Source: Phycisphaerales bacterium
GTDB lineage: Bacteria; Planctomycetota; Phycisphaerae; Phycisphaerales; SM1A02
DNA: 64,000 nucleotides
Assembly (NCBI GenBank): GCA_029260575.1
Contig: JAJDDB010000035.1
Location: forward strand, 62,001 to 126,000
Direction of reading: 5' to 3'
This document shows, piece by piece, positions 1 to 64,000 of the stretch. Position numbers and translations under genes: made by a program. Within the stretch, counting starts at the first letter, position 1. Every line of letters starts with the position of its first letter. Under the pieces are notes generated by a model, which was not told the origin of the DNA, searched no databases, and saw only the letters and a list, made by a program, of their open reading frames with translations.

Positions 1-1949
1 CAAGCAGGGCAATTACACGCTATGCATTCGAAGAGAAGCTGCCGATTCGCGATCGGGTCAACCTGTTTTGCGATGTGTGTGATGCGATCCAGCACGGCCA
101 TGAAAAGGGAATTCTGCACCGTGACCTGAAGCCGGACAATCTGCTAGTGAATGCGGAAGGTCAGGTCAAAGTCATTGATTTCGGCGTTGCTCGCGCGCTG
201 ACTGACGATCTCGGCGGCCCGCAACACACCAGCACCGGTCAGATCGTCGGCACGATTTATTACATGAGTCCGGAACAAGTCGATGCGGATTCTTCGCACC
301 TCGATGCACGCAGCGATGTGTATTCACTCGGCGTCGTGCTGTATGAACTGCTGACCGGCCGGCTCCCGTACACGTTCAAGGGAACGTCGATCGTCTCCGC
401 TGCGCGCGTTATTCGAGACGCTGCTGTGACGCGCCCTTCCAAACACGTGCATGCGCTGAAAGGTGATCTGGATTCGATTCTGCTCAAGGCTCTTTCAAAA
501 CGGCGTGACAATCGATACGCAACCGTCGCGGACCTCATGGCTGACCTGCGCCGCTATCTCAACAGTGAACCGCTGCTGACCCGCAGAACCGCATCGCTGT
601 ATCTCGTGCGGCATTCCGCAGATCGATTCATGTTGCGGCACCCGATTTCCGCTGCTTTGGTGACCCTCATGCTGGCGGGTCTTCTCGCAGAATTCCTCGG
701 TGTGCCGCTGATCTATAACTGGACAGGCGCGCACAAGCAGTACGTCAAACAGCTTAGCGCGTTGATTCCGATCGAAACAACCAGTGCAAGTTTCGATCAC
801 GTGCGCATAGTGCGCCTTGACGATGCGTCGGTTGCAAACGCAGCAGAGCGTGCACGCCAACTTGACGCGCCGGAGGTGCGCCCGGATGAAGACTGGTACA
901 GCATGCGCGTGCTGCACGGACGATTCATGCAACGACTTGCAGCAGCAGGCGTGCGCGTCCTTGCGTGGGATATCAACTTTGTTGATCCATATTCCTATGA
1001 CGCAGAGCTTGTAGCCGGCGTCAAAGCGATGCACGAAGCTGGCTCGCCGGTGGTCATTGCTGTGCCGACGTGGGTGCATGATGCAGAAGGCTATCCGCAG
1101 ATCACGCGCGTTCTTGTTCCGCATGTCCGCTGGGGCTGCACAAGTGCCTGGTTTGATGATGCAGCGCCATGGGAAATCGAACTTGCGATCTATCGTCAGA
1201 CCGGCCAAACCATTGCGTCACTCGGGCTGAATACTGCATCTGCATGGTGGCATCCCGACTGGAAGCCGGCATATGTCTTTGATCCAAACGAAGACAGCGT
1301 CCTTCGAATCGATTTCTACCGGTCGCTGCAGGACAACCCGTCCGTGCGTGTGCCGCTTGGTCAGGCTCGTCGCATCACACTGACTTCGAATTGGATCGCT
1401 GACACAGCTGATGCAGACTTCGGAATCTTCGAAGATGACTTCATCGGATACTTCGGATTTCCCATCCCCAGTGATGCTGTGCTGGATGCATCGAGTGTTT
1501 CCTACGATTGGGTGTTTCAGGCAACCGACAACGAATTGCGTGATACATTGCGTGGCAAGGCAGTCTTTGTTGGTGATTTTCGATCCGAAGCGGGTGATCA
1601 CTATCCTCTCTCTGACGGTCGAGACCTGCACGGTTGTTACGGCCATGCTGCGGCAGTTGAGGCAATGCTGCAGGGCAGTGTGATTCTCGATGAGCGCACA
1701 TCGCTTTCCCGGATCGGCATAGTCGTGTTCGCGCTGTTTGGTCTGCTGATCGGATGGTCCTGCGCCAACCGGCCCGTCGTGCGCTTCGTGATTCTGTCGG
1801 TGCTCGCAGTGCTGCTGGCACTGGCTGCAGTTACAAGCTATCGCAATTTTCAATACATCATGAATCCGTTTGTTCCGTTCCTGGGTGCCGTACTTGCATG
1901 CGAGATCGGCGCTCGGATTACCAGGCTCCGACGGAGCTATTTTGCCTAA
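1..1949 (+). CDS. Serine/threonine protein kinase with CHASE2 sensor domain, 5' end outside the window
   Basis: This membrane receptor kinase would phosphorylate Ser/Thr residues in the cytoplasm in response to something sensed outside the membrane. The reading frame is open from base 3, so the start codon and the ATP-binding lobe lie upstream; 648 residues are visible. The catalytic loop HRDLKPDN (117-140) and the metal-binding IDFGVAR (about 174-194) are intact, followed by the activation segment GTIYYMSPEQ. After the kinase lobe come one hydrophobic segment (about 645-720), a CHASE2-like extracytoplasmic region (about 760-1690) and three more membrane segments at the C terminus. This is the usual kinase-TM-CHASE2-3TM order, common in planctomycetes. 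An internal GTG at 75 is not the real start because it would remove part of the kinase core. The next gene follows after 16 bases with a strong ribosome site, so the two may be co-transcribed. Confidence 0.93.
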   Translation, partial: SRAITRYAFEEKLPIRDRVNLFCDVCDAIQHGHEKGILHRDLKPDNLLVNAEGQVKVIDFGVARALTDDLGGPQHTSTGQIVGTIYYMSPEQVDADSSHLDARSDVYSLGVVLYELLTGRLPYTFKGTSIVSAARVIRDAAVTRPSKHVHALKGDLDSILLKALSKRRDNRYATVADLMADLRRYLNSEPLLTRRTASLYLVRHSADRFMLRHPISAALVTLMLAGLLAEFLGVPLIYNWTGAHKQYVKQLSALIPIETTSASFDHVRIVRLDDASVANAAERARQLDAPEVRPDEDWYSMRVLHGRFMQRLAAAGVRVLAWDINFVDPYSYDAELVAGVKAMHEAGSPVVIAVPTWVHDAEGYPQITRVLVPHVRWGCTSAWFDDAAPWEIELAIYRQTGQTIASLGLNTASAWWHPDWKPAYVFDPNEDSVLRIDFYRSLQDNPSVRVPLGQARRITLTSNWIADTADADFGIFEDDFIGYFGFPIPSDAVLDASSVSYDWVFQATDNELRDTLRGKAVFVGDFRSEAGDHYPLSDGRDLHGCYGHAAAVEAMLQGSVILDERTSLSRIGIVVFALFGLLIGWSCANRPVVRFVILSVLAVLLALAAVTSYRNFQYIMNPFVPFLGAVLACEIGARITRLRRSYFA

Positions 1950-1965
1950 TGGAGGAAAGAAAATC

Positions 1966-2664
1966 ATGACACGTAAAACACTCGCGCCAACCTTCCTGAT
2001 CATTGTGCTGCTGGGATGTGTGAGTATTGCCTGGCAAGCACAGTTTCCCACGCAGACTGCAGGTAGTGCTGTGGCTGCGCAAGCTACTACAGCATCAAAA
2101 ATTGTCCTTAAGGATCCGTCAAAGAAGATCGTTGTCTTCGATGCGGTCGCGTTTACCGTAACCAAAGAAATCGATGGCAAGGAACACATATATGAGTTCC
2201 TGCTCGGCCCGCATCCGATCAGCACAGCCCCCGCCAGCGGCTGGTTCATTGAAGACGCGGGGCAACCACTCACGTTCTACCTCGAATCCGGCTACGTATA
2301 TGTCACACATTCTGTAGATGGTGCATTATCCAACCAGCCTGCCGCTGCGTTGGATGAAACAACTCGCCCGCGCGTGCGCACCAAGCGCGTCCTTGCACAA
2401 GGCAAAGGCACGATCATGCTTGTGCAGGCCTTTGAAAATTCTGAACGCGTTTTCGCGCTTGAGCTTGATTCAGGTCACACAGTCAACGTGAAAGGGCTCT
2501 CAAAAGGCGCTCAAGAAGAAAACCTGAATATGGCCCAATTCTGCACTATTACAGAGAGCGGCGAAGTCAATAATCCTGCGACGATTAGTGCGAATCCTGA
2601 GCCAAAGCAGTTCAAGGATACTGTCATCATCGTTGCTGGCAGCTTCGGATTGAACGTGCCGTAA
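1966..2664 (+). CDS. Exported protein of unknown function
   Basis: The 232-residue product begins with a positively charged end and a hydrophobic stretch (LAPTFLIIVLLGCVSIAW), so it is probably exported, as a lipoprotein (LLGC could be a lipobox) or with a membrane anchor. The remainder looks like a soluble beta-rich domain with no motif I recognise. ATG 1966 was chosen because GGAGGAAAG lies 7-15 bases upstream; the frame stays open further 5' but only through the end of the kinase gene. The tight spacing to the CHASE2 kinase suggests one transcript, and the exported protein could work with that sensor, which is inference only. A strong hairpin follows the stop codon. Confidence 0.75.
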   Translation: MTRKTLAPTFLIIVLLGCVSIAWQAQFPTQTAGSAVAAQATTASKIVLKDPSKKIVVFDAVAFTVTKEIDGKEHIYEFLLGPHPISTAPASGWFIEDAGQPLTFYLESGYVYVTHSVDGALSNQPAAALDETTRPRVRTKRVLAQGKGTIMLVQAFENSERVFALELDSGHTVNVKGLSKGAQEENLNMAQFCTITESGEVNNPATISANPEPKQFKDTVIIVAGSFGLNVP

Positions 2665-2704
2665 TCGACAAGCGTCATGATGCGAAACGACCGACGATTT
2701 CAAC

Positions 2705-2731
2705 AGGCCGGCCGCATTCGGGCCGGCCTTT
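2705..2731. terminator. Hairpin terminator between convergent genes
   Basis: AGGCCGGCC and GGCCGGCCT form a perfect 9-bp stem around a 7-base loop, followed by TTT on the plus strand. It lies between the end of the exported-protein gene and the end of ppdK, which converge here. The plus-strand orientation fits best because the T-run is on that side. Confidence 0.7.
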
Positions 2732-2742
2732 CGATTGCGCGT

Positions 2743-5472
2743 TTACTTCGACGCCTCTTCCAATACAACCTGCGCCGCAACCAGCCGTGCAATCGGCACG
2801 CGGAACGGTGAACAACTGACGTAATCCAATCCAACCTTGTGGAAGAACCGTACGCTTGACGGATCGCCGCCGTGCTCGCCGCAGATGCCGAGCTTCAGAT
2901 CACGCTTGGTCGCTCGCCCATCCACACAGGATTTCTTCACAAGCTGGCCGACACCTTCCACATCCAGCCGCTGGAACGGATCAACTGGAAGTATCTCATC
3001 TTCCAGATAGTCCGGCAGGAAGCTGTTGATGTCATCGCGACTGAATCCGAACGTCAGTTGTGTCAGATCGTTCGTGCCGAAGCTGAAGAAGTCCGCAACT
3101 TCCGCAATGCCGCCAGATGTCAACGCAGCCCGCGGAATCTCGATCATTGTCCCAATCGGAATCTCCAGTTTGCCTGTGAACTTCTTTACCTTCTTCACAT
3201 CCACAATCACCTGCTCGGTGCGCTCGCGCAGCAACGCCAACTCTTCGCGCGTGCCGATCAATGGGATCATAATTTCCGGCTTCGCATCCACTTTCTTCTT
3301 TCGGCAGTTGATCGTCGCCTCCACGATCGCGCGCACCTGCATCTCCAGAATTTCCGGATACGTAACCGCAAGCCGGCACCCGCGATGGCCAAGCATCGGG
3401 TTCATCTCGCTCAGCCCATGTACGCGCTGCTGCAAACGCTTCAGCGTAATGTCCATTTCCGCTGCCAGTGCCTTCTGCGCATCGCGCTCGTGCGGCAGGA
3501 ATTCATGCAACGGCGGATCAAGCAGGCGAATCGTCACCGGAAGACCCTTCATCGCTTTAAAGATCCCCTCGAAATCACGCCGTTGGTACGGCAGCAGTTT
3601 TGTCAGCGCCTTCTCACGCTCAACCTTCGTCTCCGAAAGAATCATCCGTCGCATCCAGCCGATGCGATCCTCTTCAAAGAACATGTGCTCGGTTCGGCAC
3701 AGGCCGATGCCTTCGGCTCCAAACTCACGCGCCCGTTTGGCGTCCCGAGGTGTGTCCGCATTCGTGCGCACCTTCAGTCGGCGGTGTTTATCCGCCCACT
3801 TCATTACGGTTTCAAAATCACCGCTGAGTTTGGGCTGCTCTCGTTCGACTGCACCGACAATCACCTCGCCGGTCGAACCATCAATCGAGAAAACATCTTT
3901 CACGCCGAATTTCTTCCCATTGACAGTCACCGTCTTCTTCTTGGCGTCAATCTGCAGCACGCCAGCCCCGGCAACACAGCACTTGCCCCACCCACGCGCC
4001 ACCACCGCAGCGTGGCTGGTCATCCCGCCCGTCGATGTCAGAATGCCAACGGCTGTGTGCATGCCGTCAACGTCTTCTGGACTGGTTTCCTTACGAACAA
4101 GCAGAACCTGTTCGCCATCAGCAGTGCGCTTGACGACTTCATCCGCGGAAAATGCGAGCTTGCCCGTCGCAGCGCCAGGTGATGCAGGTAAACCCGTTGC
4201 GATCACTTCTGCGTTGCGCTTGGCCTTGGCCGCGAAGTGCGGCAACAACACTTGCGTCAAGTCTTCAGCAGGAATGCGCAGCAGCGCCTGCGTTTCATTG
4301 ATCAACTTCTGCTTGACCATTTCCACAGCAATGCGCACCGCTGCAGCACCTGTGCGCTTGCCCGTGCGCGTCTGCAGCATGTACAGCTTGCCGCGCTCGA
4401 TCGTAAATTCAATGTCCTGCATGTCGCGGTAATGTTGCTCGAGCGTGTCTTTGATCTCGATCAGCCGGGCATGCACGCCTTTGTTCCAACGCGACATTTC
4501 CTTGACCGGCCGGGGTGTACGAATACCGGCGACAACGTCTTCGCCCTGAGCGTTAACAAGAAATTCGCCGTAGAATTTATCTTCACCGGTCGATGGGTCA
4601 CGAGTGAAGGCAACGCCTGTTCCCGAATCATCGCCCATGTTTCCGAACACCATCGCCTGCACATTCACCGCAGTGCCGCGAAGCCCGGTGATCTCGTTGA
4701 TCTCGCGATAGCGCTTTGCACGGGTCGTGTTCCAACTCTTGAACACCGCTTCAATAGCAAGCTCAAGCTGGCGCATCGGATCCTGTGGGAATGCTGAACC
4801 CACGTGTTTCTTGTACACATCCTGATAGGCGGCGCACAGCGCGACTATGCCCTGTTCGGGCACATCCGTGTCAAGCTCCACCTTGTACTTCTTCTTGATC
4901 TTGTCGAACGCAGCTTCGAACGCTTCATGGTCCACGCCCATGACGACATCGCCGTACATGTTGATCAACCGCCTGTACGCGTCATACGCAAACCGCCGGT
5001 TCCCGGTGATGATCGCAAGCCCCTCAACTGCCTTGTCATTCAGCCCGAGATTCAGCACCGTATCCATCATGCCCGGCATCGAAACCGCAGCGCCGCTGCG
5101 CACCGAAACCAGCAGCGGGTTATCGACCGAATCAAATTGTTTGCCGGTTTCCTTCTCAAGCGTGCGCACATTGTCGCGCACCGCGTCCATCAGCCCTTTG
5201 GGCATGGACTGCTTCTGCTCGTAATACCCCTCGCAGACCTCGGTGGTAATCGTAAACCCGGGCGGGACAGGCAGACCGATCGAACTCATCTCCGCAAGGT
5301 TCGCGCCTTTGCCGCCGAGCAGTTGCTTCTGGGAGCTGTCACCATCCGTGCGGCTGCGCCCGAAGTAATACACCATCTTCGGTTTCGACGCGCTCCTGGT
5401 GGAGCCGCTGCGCTTTGAAGTTGTGGGTGAAGAAGGGGAAGTCGTCGCCGTAGGTGGCGTCATATGCGTCAT
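2743..5472 (-). CDS. ppdK: Pyruvate, phosphate dikinase
   Basis: PPDK interconverts pyruvate, ATP and phosphate with phosphoenolpyruvate, AMP and pyrophosphate in the cytoplasm, linking glycolysis and gluconeogenesis. The 909-residue product has normal family length with a short Ser/Thr/Pro-rich N-terminal extension of about 30 residues. The ATP-grasp domain begins with LLGGKGANLAEM. The phosphohistidine domain has GGMTSHAAVVARGWG with the catalytic His near residue 487. The PEP-binding barrel ends with GICGEHGGDP, which carries the catalytic Cys near residue 863. The start at 5472 has a purine-rich AGAGAAAG upstream. The gene stands alone, divergent from pabB. The pyrophosphate-dependent family fits better than PEP synthase because the order and spacing of motifs are those of PPDK. 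Confidence 0.97.
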   Translation of the reverse strand: MTHMTPPTATTSPSSPTTSKRSGSTRSASKPKMVYYFGRSRTDGDSSQKQLLGGKGANLAEMSSIGLPVPPGFTITTEVCEGYYEQKQSMPKGLMDAVRDNVRTLEKETGKQFDSVDNPLLVSVRSGAAVSMPGMMDTVLNLGLNDKAVEGLAIITGNRRFAYDAYRRLINMYGDVVMGVDHEAFEAAFDKIKKKYKVELDTDVPEQGIVALCAAYQDVYKKHVGSAFPQDPMRQLELAIEAVFKSWNTTRAKRYREINEITGLRGTAVNVQAMVFGNMGDDSGTGVAFTRDPSTGEDKFYGEFLVNAQGEDVVAGIRTPRPVKEMSRWNKGVHARLIEIKDTLEQHYRDMQDIEFTIERGKLYMLQTRTGKRTGAAAVRIAVEMVKQKLINETQALLRIPAEDLTQVLLPHFAAKAKRNAEVIATGLPASPGAATGKLAFSADEVVKRTADGEQVLLVRKETSPEDVDGMHTAVGILTSTGGMTSHAAVVARGWGKCCVAGAGVLQIDAKKKTVTVNGKKFGVKDVFSIDGSTGEVIVGAVEREQPKLSGDFETVMKWADKHRRLKVRTNADTPRDAKRAREFGAEGIGLCRTEHMFFEEDRIGWMRRMILSETKVEREKALTKLLPYQRRDFEGIFKAMKGLPVTIRLLDPPLHEFLPHERDAQKALAAEMDITLKRLQQRVHGLSEMNPMLGHRGCRLAVTYPEILEMQVRAIVEATINCRKKKVDAKPEIMIPLIGTREELALLRERTEQVIVDVKKVKKFTGKLEIPIGTMIEIPRAALTSGGIAEVADFFSFGTNDLTQLTFGFSRDDINSFLPDYLEDEILPVDPFQRLDVEGVGQLVKKSCVDGRATKRDLKLGICGEHGGDPSSVRFFHKVGLDYVSCSPFRVPIARLVAAQVVLEEASK

Positions 5473-5626
5473 CTTTCTCTATAGAAGGTACAAACCCCGA
5501 GCAAAACGGGTTCGAGAGTGTATCAGGCAAACCTGCACGTTCAATGAATGCGGGTTGTTTGATCGTATTCAGCCCTGCCCCCCACGTGAACTGCGGAACC
5601 CCAGTAGCGGCCGTATCATCGTCGCT

Positions 5627-7018
5627 GTGACCGATCTCCTCCGCTCACATTCCGCAGACCTGTCCGCTCAGCCGCTGCATGCACTGGACCACTGGCCAGT
5701 CGATCGACCGCTGCTGTTGGCTCACAGCGCACCGTCGGACTCACCCTGGAGCCAACGATCAATCCTCGCAGCGCCGCAGACATTTCTGTCCATCGACCAC
5801 ACCGGCGCATCGTGGAAGTACGGCCCCGCGCTGTTTGATGTACACGAACTTGCCACCGATCCACTTGATGTCCTGCAGCACGCACTTGATGCAACGCGCC
5901 ACGCTCCCGGGCTCTGGATCGGTTACCTCAGCTACGACCTCGGCCGCATCATCGAACCAACCGCCTGTGCTGCTGAGCATGACAATGCGGCGCCTGATGA
6001 TCGACAGTGGCCGCTGCTAGAGTTCGCATGGTGTCCAGCTGCAACGATCAATGACGCAGCGCAGGCGGAATCGCCATCCGCTGTTTGCGGCGAAGCACAC
6101 CCGCCCATCATTACTGACCTCCGTCCCAACCTCACACGCGATCAATACTGCAACTCGGTCGCGCACATCATCGACGCCATCGCAGCCGGCGACATCTTCC
6201 AGGCAAATTTCACGCAGCGCTTCACCGCTTCCTTCACCGGCTCTATGCGCCAGCTCGCAGTTGACGCCCTGCGGCGCAGCAGCGCGTGGTTCGGTGCCTA
6301 TCTCGAGTTGCCTGATGGTCGCAGTATCTGTTCACTCAGCCCCGAATTGTTCCTGCACGTTGATGGTACATCGCGCAGTGTTACAACCCGGCCGATCAAA
6401 GGTACCCGACCGCACGCCGCGCCCCCCGGTGAACTGCTGCACTCCGAAAAAGACATCGCCGAACTTACGATGATCATCGATCTCATGCGCAACGATCTTG
6501 GCCGTGTCTGTAAATTTGGCAGCGTGCGCGTGCCCAAACCGCGCATCATCGAATCGCACGCAGGCGTGCAACAGGGCGTCGGTGAAGTGACAGGCGTCTT
6601 GCGCGATACCTGCACGTTGACTGATCTGCTGCGTGCGACAATGCCCGCTGGTTCGATTACCGGGGCACCGAAAATAAGGGCCATGCAGATCATCGATGAG
6701 CTGGAAACAGTCCGGCGCGGTCCGTATTGCGGCGCGATCGGCGTCATCGACCCCTCAGGCAATGCAACGTTCAACGTCGCCATCCGCACAATGACAATCA
6801 CCGGCCTGCGCACGCCCGGACGATTCGATTCCTACGAACACGCGCAGCTCGACTATAGCGCCGGCGGCGGTATCATCGCCGATTCTGTACTCGAAGCGGA
6901 ATACCAGGAAATGCTCGACAAGACCGCCGTACTGCGCGACGCAATCACCAGATTCACGCCTCGCACTGAAGCCGCCCCTGAGTCTTCGAAGGCGCGGCTC
7001 GCACGACAACAGACCTAA
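5627..7018 (+). CDS. pabB: Aminodeoxychorismate synthase component I
   Basis: This enzyme converts chorismate and ammonia to 4-amino-4-deoxychorismate for folate synthesis. The 463-residue product contains the chorismate-binding domain in its C-terminal 270 residues, with SEKDIAELTMIIDLMRNDLG and PAGSITGAPKIRAMQIIDE. Residue 258 is the Lys of RPIKGTRP; Lys here (PIKGT) marks PabB, whereas anthranilate synthase TrpE has Ala (PIAGT). That separates the two otherwise similar enzymes. The start is uncertain. The frame is open back to 5399, but this would overlap ppdK; GTG 5627 gives a protein of normal length but has no clear Shine-Dalgarno. No glutaminase (pabA) gene or lyase (pabC) is next to it. 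Confidence 0.92.
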   Translation: MTDLLRSHSADLSAQPLHALDHWPVDRPLLLAHSAPSDSPWSQRSILAAPQTFLSIDHTGASWKYGPALFDVHELATDPLDVLQHALDATRHAPGLWIGYLSYDLGRIIEPTACAAEHDNAAPDDRQWPLLEFAWCPAATINDAAQAESPSAVCGEAHPPIITDLRPNLTRDQYCNSVAHIIDAIAAGDIFQANFTQRFTASFTGSMRQLAVDALRRSSAWFGAYLELPDGRSICSLSPELFLHVDGTSRSVTTRPIKGTRPHAAPPGELLHSEKDIAELTMIIDLMRNDLGRVCKFGSVRVPKPRIIESHAGVQQGVGEVTGVLRDTCTLTDLLRATMPAGSITGAPKIRAMQIIDELETVRRGPYCGAIGVIDPSGNATFNVAIRTMTITGLRTPGRFDSYEHAQLDYSAGGGIIADSVLEAEYQEMLDKTAVLRDAITRFTPRTEAAPESSKARLARQQT

Positions 7019-7047
7019 GAGCGCACATTAATTTCACGCCACACCAT

Positions 7048-7977
7048 TCACGCAATCCGGCGCTCATCGCCGGTCTCGCCGTCAGTGCGAACCATTCGCT
7101 GTCGCTTCAGTTGCTCGCGCTGCTGATCCGCAATGTATTTGCAGATCTGATCGACAACAAATTCCTGGTGGGCCGGATTGAATGAAAAATCAAACGCCAG
7201 CCCGCCATACGTGTGCTGCATCGAATCCATATGCGAATGCGTCAGTTTGCCTGTCGCGCAGATCGGCGTTGTCACACCCGGCGGAAGCCTGAAGCGCATC
7301 CAGAACACCTTATGCCGGCCGAGCGCCGCTGCATGTGTCGATGGCACACGAATGCCGACGCCGCCACCGCCGAGGTTGGTCAACTCCGCCATGAACTTCG
7401 GCCCGACTTCCGGCATCAATGATTCATCAAACGGCAGACATCCATCTGCCACATCGGAATTGTCCGAGCTGTGGTTCTCACAGGATTGCCCTTTGAATTG
7501 AATCTCGCATGCGCGCTCCGCGACCACAACCGACTTCGGGTCAAGAAGCGGCCACATCTCAACTTCCGGAAGGTTCAGGGTTGTAGTTTCAATTCGGTAG
7601 TAATGCCTGCGCTGACAGCGCTCGACATTTTCGGGCACCGAAATGCGCATGGCCGCCAGTGTTCGCGTGCTGTTGAGTTGATGTTCAACGGAGCCGAGTT
7701 TGATCGCGCGAAACATCCACCGATTCTGCCCGATGGCAAACAACGCAGCCAACTCGGCGCCGTCGTGCAGTTCTATTGCGCGACCTAGGGCCGAGGGTTG
7801 CTCGATGACAATTTCGTTGTCTGCGATGCTGAGCACACGCACACGCCACAGCAGATGCTGATGGTTTTGTTCTTCATCGTCGTCACGAAGCAGTGCGATT
7901 TCCATCGAGCCGTTGCGCTCGTGAAGCTGGTGCAGGCAACGACGCCACTCGTTGGTTCGGGAGCGATTCGCAGGCAC
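7048..7977 (-). CDS. PilZ-domain protein, YcgR-like (probable c-di-GMP receptor)
   Basis: PilZ proteins bind cyclic di-GMP and typically adjust motility or surface-polymer synthesis. In this 309-residue product an N-terminal beta-barrel region (about residues 20-120) precedes RRHYYRIET, which contains the RxxxR signature. The second signature, usually (D/N)xSxxG, reads LTNLGGGGVGI, so Ser is replaced by Gly; binding is plausible but not certain. The arrangement resembles the flagellar brake YcgR. GTG 7977 was chosen because GAGGGG sits about six bases upstream; an earlier TTG gives seven more residues. It is the last gene of a long minus-strand run, 81 bases after the methyltransferase stop. 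Confidence 0.72.
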   Translation of the reverse strand: MPANRSRTNEWRRCLHQLHERNGSMEIALLRDDDEEQNHQHLLWRVRVLSIADNEIVIEQPSALGRAIELHDGAELAALFAIGQNRWMFRAIKLGSVEHQLNSTRTLAAMRISVPENVERCQRRHYYRIETTTLNLPEVEMWPLLDPKSVVVAERACEIQFKGQSCENHSSDNSDVADGCLPFDESLMPEVGPKFMAELTNLGGGGVGIRVPSTHAAALGRHKVFWMRFRLPPGVTTPICATGKLTHSHMDSMQHTYGGLAFDFSFNPAHQEFVVDQICKYIADQQREQLKRQRMVRTDGETGDERRIA

Positions 7978-8078
7978 GGTGATCCCCTCTCGGTGCAATA
8001 GTTCCGATTTCGGTGGTATCGGCCTGCGCCCGCAGGTTCTTCATCCTGTCCGGATTTTACACACACCCGCTGCCTGCA

Positions 8079-8792
8079 TCACCGGTCAAGCAGCACCAAA
8101 TCCGCATCATTCAGCCGGCACGGACCCGATAATCCCGCAGCCAGCGCCGCCAGCCGAAGCGCGCCCGCTGTCCACAGCCGCAGCTTCCGATCATCATCGC
8201 GCAACACCCAGCACGATTCATCAATCGCGGCACCATGACGCAGCGCAAACACTGCGTCATCATCCGCCCACACGAGCTGCGCATCGCCGTCTTCACTGAT
8301 GCCGCTGAGCCAGTTGCCTTCGATCAGCTCCGGCCAGTTCTCGCGGGCAAGATCATCGAGCACAATCACTCCGCCGGTTTTCAACACTTCCGCGCAGCGC
8401 TTCAGCAACTGCACCGCCTGATCCACATCAAAAACAGTCATGAGCGTGTTCCCCAGACACAGCACCGCATCAAAGCTGTCTCCACGTGCTCCAATCGCTT
8501 CCGGCCACGCCTCAAGAAAATCCGCATGCACAAGTTCCGCACAAGCGACGTGCTCCTGCAATTCGATCGCACATTGCTGCAGCGCATCAGCATCGCTGTC
8601 GAGCCCGACACACGTATGGCCGGCCTGAGCAAGCGGAACCAATACGCGTCCGCTGCCACAACCGAGGTCCAGGACATGTTTCGATTCGGGACCGAGATGC
8701 TGCACAAGACCGGCGATCTGCCGATGTGAATGCTCATCTTCAAACGGGTTGTCATCATCGTCCGGCCGCGCGCCGTTGTGTACCGTTGTCAT
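8079..8792 (-). CDS. Class I SAM-dependent methyltransferase
   Basis: The 237-residue protein has the Rossmann methyltransferase signature VLDLGCGSGRVLVPLA (motif I) followed by an acidic residue at the end of strand 2 (GLDSD). Further motifs are the FDAVLCLGNT stretch and a helix with LLKRCAEVLKTGGVIVLDD. It is likely a small-molecule methyltransferase of the type-11/25 fold; the substrate cannot be read from sequence. Its start overlaps the stop of the transglutaminase gene by four bases (ATGA), indicating translational coupling in one operon. Confidence 0.85.
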   Translation of the reverse strand: MTTVHNGARPDDDDNPFEDEHSHRQIAGLVQHLGPESKHVLDLGCGSGRVLVPLAQAGHTCVGLDSDADALQQCAIELQEHVACAELVHADFLEAWPEAIGARGDSFDAVLCLGNTLMTVFDVDQAVQLLKRCAEVLKTGGVIVLDDLARENWPELIEGNWLSGISEDGDAQLVWADDDAVFALRHGAAIDESCWVLRDDDRKLRLWTAGALRLAALAAGLSGPCRLNDADLVLLDR

Positions 8793-11071
8793 CGCGGCAC
8801 CCGAACATTCAGTTCGCCTGCCAGTGTCGTCACCAACTGTTTCGCACGGGCGATATCATTTCTGTCCAACATCTGCCCGCCGAAGCGCGCTGCATAGAAC
8901 AGTTCCGCTATTTCGCGCATTGCTCCCCCAGCATTTGGCTGTTCGCTCTCGATTATCCCTGCATACATCAGCGGCGGCTGCCATCGCGGCTTGCGAATCT
9001 TCGCGCGCTGCAGCACATTCAGCATGTCGACATAAAAACCAAGTTGACGAAGCAATCGACGTTGCTGCGCGCCATCCATGTGTTCCAGCCGGGCTCGCCG
9101 ACGAATCGACAAGAACCGCCGCATCACTTTCACCACCGCTATGACCGCAATCACCGCTGCCAGTGCAACCAGGCCAAGCCAGATATAGCCGGCCGAGCCG
9201 AGCTTGAACGAACGATTCACGCCCGCAGCCCATTCGCGCGTCGCCTCGAGCGCTTCAACAATACGCTGCGACCAGCGCTCATCCAGCTTGCGCGTCATCT
9301 CCTGCTGCGCGCCGCGGTCGAACTCAATGATCTGTTCACTCCACGTTCCATCAAACCGCTCGTACACCCAGCGCAACCGATCCGTAATCGACGCGGTAGT
9401 GGAATGCAATTCCTGCAACGTCGCAGGCGGCGTCGGGTCATACGTCGAATACCGCCGAGGCCCGGTGCGCACTTCAACCCATGCGTGCGCATTGGATTGC
9501 AGCACGAGGTACGACTGCGCTGCCGGATCATATTCGTATGCGACGAACCCCGTTATAACCCTTGCGTCAACGCCCACGCTTTGGCACAGCAGTGTCATCG
9601 CACTTGCAAAGTATTCACAGTGTCCGCGCTGCGTTTCAGTGAGAAACTGCATCACCGGATCAGGATCAGAGCTGGCCGTTACAACTACATCGCTCAGGTC
9701 CAGCGTGTAACTGAATGTTTCGCTTTGGAGATACTGCTCGAACGCGCGCGCTGCCTGCTGCACCCACGCATATTGTGCATCTTCATCCAGCGGCGGGTTG
9801 GTCGCAACGCTTGCATCCTGAAGAAGCTGCCTGGCCACACGCTGCATCGACCGAAGCACCGGCTGAATTGCAGATGGCCATCGCCGTTCGAAGTTCCGCG
9901 GGGTTGTCTTCATGCGCGGTATGCCCATGCGCTCAAGCGTCCGATCGCTTGGCGATGGTTGAAACCGCACGCGATACGCCGCACTGCTTTCCTGCCGTGC
10001 TGTGCGAATCAATTGGGTCGCTGCATCAAATCGCAGCCCCGGCCCGCCGTCCAACTCGACCGCAACCGGCAACATCGGCGCAAACAACACATTTGTGCGA
10101 ATGTACGGCTTGACCTGCACCGTCAGTGTCCGCCCCGTTTCCAGCGGCGATTGACTCAGCGAGATGAACCCGCTGCCGGGTGAATCGAGAAGCGGCGATT
10201 GCGAAGTCTGCGGCGACCATTGACCACCACCATCATATTGCGGCAGCACACTGCCACGCAGAAGCAGTGGTCGGCCGAATTCCATCGGCTTGGCCGTTTC
10301 ATCAAGCACCGACACTTCCATCGCAACCGAACGTGAATCCGTGATGCGCGTTCCAGTCAACAAATTGATTTCTTCCGTAAACCCCGGCCGGCGCGTTGCT
10401 GACGGACCCTGCAATTGCGGAATCAGATCTTCACCTACACCCCGCGGAAACAGCACAAATACCGTCACGCTGATCGCCAATCCGATGACAGTAACGGCAG
10501 ACACAAACCATCGGAACTGCCCGGCAACGGCACGCCCCGTCACCGGCCGATGCGACGGCGCAAGTCGATATCCCTGCGGCATTGTTTCCAACCGTACCCG
10601 CCGATTCTCATCATGGGCTGCGTACAATTGATGCAGCAGCAACACGTACATGCCCAGGATTGCATACACGATCAGCAGGCCGCCGAACAGCAGATCCGTC
10701 GATTGCAGGCAACCGGTCACCATCAACAGCAAGCTCAGCGTCAGCAGTTGTGCGTGATCGCGCGCGGTGCGACGTTCATACAACTTAATCAACGTCAGCA
10801 GAACAATGAATCGCCCCAGAACACCAAGCACATCATGGCGGTTCTGTGTCAGGTCCACCACGACATGCAGCGACACCGCAAGCACCAGTACGTTTGACAC
10901 CCATCGCGGCAGGTGCTTGCTGCGCGGCCCTTCGGTGATGTACCAACTCAAAGCTGCCAGCGCACCCGCCACCACAAGTAATCCAACATTTCCCTGCGCC
11001 AGGCACAGCGCGATCAGACTCACCAGCACCAGCGCGAAACTCATCACCGGATAGCTGCGCAGCAGTCTCAT
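8789..11071 (-). CDS. Transglutaminase-like membrane protein, TgpA/DUF3488 family
   Basis: The 760-residue protein has about six membrane segments in the first 230 residues, a periplasmic transglutaminase-like domain, one more membrane segment (about residues 625-650) and a cytoplasmic tail. The Cys-His-Asp triad is visible in RGHCEYFASAM (Cys about 485), SNAHAWVEV (His about 527) and TYDPTPP (Asp about 544). TgpA-type proteins act on periplasmic protein substrates, but their exact reaction is poorly known. Both ends overlap neighbours by four bases: the DUF58 gene upstream and the methyltransferase downstream. TgpA and DUF58 proteins usually accompany a MoxR AAA+ ATPase, which is absent from this window. 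Confidence 0.9.
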   Translation of the reverse strand: MRLLRSYPVMSFALVLVSLIALCLAQGNVGLLVVAGALAALSWYITEGPRSKHLPRWVSNVLVLAVSLHVVVDLTQNRHDVLGVLGRFIVLLTLIKLYERRTARDHAQLLTLSLLLMVTGCLQSTDLLFGGLLIVYAILGMYVLLLHQLYAAHDENRRVRLETMPQGYRLAPSHRPVTGRAVAGQFRWFVSAVTVIGLAISVTVFVLFPRGVGEDLIPQLQGPSATRRPGFTEEINLLTGTRITDSRSVAMEVSVLDETAKPMEFGRPLLLRGSVLPQYDGGGQWSPQTSQSPLLDSPGSGFISLSQSPLETGRTLTVQVKPYIRTNVLFAPMLPVAVELDGGPGLRFDAATQLIRTARQESSAAYRVRFQPSPSDRTLERMGIPRMKTTPRNFERRWPSAIQPVLRSMQRVARQLLQDASVATNPPLDEDAQYAWVQQAARAFEQYLQSETFSYTLDLSDVVVTASSDPDPVMQFLTETQRGHCEYFASAMTLLCQSVGVDARVITGFVAYEYDPAAQSYLVLQSNAHAWVEVRTGPRRYSTYDPTPPATLQELHSTTASITDRLRWVYERFDGTWSEQIIEFDRGAQQEMTRKLDERWSQRIVEALEATREWAAGVNRSFKLGSAGYIWLGLVALAAVIAVIAVVKVMRRFLSIRRRARLEHMDGAQQRRLLRQLGFYVDMLNVLQRAKIRKPRWQPPLMYAGIIESEQPNAGGAMREIAELFYAARFGGQMLDRNDIARAKQLVTTLAGELNVRVPR

Positions 11072-12342
11072 GCCGCAGTCTCCTGCGCTGCATCTGTGGT
11101 CGTAATCATCGCATCCACAACGTCGCCGACGTTACGGATCTGTGATGGATCCCAACCCAGCGTACCCGTCGTGACCGATTCAAGCTGTGCCGCAGTCAGA
11201 TGCCAGACATCATCACGGGCCAGCCCCGGATCAACACGATCCGGATGCACGATCACGAATGCGGCGCGTTCTGCACTGGGCAGCACACCGCGCGACTGCG
11301 CCTGCCGGTCTACATCAAGATCAATCGACGCAAGCGCTGCGAGCATCCGACCCAGATGCCAGCGACTGCGCCGCAGCGGCATCTTCGGCATGTCATAGCC
11401 CAGCACACTCAGGCCAGTTTCGTACCCACTCTTGTCCGCTGCATACAGGATCGAAGCAGCAAGACTGATCGCGCGCTCTTCCGCTTCACGCTTGGCTTTG
11501 CGCGTGTCATTTGCCATTCGCAGATCCTCAGTCGCCCGCATGAGATTGATTGCCACGCGCAGCTTCGGCGGACTCGGCTTGGATCGCTCAATCGTCACCA
11601 GTTCATCCGTTCGTGCGGTGCGCTTCCATGAAATATGTCGAAGACTGTCGCCCTCTCGATACTCACGTACGCCGAAATATTCTTCACCCGACCCCGACCG
11701 TTGCGTCATTCGCATGCCGATCATTCCCGCTGGCGCAAAGCGATCCAGCAACTCCGGCCGCAACATGTACAACCTCGGGAATACCAGCGTGTGATGCATC
11801 TGCGCAACGGTTGTCGACCTGCGAATAATTCCCATCGGAAACGTCATCCACAATCGGATGCGGTTGAATCGCACCAAACCGCGCTGCGTCGGCCAATACA
11901 CCGCCTCTGCGTGTGTCGTCTCCCGGCCGGCCACATGCATCACCCATGCGAATGCCGGCTCCAGCAGTTCCTGCCACGGCTTGGCCTGCCGTTCGATGCC
12001 CACTTCCTCAGCGCCGCGCCGCACAGTCAATCGAAATCGCTTTACATCCGGCAGCTCTTCGCAGTGCAGGTTGAATACCGGCAGCAGGCGTCTGCGATTT
12101 CGCAATTCGTAACGCACAACGAGCGGTTCGCCGACCGCACCGGATTGCGGGTCCAACCGCCGAGCGCGAATCCCCCGCAACATCAGCGCCGAAAGCGAAA
12201 GTGACAGCACCAGACCCGCAGCCAGAACGCCAAGCGTCCAGAACAGGAGGTTGTTCTGCGTGTTCATCGCTACCACGCCGACCACAAGGATCAACCCGAT
12301 GTAGACCAACCCGGTTGCGTGGGGGCGCATACGCTGAATCAC
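11068..12342 (-). CDS. DUF58 domain protein
   Basis: The 424-residue product starts with two membrane segments (about residues 10-50) and contains the DUF58 signature REYREGDSLRHISWKRTART, followed by a von Willebrand A-like region. DUF58 proteins are usual partners of MoxR ATPases and TgpA transglutaminases; the complex may act in envelope assembly or stress. GTG 12342 is supported by AAGGAG about six bases upstream. Its stop overlaps the start of the TgpA gene. The lipoprotein gene ends 25 bases upstream, so they may share a transcript. Confidence 0.88.
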   Translation of the reverse strand: MIQRMRPHATGLVYIGLILVVGVVAMNTQNNLLFWTLGVLAAGLVLSLSLSALMLRGIRARRLDPQSGAVGEPLVVRYELRNRRRLLPVFNLHCEELPDVKRFRLTVRRGAEEVGIERQAKPWQELLEPAFAWVMHVAGRETTHAEAVYWPTQRGLVRFNRIRLWMTFPMGIIRRSTTVAQMHHTLVFPRLYMLRPELLDRFAPAGMIGMRMTQRSGSGEEYFGVREYREGDSLRHISWKRTARTDELVTIERSKPSPPKLRVAINLMRATEDLRMANDTRKAKREAEERAISLAASILYAADKSGYETGLSVLGYDMPKMPLRRSRWHLGRMLAALASIDLDVDRQAQSRGVLPSAERAAFVIVHPDRVDPGLARDDVWHLTAAQLESVTTGTLGWDPSQIRNVGDVVDAMITTTDAAQETAA

Positions 12343-12367
12343 GTTCGCTCCTTACTCATTCGTCGTA

Positions 12368-12820
12368 TCACTTGTATTTTTCGTACTGTTCCCACAGGTC
12401 CTCGCGCGGCTCATGTTGTGTCGACTGTCCTTGCGACATCGTTACAAGCAATCGCTTACCACCCGTCGGCAGACGCAGAATCATCTCGCCGCTGCGATAG
12501 CCGTTGCGCTCAACCTGAATCAACCACGATTCATCCATCCAGCCGGCACCGAACGCATCGATCGGTACTTCAAACGTGCCATCAGAATGCGATTTACCTG
12601 TCGCTGACAACGAACGATTCAGATCCAATGGATCACGGTGAATCAGAATCTTCACCTCCCCCACTCCGGTCTCGCTGAATCGCGTGTCATCGCCAGACAC
12701 AATTTCAAGATCGGTATACGCGCCCTTGATGACTTTTCCGCTGAGCGTATAGCCGCCGCTGCAGCCGGTTGCCATCGTGACCAGAGCTGCCAACACACAC
12801 ACACAAAGAATTCGCCGCAT
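12368..12820 (-). CDS. Small lipoprotein of unknown function
   Basis: The 150-residue product has a clear lipoprotein signal: MRRILCVCVLAALVTMATGC, with Cys 20 as the lipidation site. The mature part (GYTLSGKVIKGAYTDLEIV...) resembles a small carboxypeptidase-regulatory or transthyretin-like beta-sandwich that begins with a 'sGkV' strand, but this is only a resemblance. ATG 12820 was preferred over GTG 12841 because AAAGGA lies about ten bases upstream and the lipoprotein signal is then of normal length. It directly precedes DUF58 and TgpA and may be an envelope partner. Confidence 0.75.
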   Translation of the reverse strand: MRRILCVCVLAALVTMATGCSGGYTLSGKVIKGAYTDLEIVSGDDTRFSETGVGEVKILIHRDPLDLNRSLSATGKSHSDGTFEVPIDAFGAGWMDESWLIQVERNGYRSGEMILRLPTGGKRLLVTMSQGQSTQHEPREDLWEQYEKYK

Positions 12821-12971
12821 GTACAGATCGTCCTTTCGCACAGCACATCATACGGGCTGGGTGTGCGCCCGGTCGCATTCGATGCGGAACATTGCCAGCG
12901 CATCACATACACAACAAACACCGACGATTGCCGACGGCTGGCCGCATTTCACGATTCAAATCATGGCAGAA

Positions 12972-13745
12972 TTACGCCGGCGTCGTTTCACCAGCAACCG
13001 CAGCTTCGGTGGCAATATCCAACTCGCCTGTCGCTTCAGGTTCGCCAGCCGTGTCGGACGTAGGTTCGTCCGTCCGCTGCGATCCTGCGTCATCATCTGT
13101 AGTGTCGTCGTCACCTGCCTGCTTCTCGGGCTTCGGCGGGATATACGACGGTTCGCGAGTGAGCCCCTCCACCGCAGGCAGATCATTCAGATTCGCCAGC
13201 CCGAATACCTTCAGAAACTGCCTCGTCGTGCCGTACAACATTGGCCTGCCGAGCTCTTCCGCCCGCCCGACAATCTTCACCAACCGCCGTTCCATCAGGC
13301 TGCGCAGAATCTCGCCGCATGCCACACCACGTATCGCTTCGATCTCCGCGCGCATGATCGGCTGGCGATATGCAACGATTGACAGCGCCTCCAGCGCCGC
13401 CTGCGACAAACGCGACTGCTGCCGGTCCGAATGCAATCGCGCCATCAGCGCCCCAAATGCGGGCAACGTCAACACCTGATACCCGCCGGCAACGCTTTCA
13501 ATGCGGAACGATCGCCCTGTGTGTTCATACGCCTCGTTGAGGTCATCAATCGCCTGGCGAATGTCTTTGGTCGATTCCTTGCCCGGAATCCCGAGCACAT
13601 CAGCCAGACGCTTTTCCGTCATCGGCCGATCCGTGCTCAGCAACAGAGCCTCCAATCGCACCGCAAGCGGTTGATCAGCGCACAGTTCGTCGCCTGCTCG
13701 AGGACGAGATTCAGAATCATTCGGTTGGTCGCGGCGTTCGTTCAT
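12972..13745 (-). CDS. scpB: Segregation and condensation protein B
   Basis: ScpB is the winged-helix kleisin-associated subunit that, with ScpA and SMC, compacts and segregates the chromosome. The 257-residue product has the two winged-helix domains: LEALLLSTDRPMTEKRLADVLG at the front and ALEALSIVAYRQPI, IRGV and GRPMLYGTTRQFL in the second. The C-terminal 70 residues are acidic and low-complexity, a tail that varies between species. ATG 13745 is used; a GTG lies directly before it. The partner scpA is not adjacent. Downstream lie the lipoprotein-DUF58-TgpA genes, upstream the ATP synthase epsilon gene. Confidence 0.94.
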   Translation of the reverse strand: MNERRDQPNDSESRPRAGDELCADQPLAVRLEALLLSTDRPMTEKRLADVLGIPGKESTKDIRQAIDDLNEAYEHTGRSFRIESVAGGYQVLTLPAFGALMARLHSDRQQSRLSQAALEALSIVAYRQPIMRAEIEAIRGVACGEILRSLMERRLVKIVGRAEELGRPMLYGTTRQFLKVFGLANLNDLPAVEGLTREPSYIPPKPEKQAGDDDTTDDDAGSQRTDEPTSDTAGEPEATGELDIATEAAVAGETTPA

Positions 13746-13820
13746 CACAGCATCACCCTAGCAGGTGTCATCGACACACTCACGGGATTGTCATGGATTT
13801 CAACGACAACCCGCCAGCCA

Positions 13821-14225
13821 TTAGCTTGAAGAACGAGCAAGCGATCGCTTGGCGTAGGCACGGGCCTGGTCTCGGCAAACCTGTTCCTGATTTTCGCCGG
13901 GCTTGGAAACGCGATCAGCGACATCCGCCAACTCCGCCTCGGCCTGTTCGTAGGACACATCCTCAGCTGCCATCGCAGAATCGGTCAGCAACACCAGTTG
14001 TCCCTTATCCGCCTGTGCAAAACCGCCATCAAGAAGGAACCACCGGCTGGTGCCCTCGGGCGTATCAATGCGCAATGATCCGGTGCCCAGCCGCGTCAGC
14101 AGCGGACTCTTTCCAACCATCATGCCGTACTGTCCATCCCATGCCGGAAAGCTTGCATAGATCGCATCGCCGTCAAACAACGGACCGGTCGGTGTGACTA
14201 TGGAACAGTGAAACGTCTCGGCCAC
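13821..14225 (-). CDS. atpC: F1 ATP synthase epsilon subunit
   Basis: The epsilon subunit sits on the central stalk of F1 and can inhibit ATP hydrolysis. The 134-residue product has the N-terminal beta-sandwich (FHCSIVTPTGPLFDGDA, SFPAWDGQYGMMVGKSPLL, WFLLDGGFAQ, LTDSA) and then a helical hairpin. GTG 14225 is chosen because AAGGAGA (14231-14237) lies six bases upstream; an in-frame extension to 14249 has no ribosome site. No other ATP synthase subunit is nearby: the neighbours are a CYTH protein and scpB. The gene is thus separated from the rest of the atp operon. Confidence 0.9.
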   Translation of the reverse strand: MAETFHCSIVTPTGPLFDGDAIYASFPAWDGQYGMMVGKSPLLTRLGTGSLRIDTPEGTSRWFLLDGGFAQADKGQLVLLTDSAMAAEDVSYEQAEAELADVADRVSKPGENQEQVCRDQARAYAKRSLARSSS

Positions 14226-14313
14226 GGGGGTCTCCTTTGCGGGCAGCACAGCAGTGTAGCGGCCCCCAAGGGCGGTTCAACCTGTGAATGCAAACCCTTG
14301 CAGAAGTGCTTTG

Positions 14314-14838
14314 CTACTGCCCCGCCCCGATCCGCCTGGCGATCTCGGAATTCACATATTCCAGTACGTCGGTGACTTCCCGCTCCAGCACCGCCGCCAA
14401 GAATTCCGGCATGTGTATTGCGCAGTCTTTGCGGGGCATCTCAACCTCAGCCAGCACCAGGTCCACCGCGTAAAACCGGTCGATCGCCCATTGCAACTCG
14501 TCTTCATGCCACACCCATCGGGTCTTGCGCAGCCGCATGCCCTGCGTCAGCGGCCACAACTGCAAAAACTGGTCCTCCGTCAGATCACGTTCGGTCTCTT
14601 CGCGCACCAATCCCATCCCCCGCTTGATGGTGTGGGTGCAGGTCACACTCCCATCAGATCGCACCGTTCGACGAATCCGCCCCTCGCAAACATGCGTTAC
14701 TGCATCCGGATCATCTGACGCGCAAACATGCTCCGCATTGAGGTATCCCTGCTCAAGCTCCAGACGCTGCCACGCATCAGGAATCACCGGCAACGCCCGC
14801 AGCAGATACTTGCGCTCAATTTCAATGCCACTGGCCAT
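14314..14838 (-). CDS. CYTH domain protein (probable triphosphatase)
   Basis: CYTH enzymes fold into a beta-tunnel that binds triphosphate groups with metal; bacterial members are often inorganic triphosphatases. The 174-residue product opens with IEIERKYLL, the ExExK signature. It continues with the charged strands expected for the tunnel (GRIRRTVRSDG, TIKRG, EETERDLT, LRKTRWVW, WAIDRFY, LVLAEVEMP). This length fits the single-domain class. It could instead be a class IV adenylate cyclase-like or thiamine-triphosphatase-like member. ATG 14838 follows a GTG six bases earlier. It is the first gene of the minus-strand run that continues through atpC and scpB. Confidence 0.87.
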   Translation of the reverse strand: MASGIEIERKYLLRALPVIPDAWQRLELEQGYLNAEHVCASDDPDAVTHVCEGRIRRTVRSDGSVTCTHTIKRGMGLVREETERDLTEDQFLQLWPLTQGMRLRKTRWVWHEDELQWAIDRFYAVDLVLAEVEMPRKDCAIHMPEFLAAVLEREVTDVLEYVNSEIARRIGAGQ

Positions 14839-14947
14839 AAACACACAATACCGCGTACCGCACCATTACAACACAACACGCAACAGCACCGATCTCCAAA
14901 ATCGCAGACAAAGTCCGTCTCCACGAATGTTTGGTTGTTTGGCTTAA

Positions 14948-14981
14948 CAAAAAACCGAGGCGGTCGCGTAAACCGCCCCGG
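14948..14981 (-). terminator. Rho-independent terminator of the ECF sigma operon
   Basis: Read on the minus strand, CCGGGGCGGT and ACCGCCTCGG form a stem with one mismatch around a 6-base loop, followed by TTTTTTG. It sits about 125 bases after the stop of the 157-residue gene and ends that operon before the CYTH gene begins. Confidence 0.72.
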
Positions 14982-15104
14982 CTTCATCCGGGCCGCCTTG
15001 TCTGCCCGAATGCGTGGACCGATGCGAGGAGGAACACGCACCAGACCACGGCATCGGCGCAAATATGGATGTGTATGGTTAGGTCCAGAACCACCCCACA
15101 GCAC

Positions 15105-15578
15105 CTATCCGCACCGTTGTGTTACCCACCGCCGCGCATCCCGCGCGATAGCGCGCAACGGCTCCGCGACATTTTCATCGCGAATCATCGATTCCAATCC
15201 ACGCAGCAGCGCGCGGTCCGACTGCGTAGTTATGCGTTCATCATGTCGAACCATTGCTGCCGCAATAGCGCCCAGATACAACCGGCTTGCCAGAGACCGA
15301 TCCGTTGCTGTCTCACCGACGATGCGCATCGTCTTGAACGCATCCTTGGCATGCTTTAATTGACGCAGTGAAACATGTGGATCCACCAGCAGCGCCACCG
15401 CTGACGGCTGCGCTGGATCAATATCGCGCACCAGCCAATCCGCTGACGCCATGGATGAATTCTCGTTGTCTTCCAGAGCCCATCGCAGGGCTTCGTGGAT
15501 CGACGAACCGTTCATCGATGACTGGTCTGGCGCAGGGTCAAAATCAGACTTGTCCGTGCCGGATGTCATACGTGTCAT
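15105..15578 (-). CDS. Unrecognised protein coupled to an ECF sigma factor gene
   Basis: The 157-residue soluble protein has no signal peptide or membrane segment. Its N-terminal 40 residues are Ser/Asp-rich and probably disordered; the remainder is Ala/Arg-rich and predicted by eye to be helical. I recognise no family motif. Its start overlaps the sigma factor stop by four bases (ATGA), so the two are translated together. Genes in this position often encode a regulator or partner of the sigma factor, but it has no zinc-finger anti-sigma motif (HxxxCxxC). Confidence 0.72.
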   Translation of the reverse strand: MTRMTSGTDKSDFDPAPDQSSMNGSSIHEALRWALEDNENSSMASADWLVRDIDPAQPSAVALLVDPHVSLRQLKHAKDAFKTMRIVGETATDRSLASRLYLGAIAAAMVRHDERITTQSDRALLRGLESMIRDENVAEPLRAIARDARRWVTQRCG

Positions 15579-16399
15579 TGTAGGACTCCCCGCTGCAGTA
15601 TCGCCATCAATTCGCGCAGCTCGTCGTCCACCTCCGCAGGGTCTGAAACCGTCTGCGCCACTTCCGCCCGCATGGCCCTGGCGAACTTCCGCTTTACTGT
15701 CACCATCATGTTCGATGCCTGCGAGGCATCAGTCAGATCAAACTGCTCAACCAGCCGCTCGTACGGCGTGGCAGCATCTTCAAACAACATCGGCCGAACC
15801 ACACGTCCCACGAACACCTCCCAATGCGCTTCCTGACACTGCTGCACATAATGCCTGCGCACATCCTGCAGCACTCTGCGTATCAGCGCTGCAGCCCACT
15901 GCGAATCAAACACATCAGCCGGCGCCAGATTCGTTCGATCCGCCGGTGCAATCTGCTCGCCGCCGCGTGCATCCAGCTCCGCCGGCCTGTTGCCGCGTCC
16001 GGATCGCTTGCGGCGAAGATCCACGACATAGTTACGAACCGTCGTCCGCAGAAGATTTCGAAACCGCCCGCGCTCCGGATCAGCATGCTCCAGCAACCGA
16101 CCCGTCAGCACTTCATCACACAAGAACCCCTGCGTGATGTCGCCTGCTTCATGCACATCACACCCGCAGGCACGCGCGTAGCCATACACGACCGGCCAGT
16201 ACCGCCGGCTGATCGATTCCATAGCCGACGACGATGCGCTGCCGCTGACCACCGCCCGGTCGATCAACGACCAGTCTGTGTCACCCAGGATCTGCATGCA
16301 ATCACGCGTCGTTCGTCGGTCAGCATCACGGCTGGTTGAAATTGGACCTCCCTGCGTCCTTCGCTGATTGCAAGTTCTTGTCAATACACAATTTGTCAC
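15575..16399 (-). CDS. ECF-type RNA polymerase sigma factor, long planctomycete type
   Basis: This protein would direct RNA polymerase to a dedicated promoter set. Region 2 is visible as SISRRYWPVVYGYARACGC, AGDITQGFL and GRFRNLLRTTVRNYVVDLRRKR. The C-terminal region 4 part is weaker (FDLTDASQASNMMVTVKRKFARAM). The long linker between them and the QGF variant of region 2 match the large ECF proteins frequent in planctomycetes. GTG 16399 has AAGGAG nine bases upstream; ATG 16297 would shorten it by 34 residues. A second GGAGG lies inside the gene near 16350 with no normal start after it. The 157-residue gene follows with a four-base overlap. Confidence 0.8.
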   Translation of the reverse strand: MTNCVLTRTCNQRRTQGGPISTSRDADRRTTRDCMQILGDTDWSLIDRAVVSGSASSSAMESISRRYWPVVYGYARACGCDVHEAGDITQGFLCDEVLTGRLLEHADPERGRFRNLLRTTVRNYVVDLRRKRSGRGNRPAELDARGGEQIAPADRTNLAPADVFDSQWAAALIRRVLQDVRRHYVQQCQEAHWEVFVGRVVRPMLFEDAATPYERLVEQFDLTDASQASNMMVTVKRKFARAMRAEVAQTVSDPAEVDDELRELMAILQRGVLQ

Positions 16400-16541
16400 C
16401 GTTGACGACTCCTTGTTGCCGTCGCGGTCCGAAACGTTTCCCCAAATGACGCCGAAGCGTCCGGCCCCGGAAAAGGGCTCAGTACTCGCCCTTCAATACG
16501 ACGCTCATGCCGCGATCCTGCCATCCGTGCGAAGAAAATTT

Positions 16542-17615
16542 TCACTTTTCTTGCTCCGCCACATTCGAGGCACCAGCCAACTCAGCAACAACCGCTTCAA
16601 GCCCATCCACAATCCGGGCCAACCGTTCGTAATCCAGTTTGTCCGGCGTGTCGGTCTTTTTGTGATAATGCGGGTACCGAAACGGTGCTGTGTCTGTCAC
16701 CATCACCGCTGGATACCCCGCCTGCCAGAAGGCCCAGTGATCAGACCACCCCACGCCCGGAATCCACCCGGGTAGGGCCGCGCCCTCAGATGGAAACTGC
16801 GCGTGTGTACGAAACAGACCCGTCACCTTCCGGGTCAATCCGCGCGAACCCATATTGCCCACGAACGAAACAAAATTGCCTTCACTCGGATAAAACCACC
16901 CAAGCGGTGCAACCGGGTATATCTGACTGCCCGGCACATCGCTGTAGTACCCGATCGTTTCCAAGCTCAGCATTGCAACGATGTCATCGCCGTTGTCTTT
17001 GCACGCCCGCGCGTACACAAGCGACCCCATCTCCTCGCTGAGAAACTGCGGCGGTTCTTCGTTGGCAAACAGCACAAACCGAATCGTGCGCTGCGGAGCG
17101 CTGCCTGCGAATCGTTTTGCAAGTGCAAGCGTCGCTGCACACCCCGAGCCGTTGTCATTCGCAGCAGGGCATGAATCCACACCGTCATAATGCGCGCCAA
17201 CGACAACAATCTCATTCGTACCCGAAGCCGCAGTTGAGTCTGAATTGCTGCGGATTTCCGCAACAACATTCGCGCATTCCACACCACCGGTCATAAACGT
17301 CTGTTCCGTCACCACATACCCATACGACCGAAGCTGATCACCGAGATATTGCCGGGCCTGCGCATACGCCTGCTCGTGCAGCACATTTCGCGCGCCGATG
17401 TCATCTGCCAGCACAACAACATGACCGCGCAGTTCATCGGCAAGTTCCCGCTGCTCTGCTGTCAATTCTGCAAGCGGTCCGTCGTAACTTTCGCCCGGCA
17501 TCGACACCATTGCGATGTAGACGTACCCACCCAGCAAGCCAAGCACGATCGTCAGCAGCACAAGAATCCGCACCAGACGCATGCGGATCGTCATCTTTCG
17601 CTTCGTGCGTACCAT
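16542..17615 (-). CDS. M28 family zinc metallopeptidase, membrane-anchored
   Basis: M28 enzymes are two-zinc aminopeptidases or carboxypeptidases. The 357-residue product starts with a basic end and one membrane segment (LVRILVLLTIVLGLLGGYVYIAM), putting the catalytic domain outside the cytoplasm. Ligands are visible in order: GAHYDGV (His about 142), AANDNGSG (bridging Asp), FANEEPP (general base Glu and ligand Glu), LETIGYY in the position of the fourth ligand, and YPHYHKKTDTPDKLDY (last His). All key residues seem present. ATG 17615 was chosen because GGGAGA lies about six bases before it; the frame is open to 17759 but that extension has no signal logic. Confidence 0.9.
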   Translation of the reverse strand: MVRTKRKMTIRMRLVRILVLLTIVLGLLGGYVYIAMVSMPGESYDGPLAELTAEQRELADELRGHVVVLADDIGARNVLHEQAYAQARQYLGDQLRSYGYVVTEQTFMTGGVECANVVAEIRSNSDSTAASGTNEIVVVGAHYDGVDSCPAANDNGSGCAATLALAKRFAGSAPQRTIRFVLFANEEPPQFLSEEMGSLVYARACKDNGDDIVAMLSLETIGYYSDVPGSQIYPVAPLGWFYPSEGNFVSFVGNMGSRGLTRKVTGLFRTHAQFPSEGAALPGWIPGVGWSDHWAFWQAGYPAVMVTDTAPFRYPHYHKKTDTPDKLDYERLARIVDGLEAVVAELAGASNVAEQEK

Positions 17616-17680
17616 GATTGTCTCCCATACAGTTGCGTGCAACAGATCGCACAGCATTCTATTCGTCCCGGTGCACCGCA

Positions 17681-18499
17681 ATGATGCAGATGAACAGCCA
17701 CAAACTACAAACCGAAACCGCACCACACGCACCAACTCGCGTGATTCTACTGGGCGCAAGTAATCTCACGCGCGGTCTGCCAACGCTTTTCCATACTGCG
17801 AAGCACGTCTTCAATACGCCGATCCACATGCACGCTGCGATCGGCCACGGCAGGTCGTATGGCAAACGCAGCAGTGTGCTTGTTCGTACCCTTCCCGGCA
17901 TTCTCGAATCCGAACTCTGGCCTGCCCTTGAACACACGCCACCTGCTGCCCGCACGGTCGCGCTCGTGTCCGACATCGGCAACGACATTCTCTACGGCAT
18001 AGCGCCCGAAACACTCCTCGACTGGATCAACACAGCACTCGACCAACTCGAAGCACTCGAAGTTACGACTGCGATTACAACACTGCCGATTGCGAGCATT
18101 CAGAAGGTTCCGCGGTGGCAGGCGCACCTTGCAAAATTGATTGCATATCCCGGCCGCGGCCCGAGCATTCGTGAGACAATCAAAATTGCTACACAGATTG
18201 ACACGTGCGTGCGCGATCTTGCCGAAACTCGGAATCTTGCGTTGATTGAACAACACGCTGCGTGGTACGGCTTTGATCCGATTCACATCACCGCCGCAAA
18301 CTGGTCGACCGCGGCGCAGGCTATGTTTGCGCCGCTAGTTGTCACCGAGTTGACTGAATCTCCGCAGCGACCACCGTTACGACTCCGGCTGCGCCTGCGC
18401 ACCGCTCGCCCACGAATAATGAAAGTCTTCGGCCTGACACTTACACGCACCCAACCCGCTTGCGTCTTCGCAGATGATTCCACACTCTCTTTGTATTGA
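17681..18499 (+). CDS. SGNH/GDSL-hydrolase-like protein
   Basis: The product (about 272 residues) shows VILLGASNLTRG near the start, where the nucleophile Ser of an SGNH hydrolase would be, and VSDIGNDILYG, which contains the GND block (Asn as oxyanion residue). The expected C-terminal DxxH could be FDPIHITAANW. Such enzymes are esterases or lipases; the substrate is unknown. There is no signal peptide, so it is probably cytoplasmic. The start is uncertain between three close ATGs (17681, 17684, 17690) with weak ribosome sites. The C-terminal 40 residues are rich in Arg and Leu (RLRLRLRTARPRI) and may not be part of the fold. Confidence 0.7.
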   Translation: MMQMNSHKLQTETAPHAPTRVILLGASNLTRGLPTLFHTAKHVFNTPIHMHAAIGHGRSYGKRSSVLVRTLPGILESELWPALEHTPPAARTVALVSDIGNDILYGIAPETLLDWINTALDQLEALEVTTAITTLPIASIQKVPRWQAHLAKLIAYPGRGPSIRETIKIATQIDTCVRDLAETRNLALIEQHAAWYGFDPIHITAANWSTAAQAMFAPLVVTELTESPQRPPLRLRLRLRTARPRIMKVFGLTLTRTQPACVFADDSTLSLY

Positions 18500-18518
18500 T
18501 ACGCTCACACTCAACAAA

Positions 18519-18548
18519 GAAAAACCCGGGCGCATGCGCGTCCGGGTT
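18519..18548 (-). terminator. Hairpin terminator of the sigma/anti-sigma operon
   Basis: On the minus strand AACCCGG pairs with CCGGGTT around a GC-rich loop that can pair further (GCGCATGCGC), and a TTTTTC run follows. It lies 26 bases after the stop of the exported protein gene and faces the end of the SGNH gene. Confidence 0.7.
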
Positions 18549-18573
18549 CCGCAGCCGTTGTCTTCAAAGTCAC

Positions 18574-19653
18574 TTACCTGCCGGTGCCACTGCCGCTGCG
18601 CACACGACCGACCCCACCACTCGGCGCCGGTGGCGGCGACGGCAAAATCGGCGCGATCGCCGGCTCGCTCCACAGCGAACGGCCGCTGCCGACGCTGTAC
18701 CATGAATTCTCAGATTTCTGCGTGATTTGCGTCACAGTCGTCCCATCGCGCAGTTGCTCCAGCGTGATCGCGCCGCTGTCGTAATTCTGCACCAGCGACA
18801 TCGGAATCTGTACCACAACATGCCAGGTCGCAGCACTGCCCGAGCCGCGCCAATTGACAGTCGCAAGGTTGCTGTACGTCAAAGCCGCATTCCCTTCGTT
18901 CTGCGAGTCCATCAGCGTCGGCCAGGATGAACTTGAGCCGTCCGGCTCGCATCGCAGTGCAACAATAAACGACTCAGTATTCGGCAGTGCCGACACATTC
19001 GAGCCGAAGCGCGCGATCTTCTCCGTCACGCCGGCAATTGCATCGTCCACATAGCTCTGATCGATCACCCAGGACGTCTTTGGCGCATCATCATGTGAAC
19101 GCGTACCACTCACAAGCCCTCGGATCCTGTTCGTTCCACGCGCTTCCGCAGCTGCTTCATCCCATTCATTGACTTCATCGGATCCCGACTCATCTTCCTG
19201 CGGCTCGACTTGAATCTGGCGTACCGGCACACGCACTTCTGTTGAAAACAACACGCCAACACCATCCGCATAGAACCCTCGAGTATGCGATGTAAACGAG
19301 GTGCGCCCCTGTGTAGAGCTGTACACCAAACCCTGCAATCGCGCGATTGCGAGCTGCGCATCGTCGGTATTCATCGCTTGCTCAGATTCCGCCTGCGCAT
19401 CCAACGCTTTCTTCGCTCGAGCGCTCGCTGCTGCGGTCGCTGCTTCGTTATACCGTTCCGCAAAGGGTCCTTCGTTGATCGATTTCGTGATCAGCACGCG
19501 CATGATGTTGATCTGATCCGCCAACTGACTGAGTTTCGATGCGCCTGATTCTTCAGCATTCTGCATCGGCCGTGCGATCACAGCTGTACACAACACACCC
19601 GCCGCCAGCGTGACCAACGTCACGCGCTGCATCCATTTCAAACTCCGGTTCAT
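18574..19653 (-). CDS. Exported protein encoded behind a sigma/anti-sigma pair, unknown function
   Basis: The 359-residue product has a signal-type N terminus (WMQRVTLVTLAAGVLCTAVIA), then a helical, Ala/Glu-rich region (about residues 35-100) that may form a coiled coil, then a beta-rich region, and a Pro/Gly/Arg-rich tail (PSPPPAPSGGVGRVRSG). No family motif is recognised. The start overlaps the anti-sigma stop by four bases and has AAGGAG upstream. Position as third gene of a sigma / anti-sigma / exported-protein operon suggests it is a target or an extracytoplasmic sensor of that system. The operon ends at a terminator. Confidence 0.72.
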   Translation of the reverse strand: MNRSLKWMQRVTLVTLAAGVLCTAVIARPMQNAEESGASKLSQLADQINIMRVLITKSINEGPFAERYNEAATAAASARAKKALDAQAESEQAMNTDDAQLAIARLQGLVYSSTQGRTSFTSHTRGFYADGVGVLFSTEVRVPVRQIQVEPQEDESGSDEVNEWDEAAAEARGTNRIRGLVSGTRSHDDAPKTSWVIDQSYVDDAIAGVTEKIARFGSNVSALPNTESFIVALRCEPDGSSSSWPTLMDSQNEGNAALTYSNLATVNWRGSGSAATWHVVVQIPMSLVQNYDSGAITLEQLRDGTTVTQITQKSENSWYSVGSGRSLWSEPAIAPILPSPPPAPSGGVGRVRSGSGTGR

Positions 19654-20414
19654 GGGATAATCTCCTTCACATTCATCTGTTCGTTGTAGTCATTACCGAC
19701 CGGCGAACCCATCGCAAACGTGCGCACTACATCGCTGAGCGCATCGCGTGTTCGCTTGGTCTGTTCACGTGAATCAAGCGCTACTGCAGTCAACGCCTGC
19801 TCAAATCGCTGCATATCTTCCTCGCGCATCTCTCGGATCGTGTGTACCAATGCCAGGAACTGCTGGTCGTGTGTGCCCTCAAACTCGCGCAAGCGATCGT
19901 CAACCAGATCCAGCGCGAATGCTGTCTGCCGATTGCCGTGCTCTGTAAACATTGCCCGCAACTGTTCAAGCTGCGCAGCTGTCAATTCAGTTGTGTCATT
20001 GGTCGGCTGCTGCTGTGTTGCGGGCTCATTGCCATGCCCGAAGCTGATGGTCAGTTGCCCATCGCCAGTGCGCACATTCGCGCCGACCGCCAGCACCGTC
20101 AGCGTCACCGCGAGACCCGCAGCTGCCCCCACCAGCCACGGCGTCAACCGCCACCGCCGACCAGGCTGTGCGGTCGTCACAACCATCGGCAAGCCATCTT
20201 CTACGCTTATGCGATCCAGCACAGCACCTACGGGCTCATCTGCTTCGACATCTGACCATGTGTTCATCGCTTGTTTTGCAGCCTGTATGTCCTCCAACTC
20301 GCTTTTGCACGATGCGCATTTCTGCACATGGCTGCACACCGAAGTTGCGGCATGTTCGTCAAGCTCGTCATACACCAGCAGTGACAGTTGATCGCGCACT
20401 TCATTACATTGCAT
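19650..20414 (-). CDS. Anti-sigma factor with zf-HC2-like zinc finger and one membrane segment
   Basis: The 254-residue protein begins with a zinc-finger anti-sigma domain: CNEV at the start and CSHVQKCASCKSEL, which contains HxxxCxxC. A single membrane segment follows (LTPWLVGAAAGLAVTLTVLAVGA, about residues 92-114), then an extracytoplasmic helical region. Such proteins hold an ECF sigma factor at the membrane until a signal releases it. AAGGAG precedes ATG 20414. It overlaps the sigma gene by 11 bases and the exported-protein gene by four. Confidence 0.88.
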   Translation of the reverse strand: MQCNEVRDQLSLLVYDELDEHAATSVCSHVQKCASCKSELEDIQAAKQAMNTWSDVEADEPVGAVLDRISVEDGLPMVVTTAQPGRRWRLTPWLVGAAAGLAVTLTVLAVGANVRTGDGQLTISFGHGNEPATQQQPTNDTTELTAAQLEQLRAMFTEHGNRQTAFALDLVDDRLREFEGTHDQQFLALVHTIREMREEDMQRFEQALTAVALDSREQTKRTRDALSDVVRTFAMGSPVGNDYNEQMNVKEIIP

Positions 20415-21015
20415 GTCCTGCTCCTTGCTCGTGACAGCCGTACGGTTCGCGCTCGGTCAGCGCATCGCGCAGCTGTTTCATCGCGCTGCCGAGTCGCGAC
20501 GCAGCTGTAGACAATGGAATCTCCAGCAGTTCCGCTGCGCCGGTCAGCGTCATGTCGTGGTAATGCCGAAGCACCAGCACTTCACGCTGCGCCTCCGGCA
20601 GCGCCGCCACAGCCCGAATGACCGTTTGTGTCTGTTCATCTCGTGCGCTGCGCGCACCCGGTTGATCGGTGTCGCTGCCGGCCGATCGCGCGGCCCAACC
20701 GTCTGTTCGACGTCGATCCGCGCCCATCCGGCGCAACTGATCGCGACATTGATTCACAACAATCCGCAGCAGCCAGGTTCGAAACGAACTTCGGCCATCA
20801 AACTTCGCAACTGATCTGCACACTTTCATGTACACCAACTGGCGTATGTCCAACGCGTCATCCTGATTGCCCAGCAGCCGAGTGGCCATATTCAACACCT
20901 CCTGATCATGACGCTGCAGCAGCGTTTCCAGAGCGCGCCGATCGCCTTGCTGACAGCGCTGCACCAGCGCCATCTCCGGACCTGCAACTCGCTCTGAAGC
21001 CCCACTGTGTGTCAT
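20404..21015 (-). CDS. ECF RNA polymerase sigma factor
   Basis: The 203-residue protein has the two ECF domains. Region 2 runs from ETLLQRHDQEVLNMATRLLG to FRTWLLRIVVNQCRDQLRR. Region 4 has LPEAQREVLVLRHYHDMTLT and ELLEIPLSTAASRLGSAMKQ, a helix-turn-helix. It is the first gene of the three-gene operon and presumably controls its own promoter. The start is given as ATG 21015; there is no clear ribosome site, and an ATG at 20973 (MALVQRC) is possible. The intergenic region to ahcY on the other strand is 223 bases. Confidence 0.88.
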   Translation of the reverse strand: MTHSGASERVAGPEMALVQRCQQGDRRALETLLQRHDQEVLNMATRLLGNQDDALDIRQLVYMKVCRSVAKFDGRSSFRTWLLRIVVNQCRDQLRRMGADRRRTDGWAARSAGSDTDQPGARSARDEQTQTVIRAVAALPEAQREVLVLRHYHDMTLTGAAELLEIPLSTAASRLGSAMKQLRDALTEREPYGCHEQGAGHAM

Positions 21016-21120
21016 GAGTCAGACCATTAGACGCAGCCAGAGCAACGACTTGCGAGTGCGGTGGCCGATTTCTGCTGAACTTCTTTGCCCCGCCTTGACG
21101 ATTCTCAATTTCATAGCTAT

Positions 21121-21152
21121 CTTTATCTATTCATCCGGATAAATGGATGAAT
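21121..21152. promoter_or_regulatory. Palindromic four-half-site array before ahcY, likely operator
   Basis: Four contiguous 8-base elements are seen: CTTTATCT and ATTCATCC, then GGATAAAT and GGATGAAT. The inner left and outer right ones are exact inverted copies (ATTCATCC/GGATGAAT). Taken as 16-base arms, 12 of 16 positions are complementary around the centre at 21136/21137. This looks like a DNA operator for a dimeric regulator, about 87 bases before the ahcY start. The same bases can also pair as RNA in two mutually exclusive hairpins. Confidence 0.5.
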
Positions 21153-21238
21153 TGCCCGGCTCATGCCGATTATCGTGTGGAGCCGCTGGCAGACCCCTTG
21201 CGGCCAATCCAACCTCGTCATTGTTCTGGAGAGCACCC

Positions 21239-22747
21239 GTGACAACCGCCACCGCCCCGACAGCAAACAGCACAACCTTTATGGACACCGGCCTGCCGTT
21301 GATCAGCGATCTGCCGTTCAAAGTCGCTGACCTTTCGCCGGAAACGATTGCCTACGGCCGCAAGGAAATTGAACTTGCGGAGCACGAAATGCCCGGCCTG
21401 ATGGCAACCCGCAACAAGTATCGTGCAGAACAACCACTCAAAGGTGCGCGCATCACCGGCTCGCTGCACATGACCATTCAAACTGCGGTGCTGATCGAAA
21501 CGCTTGTCGATCTCGGCGCAGACGTCCGCTGGGCATCGTGCAACATCTTCTCCACGCAGGATCACGCAGCCGCAGCAGTTGCAGTCGGCCCCAACGGCAC
21601 TGCAGACAACCCCCAGGGCGTCCCCGTTTACGCTTGGAAGGGTGAAACACTGCCCGAATTCTGGTGGTGTACGTTCCAGGCATTGCATTGGGGTGATTGC
21701 AAGGGACCGAACCTGATTCTCGATGACGGCGGCGATGCAACGCTTCTCGTCCATAAGGGTCTTGAATTCAACAACGCAGGTGCTGTTCCATCGCCTGACA
21801 CTGCAAACAGCACCGAATTCAAAGTCGTTCTGCAACTGCTCGGTGCACTCCAACAGTCACACGCAGATTTCTGGAAGCCGATCGCTTCGGGAATCGTCGG
21901 CGTCAGCGAAGAAACAACCACCGGCGTCAATCGCCTCTGCCAGATGGAAAAAACCGGCGAGTTGCTCTTCCCCGCAATCGACATCAACAACGCTGTCACA
22001 AAGAGCAAGTTCGACAACATTTACGGCTGCCGGCACTCGCTTGTTGATGGCATCATGCGCGCCACCGATGTCATGCTCTCGGGCAAAGTCGCAGTCATCT
22101 GCGGCTACGGCGATGTCGGCAAGGGTTGCGCGCAATCACTGGCCGGTCAAAAGTGCCGCGTTCTGGTTACGGAAATCGACCCCATCTGCGCTCTGCAGGC
22201 TTGCATGGACGGTTACGAAGTCGTTCTGCTCGACGATGTGGTGAACAAGGCTGACATCTTTGTCACCACCACCGGCAACTTCAACGTCATCCTCGCAAAG
22301 CACATGGCAAAGATGAAGGACAAAGCCATCGTTGGCAACATCGGCCACTTCGATAATGAACTGGACATGGCCGGTCTTGAGAAGATCCAAGGCGTCAAGA
22401 GAGTCAACATCAAACCACAGGTTGATGAATGGCAGTTCCCCGACGGTCACTCCATCATCGTTCTTGCTGAAGGTCGTCTGCTGAACCTCGGCTGCGCCAC
22501 CGGCCACCCGAGCTTTGTCATGAGCAACAGCTTCACCAACCAGGTGCTCGCGCAGATGGAGCTGCACAAGGACCACGCCACGTACGAGAAGAAGGTGTAC
22601 GTGCTGCCGAAGAAGCTGGATGAAGAGGTTGCCCGGCTGCACCTTGAGAAGCTCGGCGCGAAGCTGACGAAGCTGACACCGGAACAGGCTGCCTACATTG
22701 ATGTCCCCGTCGAAGGCCCGTACAAGCCCGATCAATACCGCTATTGA
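21239..22747 (+). CDS. ahcY: Adenosylhomocysteinase
   Basis: SahH hydrolyses S-adenosylhomocysteine to adenosine and homocysteine, clearing the product that inhibits methyltransferases. The 502-residue product has [35 protein letters not shown] (catalytic region), the NAD-binding loop [12 protein letters not shown] near residue 288 and the family C terminus [10 protein letters not shown], whose Lys and Tyr close the neighbouring NAD site. GTG 21239 has GGAGAG about nine bases upstream and a normal length; a longer frame from 21143 has no ribosome site. A palindromic array lies in the leader and a strong terminator follows. Confidence 0.97.
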
Positions 22748-22777
22748 ATTCACTCAAATAGTTTGCGATCAACTCAC

Positions 22778-22806
22778 AAGCCCACGGCGTCACGCCGTGG
22801 GCTTTT
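22778..22806 (+). terminator. Rho-independent terminator of ahcY
   Basis: AAGCCCACGGCG and CGCCGTGGGCTT form a perfect 12-bp stem with a loop of about three bases, followed by TT. It begins 31 bases after the ahcY stop codon. Confidence 0.88.
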
Positions 22807-22849
22807 CGGTACGCAAAATTTCGATATCATGCATTTGTGCGTACCGAAA
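22804..22849. repeat. 12-bp perfect inverted repeat overlapping the start of the DUF2314 gene
   Basis: TTTCGGTACGCA (22804-22815) and TGCGTACCGAAA (22838-22849) are perfect inverted copies separated by 22 bases. The left arm begins in the T-run of the ahcY terminator; the right arm covers the proposed GTG start at 22837. It could be an operator or a translation-controlling hairpin. Confidence 0.65.
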
Positions 22850-23406
22850 TTGTGTACACATATCGCGTTGCGATGCTGATGTGTGTCAGCGCGGCCATCA
22901 CTTCTTCCGCGTGCGAGCGAGCTGCGCCGACTTCCTCTGTTGTCGCCCGCGTCAACTCGAAAAACGCGCAGCTTGATCGCGCCACCGCAATTGCCCAAGC
23001 CCGCCTCGATGAATTCATTGCTGTACTTCAGGATCATGAGCTTGAAAAACATGGCTTCACGATTCTGACGCACTTCACGACACCGGATGGCGAATCCGTC
23101 GACATCTGGGTCGGCGCTGAGGCCTTTGCCGATGACCAGTTCACTGGCATCGTTGATGACAAACCTGAGGAAGTCACAACGATCAAACTCGGCGACACCG
23201 TCACCATCGCCCGCGGTGACGTTTTCGACTGGATGTATCTTGATCACGACACGCTTGTCGGCGGGTGGACAGTACGTGTACAGATAGACTTCGCTGAACC
23301 CGGTCAGCGCGATCTCATGATGGAGCGTCTCAACCTCACCGAAAGCGATCTCGTCTTGCCGCCGGTGCCCGAACCGATCCTGCCGCAAGGGGCACCCGAT
23401 GAGTGA
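22837..23406 (+). CDS. DUF2314 (YegJ-like) exported protein
   Basis: The 189-residue product has a signal-type N terminus (RVAMLMCVSAAITSSAC), perhaps a lipoprotein with a weak lipobox (SSAC). The central part matches DUF2314 by eye: VDIWVGAEAFADDQFTGIVD, KLGDTVTIARGDVFDWMYLD and LVGGWTVRV follow the order of the family (trp-containing 'WV', 'f.G.l.n.P', 'Gd.v', 'DWmy', 'GgyT'). The role of the domain is unknown. GTG 22837 lies inside a perfect inverted repeat and lacks a ribosome site; ATG 22873 is the alternative. It converges directly on the cyclophilin gene with no gap. Confidence 0.72.
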   Translation: MRTEIVYTYRVAMLMCVSAAITSSACERAAPTSSVVARVNSKNAQLDRATAIAQARLDEFIAVLQDHELEKHGFTILTHFTTPDGESVDIWVGAEAFADDQFTGIVDDKPEEVTTIKLGDTVTIARGDVFDWMYLDHDTLVGGWTVRVQIDFAEPGQRDLMMERLNLTESDLVLPPVPEPILPQGAPDE

Positions 23407-24192
23407 TCAATCGCCGACTCCCGGCGTCGTACTCGGTTGCTTTTCTTCACTCGGCTTTGGCGCACTCTTGGCGGCTGCTGCTTCAATTGCCTCGCGCGCA
23501 TCGTCGGCTGTCATCTCGCGCAACATCTCAATGACGATCGGCTCCGTCGGATAGCTGATTTCGCGACGATTCAGCGGGCTGACCTGCACCGGGACACTGC
23601 GAATGGCGTCGACAACATCCATGCCTGCAACAACAGACCCGAAAACTGCATACGCTGCGCCGTCGGCTTGCGCGCGGTCAAGCATCGGATTATCAACTAC
23701 GTTGATGAAGAACTGACTCGTTCCCGAATTCGGCTGGCCGCCGATGCGGGCCATCGAGATCGTCCCGCGATCGTTTTTCAGTCCGTTTTGCCATTCGTTT
23801 TCCACGCCCGGTTTCGTCGGCTTCTTTTTCATATCTGAAGTGAACCCGCCGCCTTGAATCATGAATTGTTCAATGATGCGATGAAAGATCGTGCCGTCGA
23901 AATACTCTTCCTCGACGTAACTCATGAAGTTGGCAACACTCTTGGGCGCCTTGGCCTTGTTCAGTTCGAGGATGATGTCACCCTTGTTGGTTGTTATTCG
24001 CACATACACGGAATCATTGTCCTTGTCTTGCGGCTGCGTCGCAGCGTCGTTCGGCGTCGTCGCGGTGTCCTGTATCGCGACTGCAGCGCCGGCGCACGAA
24101 AGAATGCTGACCAGCGCGATTGCAAGAGCAATGCCGCTACCGATGCGCTGTTGACCGGAATTGTTTGTCAATGTGAAACCCAAACGAAACAT
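23407..24192 (-). CDS. Cyclophilin-type peptidyl-prolyl isomerase, exported
   Basis: The enzyme catalyses cis-trans isomerisation of prolyl bonds to help protein folding outside the cytoplasm. The 261-residue product has a signal peptide (ALAIALVSILSCAGAAVA), a linker rich in Thr, Asp and Gln, and a cyclophilin domain. That domain shows KAPKSVANFMSYVEEEYFDG, IFHRIIEQFMIQGGGF (active-site FHRII and QGG), ISMARIGGQPNSGTSQFFI and YAVFGSVVAGMDVVDAI. The tail is Ala/Glu/Pro-rich. ATG 24192 is fixed by AAGGAG with six-base spacing; a longer frame to 24255 is not supported. Confidence 0.95.
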   Translation of the reverse strand: MFRLGFTLTNNSGQQRIGSGIALAIALVSILSCAGAAVAIQDTATTPNDAATQPQDKDNDSVYVRITTNKGDIILELNKAKAPKSVANFMSYVEEEYFDGTIFHRIIEQFMIQGGGFTSDMKKKPTKPGVENEWQNGLKNDRGTISMARIGGQPNSGTSQFFINVVDNPMLDRAQADGAAYAVFGSVVAGMDVVDAIRSVPVQVSPLNRREISYPTEPIVIEMLREMTADDAREAIEAAAAKSAPKPSEEKQPSTTPGVGD

Positions 24193-24313
24193 GTAAATCT
24201 CCTTCATCGCAGAAAGGCGAACGCAAGAAATACCCGCCGACCGCAGTATCGTCAACCATTCGCGGGCGACCCCGCCGCTGCAGCGCCACCATCGCCGTCC
24301 TTCGGCCCGTCCG

Positions 24314-25378
24314 CTAGGGTCCGCCCTTCACCCGTTGCCGTTCGCGCAATGCTGCCTGCTTGCGCGCCAGGTGCTGCATATCCACCACGCGATCCGTCTC
24401 GTCCACGATCTCATGGCCGATCATCGTTTCAATAGCATCTTCAAGCGTAATGACGCCCGCGGTTCCACCATATTCATCGACGACGTGAAACATGTGCTGG
24501 CCGGTCGTGAAGAACTTCCACAGCACGTTGTCCAGCGTTGCGCCTTCAGGCACGACATGTATCGGGCGCACCAACTCCAGCACCGGCCGATCCAATTGAT
24601 CATTGCGCGCACATTCATCAAGTGACCGCCGAAGCACCAGGCCCTTCATGTCATCGGGGCTGTCGCCATACACCGGAAACCGCGAGAACGGCGTCTGCGT
24701 GTATTGCTTCATTGCCTCGGCCACGGTCGTGTCCTGGTGCAACATCAACAGCACCGTCCGCGGTGTCATGACATCCTTCACCTGCCAGTCGCGCAGCTTC
24801 AGGAAGTTCTGTATCACTTCCAGTTCACGAAGTTCCAGCGCGCCTGAGGTTCGGCTGAGCTCAGCAATGACCATCACATCATCGCGCGTCAGTGAGTGCA
24901 GATGTTCGCCGGAAGGGAAAAACCGCCGAACCATATTCAGCAGCACTGTCACCGGCCAGGTGATGAACATCATCGCCCGCACGAAATACGCAGTCCACGG
25001 TGCAAGCTGCCTGCAGTACATCGAGCCGGCTGTCTTGGGAATGATCTCCGAGAAGATCAGAATGCACAGCGTGAGAATGAAGCTCACCAGCGCGACCCAG
25101 GTACTACCGAATGCAACCAGCGCTTCTGCTCCGACACCCGCCGCTCCGAACATGTTCGCAAACGTATTCAGCGTCAGGATCGCAGCCAGCGGGCGGTTGA
25201 TCTCCTGCTTCATGTGCTCCAGCGTGGTGCCGTAGCTCTTGCCATCCTGTTTCAGCCGAATCGCATACGACCGGGGAAGCGACAGCAACGACGCTTCCAT
25301 CAACGAACACAGAAACGATACCCCCAGCGCCAACAGGAAGTAGATCACCAGCATGCTGTGATGGATGTTCCAGGTCAC
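24314..25378 (-). CDS. DUF21/CBS-pair membrane protein (CNNM/HlyC-like family)
   Basis: These membrane proteins are linked to divalent cation (Mg/Co) transport or tolerance. The 354-residue product has four membrane segments in the DUF21 region (first about 170 residues, with SLMEASLLSLPRS and IFSEIIPKTAG). A CBS pair follows, beginning at VKDVMTPRTVLLML and ending at FHVVDEYGGTAGVITLEDAIE. It stops soon after EIVDE, so the C-terminal CorC_HlyC domain found in longer members is missing. GTG 25378 with GGGAG upstream is preferred; ATG 25354 is possible. It stands alone on the minus strand. Confidence 0.88.
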   Translation of the reverse strand: MTWNIHHSMLVIYFLLALGVSFLCSLMEASLLSLPRSYAIRLKQDGKSYGTTLEHMKQEINRPLAAILTLNTFANMFGAAGVGAEALVAFGSTWVALVSFILTLCILIFSEIIPKTAGSMYCRQLAPWTAYFVRAMMFITWPVTVLLNMVRRFFPSGEHLHSLTRDDVMVIAELSRTSGALELRELEVIQNFLKLRDWQVKDVMTPRTVLLMLHQDTTVAEAMKQYTQTPFSRFPVYGDSPDDMKGLVLRRSLDECARNDQLDRPVLELVRPIHVVPEGATLDNVLWKFFTTGQHMFHVVDEYGGTAGVITLEDAIETMIGHEIVDETDRVVDMQHLARKQAALRERQRVKGGP

Positions 25379-25661
25379 CAACCTGCTCCCAATGGTGCGG
25401 CGGCGGCTTCGTCCACCAACGTCCGCAATAACAAACCCTGTCCATGCACTGTCAGAACGGGCGGATTGTAGGGTCCACCCGACTTCAAGCTCGCTTTCGG
25501 TCCGTTTGCACCGGTTGGGCAGGAATTCTTCTGCAATCTCATCCATCCACGCTCACTTCACAGCCCCGTCGCGACGATCAACCGCCTGTGCGCCCGGATT
25601 GTGTGCGCACACTGTTACTCGATCAATATTTCAGCACACGGGACGTCCGAAGGAGATTCTC

Positions 25662-26315
25662 ATGAACGCGATCACCAAAGCAACCACCACCGTTGCCACG
25701 CTCGGCCTCGGCGTCGCCCTGCTCGCCGGCTGCTCACAAAATCAGGCACAAGTCACCTGGCAGGACAACGGCACTCCGCATGTTGACCATCAGCACCAGC
25801 AGTGGTGGAACTACCAGTTCGTGTACTACCCCGCCTCACAGGTCTATTTTGAGCCGCATTCCCAGACCTATTTCTGGTTCCAGAACGGCCTGTGGCGACA
25901 AGGTTCCGAAACGCCGGGTCACATCACCCTGCAATTCGAGAACCCGGTCATCGTCAAGCTCGAAACCGATCTGCCGTACATGCAGCACAGCTCGGTGAGC
26001 AAAGCATTCGCAGCAAGCATTACGCCGTTTGAGGGTTCAGATCTCTCATCGTCCTCGCACAACTTTATTGCCTATATGGATCGCTACGAGGCTGCCACGA
26101 ATGCCAGCAGCGGGCAGTGGGCTACCAACAGCAACTGGGTTCCGTACAGCACACACTTTTCCCCGTTTGCAGGTCCGCACTGGTACAACGCCACGACCAA
26201 CGAATTCGCCTCCACAAGCGAATACACCAACGGCAGCGAAGACTACAACGAAGCATTGCAGCAGCAGTTCGAACAGTCGACTGCTGAAGCAGTCAGCGAT
26301 CAGCCGGACTTCTGA
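25662..26315 (+). CDS. Lipoprotein rich in Trp and Tyr, unknown function
   Basis: The 217-residue product has a textbook lipoprotein signal (TTTVATLGLGVALLAGCSQ). The mature part begins with repeated aromatic strands, WNYQFVYYPASQVYFEPHSQ and TYFWFQNGLWRQG, a pattern seen in small beta-sandwich envelope proteins. The C-terminal half is Ser/Asn/Thr-rich. I do not recognise a family. ATG 25662 has AAGGAG with seven-base spacing. A strong terminator follows, so it is a single-gene transcript. Confidence 0.8.
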   Translation: MNAITKATTTVATLGLGVALLAGCSQNQAQVTWQDNGTPHVDHQHQQWWNYQFVYYPASQVYFEPHSQTYFWFQNGLWRQGSETPGHITLQFENPVIVKLETDLPYMQHSSVSKAFAASITPFEGSDLSSSSHNFIAYMDRYEAATNASSGQWATNSNWVPYSTHFSPFAGPHWYNATTNEFASTSEYTNGSEDYNEALQQQFEQSTAEAVSDQPDF

Positions 26316-26353
26316 AGCTCTGGCCTCCTCGTTGATGAAACAGTTTGAATCTC

Positions 26354-26385
26354 AAAGGCCTGCGTCGACATGGCGCAGGCCTTTT
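26354..26385 (+). terminator. Rho-independent terminator
   Basis: AAAGGCCTGCG and CGCAGGCCTTT form a perfect 11-bp stem with a loop of about 9 bases, ending in TTTT. It follows the lipoprotein gene by 38 bases. Confidence 0.85.
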
Positions 26386-26474
26386 GCGTGTACACCGCCG
26401 GGAACTGCTCGCAAACGCCGTTTCCGAGCCTTCAATGACGTTTGCCTGCCTCAATCGCCGATAGGAGTTCGGTC

Positions 26475-27329
26475 ATGAGCGCCAATGCAGCTGATGACCG
26501 CGCGCGGCTGTTCAGCCGAAGCAACATGATCGAGCAGACCAACGACGCGGTGGTGCTCGAAACCGTCGCTTGCACCCAGGGCGACGCCGTTGTGCATTCC
26601 AGCCGCAGCCCCGACAAGACCTCCGACAACGAAGATTCCGCTGCTGTCATTGTCGTTGACGATGTGCGTACCGTGCTTGTCGTCGCAGATGGCGTAGGCG
26701 GGCACGCCTCCGGCGACACCGCAAGCGCACTTGCGGTGCAGTCACTCGCAGAAACCGTCTGCAGCGCCGCAGAGTCAATCCACGACGAACCGAGCCTCCG
26801 AGGCGCGATACTCGATGGCATCGAACAGGCCAATCAGGCAGTCCTTGCCCTCGGCACCGGAGCTGCCACGACGCTCATCGTTGTGGAAATCCAGGGTGAA
26901 CTCGTCCGAACCTTCCACGTCGGCGATTCACAGGCTCTGCTCGTCGGCCAGCGCGGCAAGATCAAGCTCGAAACACTCAGCCACAGCCCGACAGGGTACG
27001 CCGTCGAGTCCGGCATGCTCCACCCGGAACAGGCAATCGAACACGAACACAGACATCTCGTTTCCAACCTTGTTGGCGACACCGACATGCGCATCGAGAT
27101 CGGCCCTGCGGTTTCCATGAGTTCGCGTGACACGCTCCTGCTTGCCACCGACGGATTGTTTGACAACCTGCATGTCGAAGAAATTGCAGATGACATTCGA
27201 ACCGGCTCGCTCGAAAACGCAGCACGACGTGCCGCCCAGCATTGCCGAAGGCGCATGACCGAACCGACCGGCGACAACCCCTGCAAGCCCGACGATCTCA
27301 GCGTCATCGTCTACCGGCGAAGCCTCTGA
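26475..27329 (+). CDS. PP2C-family protein phosphatase
   Basis: PPM/PP2C enzymes remove phosphate from Ser/Thr using two metal ions. The 284-residue soluble product shows the metal-binding blocks: SDNEDSAAV, LVVADGVGGHASGDTAS (DGxGG), FHVGDSQALL, LLLATDGLFDNL and the final KPDDLSVIVYR. All four acidic ligands appear present. ATG 26475 has AGGAG eight bases upstream. The next gene, 69 bases downstream on the same strand, is a divergent protein kinase, so the two are likely a phosphatase/kinase pair acting on shared substrates. Confidence 0.92.
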   Translation: MSANAADDRARLFSRSNMIEQTNDAVVLETVACTQGDAVVHSSRSPDKTSDNEDSAAVIVVDDVRTVLVVADGVGGHASGDTASALAVQSLAETVCSAAESIHDEPSLRGAILDGIEQANQAVLALGTGAATTLIVVEIQGELVRTFHVGDSQALLVGQRGKIKLETLSHSPTGYAVESGMLHPEQAIEHEHRHLVSNLVGDTDMRIEIGPAVSMSSRDTLLLATDGLFDNLHVEEIADDIRTGSLENAARRAAQHCRRRMTEPTGDNPCKPDDLSVIVYRRSL

Positions 27330-27398
27330 ACGGCGTTGCCATAAATCATTGTTCACCGCCGACCCGCAGCGAAACTTCCGGTACGATGCGTCGCTGCG

Positions 27399-28133
27399 AT
27401 GCCCGCTCCCAACGGTCGAATCACTGAGTTCAATCTCCAGCCCGGCAGGGTGCTTGCCGGCAAATATGTCATTCAATCCAAACTCGGCGGCGGCTGGGAA
27501 GGCGAAGTCTATAAAGTCACCGAGCAGCGCACCGGCGTGCATCGCGCTGCAAAACTTTTCTTCCCGCATCGCAATGAAAAAGACGCAGCTGTCACCTTCT
27601 ACGCCAAGAAGCTCGAACATTTGCGCAACTGCGACATCGTCATCCAGTACATCCACTCTGAAACAATCCGCCACAAACGCAAGCCCGTCACCTGCCTCAT
27701 CAGTGAATACGTCGAAGGCGAACTGCTTAACGAATTCATAAAACGCCAACCCGGCAAACGCCTGCACCAATTCGAAGCGCTGCACCTGATTTATTCACTG
27801 GCGGTCGGTCTGGAACAGGTACACCTTGCCCGTGAATACCACGGCGACCTGCACGATCAGAATGTCCTCGTCCGCAGGACAGGCATCTTCTTCGATGTCA
27901 AGCTCGTCGACTTCTTCCACTGGGGCAAACCCACCAAGGCGCATCTCGTAGATGATGTCGTCGATCTTGTGCGCCTGCTGTACGACGCGGTCGGCGGGCA
28001 GAAGTGGTACGCCAAACAACCGCAGGACATCAAAGACATCTGCAAAGGTTTGCGCAAACAATTGATCGCCAAACAATTCCCCACAGCCCGGCATCTGCGT
28101 GAGTATCTCGAAAAGTTCGACTGGTCCTCATAA
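27399..28133 (+). CDS. Divergent protein-kinase-like protein
   Basis: The 244-residue soluble protein is a small kinase fold. It has a glycine-loop-like LGGGWEGEVYKV, the ATP-binding Lys in HRAAKLFF, a catalytic loop HGDLHDQNVLV in place of HRDLKPEN, and KLVDFFHWG in place of DFG. The catalytic Asp, the Asn and the metal-binding Asp remain, so activity is plausible, but the Gly of DFG is Phe. The HGDLHxxN form is also seen in ABC1/UbiB and sugar or LPS kinases. The first part of the activation segment is short. It follows the PP2C gene and no clear terminator is seen after it. Confidence 0.85.
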   Translation: MPAPNGRITEFNLQPGRVLAGKYVIQSKLGGGWEGEVYKVTEQRTGVHRAAKLFFPHRNEKDAAVTFYAKKLEHLRNCDIVIQYIHSETIRHKRKPVTCLISEYVEGELLNEFIKRQPGKRLHQFEALHLIYSLAVGLEQVHLAREYHGDLHDQNVLVRRTGIFFDVKLVDFFHWGKPTKAHLVDDVVDLVRLLYDAVGGQKWYAKQPQDIKDICKGLRKQLIAKQFPTARHLREYLEKFDWSS

Positions 28134-28573
28134 CGTTGCCCCACAAGACAATTCTGCAATGCTCGCGGATTGCCCGAGTCAAATACGGATCGTTCCGCAG
28201 GCGTTGCAACTCTGGCCCAACCGATCTGGCTCTCAATCACCGGCGGCGGCAGCAGACTCATCGTCAGCCACCGCAGTCAAAATGTGTGCTCCATACAAAG
28301 TCTCCGCAGATGGTCACCACCGCATATCTTCCGCTCTTGCACCATCTTGCGGGACAATTTGCACACGATTGGGGGTCGCTTTGCAACGCAGTTTGCCACG
28401 CTTCACAGCGATTTCAATTGATGCGGTACCGAATCGTCGTATATTGAAAGCAAGCTCTCGGCTTCAACATAGTCGATATGCGTGCTGCACAGCCATTGCC
28501 CCGTGATGCGCGACAGTCGGTGGAACACGCTCAACGCAAATGCGTTGCAATCATCAACGGACTGGAGAACAAC
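28134..28573. other. Intergenic stretch without a recognisable gene
   Basis: About 440 bases between the kinase and the duplicated-module protein. Short open frames occur on both strands but lack ribosome sites and family motifs. One plus frame near 28206-28265 reads LAQPIWLSITGGGSRLI, faintly like the C-terminal part of CinA/PncC amidases, and may be a decayed remnant. No clear terminator or promoter was identified. Confidence 0.4.
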
Positions 28574-30220
28574 ATGGTGCGGGCACGAAACATCACTTCT
28601 CGAATTGTGTGCATTGCCTTGATCACAATTCTATTCGCTGCGGCAACCGCACACGCGCAGCTCGTCCTTGGCGGTCCCGACTGTTGGACAAGCAGCGACT
28701 GCGCGCAACAACCCGCACAGTTCCTCTTCACGGAAAACCCAATCCCCGCTGATTTCTTTAATCCGGGTTCGGAACCGTTCGTAGGCACTATCGAATTGCA
28801 GGGTCAGACCGGCGGCATCGATGTGCAGATAGTTCGGCTCAACGACATCAACTTTCCGCCGGCTCTGCCCGCAACTGAATTCGTACCAATTCAACTCATA
28901 CAGCTTGATCTCGTCAGTTGTCAGCCGATCACTGTTATTGTTGCCGGCCAACCGACGCTATGGGATGTGCAGGTCGACTTGTCGCCTACACCAACTCCAC
29001 CCGGTCAGATGACGATCGACAAACTGACGCCCAACGGCGGAAAGTTCGGTTTCGATTTTCCTGTGCAGCCGCGTTTTACATTCACAAAAGTCGGCGATCC
29101 CGGAACCGTTCGAGTCTTCGACACCGGACTGGAAGCCATCCCACCAATCGTCATCTTCTCAAACGGTCAGGATCCATGGGCACACAACGAAGCGCTCGAT
29201 CCGTGTGTCGGCGATAATTTCTCGCCGGGCGTGCGCGATTCCGTCTGCGAACCGTTGTGCTGCGCCCCCGTGCTCGCTCAAGGTAAGGGTTTCGAAATCG
29301 AGTTGCGCGTGCCCGGATGCACACAGGAGTGTGACGACGGTCTGATTCCCGCTGGAATCGACGAGTGGGCAACACCGTGTGGGCAGAGCTTCTTTGACTT
29401 CAACCCTGATCCAATTCCTGAGAACTTCTTCGATCCAGGTTCGCTGCCGTTTGAAGGCGTTATTGAGTTAGGTGGCGATGGGCTCGGTGCTGACACCCGC
29501 ATTGAACGCCTCCAGGACATGCTTCTGCCGGAACCCGGCAACGTCGCCACCGTACCAATTCAGATTGTGGAGTTGAATCTGCAAAGCTGCAGTCCCATCA
29601 CGGTTGTAACCAATGGGAATCCCATCGAATGGGATGTGCAGATTGATCTCTCAACGATTCCCCCGCCCGCCAGCTCATTAACGGCAACCAAGACCCACTG
29701 CAACGGCGGCACATATTCGAGTGTGTTGCAAGTACAACCGAGATTCACTTTTACCCGTGTCGACGATCCACTTGAGGTTCGAGTGCTCGACTCCGGCCAG
29801 GATGGGCGGCCACCGGTTGTGCTTACTCCGTTTGAACCGATTGAAGATCCTGATATTCATTTCTGTGTCGACGATTTCTTTGATATCTACCTGCCCGCTA
29901 TTGATTGCACCGTTGAGCCTCCACAGTGCACAGATGTGTGTCGCCAATCGATTGCAGGACCACCAATGAAGTTGTTGCAGCTCCCTGTGGATTGTCTGCC
30001 GACATGTCCTGCAGATATCACCAACTCCGCCGGCGGCCCGCCGGATGGTCAGGTCAACGTTTTCGATCTCCTTGAACTGCTTTCCAGTTGGGGTCAGTGT
30101 CCGCTGCCCTGTCCCCCGAGTTGTCCCGCTGACATTACAAATGCAGCAGGCACCGGCACGGACTGCGAGGTCAACGTCTTCGATCTGCTGAACCTGCTTG
30201 CGAATTGGGGTAGTTGCTGA
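28574..30220 (+). CDS. Secreted protein with two copies of an unknown module and two dockerin-like repeats
   Basis: The 548-residue product has a signal peptide (SRIVCIALITILFAAATAHA). Two related modules follow, each about 220 residues. Copy one contains FTENPIPADFFNPGSEPFVG and copy two FNPDPIPENFFDPGSLPFEG; both continue with GxIEL, xPIQL/PIQI and WDVQxDLS. The C terminus has two dockerin-like units, CPADITNSAGGPPDGQVNVF and CPADITNAAGTGTDCEVNVF, each followed by a DLLxLLxxWG helix and ending in Cys. These units resemble EF-hand-type dockerin halves and are common at the ends of planctomycete surface proteins. ATG 28574 has GGAGA upstream. Function unknown. Confidence 0.82.
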   Translation: MVRARNITSRIVCIALITILFAAATAHAQLVLGGPDCWTSSDCAQQPAQFLFTENPIPADFFNPGSEPFVGTIELQGQTGGIDVQIVRLNDINFPPALPATEFVPIQLIQLDLVSCQPITVIVAGQPTLWDVQVDLSPTPTPPGQMTIDKLTPNGGKFGFDFPVQPRFTFTKVGDPGTVRVFDTGLEAIPPIVIFSNGQDPWAHNEALDPCVGDNFSPGVRDSVCEPLCCAPVLAQGKGFEIELRVPGCTQECDDGLIPAGIDEWATPCGQSFFDFNPDPIPENFFDPGSLPFEGVIELGGDGLGADTRIERLQDMLLPEPGNVATVPIQIVELNLQSCSPITVVTNGNPIEWDVQIDLSTIPPPASSLTATKTHCNGGTYSSVLQVQPRFTFTRVDDPLEVRVLDSGQDGRPPVVLTPFEPIEDPDIHFCVDDFFDIYLPAIDCTVEPPQCTDVCRQSIAGPPMKLLQLPVDCLPTCPADITNSAGGPPDGQVNVFDLLELLSSWGQCPLPCPPSCPADITNAAGTGTDCEVNVFDLLNLLANWGSC

Positions 30221-30589
30221 TGGGCGGACTTCGATGTGCAAGGGTCAGTACATCACAAAATATCCAGGCCAATGCGCTCATCAAGTGACCCAGCGTTGGC
30301 CGGTGCTCAGTGACCAACAACCACCGCTCAACGTGCTCTGCATGCACTGAGGTACCGCACAACGTCCGAATATCCGCACTCCGACGCAACTGCCGACCGG
30401 TTCTTGCGTACGAATCACCGGAGCGCGACGCCAAATCCGCATTTTCAACAGCTTACAGTTCGATCTGACGCTGTTGCGAAGTAGACTCGGGGCACTGGAG
30501 AAACAGCCTCGGCGGCATATGGCGGCGCATACATATCCACCGCCGACGGGGTTATGGGGAATTCTCAGTTACTGGAGGAAGTCACGTCA
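30221..30589. other. Intergenic stretch without a gene
   Basis: About 370 bases with no credible coding region. An imperfect hairpin made of CGGCGG (30510-30515) and CCGCCG (30540-30545), with CATATG/CATAT inside, lies in the probable leader of the protease gene. No terminator for the upstream gene was seen. Confidence 0.45.
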
Positions 30590-33500
30590 ATGTCTAGACG
30601 CACAGTCACCAACATGGGACTGGTTGTAGCTGCGCTGAGTCTGACCGGACTCGCCGTGCATGGCCAGCAGATCGCAAAATCATCACCTGACAACGCAGTG
30701 CTCGCCCCGACAGACAACGTCGCCGGAACGCTGAAATTCAACGTAGGTGATGTCGACACTTCGACACTTCCAAATCTGCTTGCAGACAGCGCAACAACCT
30801 TCAGCGCAGATGAACATTATGTCCTGCAACTGGACAGCCCGATCACGCCACAGCGCCGAAGGGCGCTGGCCCGCATCGGGGTGCAGCTCGGCCAGTACCT
30901 GCCAACGCATGCATACACTGTCCAACTCGGCAACATAAACACACAGCGCCTCGCAGCAGTCGAGGGCGTGCAATGGGTCGGCAAGTACCAGGATGCATGG
31001 AAACGCGAGCCTGGCATCGGTGCCCGCACATACGCAACAGTTGCACGCCAGCAGATTCGTAATGCCGGCCGTGTCGTCGTCGAAGTCGTGCTCTTTGAAA
31101 ACGAATCCGCTGCGCAGGTCACAGATGCGATCAACGCACTCAACAACACGACTGTCCACCGCACACACACGATTGCAGGCAACCCCATCGTCACCGCGAC
31201 ACTTCCCATGGCGTCTCTCGATGCACTCACGCAGCTCAATGCAGTGCAGTACATCGAAGAAGCATCCGAATTGACCCTGCGCAACAATACCAATCGCTGG
31301 ATCGTCCAGACCAACGTCAACAACAACACGCCGATCTACGACAACGGAATTCTCGGCAGCGGGCAGATCATCGGCGTGCTCGACGGTCAGGCTGATCAGC
31401 AGCACTGCTCACTCGATGGCGGCAAAATCCTGTTTTATAACGCTCCCGATGGCAATGACACGCACGGCACGCACGTCTCCTGCACAGCAGCAGGCGACGC
31501 AGGCGCAAACGACAACACCCGCGGCGTCGCCTACGGCGCGAACATTGTCTTCGACACCGTTCCCAGCTTCAACGAGACCGCTGTCGAAGCTGCACTCGTC
31601 CAGCACCACAACCAGGGCGCGCGCATCCACACCAACAGTTGGGGCGATGACGGCACCACCAGTTACAACTCCATGGCCCGCGGGTTCGACGACTTCATCC
31701 ACCAGAATGAAGACAATCTCGTCTGCCTTGCTGTGACAAACACCGGCTCGCTGCGCAATCCCGAAAACGCAAAAAATCTGCTTGCGGTCGGCGCATCACA
31801 AGACTCACCGAACCAGGCATCGCACTGCTCCGGCGGTGCCGGCCCAACAGCCGACGGCCGACGCAAACCCGAAATCTACGCACCCGGTTGCAGTACAACT
31901 TCCGCATCACCTTCAGCATGTAGCACAACGAACCTCACCGGCACATCAATGGCCTGCCCTGCTGTCGCTGGTACGGGCGCGCTCGTGCGTCAGTATTACG
32001 TCGATGGGTATTATCCAACCGGCGCAGCCAACGCACCCGACGGTTTCGTGCCCAGTGGCGCGCTCGTCAAAGCAACGCTGCTCAACTCCGCTGTCGACAT
32101 GACCGGCATCACCGGATACCCCAGCAACACCGAAGGTTGGGGACGCGTCCTTGCTGATAACGCGCTCTTCTTCCCCGGTGATGCTCGCAAACTCACGGTG
32201 CTCGATGACATCCGAAACGCAAGCGGCCTCTCCACCGGCAACGTGCAAGAGTATTTCCTCAACGTTAACACATCCGCGCAGCGCCTCAACATCACTATGG
32301 TCTTTACCGATGCTCCGGCTTCCGCTGCCACCGGTACCGGCTTCGCTGCGGTGAACGATCTTGACCTCGAAGTCGTCTCGCCCGGCGGTACGACATATCT
32401 CGGCAACGTCTTCAGCGGCGGCATGTCTGTCGCAGGCGGCTCAGCAGACATTCGCAACAATGTCGAACAGGTGCAGCTTGATTCACCGCAGACCGGCAAC
32501 TGGACCATCCGCGTGCGCGGCACTGCGGTGAACTCCGGAAACCAGGGCTTTGCGCTCGTCGCCACCGGCGATGTCATCGGGCAACTGCCGGCGCTCGTCA
32601 TGAGCATTCCCGGCGGTCCGCCGACACAACTCGTGCCCGGTGTGGCAACAAACTTCAACGTCATGATTGAAGATGGCGATGAAATCCTCGACACCAACAG
32701 CCCGATGCTGTTCTATCGATACAGCGGCGGCAGCTTTACACCTGTTGCGCTTACCCCGCTTGGTGGTGATCTGTATCAAGCTACACTGCCGGCTGCGCTG
32801 TGCGCAGATACGCCGGAGTTGTATGTCGAAGCCGCAAGCCTCTCAGCCACATTTGTCCGCCTGCCCGCTGATGCACCGACATCGTTCTTCAGCGCAGATG
32901 TCGGAACCTCCGGCAGTACGTTTGATGACGACTTTGAATCCAACCAGGGTTGGTCCGTCACGAACGGCGCGGGTCTGACCGACGGTGCGTGGAACCGCGG
33001 TACACCTGTCGGCGGCGGCGATCGCGGCGACCCGCCCACCGATTCAGACGGCTCCGGCCAGTGCTATCTCACCGACAACGTCGATGGCAATAGTGATGTC
33101 GATGGCGGGTCAACCACGCTCACTTCGCCCGTCATGGACGCGACCAACGGCCTGTCCGTGATTTCGTATTTCCGCTGGTTCTCCAACGACTCCGGCGACG
33201 GCGCAAACACTGACCGCTTCATTGTTGAAGTTTCCGATGACAACGGCGGCTCGTGGACGAACCTCGAAACCGTCGGCCCGGCTGGCGCAGGCGTTTCCGG
33301 CGGGTGGATTCAGGTGCAGCTTGACCTCGCATCCATAGGCGGCGGATTCGCGCTCAACAACCAGTTCCGCATCCGCTTCACCACCGAAGACATCGGCGCA
33401 GCGTCGATTGTCGAAGCTGGTGTCGATGGCGTGCATCTGACATTCGAATCATGTGAAGATCCCGTTCCTTTATGCCCGGCAGACATCACCAATTCCACAG

Positions 33501-33655
33501 GCGGCGCGCCTGATGGCAGCGTGGACGTCTTCGACCTGCTTGAACTGCTCGCCAACTGGGGCACCAACGGCGCCGGCGCAGACATCGCACCTGCGAACAA
33601 CGTTGTGGATGTCTTCGACCTGCTCGATCTGCTCGCAGCCTGGGGCGATTGCTGA
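30590..33655 (+). CDS. Secreted subtilisin-like (S8) serine protease with dockerin-like C terminus
   Basis: The 1021-residue protein has a signal-type N terminus (LVVAALSLTGLAVHG), a propeptide of about 220 residues, and an S8 catalytic domain. The triad is Asp in IIGVLDGQ (about 265), His in DTHGTHVSC (about 292) and Ser in LTGTSMACP (about 453). Next comes a beta-sandwich resembling the P-like domain of other S8 enzymes (MVFTDAP, NDLDLEVVSPGG, TGNWTIRVRG), then a MAM/jelly-roll-like region and a C-terminal dockerin-like pair ending VDVFDLLDLLAAWGDC. ATG 30590 follows GGAGG by 11 bases. It would degrade extracellular proteins. Confidence 0.93.
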   Translation: MSRRTVTNMGLVVAALSLTGLAVHGQQIAKSSPDNAVLAPTDNVAGTLKFNVGDVDTSTLPNLLADSATTFSADEHYVLQLDSPITPQRRRALARIGVQLGQYLPTHAYTVQLGNINTQRLAAVEGVQWVGKYQDAWKREPGIGARTYATVARQQIRNAGRVVVEVVLFENESAAQVTDAINALNNTTVHRTHTIAGNPIVTATLPMASLDALTQLNAVQYIEEASELTLRNNTNRWIVQTNVNNNTPIYDNGILGSGQIIGVLDGQADQQHCSLDGGKILFYNAPDGNDTHGTHVSCTAAGDAGANDNTRGVAYGANIVFDTVPSFNETAVEAALVQHHNQGARIHTNSWGDDGTTSYNSMARGFDDFIHQNEDNLVCLAVTNTGSLRNPENAKNLLAVGASQDSPNQASHCSGGAGPTADGRRKPEIYAPGCSTTSASPSACSTTNLTGTSMACPAVAGTGALVRQYYVDGYYPTGAANAPDGFVPSGALVKATLLNSAVDMTGITGYPSNTEGWGRVLADNALFFPGDARKLTVLDDIRNASGLSTGNVQEYFLNVNTSAQRLNITMVFTDAPASAATGTGFAAVNDLDLEVVSPGGTTYLGNVFSGGMSVAGGSADIRNNVEQVQLDSPQTGNWTIRVRGTAVNSGNQGFALVATGDVIGQLPALVMSIPGGPPTQLVPGVATNFNVMIEDGDEILDTNSPMLFYRYSGGSFTPVALTPLGGDLYQATLPAALCADTPELYVEAASLSATFVRLPADAPTSFFSADVGTSGSTFDDDFESNQGWSVTNGAGLTDGAWNRGTPVGGGDRGDPPTDSDGSGQCYLTDNVDGNSDVDGGSTTLTSPVMDATNGLSVISYFRWFSNDSGDGANTDRFIVEVSDDNGGSWTNLETVGPAGAGVSGGWIQVQLDLASIGGGFALNNQFRIRFTTEDIGAASIVEAGVDGVHLTFESCEDPVPLCPADITNSTGGAPDGSVDVFDLLELLANWGTNGAGADIAPANNVVDVFDLLDLLAAWGDC

Positions 33656-33715
33656 TCGCCAGCGAACCGCAGCGTCCTCGCTGTGATCGACAGTCGAATG
33701 CTTTTCGATCAATTC

Positions 33716-33745
33716 ACGCCGCGGCCAATTCGGTCGCGGCGTTTT
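33716..33745. terminator. Hairpin terminator between convergent genes
   Basis: ACGCCGCGGCC and GGTCGCGGCGT pair with one or two mismatches around AATTC, followed by TTT on the plus strand. It lies about 60 bases after the protease stop. The A/T flanks are weak on the other strand, so it serves mainly the plus gene. Confidence 0.7.
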
Positions 33746-33892
33746 GCCTGCGCACCAACACCTCCTCAATACAATTCGCAGCATGATGACCGACGAGAGT
33801 GTGGTCCACGCAAACTTCCGCCTTTGTCCAGATTCGCGCGCATGCACCTAAACACCCACAGAGGCTGCCGCGCGCGCCTTACTGTGTGCGAA

Positions 33893-34876
33893 TCAGTACA
33901 CCTCAACCATGCACCGATGCGTCGGCCGGGCGTAGCGCTTGATGTCATCGGACTGCCAGTCACCGGGCGCTGTGCCGGCCAGCGGACCTGTGCATGTGAT
34001 GTATCCGTCCGCAATGCCATGCGTTGCCAGCGAAACATAAAACCCGTACTGCATGCCAAGCAGGCCGCAGATATACACCAGCGTGCGCGGACTGGTCAGC
34101 ATGTCGTGGTAGTGGTCCCACGTTTCAGCGATCAGGCGATCGACATACAGACCACGACTTCCATCCGGCCGGCGCTCGCGGCTGATCGCCCAGTCGTACT
34201 TGAAGTTGTCATGTTTCTCGGCGTAGCGCATGAACTCATCGTGATACAGCAAATCGGTCGTGTATGGCGTGCCCATCACGAGGCGCACCTGACTGGTTGT
34301 CGGGCCATCGGGGTGATCGAACAGCTCCATGACCATGCCTCGAAACGGCGCAATGCCGGTGCCGGTTGCAATGAACAGATAGTCATGTGCATTGTGATCT
34401 GCCGGCAACAGAAAGCGCTTGCCGCTGGGGCCGGTGACCATGACCTCATCGCCAACGTTGCAATCGCAGAGAAAATTCGACGCCACGCCAAGAAACAGAC
34501 TGTGATCATTCGGATCGTCAGTTTTCTTCTGCGGCGCGTGTTCATCGATAAGGCGTTTGGGTGTTGTGGAAACAACGTTTCCTTTGCCATCTTCTCCCCA
34601 CGAGGGACATGCAATGGAATACAACCGTACAGCGTGTGGTTTGCCGTTTTCCTGTTGGCCCGGCGGAACAACGCCGAACGACTGGCCGACAAGAAAATTT
34701 CCCGCCAGCGGCGTTCCCGAAACATCAATTGCGACATGACGAACGTAACTGGCGCTCTTGCCGTTCATGCACAAACGCGTTTCAGTCACTCGCCCAATAA
34801 CCGGCTCTTTGGGCCTGACAAGATTCATCTGAGCATCGGGCAGAATCGGATCATGCGTAGTAGTTATGTCGCTCAT
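33893..34876 (-). CDS. Plant-type ferredoxin-NADP(+) reductase
   Basis: The enzyme passes electrons between ferredoxin or flavodoxin and NADP(H) through FAD. The 327-residue protein matches the plant/cyanobacterial branch: VRLYSIACP (FAD site), SNFLCDCNVGDEVMVTGPSG, ATGTGIAPFRGM (NADP site), YDWAISRE, YICGLLGMQYG and the C-terminal VEVY. The C terminus reads CMVEVY where plant enzymes have WNVEVY. It lacks a phycobilisome linker. ATG 34876 gives normal length but has no strong ribosome site; the frame remains open to 34957. It is the last gene before a convergent terminator. Confidence 0.93.
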   Translation of the reverse strand: MSDITTTHDPILPDAQMNLVRPKEPVIGRVTETRLCMNGKSASYVRHVAIDVSGTPLAGNFLVGQSFGVVPPGQQENGKPHAVRLYSIACPSWGEDGKGNVVSTTPKRLIDEHAPQKKTDDPNDHSLFLGVASNFLCDCNVGDEVMVTGPSGKRFLLPADHNAHDYLFIATGTGIAPFRGMVMELFDHPDGPTTSQVRLVMGTPYTTDLLYHDEFMRYAEKHDNFKYDWAISRERRPDGSRGLYVDRLIAETWDHYHDMLTSPRTLVYICGLLGMQYGFYVSLATHGIADGYITCTGPLAGTAPGDWQSDDIKRYARPTHRCMVEVY

Positions 34877-34907
34877 GGGCGACGAGGGTACATTGATCGC
34901 ACCAAAA

Positions 34908-34941
34908 TGAAAACGACCCGGACCACTCAAGGCCCGGGTCG
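34908..34941 (-). terminator. Rho-independent terminator after the fibro-slime gene
   Basis: Read on the minus strand, CGACCCGGGCC and GGTCCGGGTCG form a stem around TTGAGT, followed by TTTTC. It separates the fibro-slime gene from the ferredoxin reductase gene. Confidence 0.85.
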
Positions 34942-34981
34942 GGTGTCGTGTACACATCGGCTTCGCAGCAGTTGGTTCAGA

Positions 34982-35914
34982 TCAATCGAATGCTGCTGTG
35001 ACGGATGGAAGCGCCTGATTCTCGAGCTTCAAGTTCGTCTGAATACGGAAGTTCGATTGCGTGCGGTGACGCTCGGCGAAGAAGAAGTCCAGCGAGTACG
35101 TTTCACCATCATCCAGCCCGAGCCGGTTCAGATCCACGTACTGCTCCTTCGCAGAGTGTACGCCGCCAAGGTCGATGACGAGCTGGCCGTTGATGAACAC
35201 CCAGACATCATCGTCGCCGATGAACTTGAAGATCTGACCACCACCGGCATCGTATGTGAACTCGGTGTGCAGTTCGAACGTGAAGTGGAAGTTTCGATCA
35301 GGGCTCCCGCCGGGGTTGCCGAAGAGTTGGTCTTCAATCGGGAAGAACCCGCCAAGCGAACTGTATTGCGCATCCGTCTTGTCATCAAAGACGTACGAAC
35401 CATCGTCCTGACGGATCAGCTTGAGCGTGACCGGAGCCGACATATTCACGCCGGGCGTGTCGTGATACCACGAATCGAAACTGGACGCATCCTGGATGCC
35501 GCCCGTGCTGGCAGCACCTGCCGAGCCGGCATCATCGCCCGCCGACGAATCGTAGAGGTTGTAGCAAATTGGTCGACCTTCAGAGTCTTCCCACTGATCG
35601 GAGACTTTGAATCCGTTGCCTGTAAAGACGGGCTTGCCGTCATCACCAAGCTGTGGCGCGATGTTGCCCATGTATTGCGCAAAGCCCTTGTCCGGCTTTT
35701 GCTCAAAATCCGGGTGGCCGTTCGCTGCGGTTCGCTCATGGAAATCGCGCACGATTCCGGTCAGCTCGATGAATTCCGGTGCATCTACACCTTCAGAACC
35801 ACCGCCGCCACCAGCAGCGCCAATCGCATTCGGCGCCGCAAGAAGCCCTGCCGCGGTGACCAGCGACAATACACCGAACGATCGTGCGTACGTAAAGAGA
35901 GAGTGATTGTTCAT
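34982..35914 (-). CDS. Fibro-slime domain protein, secreted
   Basis: The 310-residue product has a signal peptide (SLVTAAGLLAAPNAIGA) and a fibro-slime domain. It shows the characteristic region FHERTAANGHPDFEQ, then FTFELHTEFTYDAGGGQIFK, IGDDDVWVFINGQLVIDLGG and YSLDFFFAERHRTQSNFRIQ. This PA14-related beta-barrel is found in secreted adhesive or carbohydrate-binding proteins. There is no dockerin-like tail or other anchor. ATG 35914 has AAGGAG with a six-base spacer. It is transcribed alone and ends at a terminator. Confidence 0.92.
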   Translation of the reverse strand: MNNHSLFTYARSFGVLSLVTAAGLLAAPNAIGAAGGGGGSEGVDAPEFIELTGIVRDFHERTAANGHPDFEQKPDKGFAQYMGNIAPQLGDDGKPVFTGNGFKVSDQWEDSEGRPICYNLYDSSAGDDAGSAGAASTGGIQDASSFDSWYHDTPGVNMSAPVTLKLIRQDDGSYVFDDKTDAQYSSLGGFFPIEDQLFGNPGGSPDRNFHFTFELHTEFTYDAGGGQIFKFIGDDDVWVFINGQLVIDLGGVHSAKEQYVDLNRLGLDDGETYSLDFFFAERHRTQSNFRIQTNLKLENQALPSVTAAFD

Positions 35915-36104
35915 ATTGGACTCCTTGCTCAACAGCAATCTGAATGTAGTCCATCGAACGTACGATTCACCTCTTCCAGTCAAAGCCGCAGTCACCGTTT
36001 CTGGCCGGTTGCAGGTACACCTGTACCGGCTGTACCAATTGCGCCAACTACCAGACGCCGACGGCGATTCACTCGAGCCGTCTATTGCGCAGAATCTACC
36101 TGGG

Positions 36105-38613
36105 TTACCTCGTCTTCAACTCGCTCCGGTCGCCCAGGAGAATCAGATCAAGATCTGCATCATTCACAACATCGTTGCCATCCACATCAGCGAGCAACGC
36201 TCCTTCCAACCACGCCTGCATCAACTGTGTCAGGCGACTGCGCGAGTGACGCTGCTGCGATCGGAAGTCTCCATCATCATCTTCGTACGGTTCGTCCGAT
36301 TCGGTTGCGGCCCACCGCGACATTGCCCGCTGGTCCGAGAAGTCGACATACACCTGTCCCGAAGTCACATCGCGCGTGTCATCATACGGCGCTGTGGCGA
36401 CCATCTCCGGGAGCCCGTCATTATCGAGATCGCCAACCCCGCCCACTGCATATCCGAACTAGTCGCCTGCACCGTCGCCATCACGCTTATACAGAAGGTG
36501 TCCGGTTCGGCCGCTGCGAATGTACACACGACCAGCTTTTCGACCAGCAGTGCTGTGTCGCGGCGCACCGAGAATCAGGTCACTGATCCCGTCCACATCC
36601 AGATCGCCAGCCGACGCGACCGGCCTGTTCGCGATCATCACGGTCGTAATACGGAGCCGCTACTGCGAATCCGTCTTTGCCGTCCGGATCCGCTTTGGCA
36701 ATTCCGGTCAGCGCAAGACCGAAGCGCGCACCGCGCTGCGGGCCGGTAATCGTATAGAACGTCCGGAGATGCCGTCCCGAGAAGGCATATACCTTGCCTG
36801 TGTAGCGCCCACCTTCGCTGTAGAAGGGCGCACCGACGACAAAGTCATCATGATCATCGCTGTTCAAACGGCCGACGCCTGCGACAGACCAGCCGAACAA
36901 ATCATCGTGGTGTTCGCCGAAGAATCGCGCCAATCTTTGCCCTGTTCGGCCGGAATACACATGCACCGCGCCAACATTGATAAACGCACCGTTTCGGTCT
37001 TCCCACGGCACACCAACGACCACGTCCTTCCAGTTGTCACCATCAACATCCAGATTCCCGGCAACGGACCATCCGAAGCGATCGGATGTATCCTCGCGAC
37101 CGTCCCACCGATGCAGAACTTCACCGGTCTTACCGGAATACACCTTTACATTTCCCCGCAGCCGAGAGGCATACGGCGAGCCGACAATGACATCATCAAA
37201 CCCGTCGCGATTGATATCACCACCAGCGACAACGGCCATTCCGATTCGATCATGCTGACCGGTACCTTCAAAGACCTGAAGCAACATTCCCGTCTTGCCG
37301 GAATACACATAGACCGAGCCCGTATTCAAATTTCCATCGTCTGCAAAGGGCGCACCGGCAACCAGATCATCGACACCATCACGATCGACATCGCCAGCGC
37401 TTGCGATGCTCATACCCAGTTGATCGCCATCGTATTGTCCCTGGAACTCAAACGGTTCATTGACAATCGCACCATAGATCGCAATGACACCCAGTCGATC
37501 ATCATCGAAAAGTGTCGCTGGCGTGACATCGCACCGGTTGATGACCGGCCGCATCGTGGCATCAGGATCTGCACTGTGCGCCAATCCCAATGCGTGCCCG
37601 AATTCATGCGCTGCGATCGACACGATGTCGTAATGACCAGCGGGGCACACGCATGGACTCTGCAATTCCGGCACCAGGCACAGCAGCGAGTTCCAGAACA
37701 TAAAGGGCACATCGTTGAAGACCATGTCCCACTCGATGATGTTCTGACCTTCGGACCATATGAATGTGGTCGCCACAGTTGTCGGGTCCATGCCGCACGT
37801 GCCGCTTGCGCAGAAGAACACAACGTTCTCGCCATCCAACGCGGCTGTGCGCGTGTTGGTCGCAGTGCCAATGTAGAATTTGAAGTTGGCGTACACACGG
37901 TCCCACCAGGCCAATGCTCCGAAGAATATGCCGGCTATCGGCCATCCTTCGTTCGGGCCCATCCAGAAATCATTGGCCAATGGATTGATGTTGTATGTTT
38001 CACCCATCGGGCGCGGCTGATAGGACCAGTCGATTCCCGCAAGTACATATCGGCCATTGTTCGGAAGCGCAGCACCAGGCAAACGGAGATCCTGGTCGTT
38101 TGCGCGTTGTTGATTCAGCGCCTCGGATACGTTGTCTGCCATTTCACGCAGCGCAACGACAAACGTCGCATCAATACCGTGGACAGCTGGTTCACATCGC
38201 GCAACAACACCGCCATCCGTATAGAACGCACCTTGATACGTACCGACAAGTTCATCAGCACTGTTGACAAACAACAGAACGCCATCGCCGGATTCAAACA
38301 TAGGTGTATCGGTGCGGCGCAGTGTCAACTCGCCAATTGTGCCGCCGCAGACTTCGATCGTATCCACCGCGCGCCGTTCACCCTTGAAGACAAACGATGG
38401 CTGCACATGTACTTTGGAAACGATGATCGAACCGTCTTCGCTCCAGCGCGGCTCAACATCAAGCACTCGGCCAAGCAGAATTCGATCTGCCTGAATCGAC
38501 AATTCGCTGATCGAAAGAGGATCGACGACCGAAGCGTGTCCGGGAAGCGCGAAAAAGTGCAATGCGCAAACCGCGACCACTGCGCAGGTCACCCTGAGGA
38601 TGTGCCGTGTCAT
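36105..38613 (-). pseudogene. Broken matrixin-like protease with FG-GAP repeats (pseudogene)
   Basis: Compared with its intact neighbour (38854-41391) this gene has two lesions. Near 36625 a frameshift joins YYDRDDREQAGRV to the frame VASAGDLDVDGISDL and removes about 28 codons; the first frame stops at 36580. Further on, the codon at 36459-36461 is TAG where the neighbour has CAG or CAA (GDQxGY). The upstream part is still readable: signal peptide, matrixin motif HEFGHALGLAH (near residue 335), FG-GAP repeats. The end carries the dockerin-like DVDGNDVVNDADLDLILLG. A secreted metalloprotease would have resulted. An assembly error is the alternative explanation. Confidence 0.85.
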
Positions 38614-38853
38614 TGTGATGTACCCCGTGGAAGTAAGAGATATGAACCAGCCCTGTTTCGCCTTCGGAATCGGCGATGGACTGAAGCGCAGGGTACCAGA
38701 CACAGAGCCAAGTCAACAAAAAATGTACGAAATAGTACAACCTTGCCGCCGGATCATGCTGTCGCAATGGCGCGGCGGCGAGCGTGTAGCACCTATCAAG
38801 CTACTACTATCAAACGATTTAGCGAGTGGGTGTCCCGACGACGATCGCCTGCA

Positions 38854-41391
38854 TCAATACTCGGATCGACGCGCAATGATCAACTGCAGATCGTCAGAAT
38901 CGACGACATCGTTGCCATCCACATCCGCAAGAAGTTCATCACGCGCCCACGCGCCAAGCAACTGCGCCAAACGTCGCGCCGCAACAGTGTTCGGCGACAG
39001 ATTCACAAAGTCATCCGCCGACTGTGCATGTCGCCGCACCTGTCGCGCACCTCGATCATCAGACAGATCTGCATACGCACGCCCGGCCTTACCCGCTGCC
39101 AGATCATTGAACGGAGCACCCATCAGAAGCTCCGGCGTGCCATCGGCATCCACATCGCCGATCGAGCCGACCGAATATCCGAGTTGATCGCCTGCGACAT
39201 CGCCATCAAAAATGGCAATGGTTCCGCCAGTCGCACCGGAACGTATGTACACACGGCCGGCCTTTGTTCCAGCGGCGCTGTGTCGCGGCGCACCTATTGC
39301 AACATCAGCGCTTCCATCGCCGTCAACATCGCCTGCCGGGCCGACCGACCAACCGAGTCGATCGCGTTCATTCTCGCCCTTCTTGGAATACAGTCTTGCG
39401 CCAAATCTGCCGGAATACACATCAATGCGCCCCGCTTCTCCCTGGTCGCCTCGATCGTAGTACGGCGAAGCGACGACAAAGTCGCCCTTGTCATCATCAT
39501 CGGCAAGACCCAGTCCTGCGACAGCAGTTCCGAAGCGGGCTTCGATCTGTACGCCTGTCAACGTATAGAACGTCCGCAAGTGCCGTCCGGAGTAGATGTA
39601 CACCTTGCCCGCCTTTTTCCCCGCATCGTCATTCTCCGGCGCGCCCACAATGAACTCATCGTGGTTGTCGCCGTTGATTCGTCCGATCCCGTCAACGGAC
39701 CAGCCAAACCGATCGCCGGTGTTTTCGCCGAGGAATTCTTCAATCAAACTGCCGTCCTGCCCGGAGAAAAGTTTGACCTTCCCCGATTTTGTCCCGGCGT
39801 CATTGGAATACGGCGCGCCGACTATAAAATCGCTGAAGCCATCATCATCAGCGTCGAACCCGCCGGCTACAGACCAGCCGAATCGCTCGGAAGTTCCCGA
39901 TGCGCCATTCTTCTGATGCAGCAGTGCGCCGTCGGAACCCGAGTGCACATACACCCGACCGCGCAAATCACTTGCATACGGCGCGCCGATGATTATGTCG
40001 TCAAAGCCGTCACCATTGACATCTCCTGCGCCATCGACAGACCAGCCGAATCTGTATCCGGCACTGTTCCCTGCAAGAGCAAACAGTTGGGTTCCGGTCG
40101 CGCCGGAGTAGATGTACACTTTGCCGGAGCTTGCGCCGTTGTCATCGTTGTACGGCGCGCCGACGACAAGGTCTTCAACGCCATCGTTGTTGACATCACC
40201 CGCGCCTGCCACTGCAAAACCACTGCGATCGCCCGATGCTTCACCCGTAAAGAGGAAGGGAACTTCCGGCGGCCCGCCGTCACCGTAGATCGCGACCAAC
40301 CCGTCGATGTCATCCTGATCAAGAACACGCGGGCTGGTGACGCACGGCGGAACGCTGAACCACATCGTTGCGGCGCTGTCAAGACTGTGCCCGAGCCCTA
40401 ATGCATGACCGAATTCATGTGCCGCAATGGCTTGAATGTCATACATTGCCCCGCCGCAACCGCCCGTTTGTCCATCCCAGAATGTGTGATCATTGTCGTT
40501 GAAGATCATGTCCCATTCAACGATGTCGTTGCCGATGAACCAGATGTGTGTCGTCGCGAGGGTCGAAGACGCCATCCCGCAGCTGCCTGCCGGACAGAAG
40601 AAAATATTGTTGGAGCCATCGAATCCATCTGTCGTCGAGGCGGTTGCGCCGCCGAAGTCGAACTCAAACTCCGCACCCGCGTCAGTCCATACAGACGAAC
40701 CGAGAAAGATCGACGAGATTTGATTCTGAATGGGGCCTGCGGAGGCATCCTGCGCATTGGCGTTGAGAAAGAACTGCTCACCCATCGGCGCACCCTGATA
40801 CGCCCAGCTTTGTCCGAGCAGAACGTAACGACCGTTGTTCGGCAATGCTGCATCAGTAACACGAAGCACAGAATCATCGATCGGTTTGGTCCCAAGCACT
40901 CTCGCTATCGTGTCTGCGACATCACGCAGCGGCACAACGAGCGAATCGTCGATGCCGTGTACCGACGGCTCGGAGCGCGCGACGACATCGCCATCGGTGA
41001 AGAACGCACCTTGAAACGAGCCGACAAGTCGGTCCTGATCGTCAAGAAACAGCAGAGCTGCATCGCCTGCGGCCATGATCGGCGTGTCTGTGGCCCGCAG
41101 CGACAACCCTTCGATGGTGCCGCCGAGCAATGTCACCGTTGTCTGTGCACGAGCATCGCCCTTAAGGGCTGCGATTGTCTGAACCTGCAGGTCGGTGACA
41201 ATCAAGCTGCGATCGGCATTCCACCTGGACGTCGCGGCATCGATTCGGCCGAGCACGATCCGATCTGCCTCTACAGCAAGGTCGTCAAGAGACATTTGTT
41301 GCACGACAGCAGCCCGGCTGGTCGCGGGCAATACTGCAAGAGCCAGCGCGCCCATCAAAAATGCGTATTTTCTATTCTTGAGCATATTCAT
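38854..41391 (-). CDS. Secreted matrixin-like zinc protease with FG-GAP repeats and dockerin-like end
   Basis: The 845-residue protein has a signal peptide (AFLMGALALAVLPATSRA), an N-terminal beta domain (about residues 30-140) and a metzincin domain with HEFGHALGLGH near residues 325-335, the HExxHxxGxxH zinc site of matrixins. At least six FG-GAP repeats follow (for example GDVNGDGFDDIIIGAPYAS), likely forming a beta-propeller that binds calcium. The C terminus has DVDGNDVVDSDDLQLIIA, half of a dockerin-type EF hand. The start near 41391 has weak ribosome-site support. It lies next to a broken paralogue, the product of a tandem duplication. Confidence 0.9.
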   Translation of the reverse strand: MNMLKNRKYAFLMGALALAVLPATSRAAVVQQMSLDDLAVEADRIVLGRIDAATSRWNADRSLIVTDLQVQTIAALKGDARAQTTVTLLGGTIEGLSLRATDTPIMAAGDAALLFLDDQDRLVGSFQGAFFTDGDVVARSEPSVHGIDDSLVVPLRDVADTIARVLGTKPIDDSVLRVTDAALPNNGRYVLLGQSWAYQGAPMGEQFFLNANAQDASAGPIQNQISSIFLGSSVWTDAGAEFEFDFGGATASTTDGFDGSNNIFFCPAGSCGMASSTLATTHIWFIGNDIVEWDMIFNDNDHTFWDGQTGGCGGAMYDIQAIAAHEFGHALGLGHSLDSAATMWFSVPPCVTSPRVLDQDDIDGLVAIYGDGGPPEVPFLFTGEASGDRSGFAVAGAGDVNNDGVEDLVVGAPYNDDNGASSGKVYIYSGATGTQLFALAGNSAGYRFGWSVDGAGDVNGDGFDDIIIGAPYASDLRGRVYVHSGSDGALLHQKNGASGTSERFGWSVAGGFDADDDGFSDFIVGAPYSNDAGTKSGKVKLFSGQDGSLIEEFLGENTGDRFGWSVDGIGRINGDNHDEFIVGAPENDDAGKKAGKVYIYSGRHLRTFYTLTGVQIEARFGTAVAGLGLADDDDKGDFVVASPYYDRGDQGEAGRIDVYSGRFGARLYSKKGENERDRLGWSVGPAGDVDGDGSADVAIGAPRHSAAGTKAGRVYIRSGATGGTIAIFDGDVAGDQLGYSVGSIGDVDADGTPELLMGAPFNDLAAGKAGRAYADLSDDRGARQVRRHAQSADDFVNLSPNTVAARRLAQLLGAWARDELLADVDGNDVVDSDDLQLIIARRSEY

Positions 41392-41551
41392 TGCATCGGC
41401 GATTCGACTTTCCAGGCGAAGCTGACCACGAGTTTATGGGTCCGTCTTGTCTGTTTGAAGGGCAAACATCCGGAGCAGTCCAACATTGTCATTCGAAGCG
41501 CAGATTTGGCCGGGTTCGCAGGGCGTGCCAACGGCTCTACAATGCGGATTC

Positions 41552-41625
41552 GGGCTGGTAGCTCAGCGGTCCAGAGCCGCCGACTCATAATCGGTTAGAC
41601 GTCGGTTCGAATCCGACCCAGCCCA
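41552..41625 (+). tRNA. tRNA with CAT anticodon (elongator Met, or Ile2 after lysidine modification)
   Basis: The cloverleaf is complete: acceptor GGGCTGG/CCAGCCC, D-stem GCTC/GAGC, anticodon stem GCCGA/TCGGT with loop CTCATAA (anticodon CAT), variable loop TAGAC and T-arm GTCGG-TTCGAAT-CCGAC, discriminator A. It is not the initiator because the anticodon stem lacks three G-C pairs. CCA is not encoded. The anticodon loop context (CGACTCATAATCG) resembles tRNA-Ile2, whose CAT anticodon is read as Ile after TilS modification, so the amino acid identity is open. Confidence 0.95.
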
Positions 41626-41665
41626 TTTGCATTGAACGTGTCGGTCTGCGAATTGCCAACTCCAT

Positions 41666-43657
41666 TCAGCGGGACGTTGGTATACGAGTCACTGATGGTT
41701 CGAAGTTTGTCCAGGCGTTGCGGCCGGAACTCATCGTGTGCCAATGCTCGAAGAGTGTGCGTTCGCGCATTCGATCGGGATCGATCTCGAATTGTGAACG
41801 CGTGCGCCACGCCAGGATCTGATCGATGATTGCTTCGCGCTCCGGTCCGTCGATCGTTTGCGGGTTCTTCTCGTAGGGGTCGCTACTGATGTCGAATTGG
41901 AAGACTGTGTCGAGGTACGGCCAGTAGATGACCTTCCTGTCACCCTCGATATACCCCATCGGACTGTCCTTGTACCAACTCGTAAAGAACAGCCGTCTGC
42001 CGGGCAGTTCATCGAGCGCATTGGCTCCATCGAAGTCGGCATTGTCGATATTCCAGCCGAGCATCGACAGGATGGTTGGCGTGAGATCGAGCTGTGATGA
42101 CATCGTGTCAATCTTACGACCTGGTTGCAGATGTCCCGGCCAACGAATGACCCAGGGTACGCGGATGACTTCTTCGTAGGGAACGAATCGTCCACGGCGA
42201 GCTTCTGGCCGGAAGCTGTCGCCATGATCACCCATTACGCACAGCAGTGTGTTTTCGAGCAGTCCGCGCTGCTCAAGTTGATCCATCACATTGCGCACAA
42301 ACATGTCGCTGTACTCAACAGCGCGAAGATACCGATCGAACCGATTCTCTGATGGATCGGGTTCAAACCATTGCGGGAGGTAGTACGGATCATGCGCGAC
42401 GGTTGTGATCATAGATAGCAGGAACGGCTGCTCTGTTGCATCAACCCATTCGAACATTGGTTCGATCATCTGAACATCATCAGCGCTGAGATAGCCGACG
42501 CGGGCTGATTCGTCTTCGAGGTTCTCGAAGAACCATGCCCAGTCGAAACCCAGATTCGTAAACAGGCCGGGCCCGCATTCGAATCGGCCGTCCGCCATCT
42601 GGAAGAACGCGGATTGATACCCCTGCGCGCCAAGGATCGTCGCAAGCGATTCGTAGGGACGATCAACAAGCACGGACTCGGCATAATCCGGCTGAATGTC
42701 CGGGGTGCAACCGGTCAACGCGCCGAAGAATGCTTTGTTTGTCTGCGGCACCGGCACATAGGTGCGCGTGAATTCAACACCTTCCGAAGCCAGTTGCTTC
42801 AGCGTCGGCGTTGTCGAAGGCGAGCGTCCGCCGAGCGTACAAGAATCGTATGACACACTTTCTAAGAAGATGATGACAATGTTCGGTTGCGCTGCTTCAA
42901 TTGGTGGAGTTACCGCGCGCTCGCCAACCTGTGGAATCTGCCGATCCGGAATGTGCAACTTGTCATCGTGGCCGATCAAACCGAAACTCGCCTGAACAGC
43001 CGACCAGTGACTGCTGAATCCCAGTACTTGCCCGGCGAAAGCGATGCGGCCGGTGCGTCTTTCGATCTCATGCGTGAACAGCGCGCCGAAACCTACGACA
43101 AGCGCGATGACAAAAACCTTGCGCTGAAATGATCGAACTGTCTCAGCGCGAATCGGACGAATAGTTCTGTAGATGAACCACGACGCCGCGACGAGAACCG
43201 TCGCAACGATCGGCAGTGCATACAGCGGCTGGGCCAGCAGGTGCGCTTCCACGGTCGGCCAGAACTGCACGGGATCTTTGGCGAGCACGCCAAGCACACC
43301 CGGCTGTAGTTGCACGCTTGTCGAAAGTAGCCACGCAGCATTCAAGACAGCCCACAGCGCAGTCACACCGGCGATGATGATGGTGATGCGCGCTGCCGAC
43401 TTGCGCAGGCCCAGCAGGTACAGCCCGGCAAAGCTGGCGAGCACAAAGCAGAAGAACGCAAGGTCTGCCAGCGTCGACTCCAGCAGCGCCGCCAGCAGGC
43501 TGCTCGGCTTCTGGCCAAACAGCACGCGGCCCTTCGCAGCGACCGTCCACAGCAGCGCGACGATGAGAAGCAAAACCTCCGGACGAGGCATCCAACGACG
43601 CCAGCCGGTGGGCACAACCGCAATCGGCCGAGTTGTTGATTCAGGAAATGCCGTCAT
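41666..43657 (-). CDS. LtaS/MdoB-like sulfatase-fold membrane enzyme
   Basis: The 663-residue product has about five membrane segments in the first 200 residues and an extracytoplasmic alkaline-phosphatase-type domain. Metal-site motifs: PNIVIIFLESVSYDS near the start of the domain, a likely Thr nucleophile in PVPQTNKAFFGALTG, MITTVAHDPYY and LLCVMGDHGDSFRPEARRG. This matches the lipoteichoic acid synthase, phosphoglycerol transferase (MdoB) and phosphoethanolamine transferase group. These enzymes add polar head groups to cell-surface glycans or lipids; the acceptor here is unknown. The gene stands alone on the minus strand. Confidence 0.85.
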   Translation of the reverse strand: MTAFPESTTRPIAVVPTGWRRWMPRPEVLLLIVALLWTVAAKGRVLFGQKPSSLLAALLESTLADLAFFCFVLASFAGLYLLGLRKSAARITIIIAGVTALWAVLNAAWLLSTSVQLQPGVLGVLAKDPVQFWPTVEAHLLAQPLYALPIVATVLVAASWFIYRTIRPIRAETVRSFQRKVFVIALVVGFGALFTHEIERRTGRIAFAGQVLGFSSHWSAVQASFGLIGHDDKLHIPDRQIPQVGERAVTPPIEAAQPNIVIIFLESVSYDSCTLGGRSPSTTPTLKQLASEGVEFTRTYVPVPQTNKAFFGALTGCTPDIQPDYAESVLVDRPYESLATILGAQGYQSAFFQMADGRFECGPGLFTNLGFDWAWFFENLEDESARVGYLSADDVQMIEPMFEWVDATEQPFLLSMITTVAHDPYYLPQWFEPDPSENRFDRYLRAVEYSDMFVRNVMDQLEQRGLLENTLLCVMGDHGDSFRPEARRGRFVPYEEVIRVPWVIRWPGHLQPGRKIDTMSSQLDLTPTILSMLGWNIDNADFDGANALDELPGRRLFFTSWYKDSPMGYIEGDRKVIYWPYLDTVFQFDISSDPYEKNPQTIDGPEREAIIDQILAWRTRSQFEIDPDRMRERTLFEHWHTMSSGRNAWTNFEPSVTRIPTSR

Positions 43658-43867
43658 GAATGTGTGAAAATTGCCTCGTGGATCGGCTTACCAAAAAACG
43701 CCTCGGTATGTGGAGCCGAATCTGAACCATAGTCATACCAGAATTGAATCGGGGGCTGATTGTATCGCCACCGATATACACGTGTCTAAAGAGCGGCTCA
43801 TACTGCCGTCCGGGTTTGTGTTGGGCGGAGCAACTGCCGGATTTTGCAAATACTTTGATCGCCCCCG

Positions 43868-44389
43868 CTACGGCCGAAGATTCTCCACACTTGGCTGCGG
43901 CAGACTGTCGAGCACAGCCTTGTTTCGCCGACCGGCTGCGGTGGCGAGCAATTGCTGGACCGGTTCGATGCGATTGTTTCGGCCGGTGATGACGATCTTG
44001 CGATGGCCGGGCTTGCCTCGGACGCGAATCGTGTATTTCAGATCGCTGGGTTCATCTGTTGAAGTGAAATCCCGGCCGAACCAGTCCAACTCGTCGAGAA
44101 CCAACCGATGAAGCTCGTCAAGCTCAGCGTCAGTCAGGTCTCCAGCCCAGTCGGTCCTGCCGAGAATTGCTGACTTGCCACCTGCGAATTCGAGCACGCC
44201 ATCGGTATCGACGTTGTAGATCGCAATTGAGTCATCACCGTTTCGCACTTCCATATCGAGCGATAACCCCCGAGTGCGCGATGTCGCGTCAACCCGATCG
44301 ATGGAACAACCAGCCGCACACAACACAAGCAGCAGTACAGCGCACAAGTGCGAGTGGTGGCGTATTGGGTACGTCTTCGCCGGCGTCAT
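43868..44389 (-). CDS. Small lipoprotein of unknown function
   Basis: The 173-residue product has a lipoprotein signal (HLCAVLLLVLCAAGC). The mature part is beta-rich (SLDMEVRNGDDSIAIYNVD, LKYTIRVRGKPGHRKIVITG), with an acidic helix DAELDELHRLVLDELD. The start overlaps the end of the neighbouring lipoprotein gene by four bases, so the two are translated together and probably function together. Both proteins share a layout of lipobox, beta strands and a helix near 'L..L', and could be distant paralogues. I recognise no family. Confidence 0.75.
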   Translation of the reverse strand: MTPAKTYPIRHHSHLCAVLLLVLCAAGCSIDRVDATSRTRGLSLDMEVRNGDDSIAIYNVDTDGVLEFAGGKSAILGRTDWAGDLTDAELDELHRLVLDELDWFGRDFTSTDEPSDLKYTIRVRGKPGHRKIVITGRNNRIEPVQQLLATAAGRRNKAVLDSLPQPSVENLRP

Positions 44390-45033
44390 TTGTTCTTCCG
44401 GTAGCGCGCGTACGGATCAGGACCGAAGTCGTACCGCGGCGGGGCGACGAGCGCTGCCTGCTGCGCCTGATCCGTCAGCCAGGAGAGTTCGGCAAGGCGA
44501 TCGGCCAGCCGCGCCATCGCAGGAGCAGACTGCGGTGCATCGCCTGCGGTCCGTTGAATCTGCGTCCAACGATCGTGTGCGCGAATGCTCAGAATATAGA
44601 TCGTGCCTTCGGAAGGACGCTTTATGAGCATCGGATTGGCAATCGACTGATCACTGTCCTGTTGTGCAAAGCCGGTCTGGTGAAGCAGCGACCACAATTC
44701 GGCGAGTTGCTTTCGATCAAGGCGGCGCACGAGCGCGGGCAATTCGCGCTGTTCGTGCGGGCCATTAAGTTCCGCGTGCAGCATTCCGTCCGCCAGCAAC
44801 ACGAATCGTGCGGGGGTCACCGCCTGCGGCTTCTCCGAACCCGGAGGATGCTGCGCGACCAACACGCGCAGATCGACTGTCAGATCATCGGGTACAGCAG
44901 ACAGGGGATCATCTGCATGCGCTGATTGAGCCGGTGGCGCGGCACACCCGCCGAGCCAGGCAGCAATGGCAAGTGTGCTGACACATATCGCAATGTGCAG
45001 CGCTAACTGGATGGCTGATCGCACTGTTGACAT
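44386..45033 (-). CDS. Lipoprotein of unknown function, upstream partner
   Basis: The 215-residue product has a lipoprotein signal (IAICVSTLAIAAWLGGC). The mature part contains DDLTVDLRVLVAQHPPGSE, FVLLADGMLHAEL, LDRKQLAELWSLLHQTGFAQ, and a Pro/Tyr-rich end (PRYDFGPDPYARYRKNK). The frame remains open far upstream, antisense to pheT, but the signal peptide sets the start at ATG 45033. It is the first gene of a two-lipoprotein operon with a four-base overlap and lies 96 bases from the divergent pheT gene. The function is not evident. Confidence 0.75.
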   Translation of the reverse strand: MSTVRSAIQLALHIAICVSTLAIAAWLGGCAAPPAQSAHADDPLSAVPDDLTVDLRVLVAQHPPGSEKPQAVTPARFVLLADGMLHAELNGPHEQRELPALVRRLDRKQLAELWSLLHQTGFAQQDSDQSIANPMLIKRPSEGTIYILSIRAHDRWTQIQRTAGDAPQSAPAMARLADRLAELSWLTDQAQQAALVAPPRYDFGPDPYARYRKNK

Positions 45034-45129
45034 GACCAGAGTGTATTGATCCACGATCACCGGGCAAGTTGCACGGTCCCGCGCGGCAACTTTGTCTCCG
45101 CTAGGCCGCTGCGGTACGCTGTTGAGCAC

Positions 45130-47172
45130 ATGTATACGAGCGTCAAATGGATCAATGATTACCTGGATCGCCCTGCCTCTGCGGATGAGCAGGCGGAACT
45201 GCTGACTGCGGTGGGCTTCCCGCTGGAAGGCCGCGAAGACGTCGATGGCGATGTCCGGCAGGACTTTGAAATGACCAGCAATCGCGGCGATTGTGTCTGC
45301 CATCTCGGGCTGGCACGGGAGATTGCTGCGATCTCCGGCAGATCGCTCGTCGAACCAACGCTGAACCTGAACCCGACCGGACCCGCTGCGGCTGAACTCA
45401 TAACCGTTGAAAACCGCGAGCCGCAGTTGTGCCCGCTGTATACCGCTAGGGTGATCCGAGGCGTGAACGTCAAACCCTCGCCCGACTGGCTGGCGGATCG
45501 CTTGCGGGCGCGTGGCGACATCCCGCGCAACAATATTGTTGATGCGACGAATTTCGTTCTGTTCGAATTGGGTCAACCGACGCACATCTTTGATCTGGCG
45601 AAACTCAAGAATTCCGCAATCATCATTCGCAAAGCGGTTGCTGATGAGTCGTTCCTGCCCATCGGCGAAGGTGCGAAGCCGATCAAACTTGATGCCGAAG
45701 ATCTCGTAATCGCCGATGCCGAGCGCGCTGTCGCGCTTGCCGGCGTCAAAGGTGGTGCGGAAACTGCGGTCACGAATTCCACAACTGACATTCTGATTGA
45801 AGCCGCAACGTTTCATCCGGTTACAGTGCGCACGACCAGCCGCCGTCACAACATTGCTAGTGATTCGAGCTACCGCTTCGAACGTGGTGTGCATGCAGCA
45901 CAGATCGAGCGCGCAGCTGACCGATTGGCGCAGCTCATTCTCGAACTGGCCGGCGGCGAGTTATGCGAGGGCGTCGTGGCAGATGGCAATCCTATTGCCG
46001 AATTGCGGACGGCTTCGATGCGCACCGCTCGTTGCCGTGCGCTGCTGGGCGTGGAAATTGCAGATGATGAAATGATCGACGCGCTTGATCGCCTTGGTTT
46101 TCAGCCGCAACTTCTGGGCGAAGAAATCTCCTGTACGGTCCCGGCACATCGGCTGGACATCGAGCGCGAAGTTGACTTGATTGAAGAGGTCGGCCGAATG
46201 TATCGGCACGAGAATATTCCCGTTGCGGAGACACTTTCGATTCGAATTGCGCCGCCGCAACCTTCGGAGATGGCGCGCCGCGATGTTGCTGATCTGCTGG
46301 TCGGTTCGGAATTCATGGAAGCGATGACGTATTCGCTGATCAGCGAAGAGGCGGCGATGCAATTCCTGCCGCCGAATATGCAGCCGCTGCGTCTGCTTGG
46401 TGAAGGTGGTCGCTCTGAGCGCGTGCTTCGACCGTCGATTCTTCCCAACCTGTTGCAGGTGTATGCACATAATTACGATCATGGCAACGAGCGCGTGAAA
46501 CTGTTTGAACATGCAGCAACGTACGCGCGGCTTGGTGATGCTGCCACGGGCAGGGACAAACACCTTGAAACGGTGAATCTGGCACTGCTGCATCCCGGTG
46601 AGCCCGCCGACAGCCCGACGAGACTGACCCGCGGCGTCATTGATCGCCTCATTGAGCTGATCTGCGGGCCGGGACAGGATGTCGAGATCGAACCGATTGA
46701 CTCGATCCCGTGGTACGACCCGGGTGTGGTTGTTCGGCTCAACGGCGATGTGCTGGGCCTTTATGGTTGTCTCGCGCCGACGGTTCTCGACCGATATGGA
46801 ATTGATCATGTGCTGTGCGCTGCGGAAATCGGATTGCCCCGATTCTATGACACTTACCCGCCTGAAACAGAAGCGACAGCACTGCCGCAGTTCCCCGCAA
46901 TCGAGCGTGATGTATCGTTGATCGTTGCGGAATCAGTGCAGTGGGCTGATATTGAAGCGTGCGTTGCAGAGCTGAATCTGGACATGCTCGAAGCGACTAC
47001 GTTTGTCACGACGTTTCGAGGCAAGCAGATTGGTGCGGGCAAGAAGTCGCTGACGATGCGGCTGCGGTTTCGGGCTGATGATCGAACCCTTCGCCATGAT
47101 GAAGTCGACCCGCAAATGAATCGCACGATTGAAACGCTGACCAGCCGCGTTGATGCTGAGATTCGGCAATGA
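45130..47172 (+). CDS. pheT: Phenylalanine-tRNA ligase beta subunit, short form
   Basis: PheT and PheS form the enzyme that charges tRNA-Phe. The 680-residue product has the B1, B3/B4 editing, B5 and catalytic-like domains (FEMTSNRGDCVCHLGLAREIA, FERGVHAAQIERAADRLA, the anticodon-binding B8 end LPQFPAIERDVSLIVAE). Between TAVGFPLEG and DVRQDFEMTSNRGD there is almost no sequence, so the roughly 110-residue EMAP-type tRNA-binding domain B2 present in most bacterial PheT proteins (about 795 residues) is missing. ATG 45130 starts the B1 domain. pheS is not upstream; the cyclodeaminase gene follows with a four-base overlap. Confidence 0.93.
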   Translation: MYTSVKWINDYLDRPASADEQAELLTAVGFPLEGREDVDGDVRQDFEMTSNRGDCVCHLGLAREIAAISGRSLVEPTLNLNPTGPAAAELITVENREPQLCPLYTARVIRGVNVKPSPDWLADRLRARGDIPRNNIVDATNFVLFELGQPTHIFDLAKLKNSAIIIRKAVADESFLPIGEGAKPIKLDAEDLVIADAERAVALAGVKGGAETAVTNSTTDILIEAATFHPVTVRTTSRRHNIASDSSYRFERGVHAAQIERAADRLAQLILELAGGELCEGVVADGNPIAELRTASMRTARCRALLGVEIADDEMIDALDRLGFQPQLLGEEISCTVPAHRLDIEREVDLIEEVGRMYRHENIPVAETLSIRIAPPQPSEMARRDVADLLVGSEFMEAMTYSLISEEAAMQFLPPNMQPLRLLGEGGRSERVLRPSILPNLLQVYAHNYDHGNERVKLFEHAATYARLGDAATGRDKHLETVNLALLHPGEPADSPTRLTRGVIDRLIELICGPGQDVEIEPIDSIPWYDPGVVVRLNGDVLGLYGCLAPTVLDRYGIDHVLCAAEIGLPRFYDTYPPETEATALPQFPAIERDVSLIVAESVQWADIEACVAELNLDMLEATTFVTTFRGKQIGAGKKSLTMRLRFRADDRTLRHDEVDPQMNRTIETLTSRVDAEIRQ

Positions 47173-47816
47173 CGCAGCCGACCTCCGCATCGACGAAAGA
47201 CCGGGCGATCGGAGCGCTGCTTGAAGCGCTTGCGAACAAGTCGCCAACGCCCGGCGGCGGCGCGGTAGCAGCATTGCTGGCCGGCTTGGGCGCTGCGACT
47301 GCGCACATGACGCTCAATTATTCAGTCGGCCGTAAAGCCCTGGCTGCGCATGAAGCGCTGCACAGTCGCGTCGCTGCCCGACTTGATGTGCTTCGTAATC
47401 GCGCGCTGCAGGCTGCTGACGCAGACGCTGCGGCATATGCCACGCTGAATACGCTGTGGAAGTTGCCTGCTGAGAATCTCCAGCGACAGGCGGAATTCCC
47501 AGCCGCTGTGCAGGCTGCGACTGATGTACCGATGGGTGTAGTGCGCGATGCTGCGGAATTGCTTGGGTTGCTGGCCGAGTTGTGCGGCGCAACCAACGAC
47601 ATGCTTAACAGCGACCTTGCCATTGCTGCGATTAGCGCTGATGCTGCTGCCCGGGCGGCATCGTGGAATGTGCGCATCAATCTGCCGGCCTTCGATGATG
47701 CGGCGCGTGCCCGGACAATTGAAACCGAAATGCAGCAACTGCTTGCTGCGGCTGCAGAGCATCACCAATCCGTATTAACGCATTGCGAGGCTGTCGCAGC
47801 ACAAACCGCCGGCTGA
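47169..47816 (+). CDS. Cyclodeaminase/cyclohydrolase-family protein (FTCD_C)
   Basis: The 215-residue helical protein belongs to the family of formiminotetrahydrofolate cyclodeaminase and methenyl-THF cyclohydrolase FchA. Visible features are SPTPGGGAVAALLAGLGAA (the TPGGGS-like substrate loop) and the following helices (LDVLRNRALQAADADAAAYA, VPMGVVRDAAELLGLLAELC, SDLAIAAISADAAARAA, RINLPAFDD). It would act on folate one-carbon units. It overlaps the pheT stop by four bases (ATGA) and is thus co-translated with it, although the two have no obvious metabolic link. Confidence 0.9.
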   Translation: MTQPTSASTKDRAIGALLEALANKSPTPGGGAVAALLAGLGAATAHMTLNYSVGRKALAAHEALHSRVAARLDVLRNRALQAADADAAAYATLNTLWKLPAENLQRQAEFPAAVQAATDVPMGVVRDAAELLGLLAELCGATNDMLNSDLAIAAISADAAARAASWNVRINLPAFDDAARARTIETEMQQLLAAAAEHHQSVLTHCEAVAAQTAG

Positions 47817-47859
47817 ACACTTTAGCGTCCGCCCCGCTGCTGCCGATATCACCACCTGC

Positions 47860-48120
47860 ATGATACCGCGACGTGATCAATTGAATATCGGCGGAAAGGT
47901 GGTGTACGGCGAGCACGTCGGCGCATCATCAGATGCGCCCGGCACCGGCCCGGCCCGACCGTTTCTGTCGGTCTGGTTTCGTTGCTGCAACGTCTACGGA
48001 AGAATGCAGCGCAATGAAGCCGAGACGCAATACCTTGGGCGCTGTCCGAAATGCGGCGCAAAAGTCACCGCGAGTATCGGCCCCGACGGTACCGCCCGCC
48101 GAGTCTTTGAAGCTCGCTAG
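47860..48120 (+). CDS. Small zinc-ribbon protein
   Basis: The 86-residue product has FLSVWFRCCNVYGRMQRNEA, and then YLGRCPKCGAKVTASIGPDG and RRVF. CC and CPKCG could hold one zinc ion. The combination 'SVWFRCCNVYGR...Y.GRCPKCG...IGP.G..RR.F' recurs in planctomycete genomes as far as I know; the function is unknown. The 5' end is unsure because other in-frame starts are possible (ATG 47860 used) and no strong ribosome site is visible. It ends six bases before the convergent membrane protein gene. Confidence 0.68.
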   Translation: MIPRRDQLNIGGKVVYGEHVGASSDAPGTGPARPFLSVWFRCCNVYGRMQRNEAETQYLGRCPKCGAKVTASIGPDGTARRVFEAR

Positions 48121-48126
48121 ACGCAA

Positions 48127-48996
48127 TCAGATCAATCGCTTCAGTGGATTGCCCGGCGAGACCGATCGTGCGTTGGGTCCGTCCGGCTGCGGCAGCGTCG
48201 GAACCTGCTTCTTCGTATCTTCAGCAACTGAACGGTTCAGCGCCGCAGCGACACGACCGCCGCCATGCAGTGTTGACGCTTTGATGTTTGCTGTTTCTCG
48301 TTCCAGTTCCGGATTCAATTGGTGCGGCAGCTCCGCAGGCATGAGCACTTCGACGCCGCAGCCGAACCGCCACGCAATGAGAATCGCCCCGAGCGCGCAG
48401 AACATCGGCAGGATGAGAAATCTGCCGTAGAAACTCGTCGCCCCGAGCGAGCCGGATTCACTTGCAGCAATGTCCGCAACCATTGTGTCATAACTGTGAA
48501 ACGCACCGTGCTGCCACGGTAAATGAAGCAGTCCGTCCAGCGGCAGCGCCAGCGCCCCGACGATGACAGTCCAGACTAACGCGCTGATTGCGTAGTGCGC
48601 CCTGCCGGACGCCCGGCTGGCGATCAGCATTACAGCGACAAACATCAACGGCAACAACACCAGGCACGATAACGTACCGGTCGCCATCGACAGCGAAACG
48701 AGATCGTCGAAGAATCGATCCCAGGAAGTGTGTACAGCAACGGGTTCCATGACATCTGCAAAGCTCGTTGCGGTGCTCGTTGCAGGTCGTTGCCTGTTGG
48801 AGTGGTCCGCAGTGACGACGAGCGGCTGTTCGAATTCCGGCTCGACGATTGCGAAACGCAGATCGCCGTAGGTCGCCAGCGACCAGCCAACAACCTGGGC
48901 CAGCAGCGACAACCCCAGCACCCAGCAACACATGATCACGCAGATTCGAAGTTTTCGGGCGGTGTAGCCGGCGGATTGATTCGGCGTCGATTGCAT
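48127..48996 (-). CDS. Membrane protein of unknown function
   Basis: The 289-residue protein has about four membrane segments: ICVIMCCWVLGLSLLAQVVG, LSCLVLLPLMFVAVMLIA, ISALVWTVIVGALALPLDG and FLILPMFCALGAILIAW. A loop of about 80 residues lies between the first two. The C-terminal 70 residues are hydrophilic (ELERETANIKASTLHGGG). I recognise no family. ATG 48996 has AGGAG with six-base spacing. It is divergent from mqnC, with about 190 bases between. Confidence 0.75.
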   Translation of the reverse strand: MQSTPNQSAGYTARKLRICVIMCCWVLGLSLLAQVVGWSLATYGDLRFAIVEPEFEQPLVVTADHSNRQRPATSTATSFADVMEPVAVHTSWDRFFDDLVSLSMATGTLSCLVLLPLMFVAVMLIASRASGRAHYAISALVWTVIVGALALPLDGLLHLPWQHGAFHSYDTMVADIAASESGSLGATSFYGRFLILPMFCALGAILIAWRFGCGVEVLMPAELPHQLNPELERETANIKASTLHGGGRVAAALNRSVAEDTKKQVPTLPQPDGPNARSVSPGNPLKRLI

Positions 48997-49182
48997 GAAG
49001 AACTCCTGGATCGCAGTCGGCGAGAAATATCAGATGGTTATCGTCCATTTACGGGGCGCGAATCACCGCAGCCTGTAATGCAGACAATCGGCCGGGGGTT
49101 CGACAATGCTGATCAGCGTCATATCATGGTCCGAAAACCTGTTCGCTCCTCTGCCTGCCGCAGCACGCCTCGTGATGAACCT

Positions 49183-50574
49183 ATGACTGCCCCCACTCGC
49201 AATTCTGCTGACATTCTCGATCCTGCTGTGCTCAACGATGTCGTGGCCGGCGAGCTGCGTATGACGCCGGAGCAGGGACTGCGGCTGTATCACGAAATGC
49301 CGCTGCACGAACTGGGCAGGTGGGCGGATGCGCGCTGCCGGCACATTCACGGTGATCGCCTGCGCACGTATGTCATCGATCGCAATATCAACTACACAAA
49401 TGTCTGCACCGCCAAGTGTACGTTTTGCGCATTCCGGCGCGACGGCCACGAAGATGATGCCTACACGTTGGAATATGACGAGCTGCTGCGGAAGGTCGGC
49501 GAGCTGCAAGCGATCGGCGGCACGCAGATTCTCATGCAAGGCGGCATGAATCCGGATCTTCCGTTGCAGTGGTATCTCGATCTCTTGCAATGCATCAAGA
49601 GCGAATATCCCAACATTCATGTACACGCGTTCAGCCCGCCGGAATTGATTGAATTCGTACATTTTTTCGATCCGCCGGGCGCTGACCTTCCCTCGAAGTT
49701 GCGATGGGTGCTCTCGCGGCTGAAAGATGCCGGGCTGGATTCCGTACCGGGCGGTGGTGGCGAAATTTTTGCACCAGCAGTCCGCCGGAAGATTGGCCTT
49801 GGCAAGTGTGATGCAGATGCGTGGTTGACCACGATGTACATCGCACATGAACTCGGCATGAACACCAGCGCGACGATGATGTTCGGCCACATCGAAGGTA
49901 TTGCCGACCGCATTCACCACATGCACCTTGTGCGCAACTGGCAGGACAAAGCCCGCAGTGATTTCGGCACCGATGGCGGCGGCGAATATGTCGCGTTCAT
50001 CAGTTGGCCGTTTCAGCGCGAGAATACTCCGCTCGGCAGGGCCAAAGAGTGGGGCCAGGGCCCGGGCGATGATTTATCGCAGCAGTTTCCCGGCGATGTC
50101 GTCGCAACGCTTGACGGCACCGGCACGAAAGATGCGCATTCCGAGTTTGGCCGGCGCGTGCGCATGGTCGGCGCGACCCATTACCTGCGCACGCAGGCAA
50201 TCAGCCGGCTGTATCTGGACAATGTGTATTCGATCGGCGCGAGTTGGGTCACGATGGGTCCGCACATAGGCCAGGTCGCACTGCATTACGGCGCCAGCGA
50301 CATGGGTTCGGTGATGATGGAAGAGAACGTCGTCAGCGCGGCCGGCACAACGTACTGCCTCAATGAAGCAACGCTGTGCAGATTAATCCGCGATGTGGGT
50401 TTTCTTCCAGCGCAGCGCGACAATGTGTATGACCTGCTGAAGATTCACAACGGGCCGGATTCGCCGGACCTGCGCATTGCGGACTGGTCGACACAGCGCG
50501 TGCAGACACTGCACGTGCAATCAGCACCGCGGAGCGAGTCAATTGAATTGACAGTGGACGCGACGGCGACGTGA
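49183..50574 (+). CDS. mqnC: Radical SAM cyclic dehypoxanthine futalosine synthase
   Basis: MqnC closes dehypoxanthine futalosine into its cyclic form in the futalosine route to menaquinone. The 463-residue product has the radical SAM cluster NVCTAKCTFC (Cys 75, 79, 82), QGGMNPDLPLQWY, VPGGGGEIFAPAVRRKI, TMMFGHIEG, and the MqnC C-terminal signature GPHIGQVALHYGASDMGS with MMEENVVSAAG. The last part separates it from the sister enzyme MqnE and from CofH. Residues about 288-327 (EWGQGPGDDLSQQF and following) look like an insertion compared with ordinary MqnC of about 370 residues. ATG 49183 is preferred; an ATG at 49125 is possible. No other mqn gene is nearby. Confidence 0.9.
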   Translation: MTAPTRNSADILDPAVLNDVVAGELRMTPEQGLRLYHEMPLHELGRWADARCRHIHGDRLRTYVIDRNINYTNVCTAKCTFCAFRRDGHEDDAYTLEYDELLRKVGELQAIGGTQILMQGGMNPDLPLQWYLDLLQCIKSEYPNIHVHAFSPPELIEFVHFFDPPGADLPSKLRWVLSRLKDAGLDSVPGGGGEIFAPAVRRKIGLGKCDADAWLTTMYIAHELGMNTSATMMFGHIEGIADRIHHMHLVRNWQDKARSDFGTDGGGEYVAFISWPFQRENTPLGRAKEWGQGPGDDLSQQFPGDVVATLDGTGTKDAHSEFGRRVRMVGATHYLRTQAISRLYLDNVYSIGASWVTMGPHIGQVALHYGASDMGSVMMEENVVSAAGTTYCLNEATLCRLIRDVGFLPAQRDNVYDLLKIHNGPDSPDLRIADWSTQRVQTLHVQSAPRSESIELTVDATAT

Positions 50575-51480
50575 TTAGATCTGCTCTTCATTGTTTTTCA
50601 TGATCGGCGGCGGTGTTACCGGGTCGCTGGTCACGTGTTGCGCAATCTCCCGGCCGCATTCGGGGCAGGTGTTGCCCTGCAATTCAAAGAGCAGATATCC
50701 GCAAGCACAACGCGGCTCCTCGAATTCGATGAAGATTGTCGCCCGGCAGTTGCTGCATCGACTGTACCCCTGCCCCAGTTTCTGTTCGTGCTGACAGCGA
50801 GGGCAGTTCAGTTGCATGACGATATCACGGCGCAGCCATTCGGATTTGTGCTGCGAGCGGGATGTATTCAATGACAAGATCGGCACCAGGACGGTCCCGA
50901 GGCCGCCGCACAGCGCCACCAGCGCCAGCACTCCGAGCAGAAGAAATCCATCTATGGCAGTGCTGTCGATCAGCTCCTGCATGTATTCTTCGGCTGCGGC
51001 TATGGAGACCGCAAACAGCGTGATGATCCACACCCCTGCGCTGGTCAGACCGCGCAGAATATTCAGCGAAAATGCTTTGCCAGGCAGTTTCCATATCACG
51101 CCGGTGTGGATGATTGCGCCGCCGAGCAGCAACGTGAAGATGATCCACCGAGTCAACTCCTCTTCCTGTTCCCAGGAAAGGACCGACTCATACCAGATGA
51201 ATCCGAGCCAGAGGCCGGAACCGATCACCGTGACAAGAGACGCAATGATCAAGATCGCTTTCCACACGCCGGTGCGCCCTGCCACGGCTGCGCCTGTCCA
51301 CAGCAGAAATTGCAGGCCGATGACAAACATCGAGACCAAGAGTTGATTGCGAGTGCGGTTGTGAGGCGGCTCGAATATCAGCAGATATGCGCCGAACGGA
51401 ACAATCACAGCGATCGACATCAGCAGGCCGACAACGGCGATGCGAAACACCAACGACTTGCGGATCGGCACCGTTGTCAT
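50575..51480 (-). CDS. Membrane protein with two C-terminal zinc ribbons
   Basis: The 301-residue protein has about six membrane segments in the first 220 residues and then two zinc ribbons: CPRCQHEQKLGQGYSRCSNC, and CACGYLLFELQGNTCPECG. The second matches the CxxCxYxLxxxxxxxCPECG ribbon that starts the two larger proteins upstream. The start overlaps the previous stop by four bases (ATGA). It is the last gene of the ilvE-led run and converges on mqnC without any gap. The function is unknown; the ribbon may bind protein or nucleic acid on the cytoplasmic side. Confidence 0.75.
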   Translation of the reverse strand: MTTVPIRKSLVFRIAVVGLLMSIAVIVPFGAYLLIFEPPHNRTRNQLLVSMFVIGLQFLLWTGAAVAGRTGVWKAILIIASLVTVIGSGLWLGFIWYESVLSWEQEEELTRWIIFTLLLGGAIIHTGVIWKLPGKAFSLNILRGLTSAGVWIITLFAVSIAAAEEYMQELIDSTAIDGFLLLGVLALVALCGGLGTVLVPILSLNTSRSQHKSEWLRRDIVMQLNCPRCQHEQKLGQGYSRCSNCRATIFIEFEEPRCACGYLLFELQGNTCPECGREIAQHVTSDPVTPPPIMKNNEEQI

Positions 51481-52208
51481 GATACAAGTACCCGTATACG
51501 CAGACCGCATTGACTGCACCGATCATCACCAGTCTGGCGGTGGTGGCGAAACTGGCATCGAGGACATTGCAGCGACAGCGACAGTTGCGCTTCGTTACTG
51601 ACGACTGGCGGTGTCAGCCACATCGTCAGGAACGTCGTCACTACAAGCCCGCTGACGAGAAACGACATCCCTGTTCCCACTCGATACAGCCAATCCTCAG
51701 CATGGTATTCATTTTGAAATGGCAGCAGCGTCCAGAACGGCAGGACATCGGGCAACATTACAGTGCCGAGGACGACGCACGCAGCAAGTACATACGAACT
51801 GATGACTGTCACACGGCGCAGCACGCACCACCAGGCTGCGCGCGGCTTTGGAAGGGCCAGCAATCCCGTCACTGCCATCAGACCGGCCCAGCTCACACCT
51901 GCCATGATCGGAACGACGAGTGCCTCAGGCGGCTGCACGTGTCGCGGCAGCCATATCAGGAACATGATGACAGTTGCGGTGGCCAGAGCCGCAATGATGC
52001 CGTTCATCATGCGCTTCGGCTGTATGCCGTTGTCGCGCGCGATGGAGCAGGCCATGGCGACGCTCAGTGCAAGTAGCGCTGTAAGCCCCGTGACCATGAA
52101 GAGCTCAGCTTGCCAGAATGATGACATTGTGACCGCTACAGCGCACACAAACACCATGAATATGGCGGCGACAATCAGCGAAATGCGGAGTATGCGACTC
52201 AGCGTCAC
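51477..52208 (-). CDS. Membrane protein with C-terminal zinc ribbon
   Basis: The 243-residue protein has about six membrane segments (for example RISLIVAAIFMVFVCAVAVT, LFMVTGLTALLALSVAMAC, IMFLIWLP) and ends with CPRCQFRHHRQTGDDRCSQC, a single zinc ribbon. It resembles the first five segments of its downstream neighbour in layout and so may be a paralogue. GTG 52208 is supported by AGGAG with seven-base spacing. It sits 22 bases after the larger zinc-ribbon protein. No family recognised. Confidence 0.75.
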   Translation of the reverse strand: MTLSRILRISLIVAAIFMVFVCAVAVTMSSFWQAELFMVTGLTALLALSVAMACSIARDNGIQPKRMMNGIIAALATATVIMFLIWLPRHVQPPEALVVPIMAGVSWAGLMAVTGLLALPKPRAAWWCVLRRVTVISSYVLAACVVLGTVMLPDVLPFWTLLPFQNEYHAEDWLYRVGTGMSFLVSGLVVTTFLTMWLTPPVVSNEAQLSLSLQCPRCQFRHHRQTGDDRCSQCGLRIRVLVS

Positions 52209-52230
52209 CTGTGTACTCCTGCGCCCCCGG

Positions 52231-53706
52231 TCAGCGCACAGCTGGGGTGTCGTGGGTTATGGAATCAAGATCATCCGGCAGCGGCGGCAACCCCGCATCT
52301 GCCCGGTAGTCGTTTTGTATGGCAATTCTGCTTTGCAGTTGATCAGCGTTGAATTGATGCATGAATCCACTTGCGGTCCCTGCGTAGTACACGGTCTGCG
52401 CATAGAAGTCGGTGTCCCTATCCGGATCGTGAATCAACACAACAAGCCACAGATTTGGATTTGCCGTTTCCGGATCGATCCCGTGATAGGTAAACACGAA
52501 ATCGCCGACGCGATGTGCGATAACGTCATCCGGCTGGGCCGCAAGCATGGCGTCGATTACCTTCGACTGTTCGGCCGGCGAAGAAAACGCAAAAGTGTCG
52601 AGATCGACATCGCCAAGCGGAACATCCTCGGTGATCGTGATACTGTCAACTGAGATAAAATCGTCTTCTGAGACGTTGCCATCCTGGTACAACGCAAGCG
52701 CATGACCCGGCAGGTTGCCGTTGTGATCCGTTGCCCAGGTGCGAAGAGCATCAGTCATACGTTGCGTCTCACCCTGCGGTGTGAACTGCTGCGCCTGTAC
52801 GCTGGCTGCAGCCATACCAACACTCATTGCCCAGAAGAAGAACCAGAAATACAAGCCGACGACAAGAACAGTTGAGACAACCGGAAGCACGAGTGTTGCC
52901 AACGTCGCCCGGCCGCCATGCACACGCTGCACCGCTGCGAGCATGATGATCGCGCTGACGATCCACCAGATGCCCGAGACATATTGCAGGCAATACATGC
53001 CAATACACGGCACCGCGACCAGAATGTTCGCGCCTGCTGTATAGCACAGAGCCTGGTAGGTAGAGCCGATCGTGCGACTGCATCCGCCGGTCAATCGAAG
53101 TGTTGCGTGCGTTACCGCGCCCCAGATGCCGATTCCTATCAGGTTTCCCACAGCCAGAACGATCGGCGCGCACAGTGCGGCGATGCCCATGCCTATTGCA
53201 TCCGGGTCGCCGCTTGATGCTGCGAGAATCGCAAAGCCTCCAAACGGAATCGTGAAGCCTGTGAAACTGATCATGACGAATGTGATGAATGCGTACCACC
53301 ACGCATCGCCGGCTGCAGCCTGCGCGGGCATCCCCTGCGCGAGTCGATTGGGGCCGATCATGCCCCGCCATGTTGTGTACCACCAACTCTTGAACCAACC
53401 GGCTGAACGGCGGCGCAGCCACGGCAGCGGATCGACAACTGTGTGCGCTTCAGCAACGCCATGGGCCGGCCGCAACACCATTTCATCCATGTGAATCTGC
53501 TGCTTGCAGGACACACACTGAAACTCGCGCGGATACAGATGTCCCTTCTGCCCGGTCCCGTAGTAAGGTTGCTCGCAGTGCTGGCAGCAGAACCGCACAC
53601 TGTTATGGTGAAATTCAAATTCGCTCGGCTGAAACGTCACACCGCACTCGGGGCAGTTGCGAGTCTTGAGATTCCACAATGGATAGTCGCAATTTCGACA
53701 GCGCAT
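52231..53706 (-). CDS. Zinc-ribbon, YIP1-like membrane protein (paralogue B)
   Basis: The 491-residue protein begins with two or more zinc ribbons: CRNCDYPLWNLKTRNCPECG, then CCQHCEQPYYG and CVSCKQQIHMDE. A membrane region of about five segments follows (about residues 130-310), resembling YIP1-domain proteins (WWYAFITFVMISFTGFTIPF ... NILVAVPCIGMYCLQYVSG). A soluble C-terminal domain has DDVIAHRVGDFVFTYHGIDP and NLWLVVLIHDP. ATG 53706 was used to match the paralogue, which starts MRCRNCDYP. Function unknown. Confidence 0.8.
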   Translation of the reverse strand: MRCRNCDYPLWNLKTRNCPECGVTFQPSEFEFHHNSVRFCCQHCEQPYYGTGQKGHLYPREFQCVSCKQQIHMDEMVLRPAHGVAEAHTVVDPLPWLRRRSAGWFKSWWYTTWRGMIGPNRLAQGMPAQAAAGDAWWYAFITFVMISFTGFTIPFGGFAILAASSGDPDAIGMGIAALCAPIVLAVGNLIGIGIWGAVTHATLRLTGGCSRTIGSTYQALCYTAGANILVAVPCIGMYCLQYVSGIWWIVSAIIMLAAVQRVHGGRATLATLVLPVVSTVLVVGLYFWFFFWAMSVGMAAASVQAQQFTPQGETQRMTDALRTWATDHNGNLPGHALALYQDGNVSEDDFISVDSITITEDVPLGDVDLDTFAFSSPAEQSKVIDAMLAAQPDDVIAHRVGDFVFTYHGIDPETANPNLWLVVLIHDPDRDTDFYAQTVYYAGTASGFMHQFNADQLQSRIAIQNDYRADAGLPPLPDDLDSITHDTPAVR

Positions 53707-53815
53707 CAATGCGTCCTCAGCCGGGTGACAAACGTCACAAGCGCGTTACAGCATACCGTCTGCAGATGAATCTCGAACAATAGCGGTCAGCGATGAAGCG
53801 GCATCGCAACGTGCT

Positions 53816-55312
53816 TCACTCAGCATTTTCCATTGCGGGTACTGTTTGGTTCATTGCGAGATCAAGCAGATTCTCTGGTAGCGGCGGCAGGCTGGCGGCG
53901 TTTCGCCAGCGATTCTGTCGTGCGAGTTCCTCTGCAAACTGCGACGGTTTGATCTGAATGGTCGTTGCATCGCCCTGACAGATCGTGATCCTGCCTGTGG
54001 ATCCTGAATCTGTGTTCATCGGCGGCGGCCAGATGACAAATAGCCAGAGCTTTTGATCTGCGCTGCGTACATCAATGCCGTGGTACGTGAAAATGATGTC
54101 GCCAAAGCGGTGCGCGACCAGTTCGTCTGGCTGAGCAGCGTTCAAGCGATCAACAACTTCGCGCTGCTCGACGGGTGTGAGCAGTGCAAATTGCTCAAGG
54201 GTTTTGTCTTCGATTAGTATCGTTGATTCCGGCGTGACGATGGAAAAGATGTTGACGCCCAGCCCGGCGTCGACGACGAGTTCCAGAGCATGCCTGGGCG
54301 TTCGGCCTGCGTGTTCAGTCGCATAATTCTGGAGCCCGCCAGCAACAATCGGCGCGCGCATCGGCCCGGTCATGTTCAGCTCCATTGCGTTCATCTGTCC
54401 GCTGCTGAACGAAAGACCCATCATCAGAAAACCAAGTACCATCGCGCCGCCGATGGCAACGCCCCAGCTCAGCACCGCACCGGTGATCACAGCAAACGAT
54501 GCTTTGCCACCTGAGCAACGATGTGCAGTCTTGACCATCAGTATCGCACTGACCATCCACCAGATTTTGCCCGCGAGTTGTGTGCAGTCACCGCAGGGAA
54601 TTGCAGATAGCGCGTTAGCTGGGGAACTGTAATAAATGCAGTGGGCAGTGCGGCGCATTGGTTCGCTGGCAGCACCGACGCTTGAAAGCAGGAGATGCGT
54701 CAGCCACATCCACACAACTGGCACGCCGGCTAAGAGAAAGATCGCCAGCGGCAACTGCCACCATGTTTGTTGAAACGCCAATGCCGTCAAACCGCCCATG
54801 CCCTGCACGTTCTGTCCAATGAGCCAGACTGCAACGAGAGCAATCGTCATTGGAATGCCGGTGCCGACAATCTGAAAGATGAGGTTAGTCAGGAACATGA
54901 ACAGCCAGGCGCCGGCTGCGGGTTGATCGCGGGACACGGATCGGATCAGATTGTCCGGCTTGGTCATGGCATAACCGATGGTGTGAAACCATGCCTTGGC
55001 CGTACCGGTGCGGTGCCGATCAAACCATGGCATCCGATCGACCTGCGTTGCAGCGTCGTCGACGCCTACTGCCGGCCGAAGCACCATCTCGTCCATGTCA
55101 ATGTCGCGTTGACAGTTCACACAGGTGAACTGTCGCGGCTCAATGTGGCCGGTGCTGTCGATGCCATAATACACCTGATCGCAGTGCTGGCAGCAGAAGC
55201 GTACGCTGTTGGGCACGAATACGTATTCACTGGGCGCAAAGTCGGTGCCGCATTCCGGGCACTGTCGCGTGCGAATATTCCACAGCGGATAATCACAATT
55301 CCTGCAGCGCAT
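53816..55312 (-). CDS. Zinc-ribbon, YIP1-like membrane protein (paralogue A)
   Basis: The 498-residue protein has the same plan as its downstream paralogue: ribbons CRNCDYPLWNIRTRQCPECG, CCQHCDQVYYGI and CVNCQRDIDMDE, then about five membrane segments, then a soluble C-terminal domain with DELVAHRFGDIIFTYHGIDV and KLWLFVIWPP. The FxYHGID...LWLxV block is shared by both and is not known to me. The gene lies 28 bases after ilvE, so it is likely in the same transcript. The ribbon and membrane region may recruit partners to the membrane, which is inference. Confidence 0.8.
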   Translation of the reverse strand: MRCRNCDYPLWNIRTRQCPECGTDFAPSEYVFVPNSVRFCCQHCDQVYYGIDSTGHIEPRQFTCVNCQRDIDMDEMVLRPAVGVDDAATQVDRMPWFDRHRTGTAKAWFHTIGYAMTKPDNLIRSVSRDQPAAGAWLFMFLTNLIFQIVGTGIPMTIALVAVWLIGQNVQGMGGLTALAFQQTWWQLPLAIFLLAGVPVVWMWLTHLLLSSVGAASEPMRRTAHCIYYSSPANALSAIPCGDCTQLAGKIWWMVSAILMVKTAHRCSGGKASFAVITGAVLSWGVAIGGAMVLGFLMMGLSFSSGQMNAMELNMTGPMRAPIVAGGLQNYATEHAGRTPRHALELVVDAGLGVNIFSIVTPESTILIEDKTLEQFALLTPVEQREVVDRLNAAQPDELVAHRFGDIIFTYHGIDVRSADQKLWLFVIWPPPMNTDSGSTGRITICQGDATTIQIKPSQFAEELARQNRWRNAASLPPLPENLLDLAMNQTVPAMENAE

Positions 55313-55340
55313 GGCGTTTCGTCAGCCTCCGGAAATGTGA

Positions 55341-56216
55341 TTAGTTTTCAGGTGCATTTTCTTGCACGCACGCGCGAAACGTCTCGGTAAGCTGCGCAGT
55401 GATCGGCCCGACGGTTCCGGTGCCGATGGTGTGCTCGTCAATCCGGCTGACGCCGATGACTTCTGCCGCAGTTCCGGTCAGAAAAACTTCGTCTGCGTTC
55501 AGCACGTCATCCAGCGACATAGTCTGCTCGCGCACGGGGAGTTTCACAGCCGGCGCGAGTTCATCGATGACGAACTGACGGGTGATGCCATGCAGAATCC
55601 CTGCAGATGCAGGCGGCGTGATGAGTGCGCCGCTGACGATTGCAAAAATGTTGTCGCCGGTACATTCTGCAACTTCATCGTCGGTATTGAGCATGATTGC
55701 TTCGAGCACGCCGGCATCGATCGCTTCGATCTTTGCAAGAATGTTGTTGAGATAGTTCAGGCTCTTGATAGCCGGGTCCAGACACACCATCGGCACCCTG
55801 CGGCGCTCGGCGACAATCACATGCATGCCGTTGCGGTACAGCTCATCCGGATACAACGAAATGGAATCGGTAATGATGAACGTGCCGGGCGTCGGACATC
55901 GAAACGGGTGCAGCCCCAGCGTACCGGTGCCGCGGGTAAATACGAGGCGAATGTACCCCTCTCGAAGATCGTTGGCTGCGAGCGTTTCACGAATCGCTTC
56001 TTCAATCTGCTTCTTTGAATAGATCGGCTTCAGTCGAATACGCTCAGCTGACGACCACATGCGATCGAGGTGTGACTGGAGTTTGAACACACGGCCGTTG
56101 TACGCGCGGATTCCCTCGAAACAGCCATCACCATAGAGCAAGCCGTGGTCATACACGGATACTTTCGCATCAGCAGTGTCGACAAGCGCTCCGTCGAGCC
56201 AGATTTTTCCCGGCAT
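55341..56216 (-). CDS. ilvE: Branched-chain amino acid aminotransferase
   Basis: IlvE transfers amino groups between glutamate and the keto acids of leucine, isoleucine and valine, using PLP. The 291-residue product has VYDHGLLYGDGCFEGIRAY at the N terminus, the catalytic Lys 151 in DPAIKSLNYLNNILAK, AIMLNTDDEVAECTGDNIF and FLTGTAAEV. Length and motifs are typical of fold-type IV enzymes. GAGGTG lies seven bases before ATG 56216. It precedes four zinc-ribbon membrane protein genes on the same strand. Confidence 0.95.
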   Translation of the reverse strand: MPGKIWLDGALVDTADAKVSVYDHGLLYGDGCFEGIRAYNGRVFKLQSHLDRMWSSAERIRLKPIYSKKQIEEAIRETLAANDLREGYIRLVFTRGTGTLGLHPFRCPTPGTFIITDSISLYPDELYRNGMHVIVAERRRVPMVCLDPAIKSLNYLNNILAKIEAIDAGVLEAIMLNTDDEVAECTGDNIFAIVSGALITPPASAGILHGITRQFVIDELAPAVKLPVREQTMSLDDVLNADEVFLTGTAAEVIGVSRIDEHTIGTGTVGPITAQLTETFRACVQENAPEN

Positions 56217-56281
56217 TGAATCACCTCGCCCAGTTACATCCCCGTGGGCGAATAGTGTACAGGCAGCGCACCAACGCGTGG

Positions 56282-58126
56282 TTAGGTCTGTGTGGCGAGG
56301 ACATACTGCTCGATTGCTTCAGCAACACCCGCCTGATCGTTCGATGCGACCGTCGCATCAGCGAGATGTCGAACCTGCTCGCATGCATTGGCAACCGCCA
56401 CGCCGAACCCTGCCCATTCGATCATGCCCGCATCGTTTACCGCATCACCGATGGCCATGACCTGCGTTCGCTGGGCCCCCACTCGTGCTGCGACGCGCTG
56501 CAGCGCAATACTCTTGTCCGCAAGCGGGTGCAGAATCTGCACGCGCGTCGGCTGCAGGCAATACAGCGCGACCCGGCGCGTCATCCAGTATTGCTGTTTC
56601 AGGACGGGCAGCGCACGTTCAAGCTGCTCCGGTTCGCCATACAAACTCAAGCGCGACACGGGATGCTGCAGATGCGAATCGATCGGTCCGATGTCGTCCG
56701 GCGGGATCGCGATGTTCGATCGCCGCAGCAGCGCATCATCAACACGGTCCGTATACCAGGCATCGAGCACTTCGATGCCGATGTGCAGGGCCGGTTCGAC
56801 GGTACGTGCAAGATTGATGATGTCATGCACAAGCGAACCGTCGAGCGCTTCGTGATATTGCGGCTTGGAAGCGACGGGGTTCCAGATGAGCGCGCCGTGA
56901 AACGCAATGACCGGCGCGGTGATTCTGATTGCGTCGATCACCGGTTGCAAGGCCTGCGGCGGCCGGCCGCTTGCCAATACGACGACGCAACCAGCCTCCT
57001 GAGCCCGCTGACATGCTTGCACAACGCGTTCGTCCAGTGAGAAATCGCTGCGCAGCAGTGCCCCTTCGACATCACAGGCAAGCAGGCGCACCCGCTCGGG
57101 TGGCGCTGCGACCTGAACAAGTGCTGGCGAATGCTGATTCGAGTTCGTTGTGCTGGTTACAGCAGTTGCGCGCACGGCAACAGTTGCGGCGCTGTTTGAG
57201 CCGGTTCCGAGCAGCGATTCAATAGCTGATTCGATCTGGCCGAACACGAATGAGAATTCGTACTCAAGCGCCTTGCGTGGGACAACTCGCTGACTTGCGC
57301 TGATGTATTTTGCGAATTCACCGAGTGCAATGCGCAGCACCGGCTTGGGAACAGCAAACCACCACGGCCGTCCGAGCGTTGCGCCGATTTCCCGAGCGAG
57401 TTCCCAGTTGGTTACGGGATTCGGCGCTGTCATGTTGAGCGGGCCGGTGATACCTGGATTGCTCAATGCCATATGCACCAGTTCCATCCAGTCGCGCCAG
57501 TGAATCCATGCCATCCAGTACCGTCGAAAACCGACCGGCCCACCTGCAAGAAACTTGAATGGCGTCAACATTTTCCGCAGCGCTCCACCTGCCGAATCCA
57601 GAACGACACCAGTGCGCAGCAGTACCACGCGAGTTCCTTCAGATTCCGCAAGTAACGCCTGCTCTTCCCATCGGGCGCAAAGATCAGCGAGAAAATCCGT
57701 GCCGGCTGGATGTGTTTCATCAACAAACTGTTCGCCGGTGTCGCCGTAGTAGCCGACCGCTGAGGCATTCATCAATACTTTGGGGCGCGACTGCGCTTCT
57801 TCAAGTGCATTGACCACCTGATGCGTGCTGTCCATGCGGCTGTTGACGATCGTTTTCTTGTACTGCCTGGTCCAGCGTTTGTCCCCGATACCGGCACCCG
57901 CAAGATTAATGACCGCATCACATCCGCTGACGTGTTGCTGCCACGGCCCGGGGATGGCGGGATTACCCTGGACGACTTCAACGTTGGGATTGACATCGGC
58001 AGCGAACAATGCTGCTGCCTTGTCACGATTGCGCGAGAGCACCACCAGGCGATCACCGCGCGCCAGACGATCGACGACGAGTCGCCTCCCGAGCAGTCCC
58101 GTAGCACCGGTTATGAATATCTTCAT
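56282..58126 (-). CDS. Fusion of TIGR01777-type epimerase and Cof-type HAD hydrolase
   Basis: Residues 1-300 are an NAD(P)-binding epimerase-like protein of the TIGR01777 (YfcH/SulA) group: ITGATGLLGRRLV, INLAGAGIGDKRWT, NASAVGYYGDTGEQFVDE, WIHWRDWMELV. After a linker (about 305-345) comes a Cof-type HAD domain: LLACDVEGALL (Asp 352), VLASGRPPQAL, ADKSIALQRVA and GDAVNDAGMIEWAG. The second acidic residue of the HAD DxD motif is Glu 354, not Asp, which may alter or abolish phosphatase activity. The two activities are usually encoded by separate genes. It lies 65 bases upstream of ilvE on the same strand. Confidence 0.9.
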   Translation of the reverse strand: MKIFITGATGLLGRRLVVDRLARGDRLVVLSRNRDKAAALFAADVNPNVEVVQGNPAIPGPWQQHVSGCDAVINLAGAGIGDKRWTRQYKKTIVNSRMDSTHQVVNALEEAQSRPKVLMNASAVGYYGDTGEQFVDETHPAGTDFLADLCARWEEQALLAESEGTRVVLLRTGVVLDSAGGALRKMLTPFKFLAGGPVGFRRYWMAWIHWRDWMELVHMALSNPGITGPLNMTAPNPVTNWELAREIGATLGRPWWFAVPKPVLRIALGEFAKYISASQRVVPRKALEYEFSFVFGQIESAIESLLGTGSNSAATVAVRATAVTSTTNSNQHSPALVQVAAPPERVRLLACDVEGALLRSDFSLDERVVQACQRAQEAGCVVVLASGRPPQALQPVIDAIRITAPVIAFHGALIWNPVASKPQYHEALDGSLVHDIINLARTVEPALHIGIEVLDAWYTDRVDDALLRRSNIAIPPDDIGPIDSHLQHPVSRLSLYGEPEQLERALPVLKQQYWMTRRVALYCLQPTRVQILHPLADKSIALQRVAARVGAQRTQVMAIGDAVNDAGMIEWAGFGVAVANACEQVRHLADATVASNDQAGVAEAIEQYVLATQT

Positions 58127-58207
58127 CTGCGTGGCGAGTCCGATTCGCGCTGCGTGTTCCCCCGCTGCGTCGGGACACAGCGTATGGGCAAACGAACCGG
58201 CCGGCCA

Positions 58208-58921
58208 TCATGCGGCAGCAGCAACCGCCCTGCGGAGTATGTCGTCGAGCATTGTTTCGGTGAGCCGGCCTGTAAACGTATTCTGCTGGGAGACGTGATA
58301 GCACCCCAGGACCGAGCAACCGTCCAGTTGCACTTCACTGCTATGACCAAACTTCGGCCGCGGCCTGGGAATGGCGCATCCGTTTGCCGCAAGCGCTTTC
58401 ATTGTTGCCGTCCAGGCAATGCCGCCGAGGCATATGACCACAGGCGGCTGTATCATCGCCAACTCCTTCTCAAGATAGCCTGCACAATTCGCCAGTTGGC
58501 CGGCTGTCGGCTTGTTGCCCGGCGGGGCGCAGCGCTGTGCCGCTGTGATGTACACATTGTGCAACGTCAATCCGTCACCGCGATCCGTTGCATGCGGCTG
58601 ACTCGCAAGGCCAACCCGGTGCAGCGCTGCATACAGAAAGTCGCCCGAGCGGTCGCCGGTAAACATTCGGCCGGTCCGATTGGCGCCGTGCGCGCCGGGC
58701 GCGAGGCCGACGATCAGAATCCGCGCACTCGGATCGCCGAACGCAGGTACTGGCTTGCCCCAATAGTCAAAATTGGCATAGGCCTTGCGTTTGTCGCGAG
58801 CGATGGCAGCACAATAGTCGCGCAGCTCAGGACACCGGTTGCAGCGCACGATGGTGCTATTGAGCTGTTCAAGCGCATGGGCTGGCGTCGAATTAGCGAT
58901 GCGTTTCGGCGGAGCTGCCAT
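58208..58921 (-). CDS. Uracil-DNA glycosylase, family 5 (UdgB-type)
   Basis: This enzyme removes uracil and related deaminated bases from DNA. The 237-residue product has [18 protein letters not shown], the family 5 motif A in which Ala replaces the catalytic acid of other families, and [15 protein letters not shown] as motif B. Four Cys suited to an iron-sulfur cluster are seen (CNRC near residues 37-40, QRC and NC later). ATG 58921 overlaps the end of the upstream gene by 29 bases; an extension to 58951 is possible. It is read with the 248-residue gene. Confidence 0.88.
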
Positions 58922-59639
58922 GAGCAGAGGATATCGCAGTGTCCGCAGCAAGCGGCGTAAGGCTCATTCCGCCGGCCGCATCGACGATCAGTTCGTACGT
59001 CTGCCCGGTACGGACGCGCTTGTAGACGGCTTCACCCTGTGCGACGCGTACATGCATTGCAGCTGCGAGGGCGGGGTCCGACGCGATCTTCCAGAACTGC
59101 GACCAAAGCTGCTGCTCGAAACGCCCGGAATCACTGGCGACATACGCAGGCGGAATCCCACCCGGCGTGTCGATCATCGGCCCGTGCGAGGGTGCTAGCT
59201 GATCGGTGTAAATTCGGCGCAGAAGCACAAGCGTTCGCCCGGTCAGCGGCATCCCATGCGCGACATCGTCATGAGTAAACTTCACCGTCCAGGCGTCGAT
59301 GTATACAACCTCGCCCGGCAGAGTCATGGATTGGCGGGCAAGCTCTGATCCGGATTCATCCAACTCAATGAATTCCAATGCGGTGTCCACGACCTTCCCG
59401 GACAGGTCCAGCGTCTGCTTGCCGATGCGCAGATGCGCAGAGCGTCTTGATGCGCTGAGCCGTTCGATCATCTTTTCACGGGTTTCGATGCGCTGCTGCA
59501 TCTCCTGGTTAATGCGGGTCAATTCGTCGTTGGCAGCCTGCAATTCATGCTCGGTGAACGCGCGCAGTGTGAGCACAGCCACGAGTACCAGTGCGCCGCA
59601 GACGATGACCGAACGAACAAGGGGAATCAGCAGTTTCAT
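58893..59639 (-). CDS. Membrane-anchored protein with coiled coil, unknown function
   Basis: The 248-residue protein has one N-terminal membrane segment ([19 protein letters not shown]), a coiled-coil stretch (about residues 32-66, with [20 protein letters not shown]) and a beta-rich domain ([31 protein letters not shown]). It is likely anchored with the domain outside the cytoplasm. No family recognised. It overlaps the start of the glycosylase gene, implying one transcript, though the two have no clear functional link. The divergent gene starts 121 bases away. Confidence 0.72.
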
Positions 59640-59760
59640 ACATTGACCATACGAAAGGACACGAGCATCGCCTGCCGGGTTCCCGCGTGGCAGAACAAAT
59701 CAGTCCACTCGTGATCGACATTCATGCAGCGGTTCCGCCAATCGACCGATAACACCGGGT

Positions 59761-62571
59761 ATGTATCGGCCATTGAAGCTGCCCAAATCGAGGCATCGGC
59801 GATTGTTGCGCGTCTGCATGACGTGTGCTGTCGTTTTCGTAATGCTGCACGCAGCTCCTGGACAGATGCCGGCGTCCCAGCCTGATCCAGCGCAGCCTGA
59901 CACACTGCCGCAACTGCTCATCAGCCAGGAATCAGAGTTACCAGAGAAACCGTGGAATCTTCAGGTGCCCAGCACTCTGCAGCGGATCGTGCGGCGGTTC
60001 ACCTTCGAGGAAGCAGAAATTCGACCGCTGGCGATGCCCATCAATTTCTACCGCTACATCGCGCCGGAACAGGGTTTTCCCCCGTTCGGGACGATGCAGC
60101 CGACCGCCGAGCACGCACACAACGGCAACTGGTCGTTCGGTTTCGAACTGGATGGAGGGTCGATGGCAGCCCGCATTCCCACGGGTGTGATTCCCGCTGT
60201 TGCAACCGGGCGGTACATCATTACCGCGCAGGTTCGAACCGAAAATGTACAGCACGGCCGGGCCAGCATCGCTGCGTGGCTGCATAATGCCGGCGGCGCG
60301 ATCGTGCCGGAAACACGCGTCGAAAGCAGACCTGTTCAAACCAACGGCACGTGGCAGCAAGTTGCAATCGAACTCGACGCAGAACACGAATCCATCAGCG
60401 ACCTTGTGTTTGAACTTCGATTGACACAGCCGAGCCAACAGCCAGGCGGGGGCAACGCCCTTGCTCCCGATGCCCGGGATGTCACCGGGCGTGCGTGGTT
60501 TGATGATGTCACAGTTTGGCACGCGCCCTCGATCGAACTGACAACGCAGCATGTGAACAACATCATCGCGCCCGGAGAGCAGCCCAGACTGCAATTTCAC
60601 ATTCGCGATCTTGCCAGTGAGCCGTTGCGCGCGAATCTGGACGTCTTTGATGTTGATGGCACGAATGTCTACCGATCAGTCTTTGATCGAACGGGTGACT
60701 TCGGCATTCCGCGTGAAGTTCCGCTTCCGCCGCTGCCTGCGGGTTGGTACAGGGCTGTCCTAGATCTGCACGCGAACACAATTCTTGTCGGCAGACAGTG
60801 GGTTGACTTCGTCGTTCTTGCATCTTCTCGTCGTGCGCATCGTCGCAATACCACAGCGCATCGCTTTGCAGTAAAGCTGGATTGGCGTGATGCAGCAACG
60901 AACATTGATGCTGTGCATGCTGTGCAACAGCTTGGAATCGACACGGTTCTTGTACCGATCTGGCCGGCCAGCGAAATTGCGGACACTGCACGTGACCACG
61001 ACGCTGCAATGCTTGAGCTGGCGATTCAGTTGCTGCGAAGCAACCACGAGATCATAATCACACTTGATGAAGTGCCTTCGCAACTTGCTTCGGAGCTTCA
61101 GATTGATCGCGGCCGGATTCTCGATGCGCTTGGTTCAGATTCCAGTTCATGGCGACCCTACCTCGACGAACCGATGCTGAATCTTGGTCTCGAAGCCCGC
61201 CGTTGGAAGATCGGCGGCGTGCAGTACAACCAATTTGCACCGGAGATTCTTGCACAGAAGCTGCAGCGCGCGACTGTATCGCTGGGCGCGTTTGTACCCC
61301 AGCCGCAGTTCATCATCCCCTGGCCGATCCTTCAGGATGGTGATCCGGATGATTCGATTGCGTGCGAGCTGTTGATCCCATCAGCGATTCGACCGGCAGA
61401 ATTGCTGACTGCACTGCAACAAGCCACCGAACGTTCGAAAAGCCCGCTGGCGTATTTCGAGCAACACGGAACAGATTCCTATACACCACGGCAGCGCATT
61501 ATTGATCTTGCACACCGCGCGCTGTTTACCTGGCGTTCGGGCTTGCGCGAATTCGTCATAGACGCTCCGTGGCAAAGCGATGGATCGTTTGCACCGGCGG
61601 CAACGTATGTACTGTGGCGCACACTTGCTGATCAACTCTCGGGCAGGCATTTTGTCGCTGAACTCAACCACCCCGACGTTGCGGAATGCTGGATTGTGCG
61701 TGGCGATTCGGACAACGATGCGGCGCTGATCGTCTGGGCCGATACACGCAATCAAGCGTCATCGGAACTGCAGATGCTGCTCTCCGATGGGCCGGTGACT
61801 GTCATCGACGCATTCGGCAATGTGCAGCGCGTTGATCAGGTCGACGGCCGTCACCACATTCCATTGAGTGAAACGCCGGTGTTTATAGAAGGTATTGATG
61901 CAAACCTGGCGATGTTTCGGGCGGGGTTCGCGCTCGATCCACCATCGATTCCATCTGTGCATCGCTTGCACGAAGTTGCGATGGTGCTGCGCAATCCATG
62001 GGACATCAGCCTCAGCGGCACAATACGGGTGGACTCCAGCGACGACTGGCGCATGAACCCGCGCGTCAGCACGTTTACGATTCGCCCCGGCGGCGAGGTT
62101 CGACTTCCCGTCGATCTTATCTTTGACCGCAACGTGTTAAGCGATGCCAAAGAACTGGAAGCCAAGATTTCACTCCTCTCGGATCGGCATTACGAATTTC
62201 GCATCCGCAGTCAGTTTGCGATAGGTCTGAATGAACTGCACGTGTCAGCACACTGGCAGATTCTGACTCACGAAACTGCTGATGCGGATCTGCTCATTAC
62301 GCAGTATGTCACAAATCGCAGCACGCAGCCGGTAACGATCAGCGCGTTCATGCACGCACCGGGGCTTGCGCCGCGGGTTCGGCCGCTTGGTCGTGTCGAA
62401 GCCGGCGCGACTGCTGTGCAGACGTTTCGAATTCCCGGCGGTGCGGTGTCGCTTGCGGGCAAGAACATTCGCTACGGCGTCAAGGAAGTCGATGGCTCGA
62501 CACGTCTGAATCGTATCCTTGCCATTCCCGATATGCAGCGTTCGGACCGTGCCGAGGCAGTGACACCGTAA
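59761..62571 (+). CDS. Large exported protein with carbohydrate-binding-like and cryptic glycosidase-like parts
   Basis: The 936-residue protein has a signal-type N terminus (LLRVCMTCAVVFVMLHAAPG). Residues about 75-260 form a jelly-roll-like region similar to CBM4/9-type modules (NGNWSFGFELDGGSM, GRYIITAQVRTENVQHG, WFDDVTVW). A central part of about 350 residues alternates strands and helices like a TIM barrel (KLDWRDAATNIDAVHAVQQL, IITLDEVPSQLASEL, FVIDAPWQSDGSF), and the C terminus is beta-rich. I cannot identify catalytic residues with confidence. It may be a degenerate glycoside hydrolase-like surface protein. Monocistronic. Confidence 0.72.
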   Translation: MYRPLKLPKSRHRRLLRVCMTCAVVFVMLHAAPGQMPASQPDPAQPDTLPQLLISQESELPEKPWNLQVPSTLQRIVRRFTFEEAEIRPLAMPINFYRYIAPEQGFPPFGTMQPTAEHAHNGNWSFGFELDGGSMAARIPTGVIPAVATGRYIITAQVRTENVQHGRASIAAWLHNAGGAIVPETRVESRPVQTNGTWQQVAIELDAEHESISDLVFELRLTQPSQQPGGGNALAPDARDVTGRAWFDDVTVWHAPSIELTTQHVNNIIAPGEQPRLQFHIRDLASEPLRANLDVFDVDGTNVYRSVFDRTGDFGIPREVPLPPLPAGWYRAVLDLHANTILVGRQWVDFVVLASSRRAHRRNTTAHRFAVKLDWRDAATNIDAVHAVQQLGIDTVLVPIWPASEIADTARDHDAAMLELAIQLLRSNHEIIITLDEVPSQLASELQIDRGRILDALGSDSSSWRPYLDEPMLNLGLEARRWKIGGVQYNQFAPEILAQKLQRATVSLGAFVPQPQFIIPWPILQDGDPDDSIACELLIPSAIRPAELLTALQQATERSKSPLAYFEQHGTDSYTPRQRIIDLAHRALFTWRSGLREFVIDAPWQSDGSFAPAATYVLWRTLADQLSGRHFVAELNHPDVAECWIVRGDSDNDAALIVWADTRNQASSELQMLLSDGPVTVIDAFGNVQRVDQVDGRHHIPLSETPVFIEGIDANLAMFRAGFALDPPSIPSVHRLHEVAMVLRNPWDISLSGTIRVDSSDDWRMNPRVSTFTIRPGGEVRLPVDLIFDRNVLSDAKELEAKISLLSDRHYEFRIRSQFAIGLNELHVSAHWQILTHETADADLLITQYVTNRSTQPVTISAFMHAPGLAPRVRPLGRVEAGATAVQTFRIPGGAVSLAGKNIRYGVKEVDGSTRLNRILAIPDMQRSDRAEAVTP

Positions 62572-62586
62572 CCGCAGCACCTGCAG

Positions 62587-63210
62587 TCAATATCCGATCC
62601 AGTTCTGCTGCGGCGTCTGGTTGGCGATGCTGACACAGGTCAATTGCGTCACCTTCCACTGGTCGTCGTCCTGGCGCTGGATGCGCAGAATCCATTTCGA
62701 CGGCGTCAAGAAGCTGTTCGTGTCGGTCAGACATCCCAAATGCACGATTGCTGTATCGCTTGATTCGCTGAAGCCATTCAGCATGCGAATGCGGTTGGAA
62801 ACGATCGACTCTGCCGAAACCCGATCAAGACCGGCTCGGACGAATTCAATGCTCAAGCCGGGGTTATTCGGCGAGGCAAGTGATACGGTCGCATCGTCAG
62901 TGAACAGTTGCATTGCGCCGCTGATGTCGTTGGCGACAACTCGCTCAACCAATTCTCTCGTCACGTCCTCGCCGTGTTCAGCCGACGTGGTGATGAGCGT
63001 CCCAAGGGCAAACACAAGCGCCGCCACGGCTAGCGCCGCCCCTGCCAGGCCAAGATTACTCTTCGTGCCGTCGCGCATGCCGAGCCAGCCAAAGATCGCA
63101 GCCATGAGCAGCAGCACGATTGCAACTGGCAGTGGATTCTCCAGCACATAGCGTGTCAGCAGGCCGGATGACGGAGGATCAGGCAATTTCGCAGCGTAAG
63201 TCAGCAGCAT
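62587..63210 (-). CDS. Two-segment membrane protein with NTF2-like C-terminal domain
   Basis: The 207-residue protein has two membrane segments (about residues 28-42 and 54-75: LPVAIVLLLMAAIFGWLG, LAGAALAVAALVFALGTL) and then a domain with LVERVVANDISGAMQLFTDD and WILRIQRQDDDQWKVTQLTC. This resembles SnoaL/NTF2-like cone folds of about 110 residues. The role is not known. It converges on the large exported protein gene (15 bases) and is divergent from the last gene in the window by 63 bases. Confidence 0.7.
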   Translation of the reverse strand: MLLTYAAKLPDPPSSGLLTRYVLENPLPVAIVLLLMAAIFGWLGMRDGTKSNLGLAGAALAVAALVFALGTLITTSAEHGEDVTRELVERVVANDISGAMQLFTDDATVSLASPNNPGLSIEFVRAGLDRVSAESIVSNRIRMLNGFSESSDTAIVHLGCLTDTNSFLTPSKWILRIQRQDDDQWKVTQLTCVSIANQTPQQNWIGY

Positions 63211-63273
63211 TCCGATACACCTAACGCGGAATCAATTCCTTCATTGCCTCACATACCCGGAATCACATGCATC

Positions 63274-64000
63274 ATGTCATCGATCGTGGCATATCAGACA
63301 TCTTCGGTCAGTACCGCTGAATCCAGCAGAATCCTGACGCGAAACCTCGAAGCCCTGGGCAGCCGGCATCGCGAGCTAGCACAGAAACTCGCGCTAGCCT
63401 CGCCCGCACCCACACTTGCATTCGCGGAAACGCCGGATGGAGTTCCCAGCGTTGTGCTTGATGATCGCCCGCTGTGTTCACGACATCGCCCGATTGCCGA
63501 AGCCCGCCGGCTCGTCGATGGCATTGACATTGTCGAAAACGCAGTCGTGGTCGTATTCGGTTTTGGAGCCGGTTATCACGTGCAGCTACTTGCCCAGCGC
63601 ATGAAACGCACCGGCGTGGTGATCGTGTTCGAACCGGATGTCAGCCTGCTGCGCGGCGTGCTTGAGCGCAACGATATATCATCGTGGCTCGAGGTTTCGA
63701 ACATCGTCTGGATCACCGACGTTGCGGATCGGGCCGGGCTGGCAGCAGCGCTCGACGGCGCAGAGTCAATCCTCGCTCAGGGCGTCGAGTTTGTAGAACA
63801 TCCCCCCAGCAGGCAGCGGCTGGGTGATCAACCGGCGCAGTTCAGCGAGCTGTTGACGAACTACATCGCTACCGCCAAGACAACGCTGATGACAACGCTG
63901 ATGCGCTCTGTCGACACCGTGCGCAACCTGCTGCACAACATTGATCATTATGTCACTGCAGGCGGCATCACCGAACTCGAAGGCGCGTGCCGGAATCAAC
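63274..64000 (+). CDS. DUF115/Maf-type protein, 3' end outside the window
   Basis: The 242 residues visible begin at ATG 63274 and run off the window. They contain SRHRPIAEARRLVDGIDIVE, VVVFGFGAGYHVQLLAQRM and VVIVFEPDVSLLRGVLERND. This is the signature of the DUF115 family, which includes MptE-like 6-hydroxymethylpterin diphosphokinases and the Maf motility accessory factors of flagellar glycosylation. The nucleotide- or sugar-binding Rossmann part is present; the rest is cut. Planctomycetes often carry such genes with flagellin loci, but the following gene is not visible here. Confidence 0.82.
   Translation, partial: MSSIVAYQTSSVSTAESSRILTRNLEALGSRHRELAQKLALASPAPTLAFAETPDGVPSVVLDDRPLCSRHRPIAEARRLVDGIDIVENAVVVVFGFGAGYHVQLLAQRMKRTGVVIVFEPDVSLLRGVLERNDISSWLEVSNIVWITDVADRAGLAAALDGAESILAQGVEFVEHPPSRQRLGDQPAQFSELLTNYIATAKTTLMTTLMRSVDTVRNLLHNIDHYVTAGGITELEGACRNQ

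Follow-up and report, generated by a model that had tools for sequence, protein, structure and literature searches.

An unnamed family of zinc-ribbon membrane proteins in Phycisphaerae with a putative pilin-derived C-terminal block

The window analyzed here, a 64,000-nucleotide stretch of a Phycisphaerales contig, carries on its minus strand a run of four consecutive genes, referred to below as A to D, that is bounded by the branched-chain aminotransferase gene ilvE (55341..56216, minus strand), lying upstream of A, and by a convergent radical SAM gene. Gene A (53816..55312, minus strand) encodes a protein of 498 aa with two N-terminal ribbons, a Yip1-like membrane region, and a C-terminal block that appears to be pilin-like. 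Gene B (52231..53706, minus strand) is a paralogue of identical layout, encoding 491 aa from its ATG, or one residue more from an alternative TTG start at 53709. Gene C (51477..52208, minus strand) encodes a six-helix membrane protein of 243 aa with a single C-terminal ribbon, and gene D (50575..51480, minus strand) encodes a six-helix membrane protein of the same family with two C-terminal ribbons and 301 aa from its ATG, an alternative GTG start being listed at 51519 among the open reading frames. The initial annotation had described four consecutive minus-strand genes with these coordinates and spacings, two of them with C-terminal ribbons, and the open reading frames bear this out.

Spacing within the run is tight. 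The gaps measure 28 bases between ilvE and A, 109 between A and B, and 22 between B and C, while C and D overlap by four bases. With only 28 bases separating ilvE from A, ilvE and the A-D run could form one transcript. A shared transcript for A-D, as originally proposed, is plausible from gene order and spacing, and the order ilvE-A-(A)-C/D recurs elsewhere. Signal scans were of no help in this regard: a promoter scan returned 1 site against a mean of 3.1 in shuffled sequence, i.e., fewer than expected by chance, and a terminator scan returned 9 sites against 6.4. The convergent radical SAM gene belongs to the MqnC/MqnE (CofH-family) group, with MqnC as the top NCBIfam match, just under the cut-off. 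Elsewhere in the window (56282-58126) lies a gene encoding a fusion of a TIGR01777-type oxidoreductase with a Cof-type HAD phosphatase; the product measures ~580-640 aa in several related loci, and an ORF of ~300-325 aa is found there in others.

A and B are 40% identical across almost their whole length (E 1e-105), which confirms the two long paralogues of the initial annotation. In a search of 61 related genomes, including that of the window, matches to A/B were found in 41, a few of them to the ribbon only (e.g., G051), and A/B relatives were seen to occupy the corresponding chromosomal position in other genomes. A profile search of GTDB genomes yielded 72 A/B loci, of which 71 have record titles naming Planctomycetota or its subgroups and one names Leptolyngbya. 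The A gene of this last record (QWIH01000007.1, titled Leptolyngbya sp. PLA1) groups with Phycisphaerales, and the label may be wrong. Scans of proteins A-D against Pfam and NCBIfam gave weak matches only. The A/B family is a real, conserved, and unnamed one. In a quick tree, with 22 of its 59 inner branches open, the A protein of the window does not join the B protein of the window, so the duplication that gave rise to the pair is probably old. Several irregular relatives were also encountered. For example, the A gene of isolate PNC22 (L156:9001-10500) is broken into four ORF pieces and a second A copy in L094 is split, both through either assembly error or decay, and the genome of the window encodes two proteins of 108-114 aa (L191:1608-1934 and L192:4364-4708) that carry this N-terminal ribbon together with membrane helices.

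An alignment of 62 proteins was assembled from A and B of the window and 60 locus proteins of full length (<560 aa), the loci holding 79 ribbon-starting ORFs, 19 of which were excluded as short, broken, fused, or carrying a tandem block. Cysteines 3, 6, 18, 21, 41, 44, 64, and 67 are invariant in all 62, giving each ribbon two paired and conserved CxxC sites, as is expected of a zinc ribbon. Zinc binding by the ribbons of A, B, C, and D is a putative trait, suggested by the cysteine pattern. The claim that the motif CxxCxYxLxxxxxxxCPECG occurs in three of the four proteins proved too generous: the strict form, CxxCxYxLx7CPECG, is found in A and B only (2/4), D has a CxC variant of it, and C carries neither form. 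The YIP1-like membrane region that had been assigned to A and B holds as a trait of the family, 33 of the 62 members matching Pfam Yip1 (PF04893) at E <= 0.01 (best 8.4e-9), but not for the two window proteins individually, since B reaches 19.1 bits where the curated cut-off is 28.6, and A is not matched at all.

An AlphaFold2 model of B, built from 62 sequences, has a mean pLDDT of 93.9 and shows five long membrane-type helices, the last of which spans residues 264-306; beyond it come a helix (310-327) and a five-stranded domain. Five helices, as in Yip1, are seen both in this model and in the loop charge pattern of the 62 proteins, whose mean net charges run +3.6 (before TM1), +0.3, +1.9, 0.0, +2.2, and +0.6 (after TM5). 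In the C/D family (n=22) the corresponding means also alternate: +1.6, -0.8, +2.2, -0.8, +2.6, -2.7, and +1.2. The orientation of membrane helices can be read from such charges by the well-established positive-inside rule. On that basis, A, B, C, and D are all predicted to have their ribbons on the cytosolic side, and A and B to have their C-terminal block on the opposite side. The predicted topology of A and B is, therefore, one of cytosolic ribbons, five Yip1-type helices, and a non-cytosolic C-terminal block, and that of C and D is one of six membrane helices with cytosolic C-terminal ribbons.

C and D look like paralogues too. Searches with either protein recover several ORFs in common, matching over the membrane part, and the match in a direct BLASTP comparison of the two spans the ribbon only. 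Matches were found in 38 of the 61 genomes for D and in 14 for C, and many of those for D involve the ribbon alone. All 22 aligned C/D proteins keep the four cysteines of their first ribbon, C being the family form that lacks the second ribbon. This second ribbon, in D, has a relative in the first ribbon of A/B (hhalign 95.8%). Shared descent of the A/B and C/D membrane parts was also considered, and no relation was seen (hhalign 0.4%). C/D genes also occur away from A, in L074, L079, and L085, the last of these in the genome of the window itself. Specifically, L085:7064-7906 (G000:C3) encodes a further C/D paralogue in an unrelated neighborhood.

The initial annotation had proposed that the four genes belong together, a view against which homologues in other neighborhoods would speak, and the 72 loci divide on this point. 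The order A then C/D recurs in 16 of them (14 with ilvE adjacent as well, two at a contig edge), in favor of the proposal. Against it, A stands without C/D beside another gene, X3, in 30 loci, and C/D stand without A, so that homologues do occur in other neighborhoods in part. X3 encodes a membrane protein of ~210 aa and was recognized in 24 loci by clustering and in 6 more by profile; ilvE is immediately upstream of A in 28 loci, and neither gene is beside A in 14, three of which begin at a contig edge. At no locus (0/72) are ilvE and X3 found together beside A. In 19 loci the run is followed by the convergent radical SAM gene. In a quick tree the type of upstream gene clusters by lineage, requiring 18 changes as compared with 33.1 in shuffles. 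Given that C/D follow A at a minority of loci and are also found elsewhere, the foursome is a lineage-specific association and not an obligate unit. X3 (e.g., L113:8410-8991, and 29 further loci) is a proline-rich small membrane protein; a Pfam scan of one member gave no match, and X3 was rejected as a relative of C/D (hhalign 2.8%, with 14 columns matched).

The scarcity of C/D behind A, their presence apart from it, and the presence of X3 beside A in 30 loci could also mean that A, B, C, and D are mere neighbors beside ilvE, held there by vertical inheritance and having no joint task. We consider this somewhat improbable in view of the tight spacing and overlaps, the recurrent order of A followed by C/D, the ribbon type common to both families, and copy numbers that change jointly. 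For example, five C/D genes stand behind one A in L066 (order A-D-C-D-C-D), and L072 has the order A-A-C-D-D. The number of A genes in a run reaches three (L134).

The strip FTYHGID...LWLxV, noted at the outset as a block common to A and B, is present in both and is the best-conserved part of a domain of ~190 residues. In A, the block occupies 53816..54427 (minus strand, stop codon included), the stretch aligned in alignment A4, which omitted 8 of the 62 rows, for the most part ones whose C-termini diverge furthest. In B, it occupies 52231..52833 (minus strand, stop codon included), the stretch that was folded alone, with a mean pLDDT of 94.3. Scans of 54 block members against Pfam and NCBIfam gave no convincing match over the length of the block. 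No named family of that extent covers it, and the original claim of a new shared block, as opposed to an already named domain, has held. Among the pilin-related families, T2SSG and N_methyl gave no match in the 54 members, and SBP_bac_10 (PF07596) matched 0/54 at E <= 1. Pfam HIND did match 12 of the 54 (best E 1.1e-4); this 25-position motif falls on the tail LRxxxGLPPL (seen in L185), and the match is read as chance or convergence. Residues R108, W129, N174, and R177 (block numbering) are invariant in the 54 members. The conserved residues form no recognized catalytic set, and the block is thus read as a binding or structural domain.

The block is not confined to the A/B layout. Its other anchors are DUF4190 (L182, L186), a ribbon plus one helix (L183), single helices (L184 and L185, judged by eye), and further ribbon/helix combinations (L187-L190). 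Furthermore, the A proteins of L129 (3491-5656) and L130, which measure ~709-721 aa, contain two copies each. The block is, therefore, mobile across anchors and can be duplicated. This bears on the possibility that A and B are Yip1-type membrane organizers, acting in trafficking or curvature, for which the block would be an optional accessory. The Yip1 matches in over half of the family and the short, block-less members that hold the same place by ilvE (e.g., L140, L146, L149) are both consistent with such a role. Nevertheless, A of the window has no Yip1 match and B falls under the cut-off, and the block is kept in the 60 locus proteins used for alignment A2. Its conservation and its presence on other anchors argue that it is not a mere Yip1 accessory, and we regard the organizer role as unlikely.

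What the block derives from is suggested by more distant relatives. A widened block profile matched 29 of 294 genomes of the phylum at E <= 0.01. Of the 30 loci from this search, 7 are the A/B family itself and 23 are remote; among the latter, 18 have pilin or pseudopilin features as judged by eye, 4 lack them, and 1 yielded no ORF. Canonical prepilins with an FTLxE signal are among them (L211, L220, L223, L224, L225), and of nine remote proteins that were scanned, seven have pilin-type Pfam or NCBIfam matches at E <= 0.05 and two match DUF4190 only. The block compares at 97.8% by hhalign with nine pseudopilin-like proteins (0-0.4% in 20 column shuffles, 0.0% when reversed) and at 95.3% (E 2.2e-8) with a bridging protein, L204a, both scores being inflated because the nine proteins and L204 were picked by the block's own profile. 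L204a, in turn, matches NCBIfam GspG (positions 10-120 of 134, E 2.4e-5) and 22 independently collected GspG proteins (90.1%, E 1.6e-6). In the PDB, pilins make up 8 of its 10 hits, the best at E 0.0017, over the helix region only. The order of secondary structure in the B and block models, a long helix and then a sheet, also agrees with that of a pilin.

Other comparisons are less favorable. Set directly against GspG, the block gives weak scores (0.3% and 0.6% with A4; 31.9% and 14.7% with the widened alignment, A5). Foldseek returned no PDB match at E <= 0.001 for either the whole B model or the block model, and pilins were absent among the 50 Foldseek matches listed and among the VIA-align rows. 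For the whole B model, Foldseek and VIA-align gave mainly helical bundles (a V-ATPase subunit at Z 5.3), the best VIA-align score for the block was Z 2.4, and a PDB sequence search with the block profile found no sensible match (best E 0.39). An alternative is that the block is a new domain with no relation to pilins, which resembles pseudopilins only at the helix and the YAxxxxGxxP turn and acts in the periplasm as an ordinary sensor or binding domain; the missing fold match and the weak GspG scores would both follow, most remote hits of the widened profile span helix and turn only, and several are short and chance-like (L206, L207, L208, L218). What argues against this is the bridge: L204a and L204b align with the first half of the block (positions 4-61 or 5-45) as well as the second (98-174) and have its C-terminal tail pattern, and L204a covers almost the full GspG profile. 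On balance, an unrelated domain seems rather unlikely to us, and ancestry of the block as a divergent member of the pilin/pseudopilin superfamily is supported but remote.

Even with a pilin ancestry of the block, A and B would not be typical pilins. None of the 62 A/B rows has a prepilin-like motif at the start of a membrane helix, the one row with such a motif having it at residue 457. From established pilin biology, a head that lacks the prepilin signal and is held on a polytopic anchor should not be extractable into a filament as pilin subunits normally are. A simple pattern test detected prepilin-like ORFs near A in 2 of 72 loci and none in the window, so that the neighborhood lends no support to a role in a pilus or in type II secretion.

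The explanation that we prefer, and to which we would give roughly an even chance as a whole statement, is that A and B are membrane proteins with a fixed, pilin-derived docking head, not filament subunits, and that C and D are their partners. Specifically, A and B would belong to the inner membrane, as members of a family seen in Phycisphaerae, and their pilin-like head would sit on TM5 roughly as a pilin head sits on its own N-terminal helix. C and D would be six-helix membrane partners with their ribbons toward the cytosol. Together they may form a static complex in the envelope, with the head docking a partner that is periplasmic or of pilus type, and the cytosolic ribbons may serve as the protein-protein side, holding C/D or a cytosolic factor. 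The architecture of A and B is far surer than this role: genes, family, conserved cysteines, predicted topology, neighborhoods, and domain mobility all come from computation on the sequences, and from them we infer complex formation and docking. It is tempting to go further and suggest that, in Phycisphaerae, a pilin head from the filament machinery has been fixed on a Yip1-type zinc-ribbon scaffold and that, with C/D, it makes up an envelope complex that forms no filament but docks exported or pilus-type proteins and signals their state to the cytosol, a proposal that we think unlikely.

If the preferred explanation is right, a pilin-type domain has found a second use as a fixed module, on polytopic anchors and others, in a phylum whose pilin-type proteins, according to PMC8567305, are known to be expanded and of unclear use. 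In addition, an unnamed Phycisphaerae family would gain a fold, a topology, and a testable pair of partners. Within the limited collection of literature searched, no description of the A/B architecture was found; PMC11237479 mentions ribbons and Yip1-like HAAS domains for systems other than A/B.

Several known systems resemble parts of A and B. In GspG and the type IV pilins, as in the model of the block, a helix leaves the membrane and is followed by a YAxxxxGxxP-type turn and an antiparallel sheet, and a remote sequence link runs through L204; in contrast to these proteins, the block sits on the fifth helix of a polytopic protein that lacks an N-terminal prepilin signal. The SBP_bac_10 (DUF1559) pilin-type proteins are expanded in the same phylum as A/B, and those with the prepilin motif heavily so in Planctomycetales, as reported in PMC8567305; by the same paper, the prepilin motif is mostly present in them, whereas it is absent in A/B. 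The DUF4190 proteins with a pseudopilin-like end (L182, L186, L215, L219) place the same or a similar block behind a small anchor, this being the two-helix DUF4190 region in place of the ribbons and Yip1 region of A/B. Finally, Pfam Yip1 (PF04893) proteins share with A/B a five-helix membrane region, to which A and B apparently add cytosolic ribbons on one side and a pilin-like head on the other.
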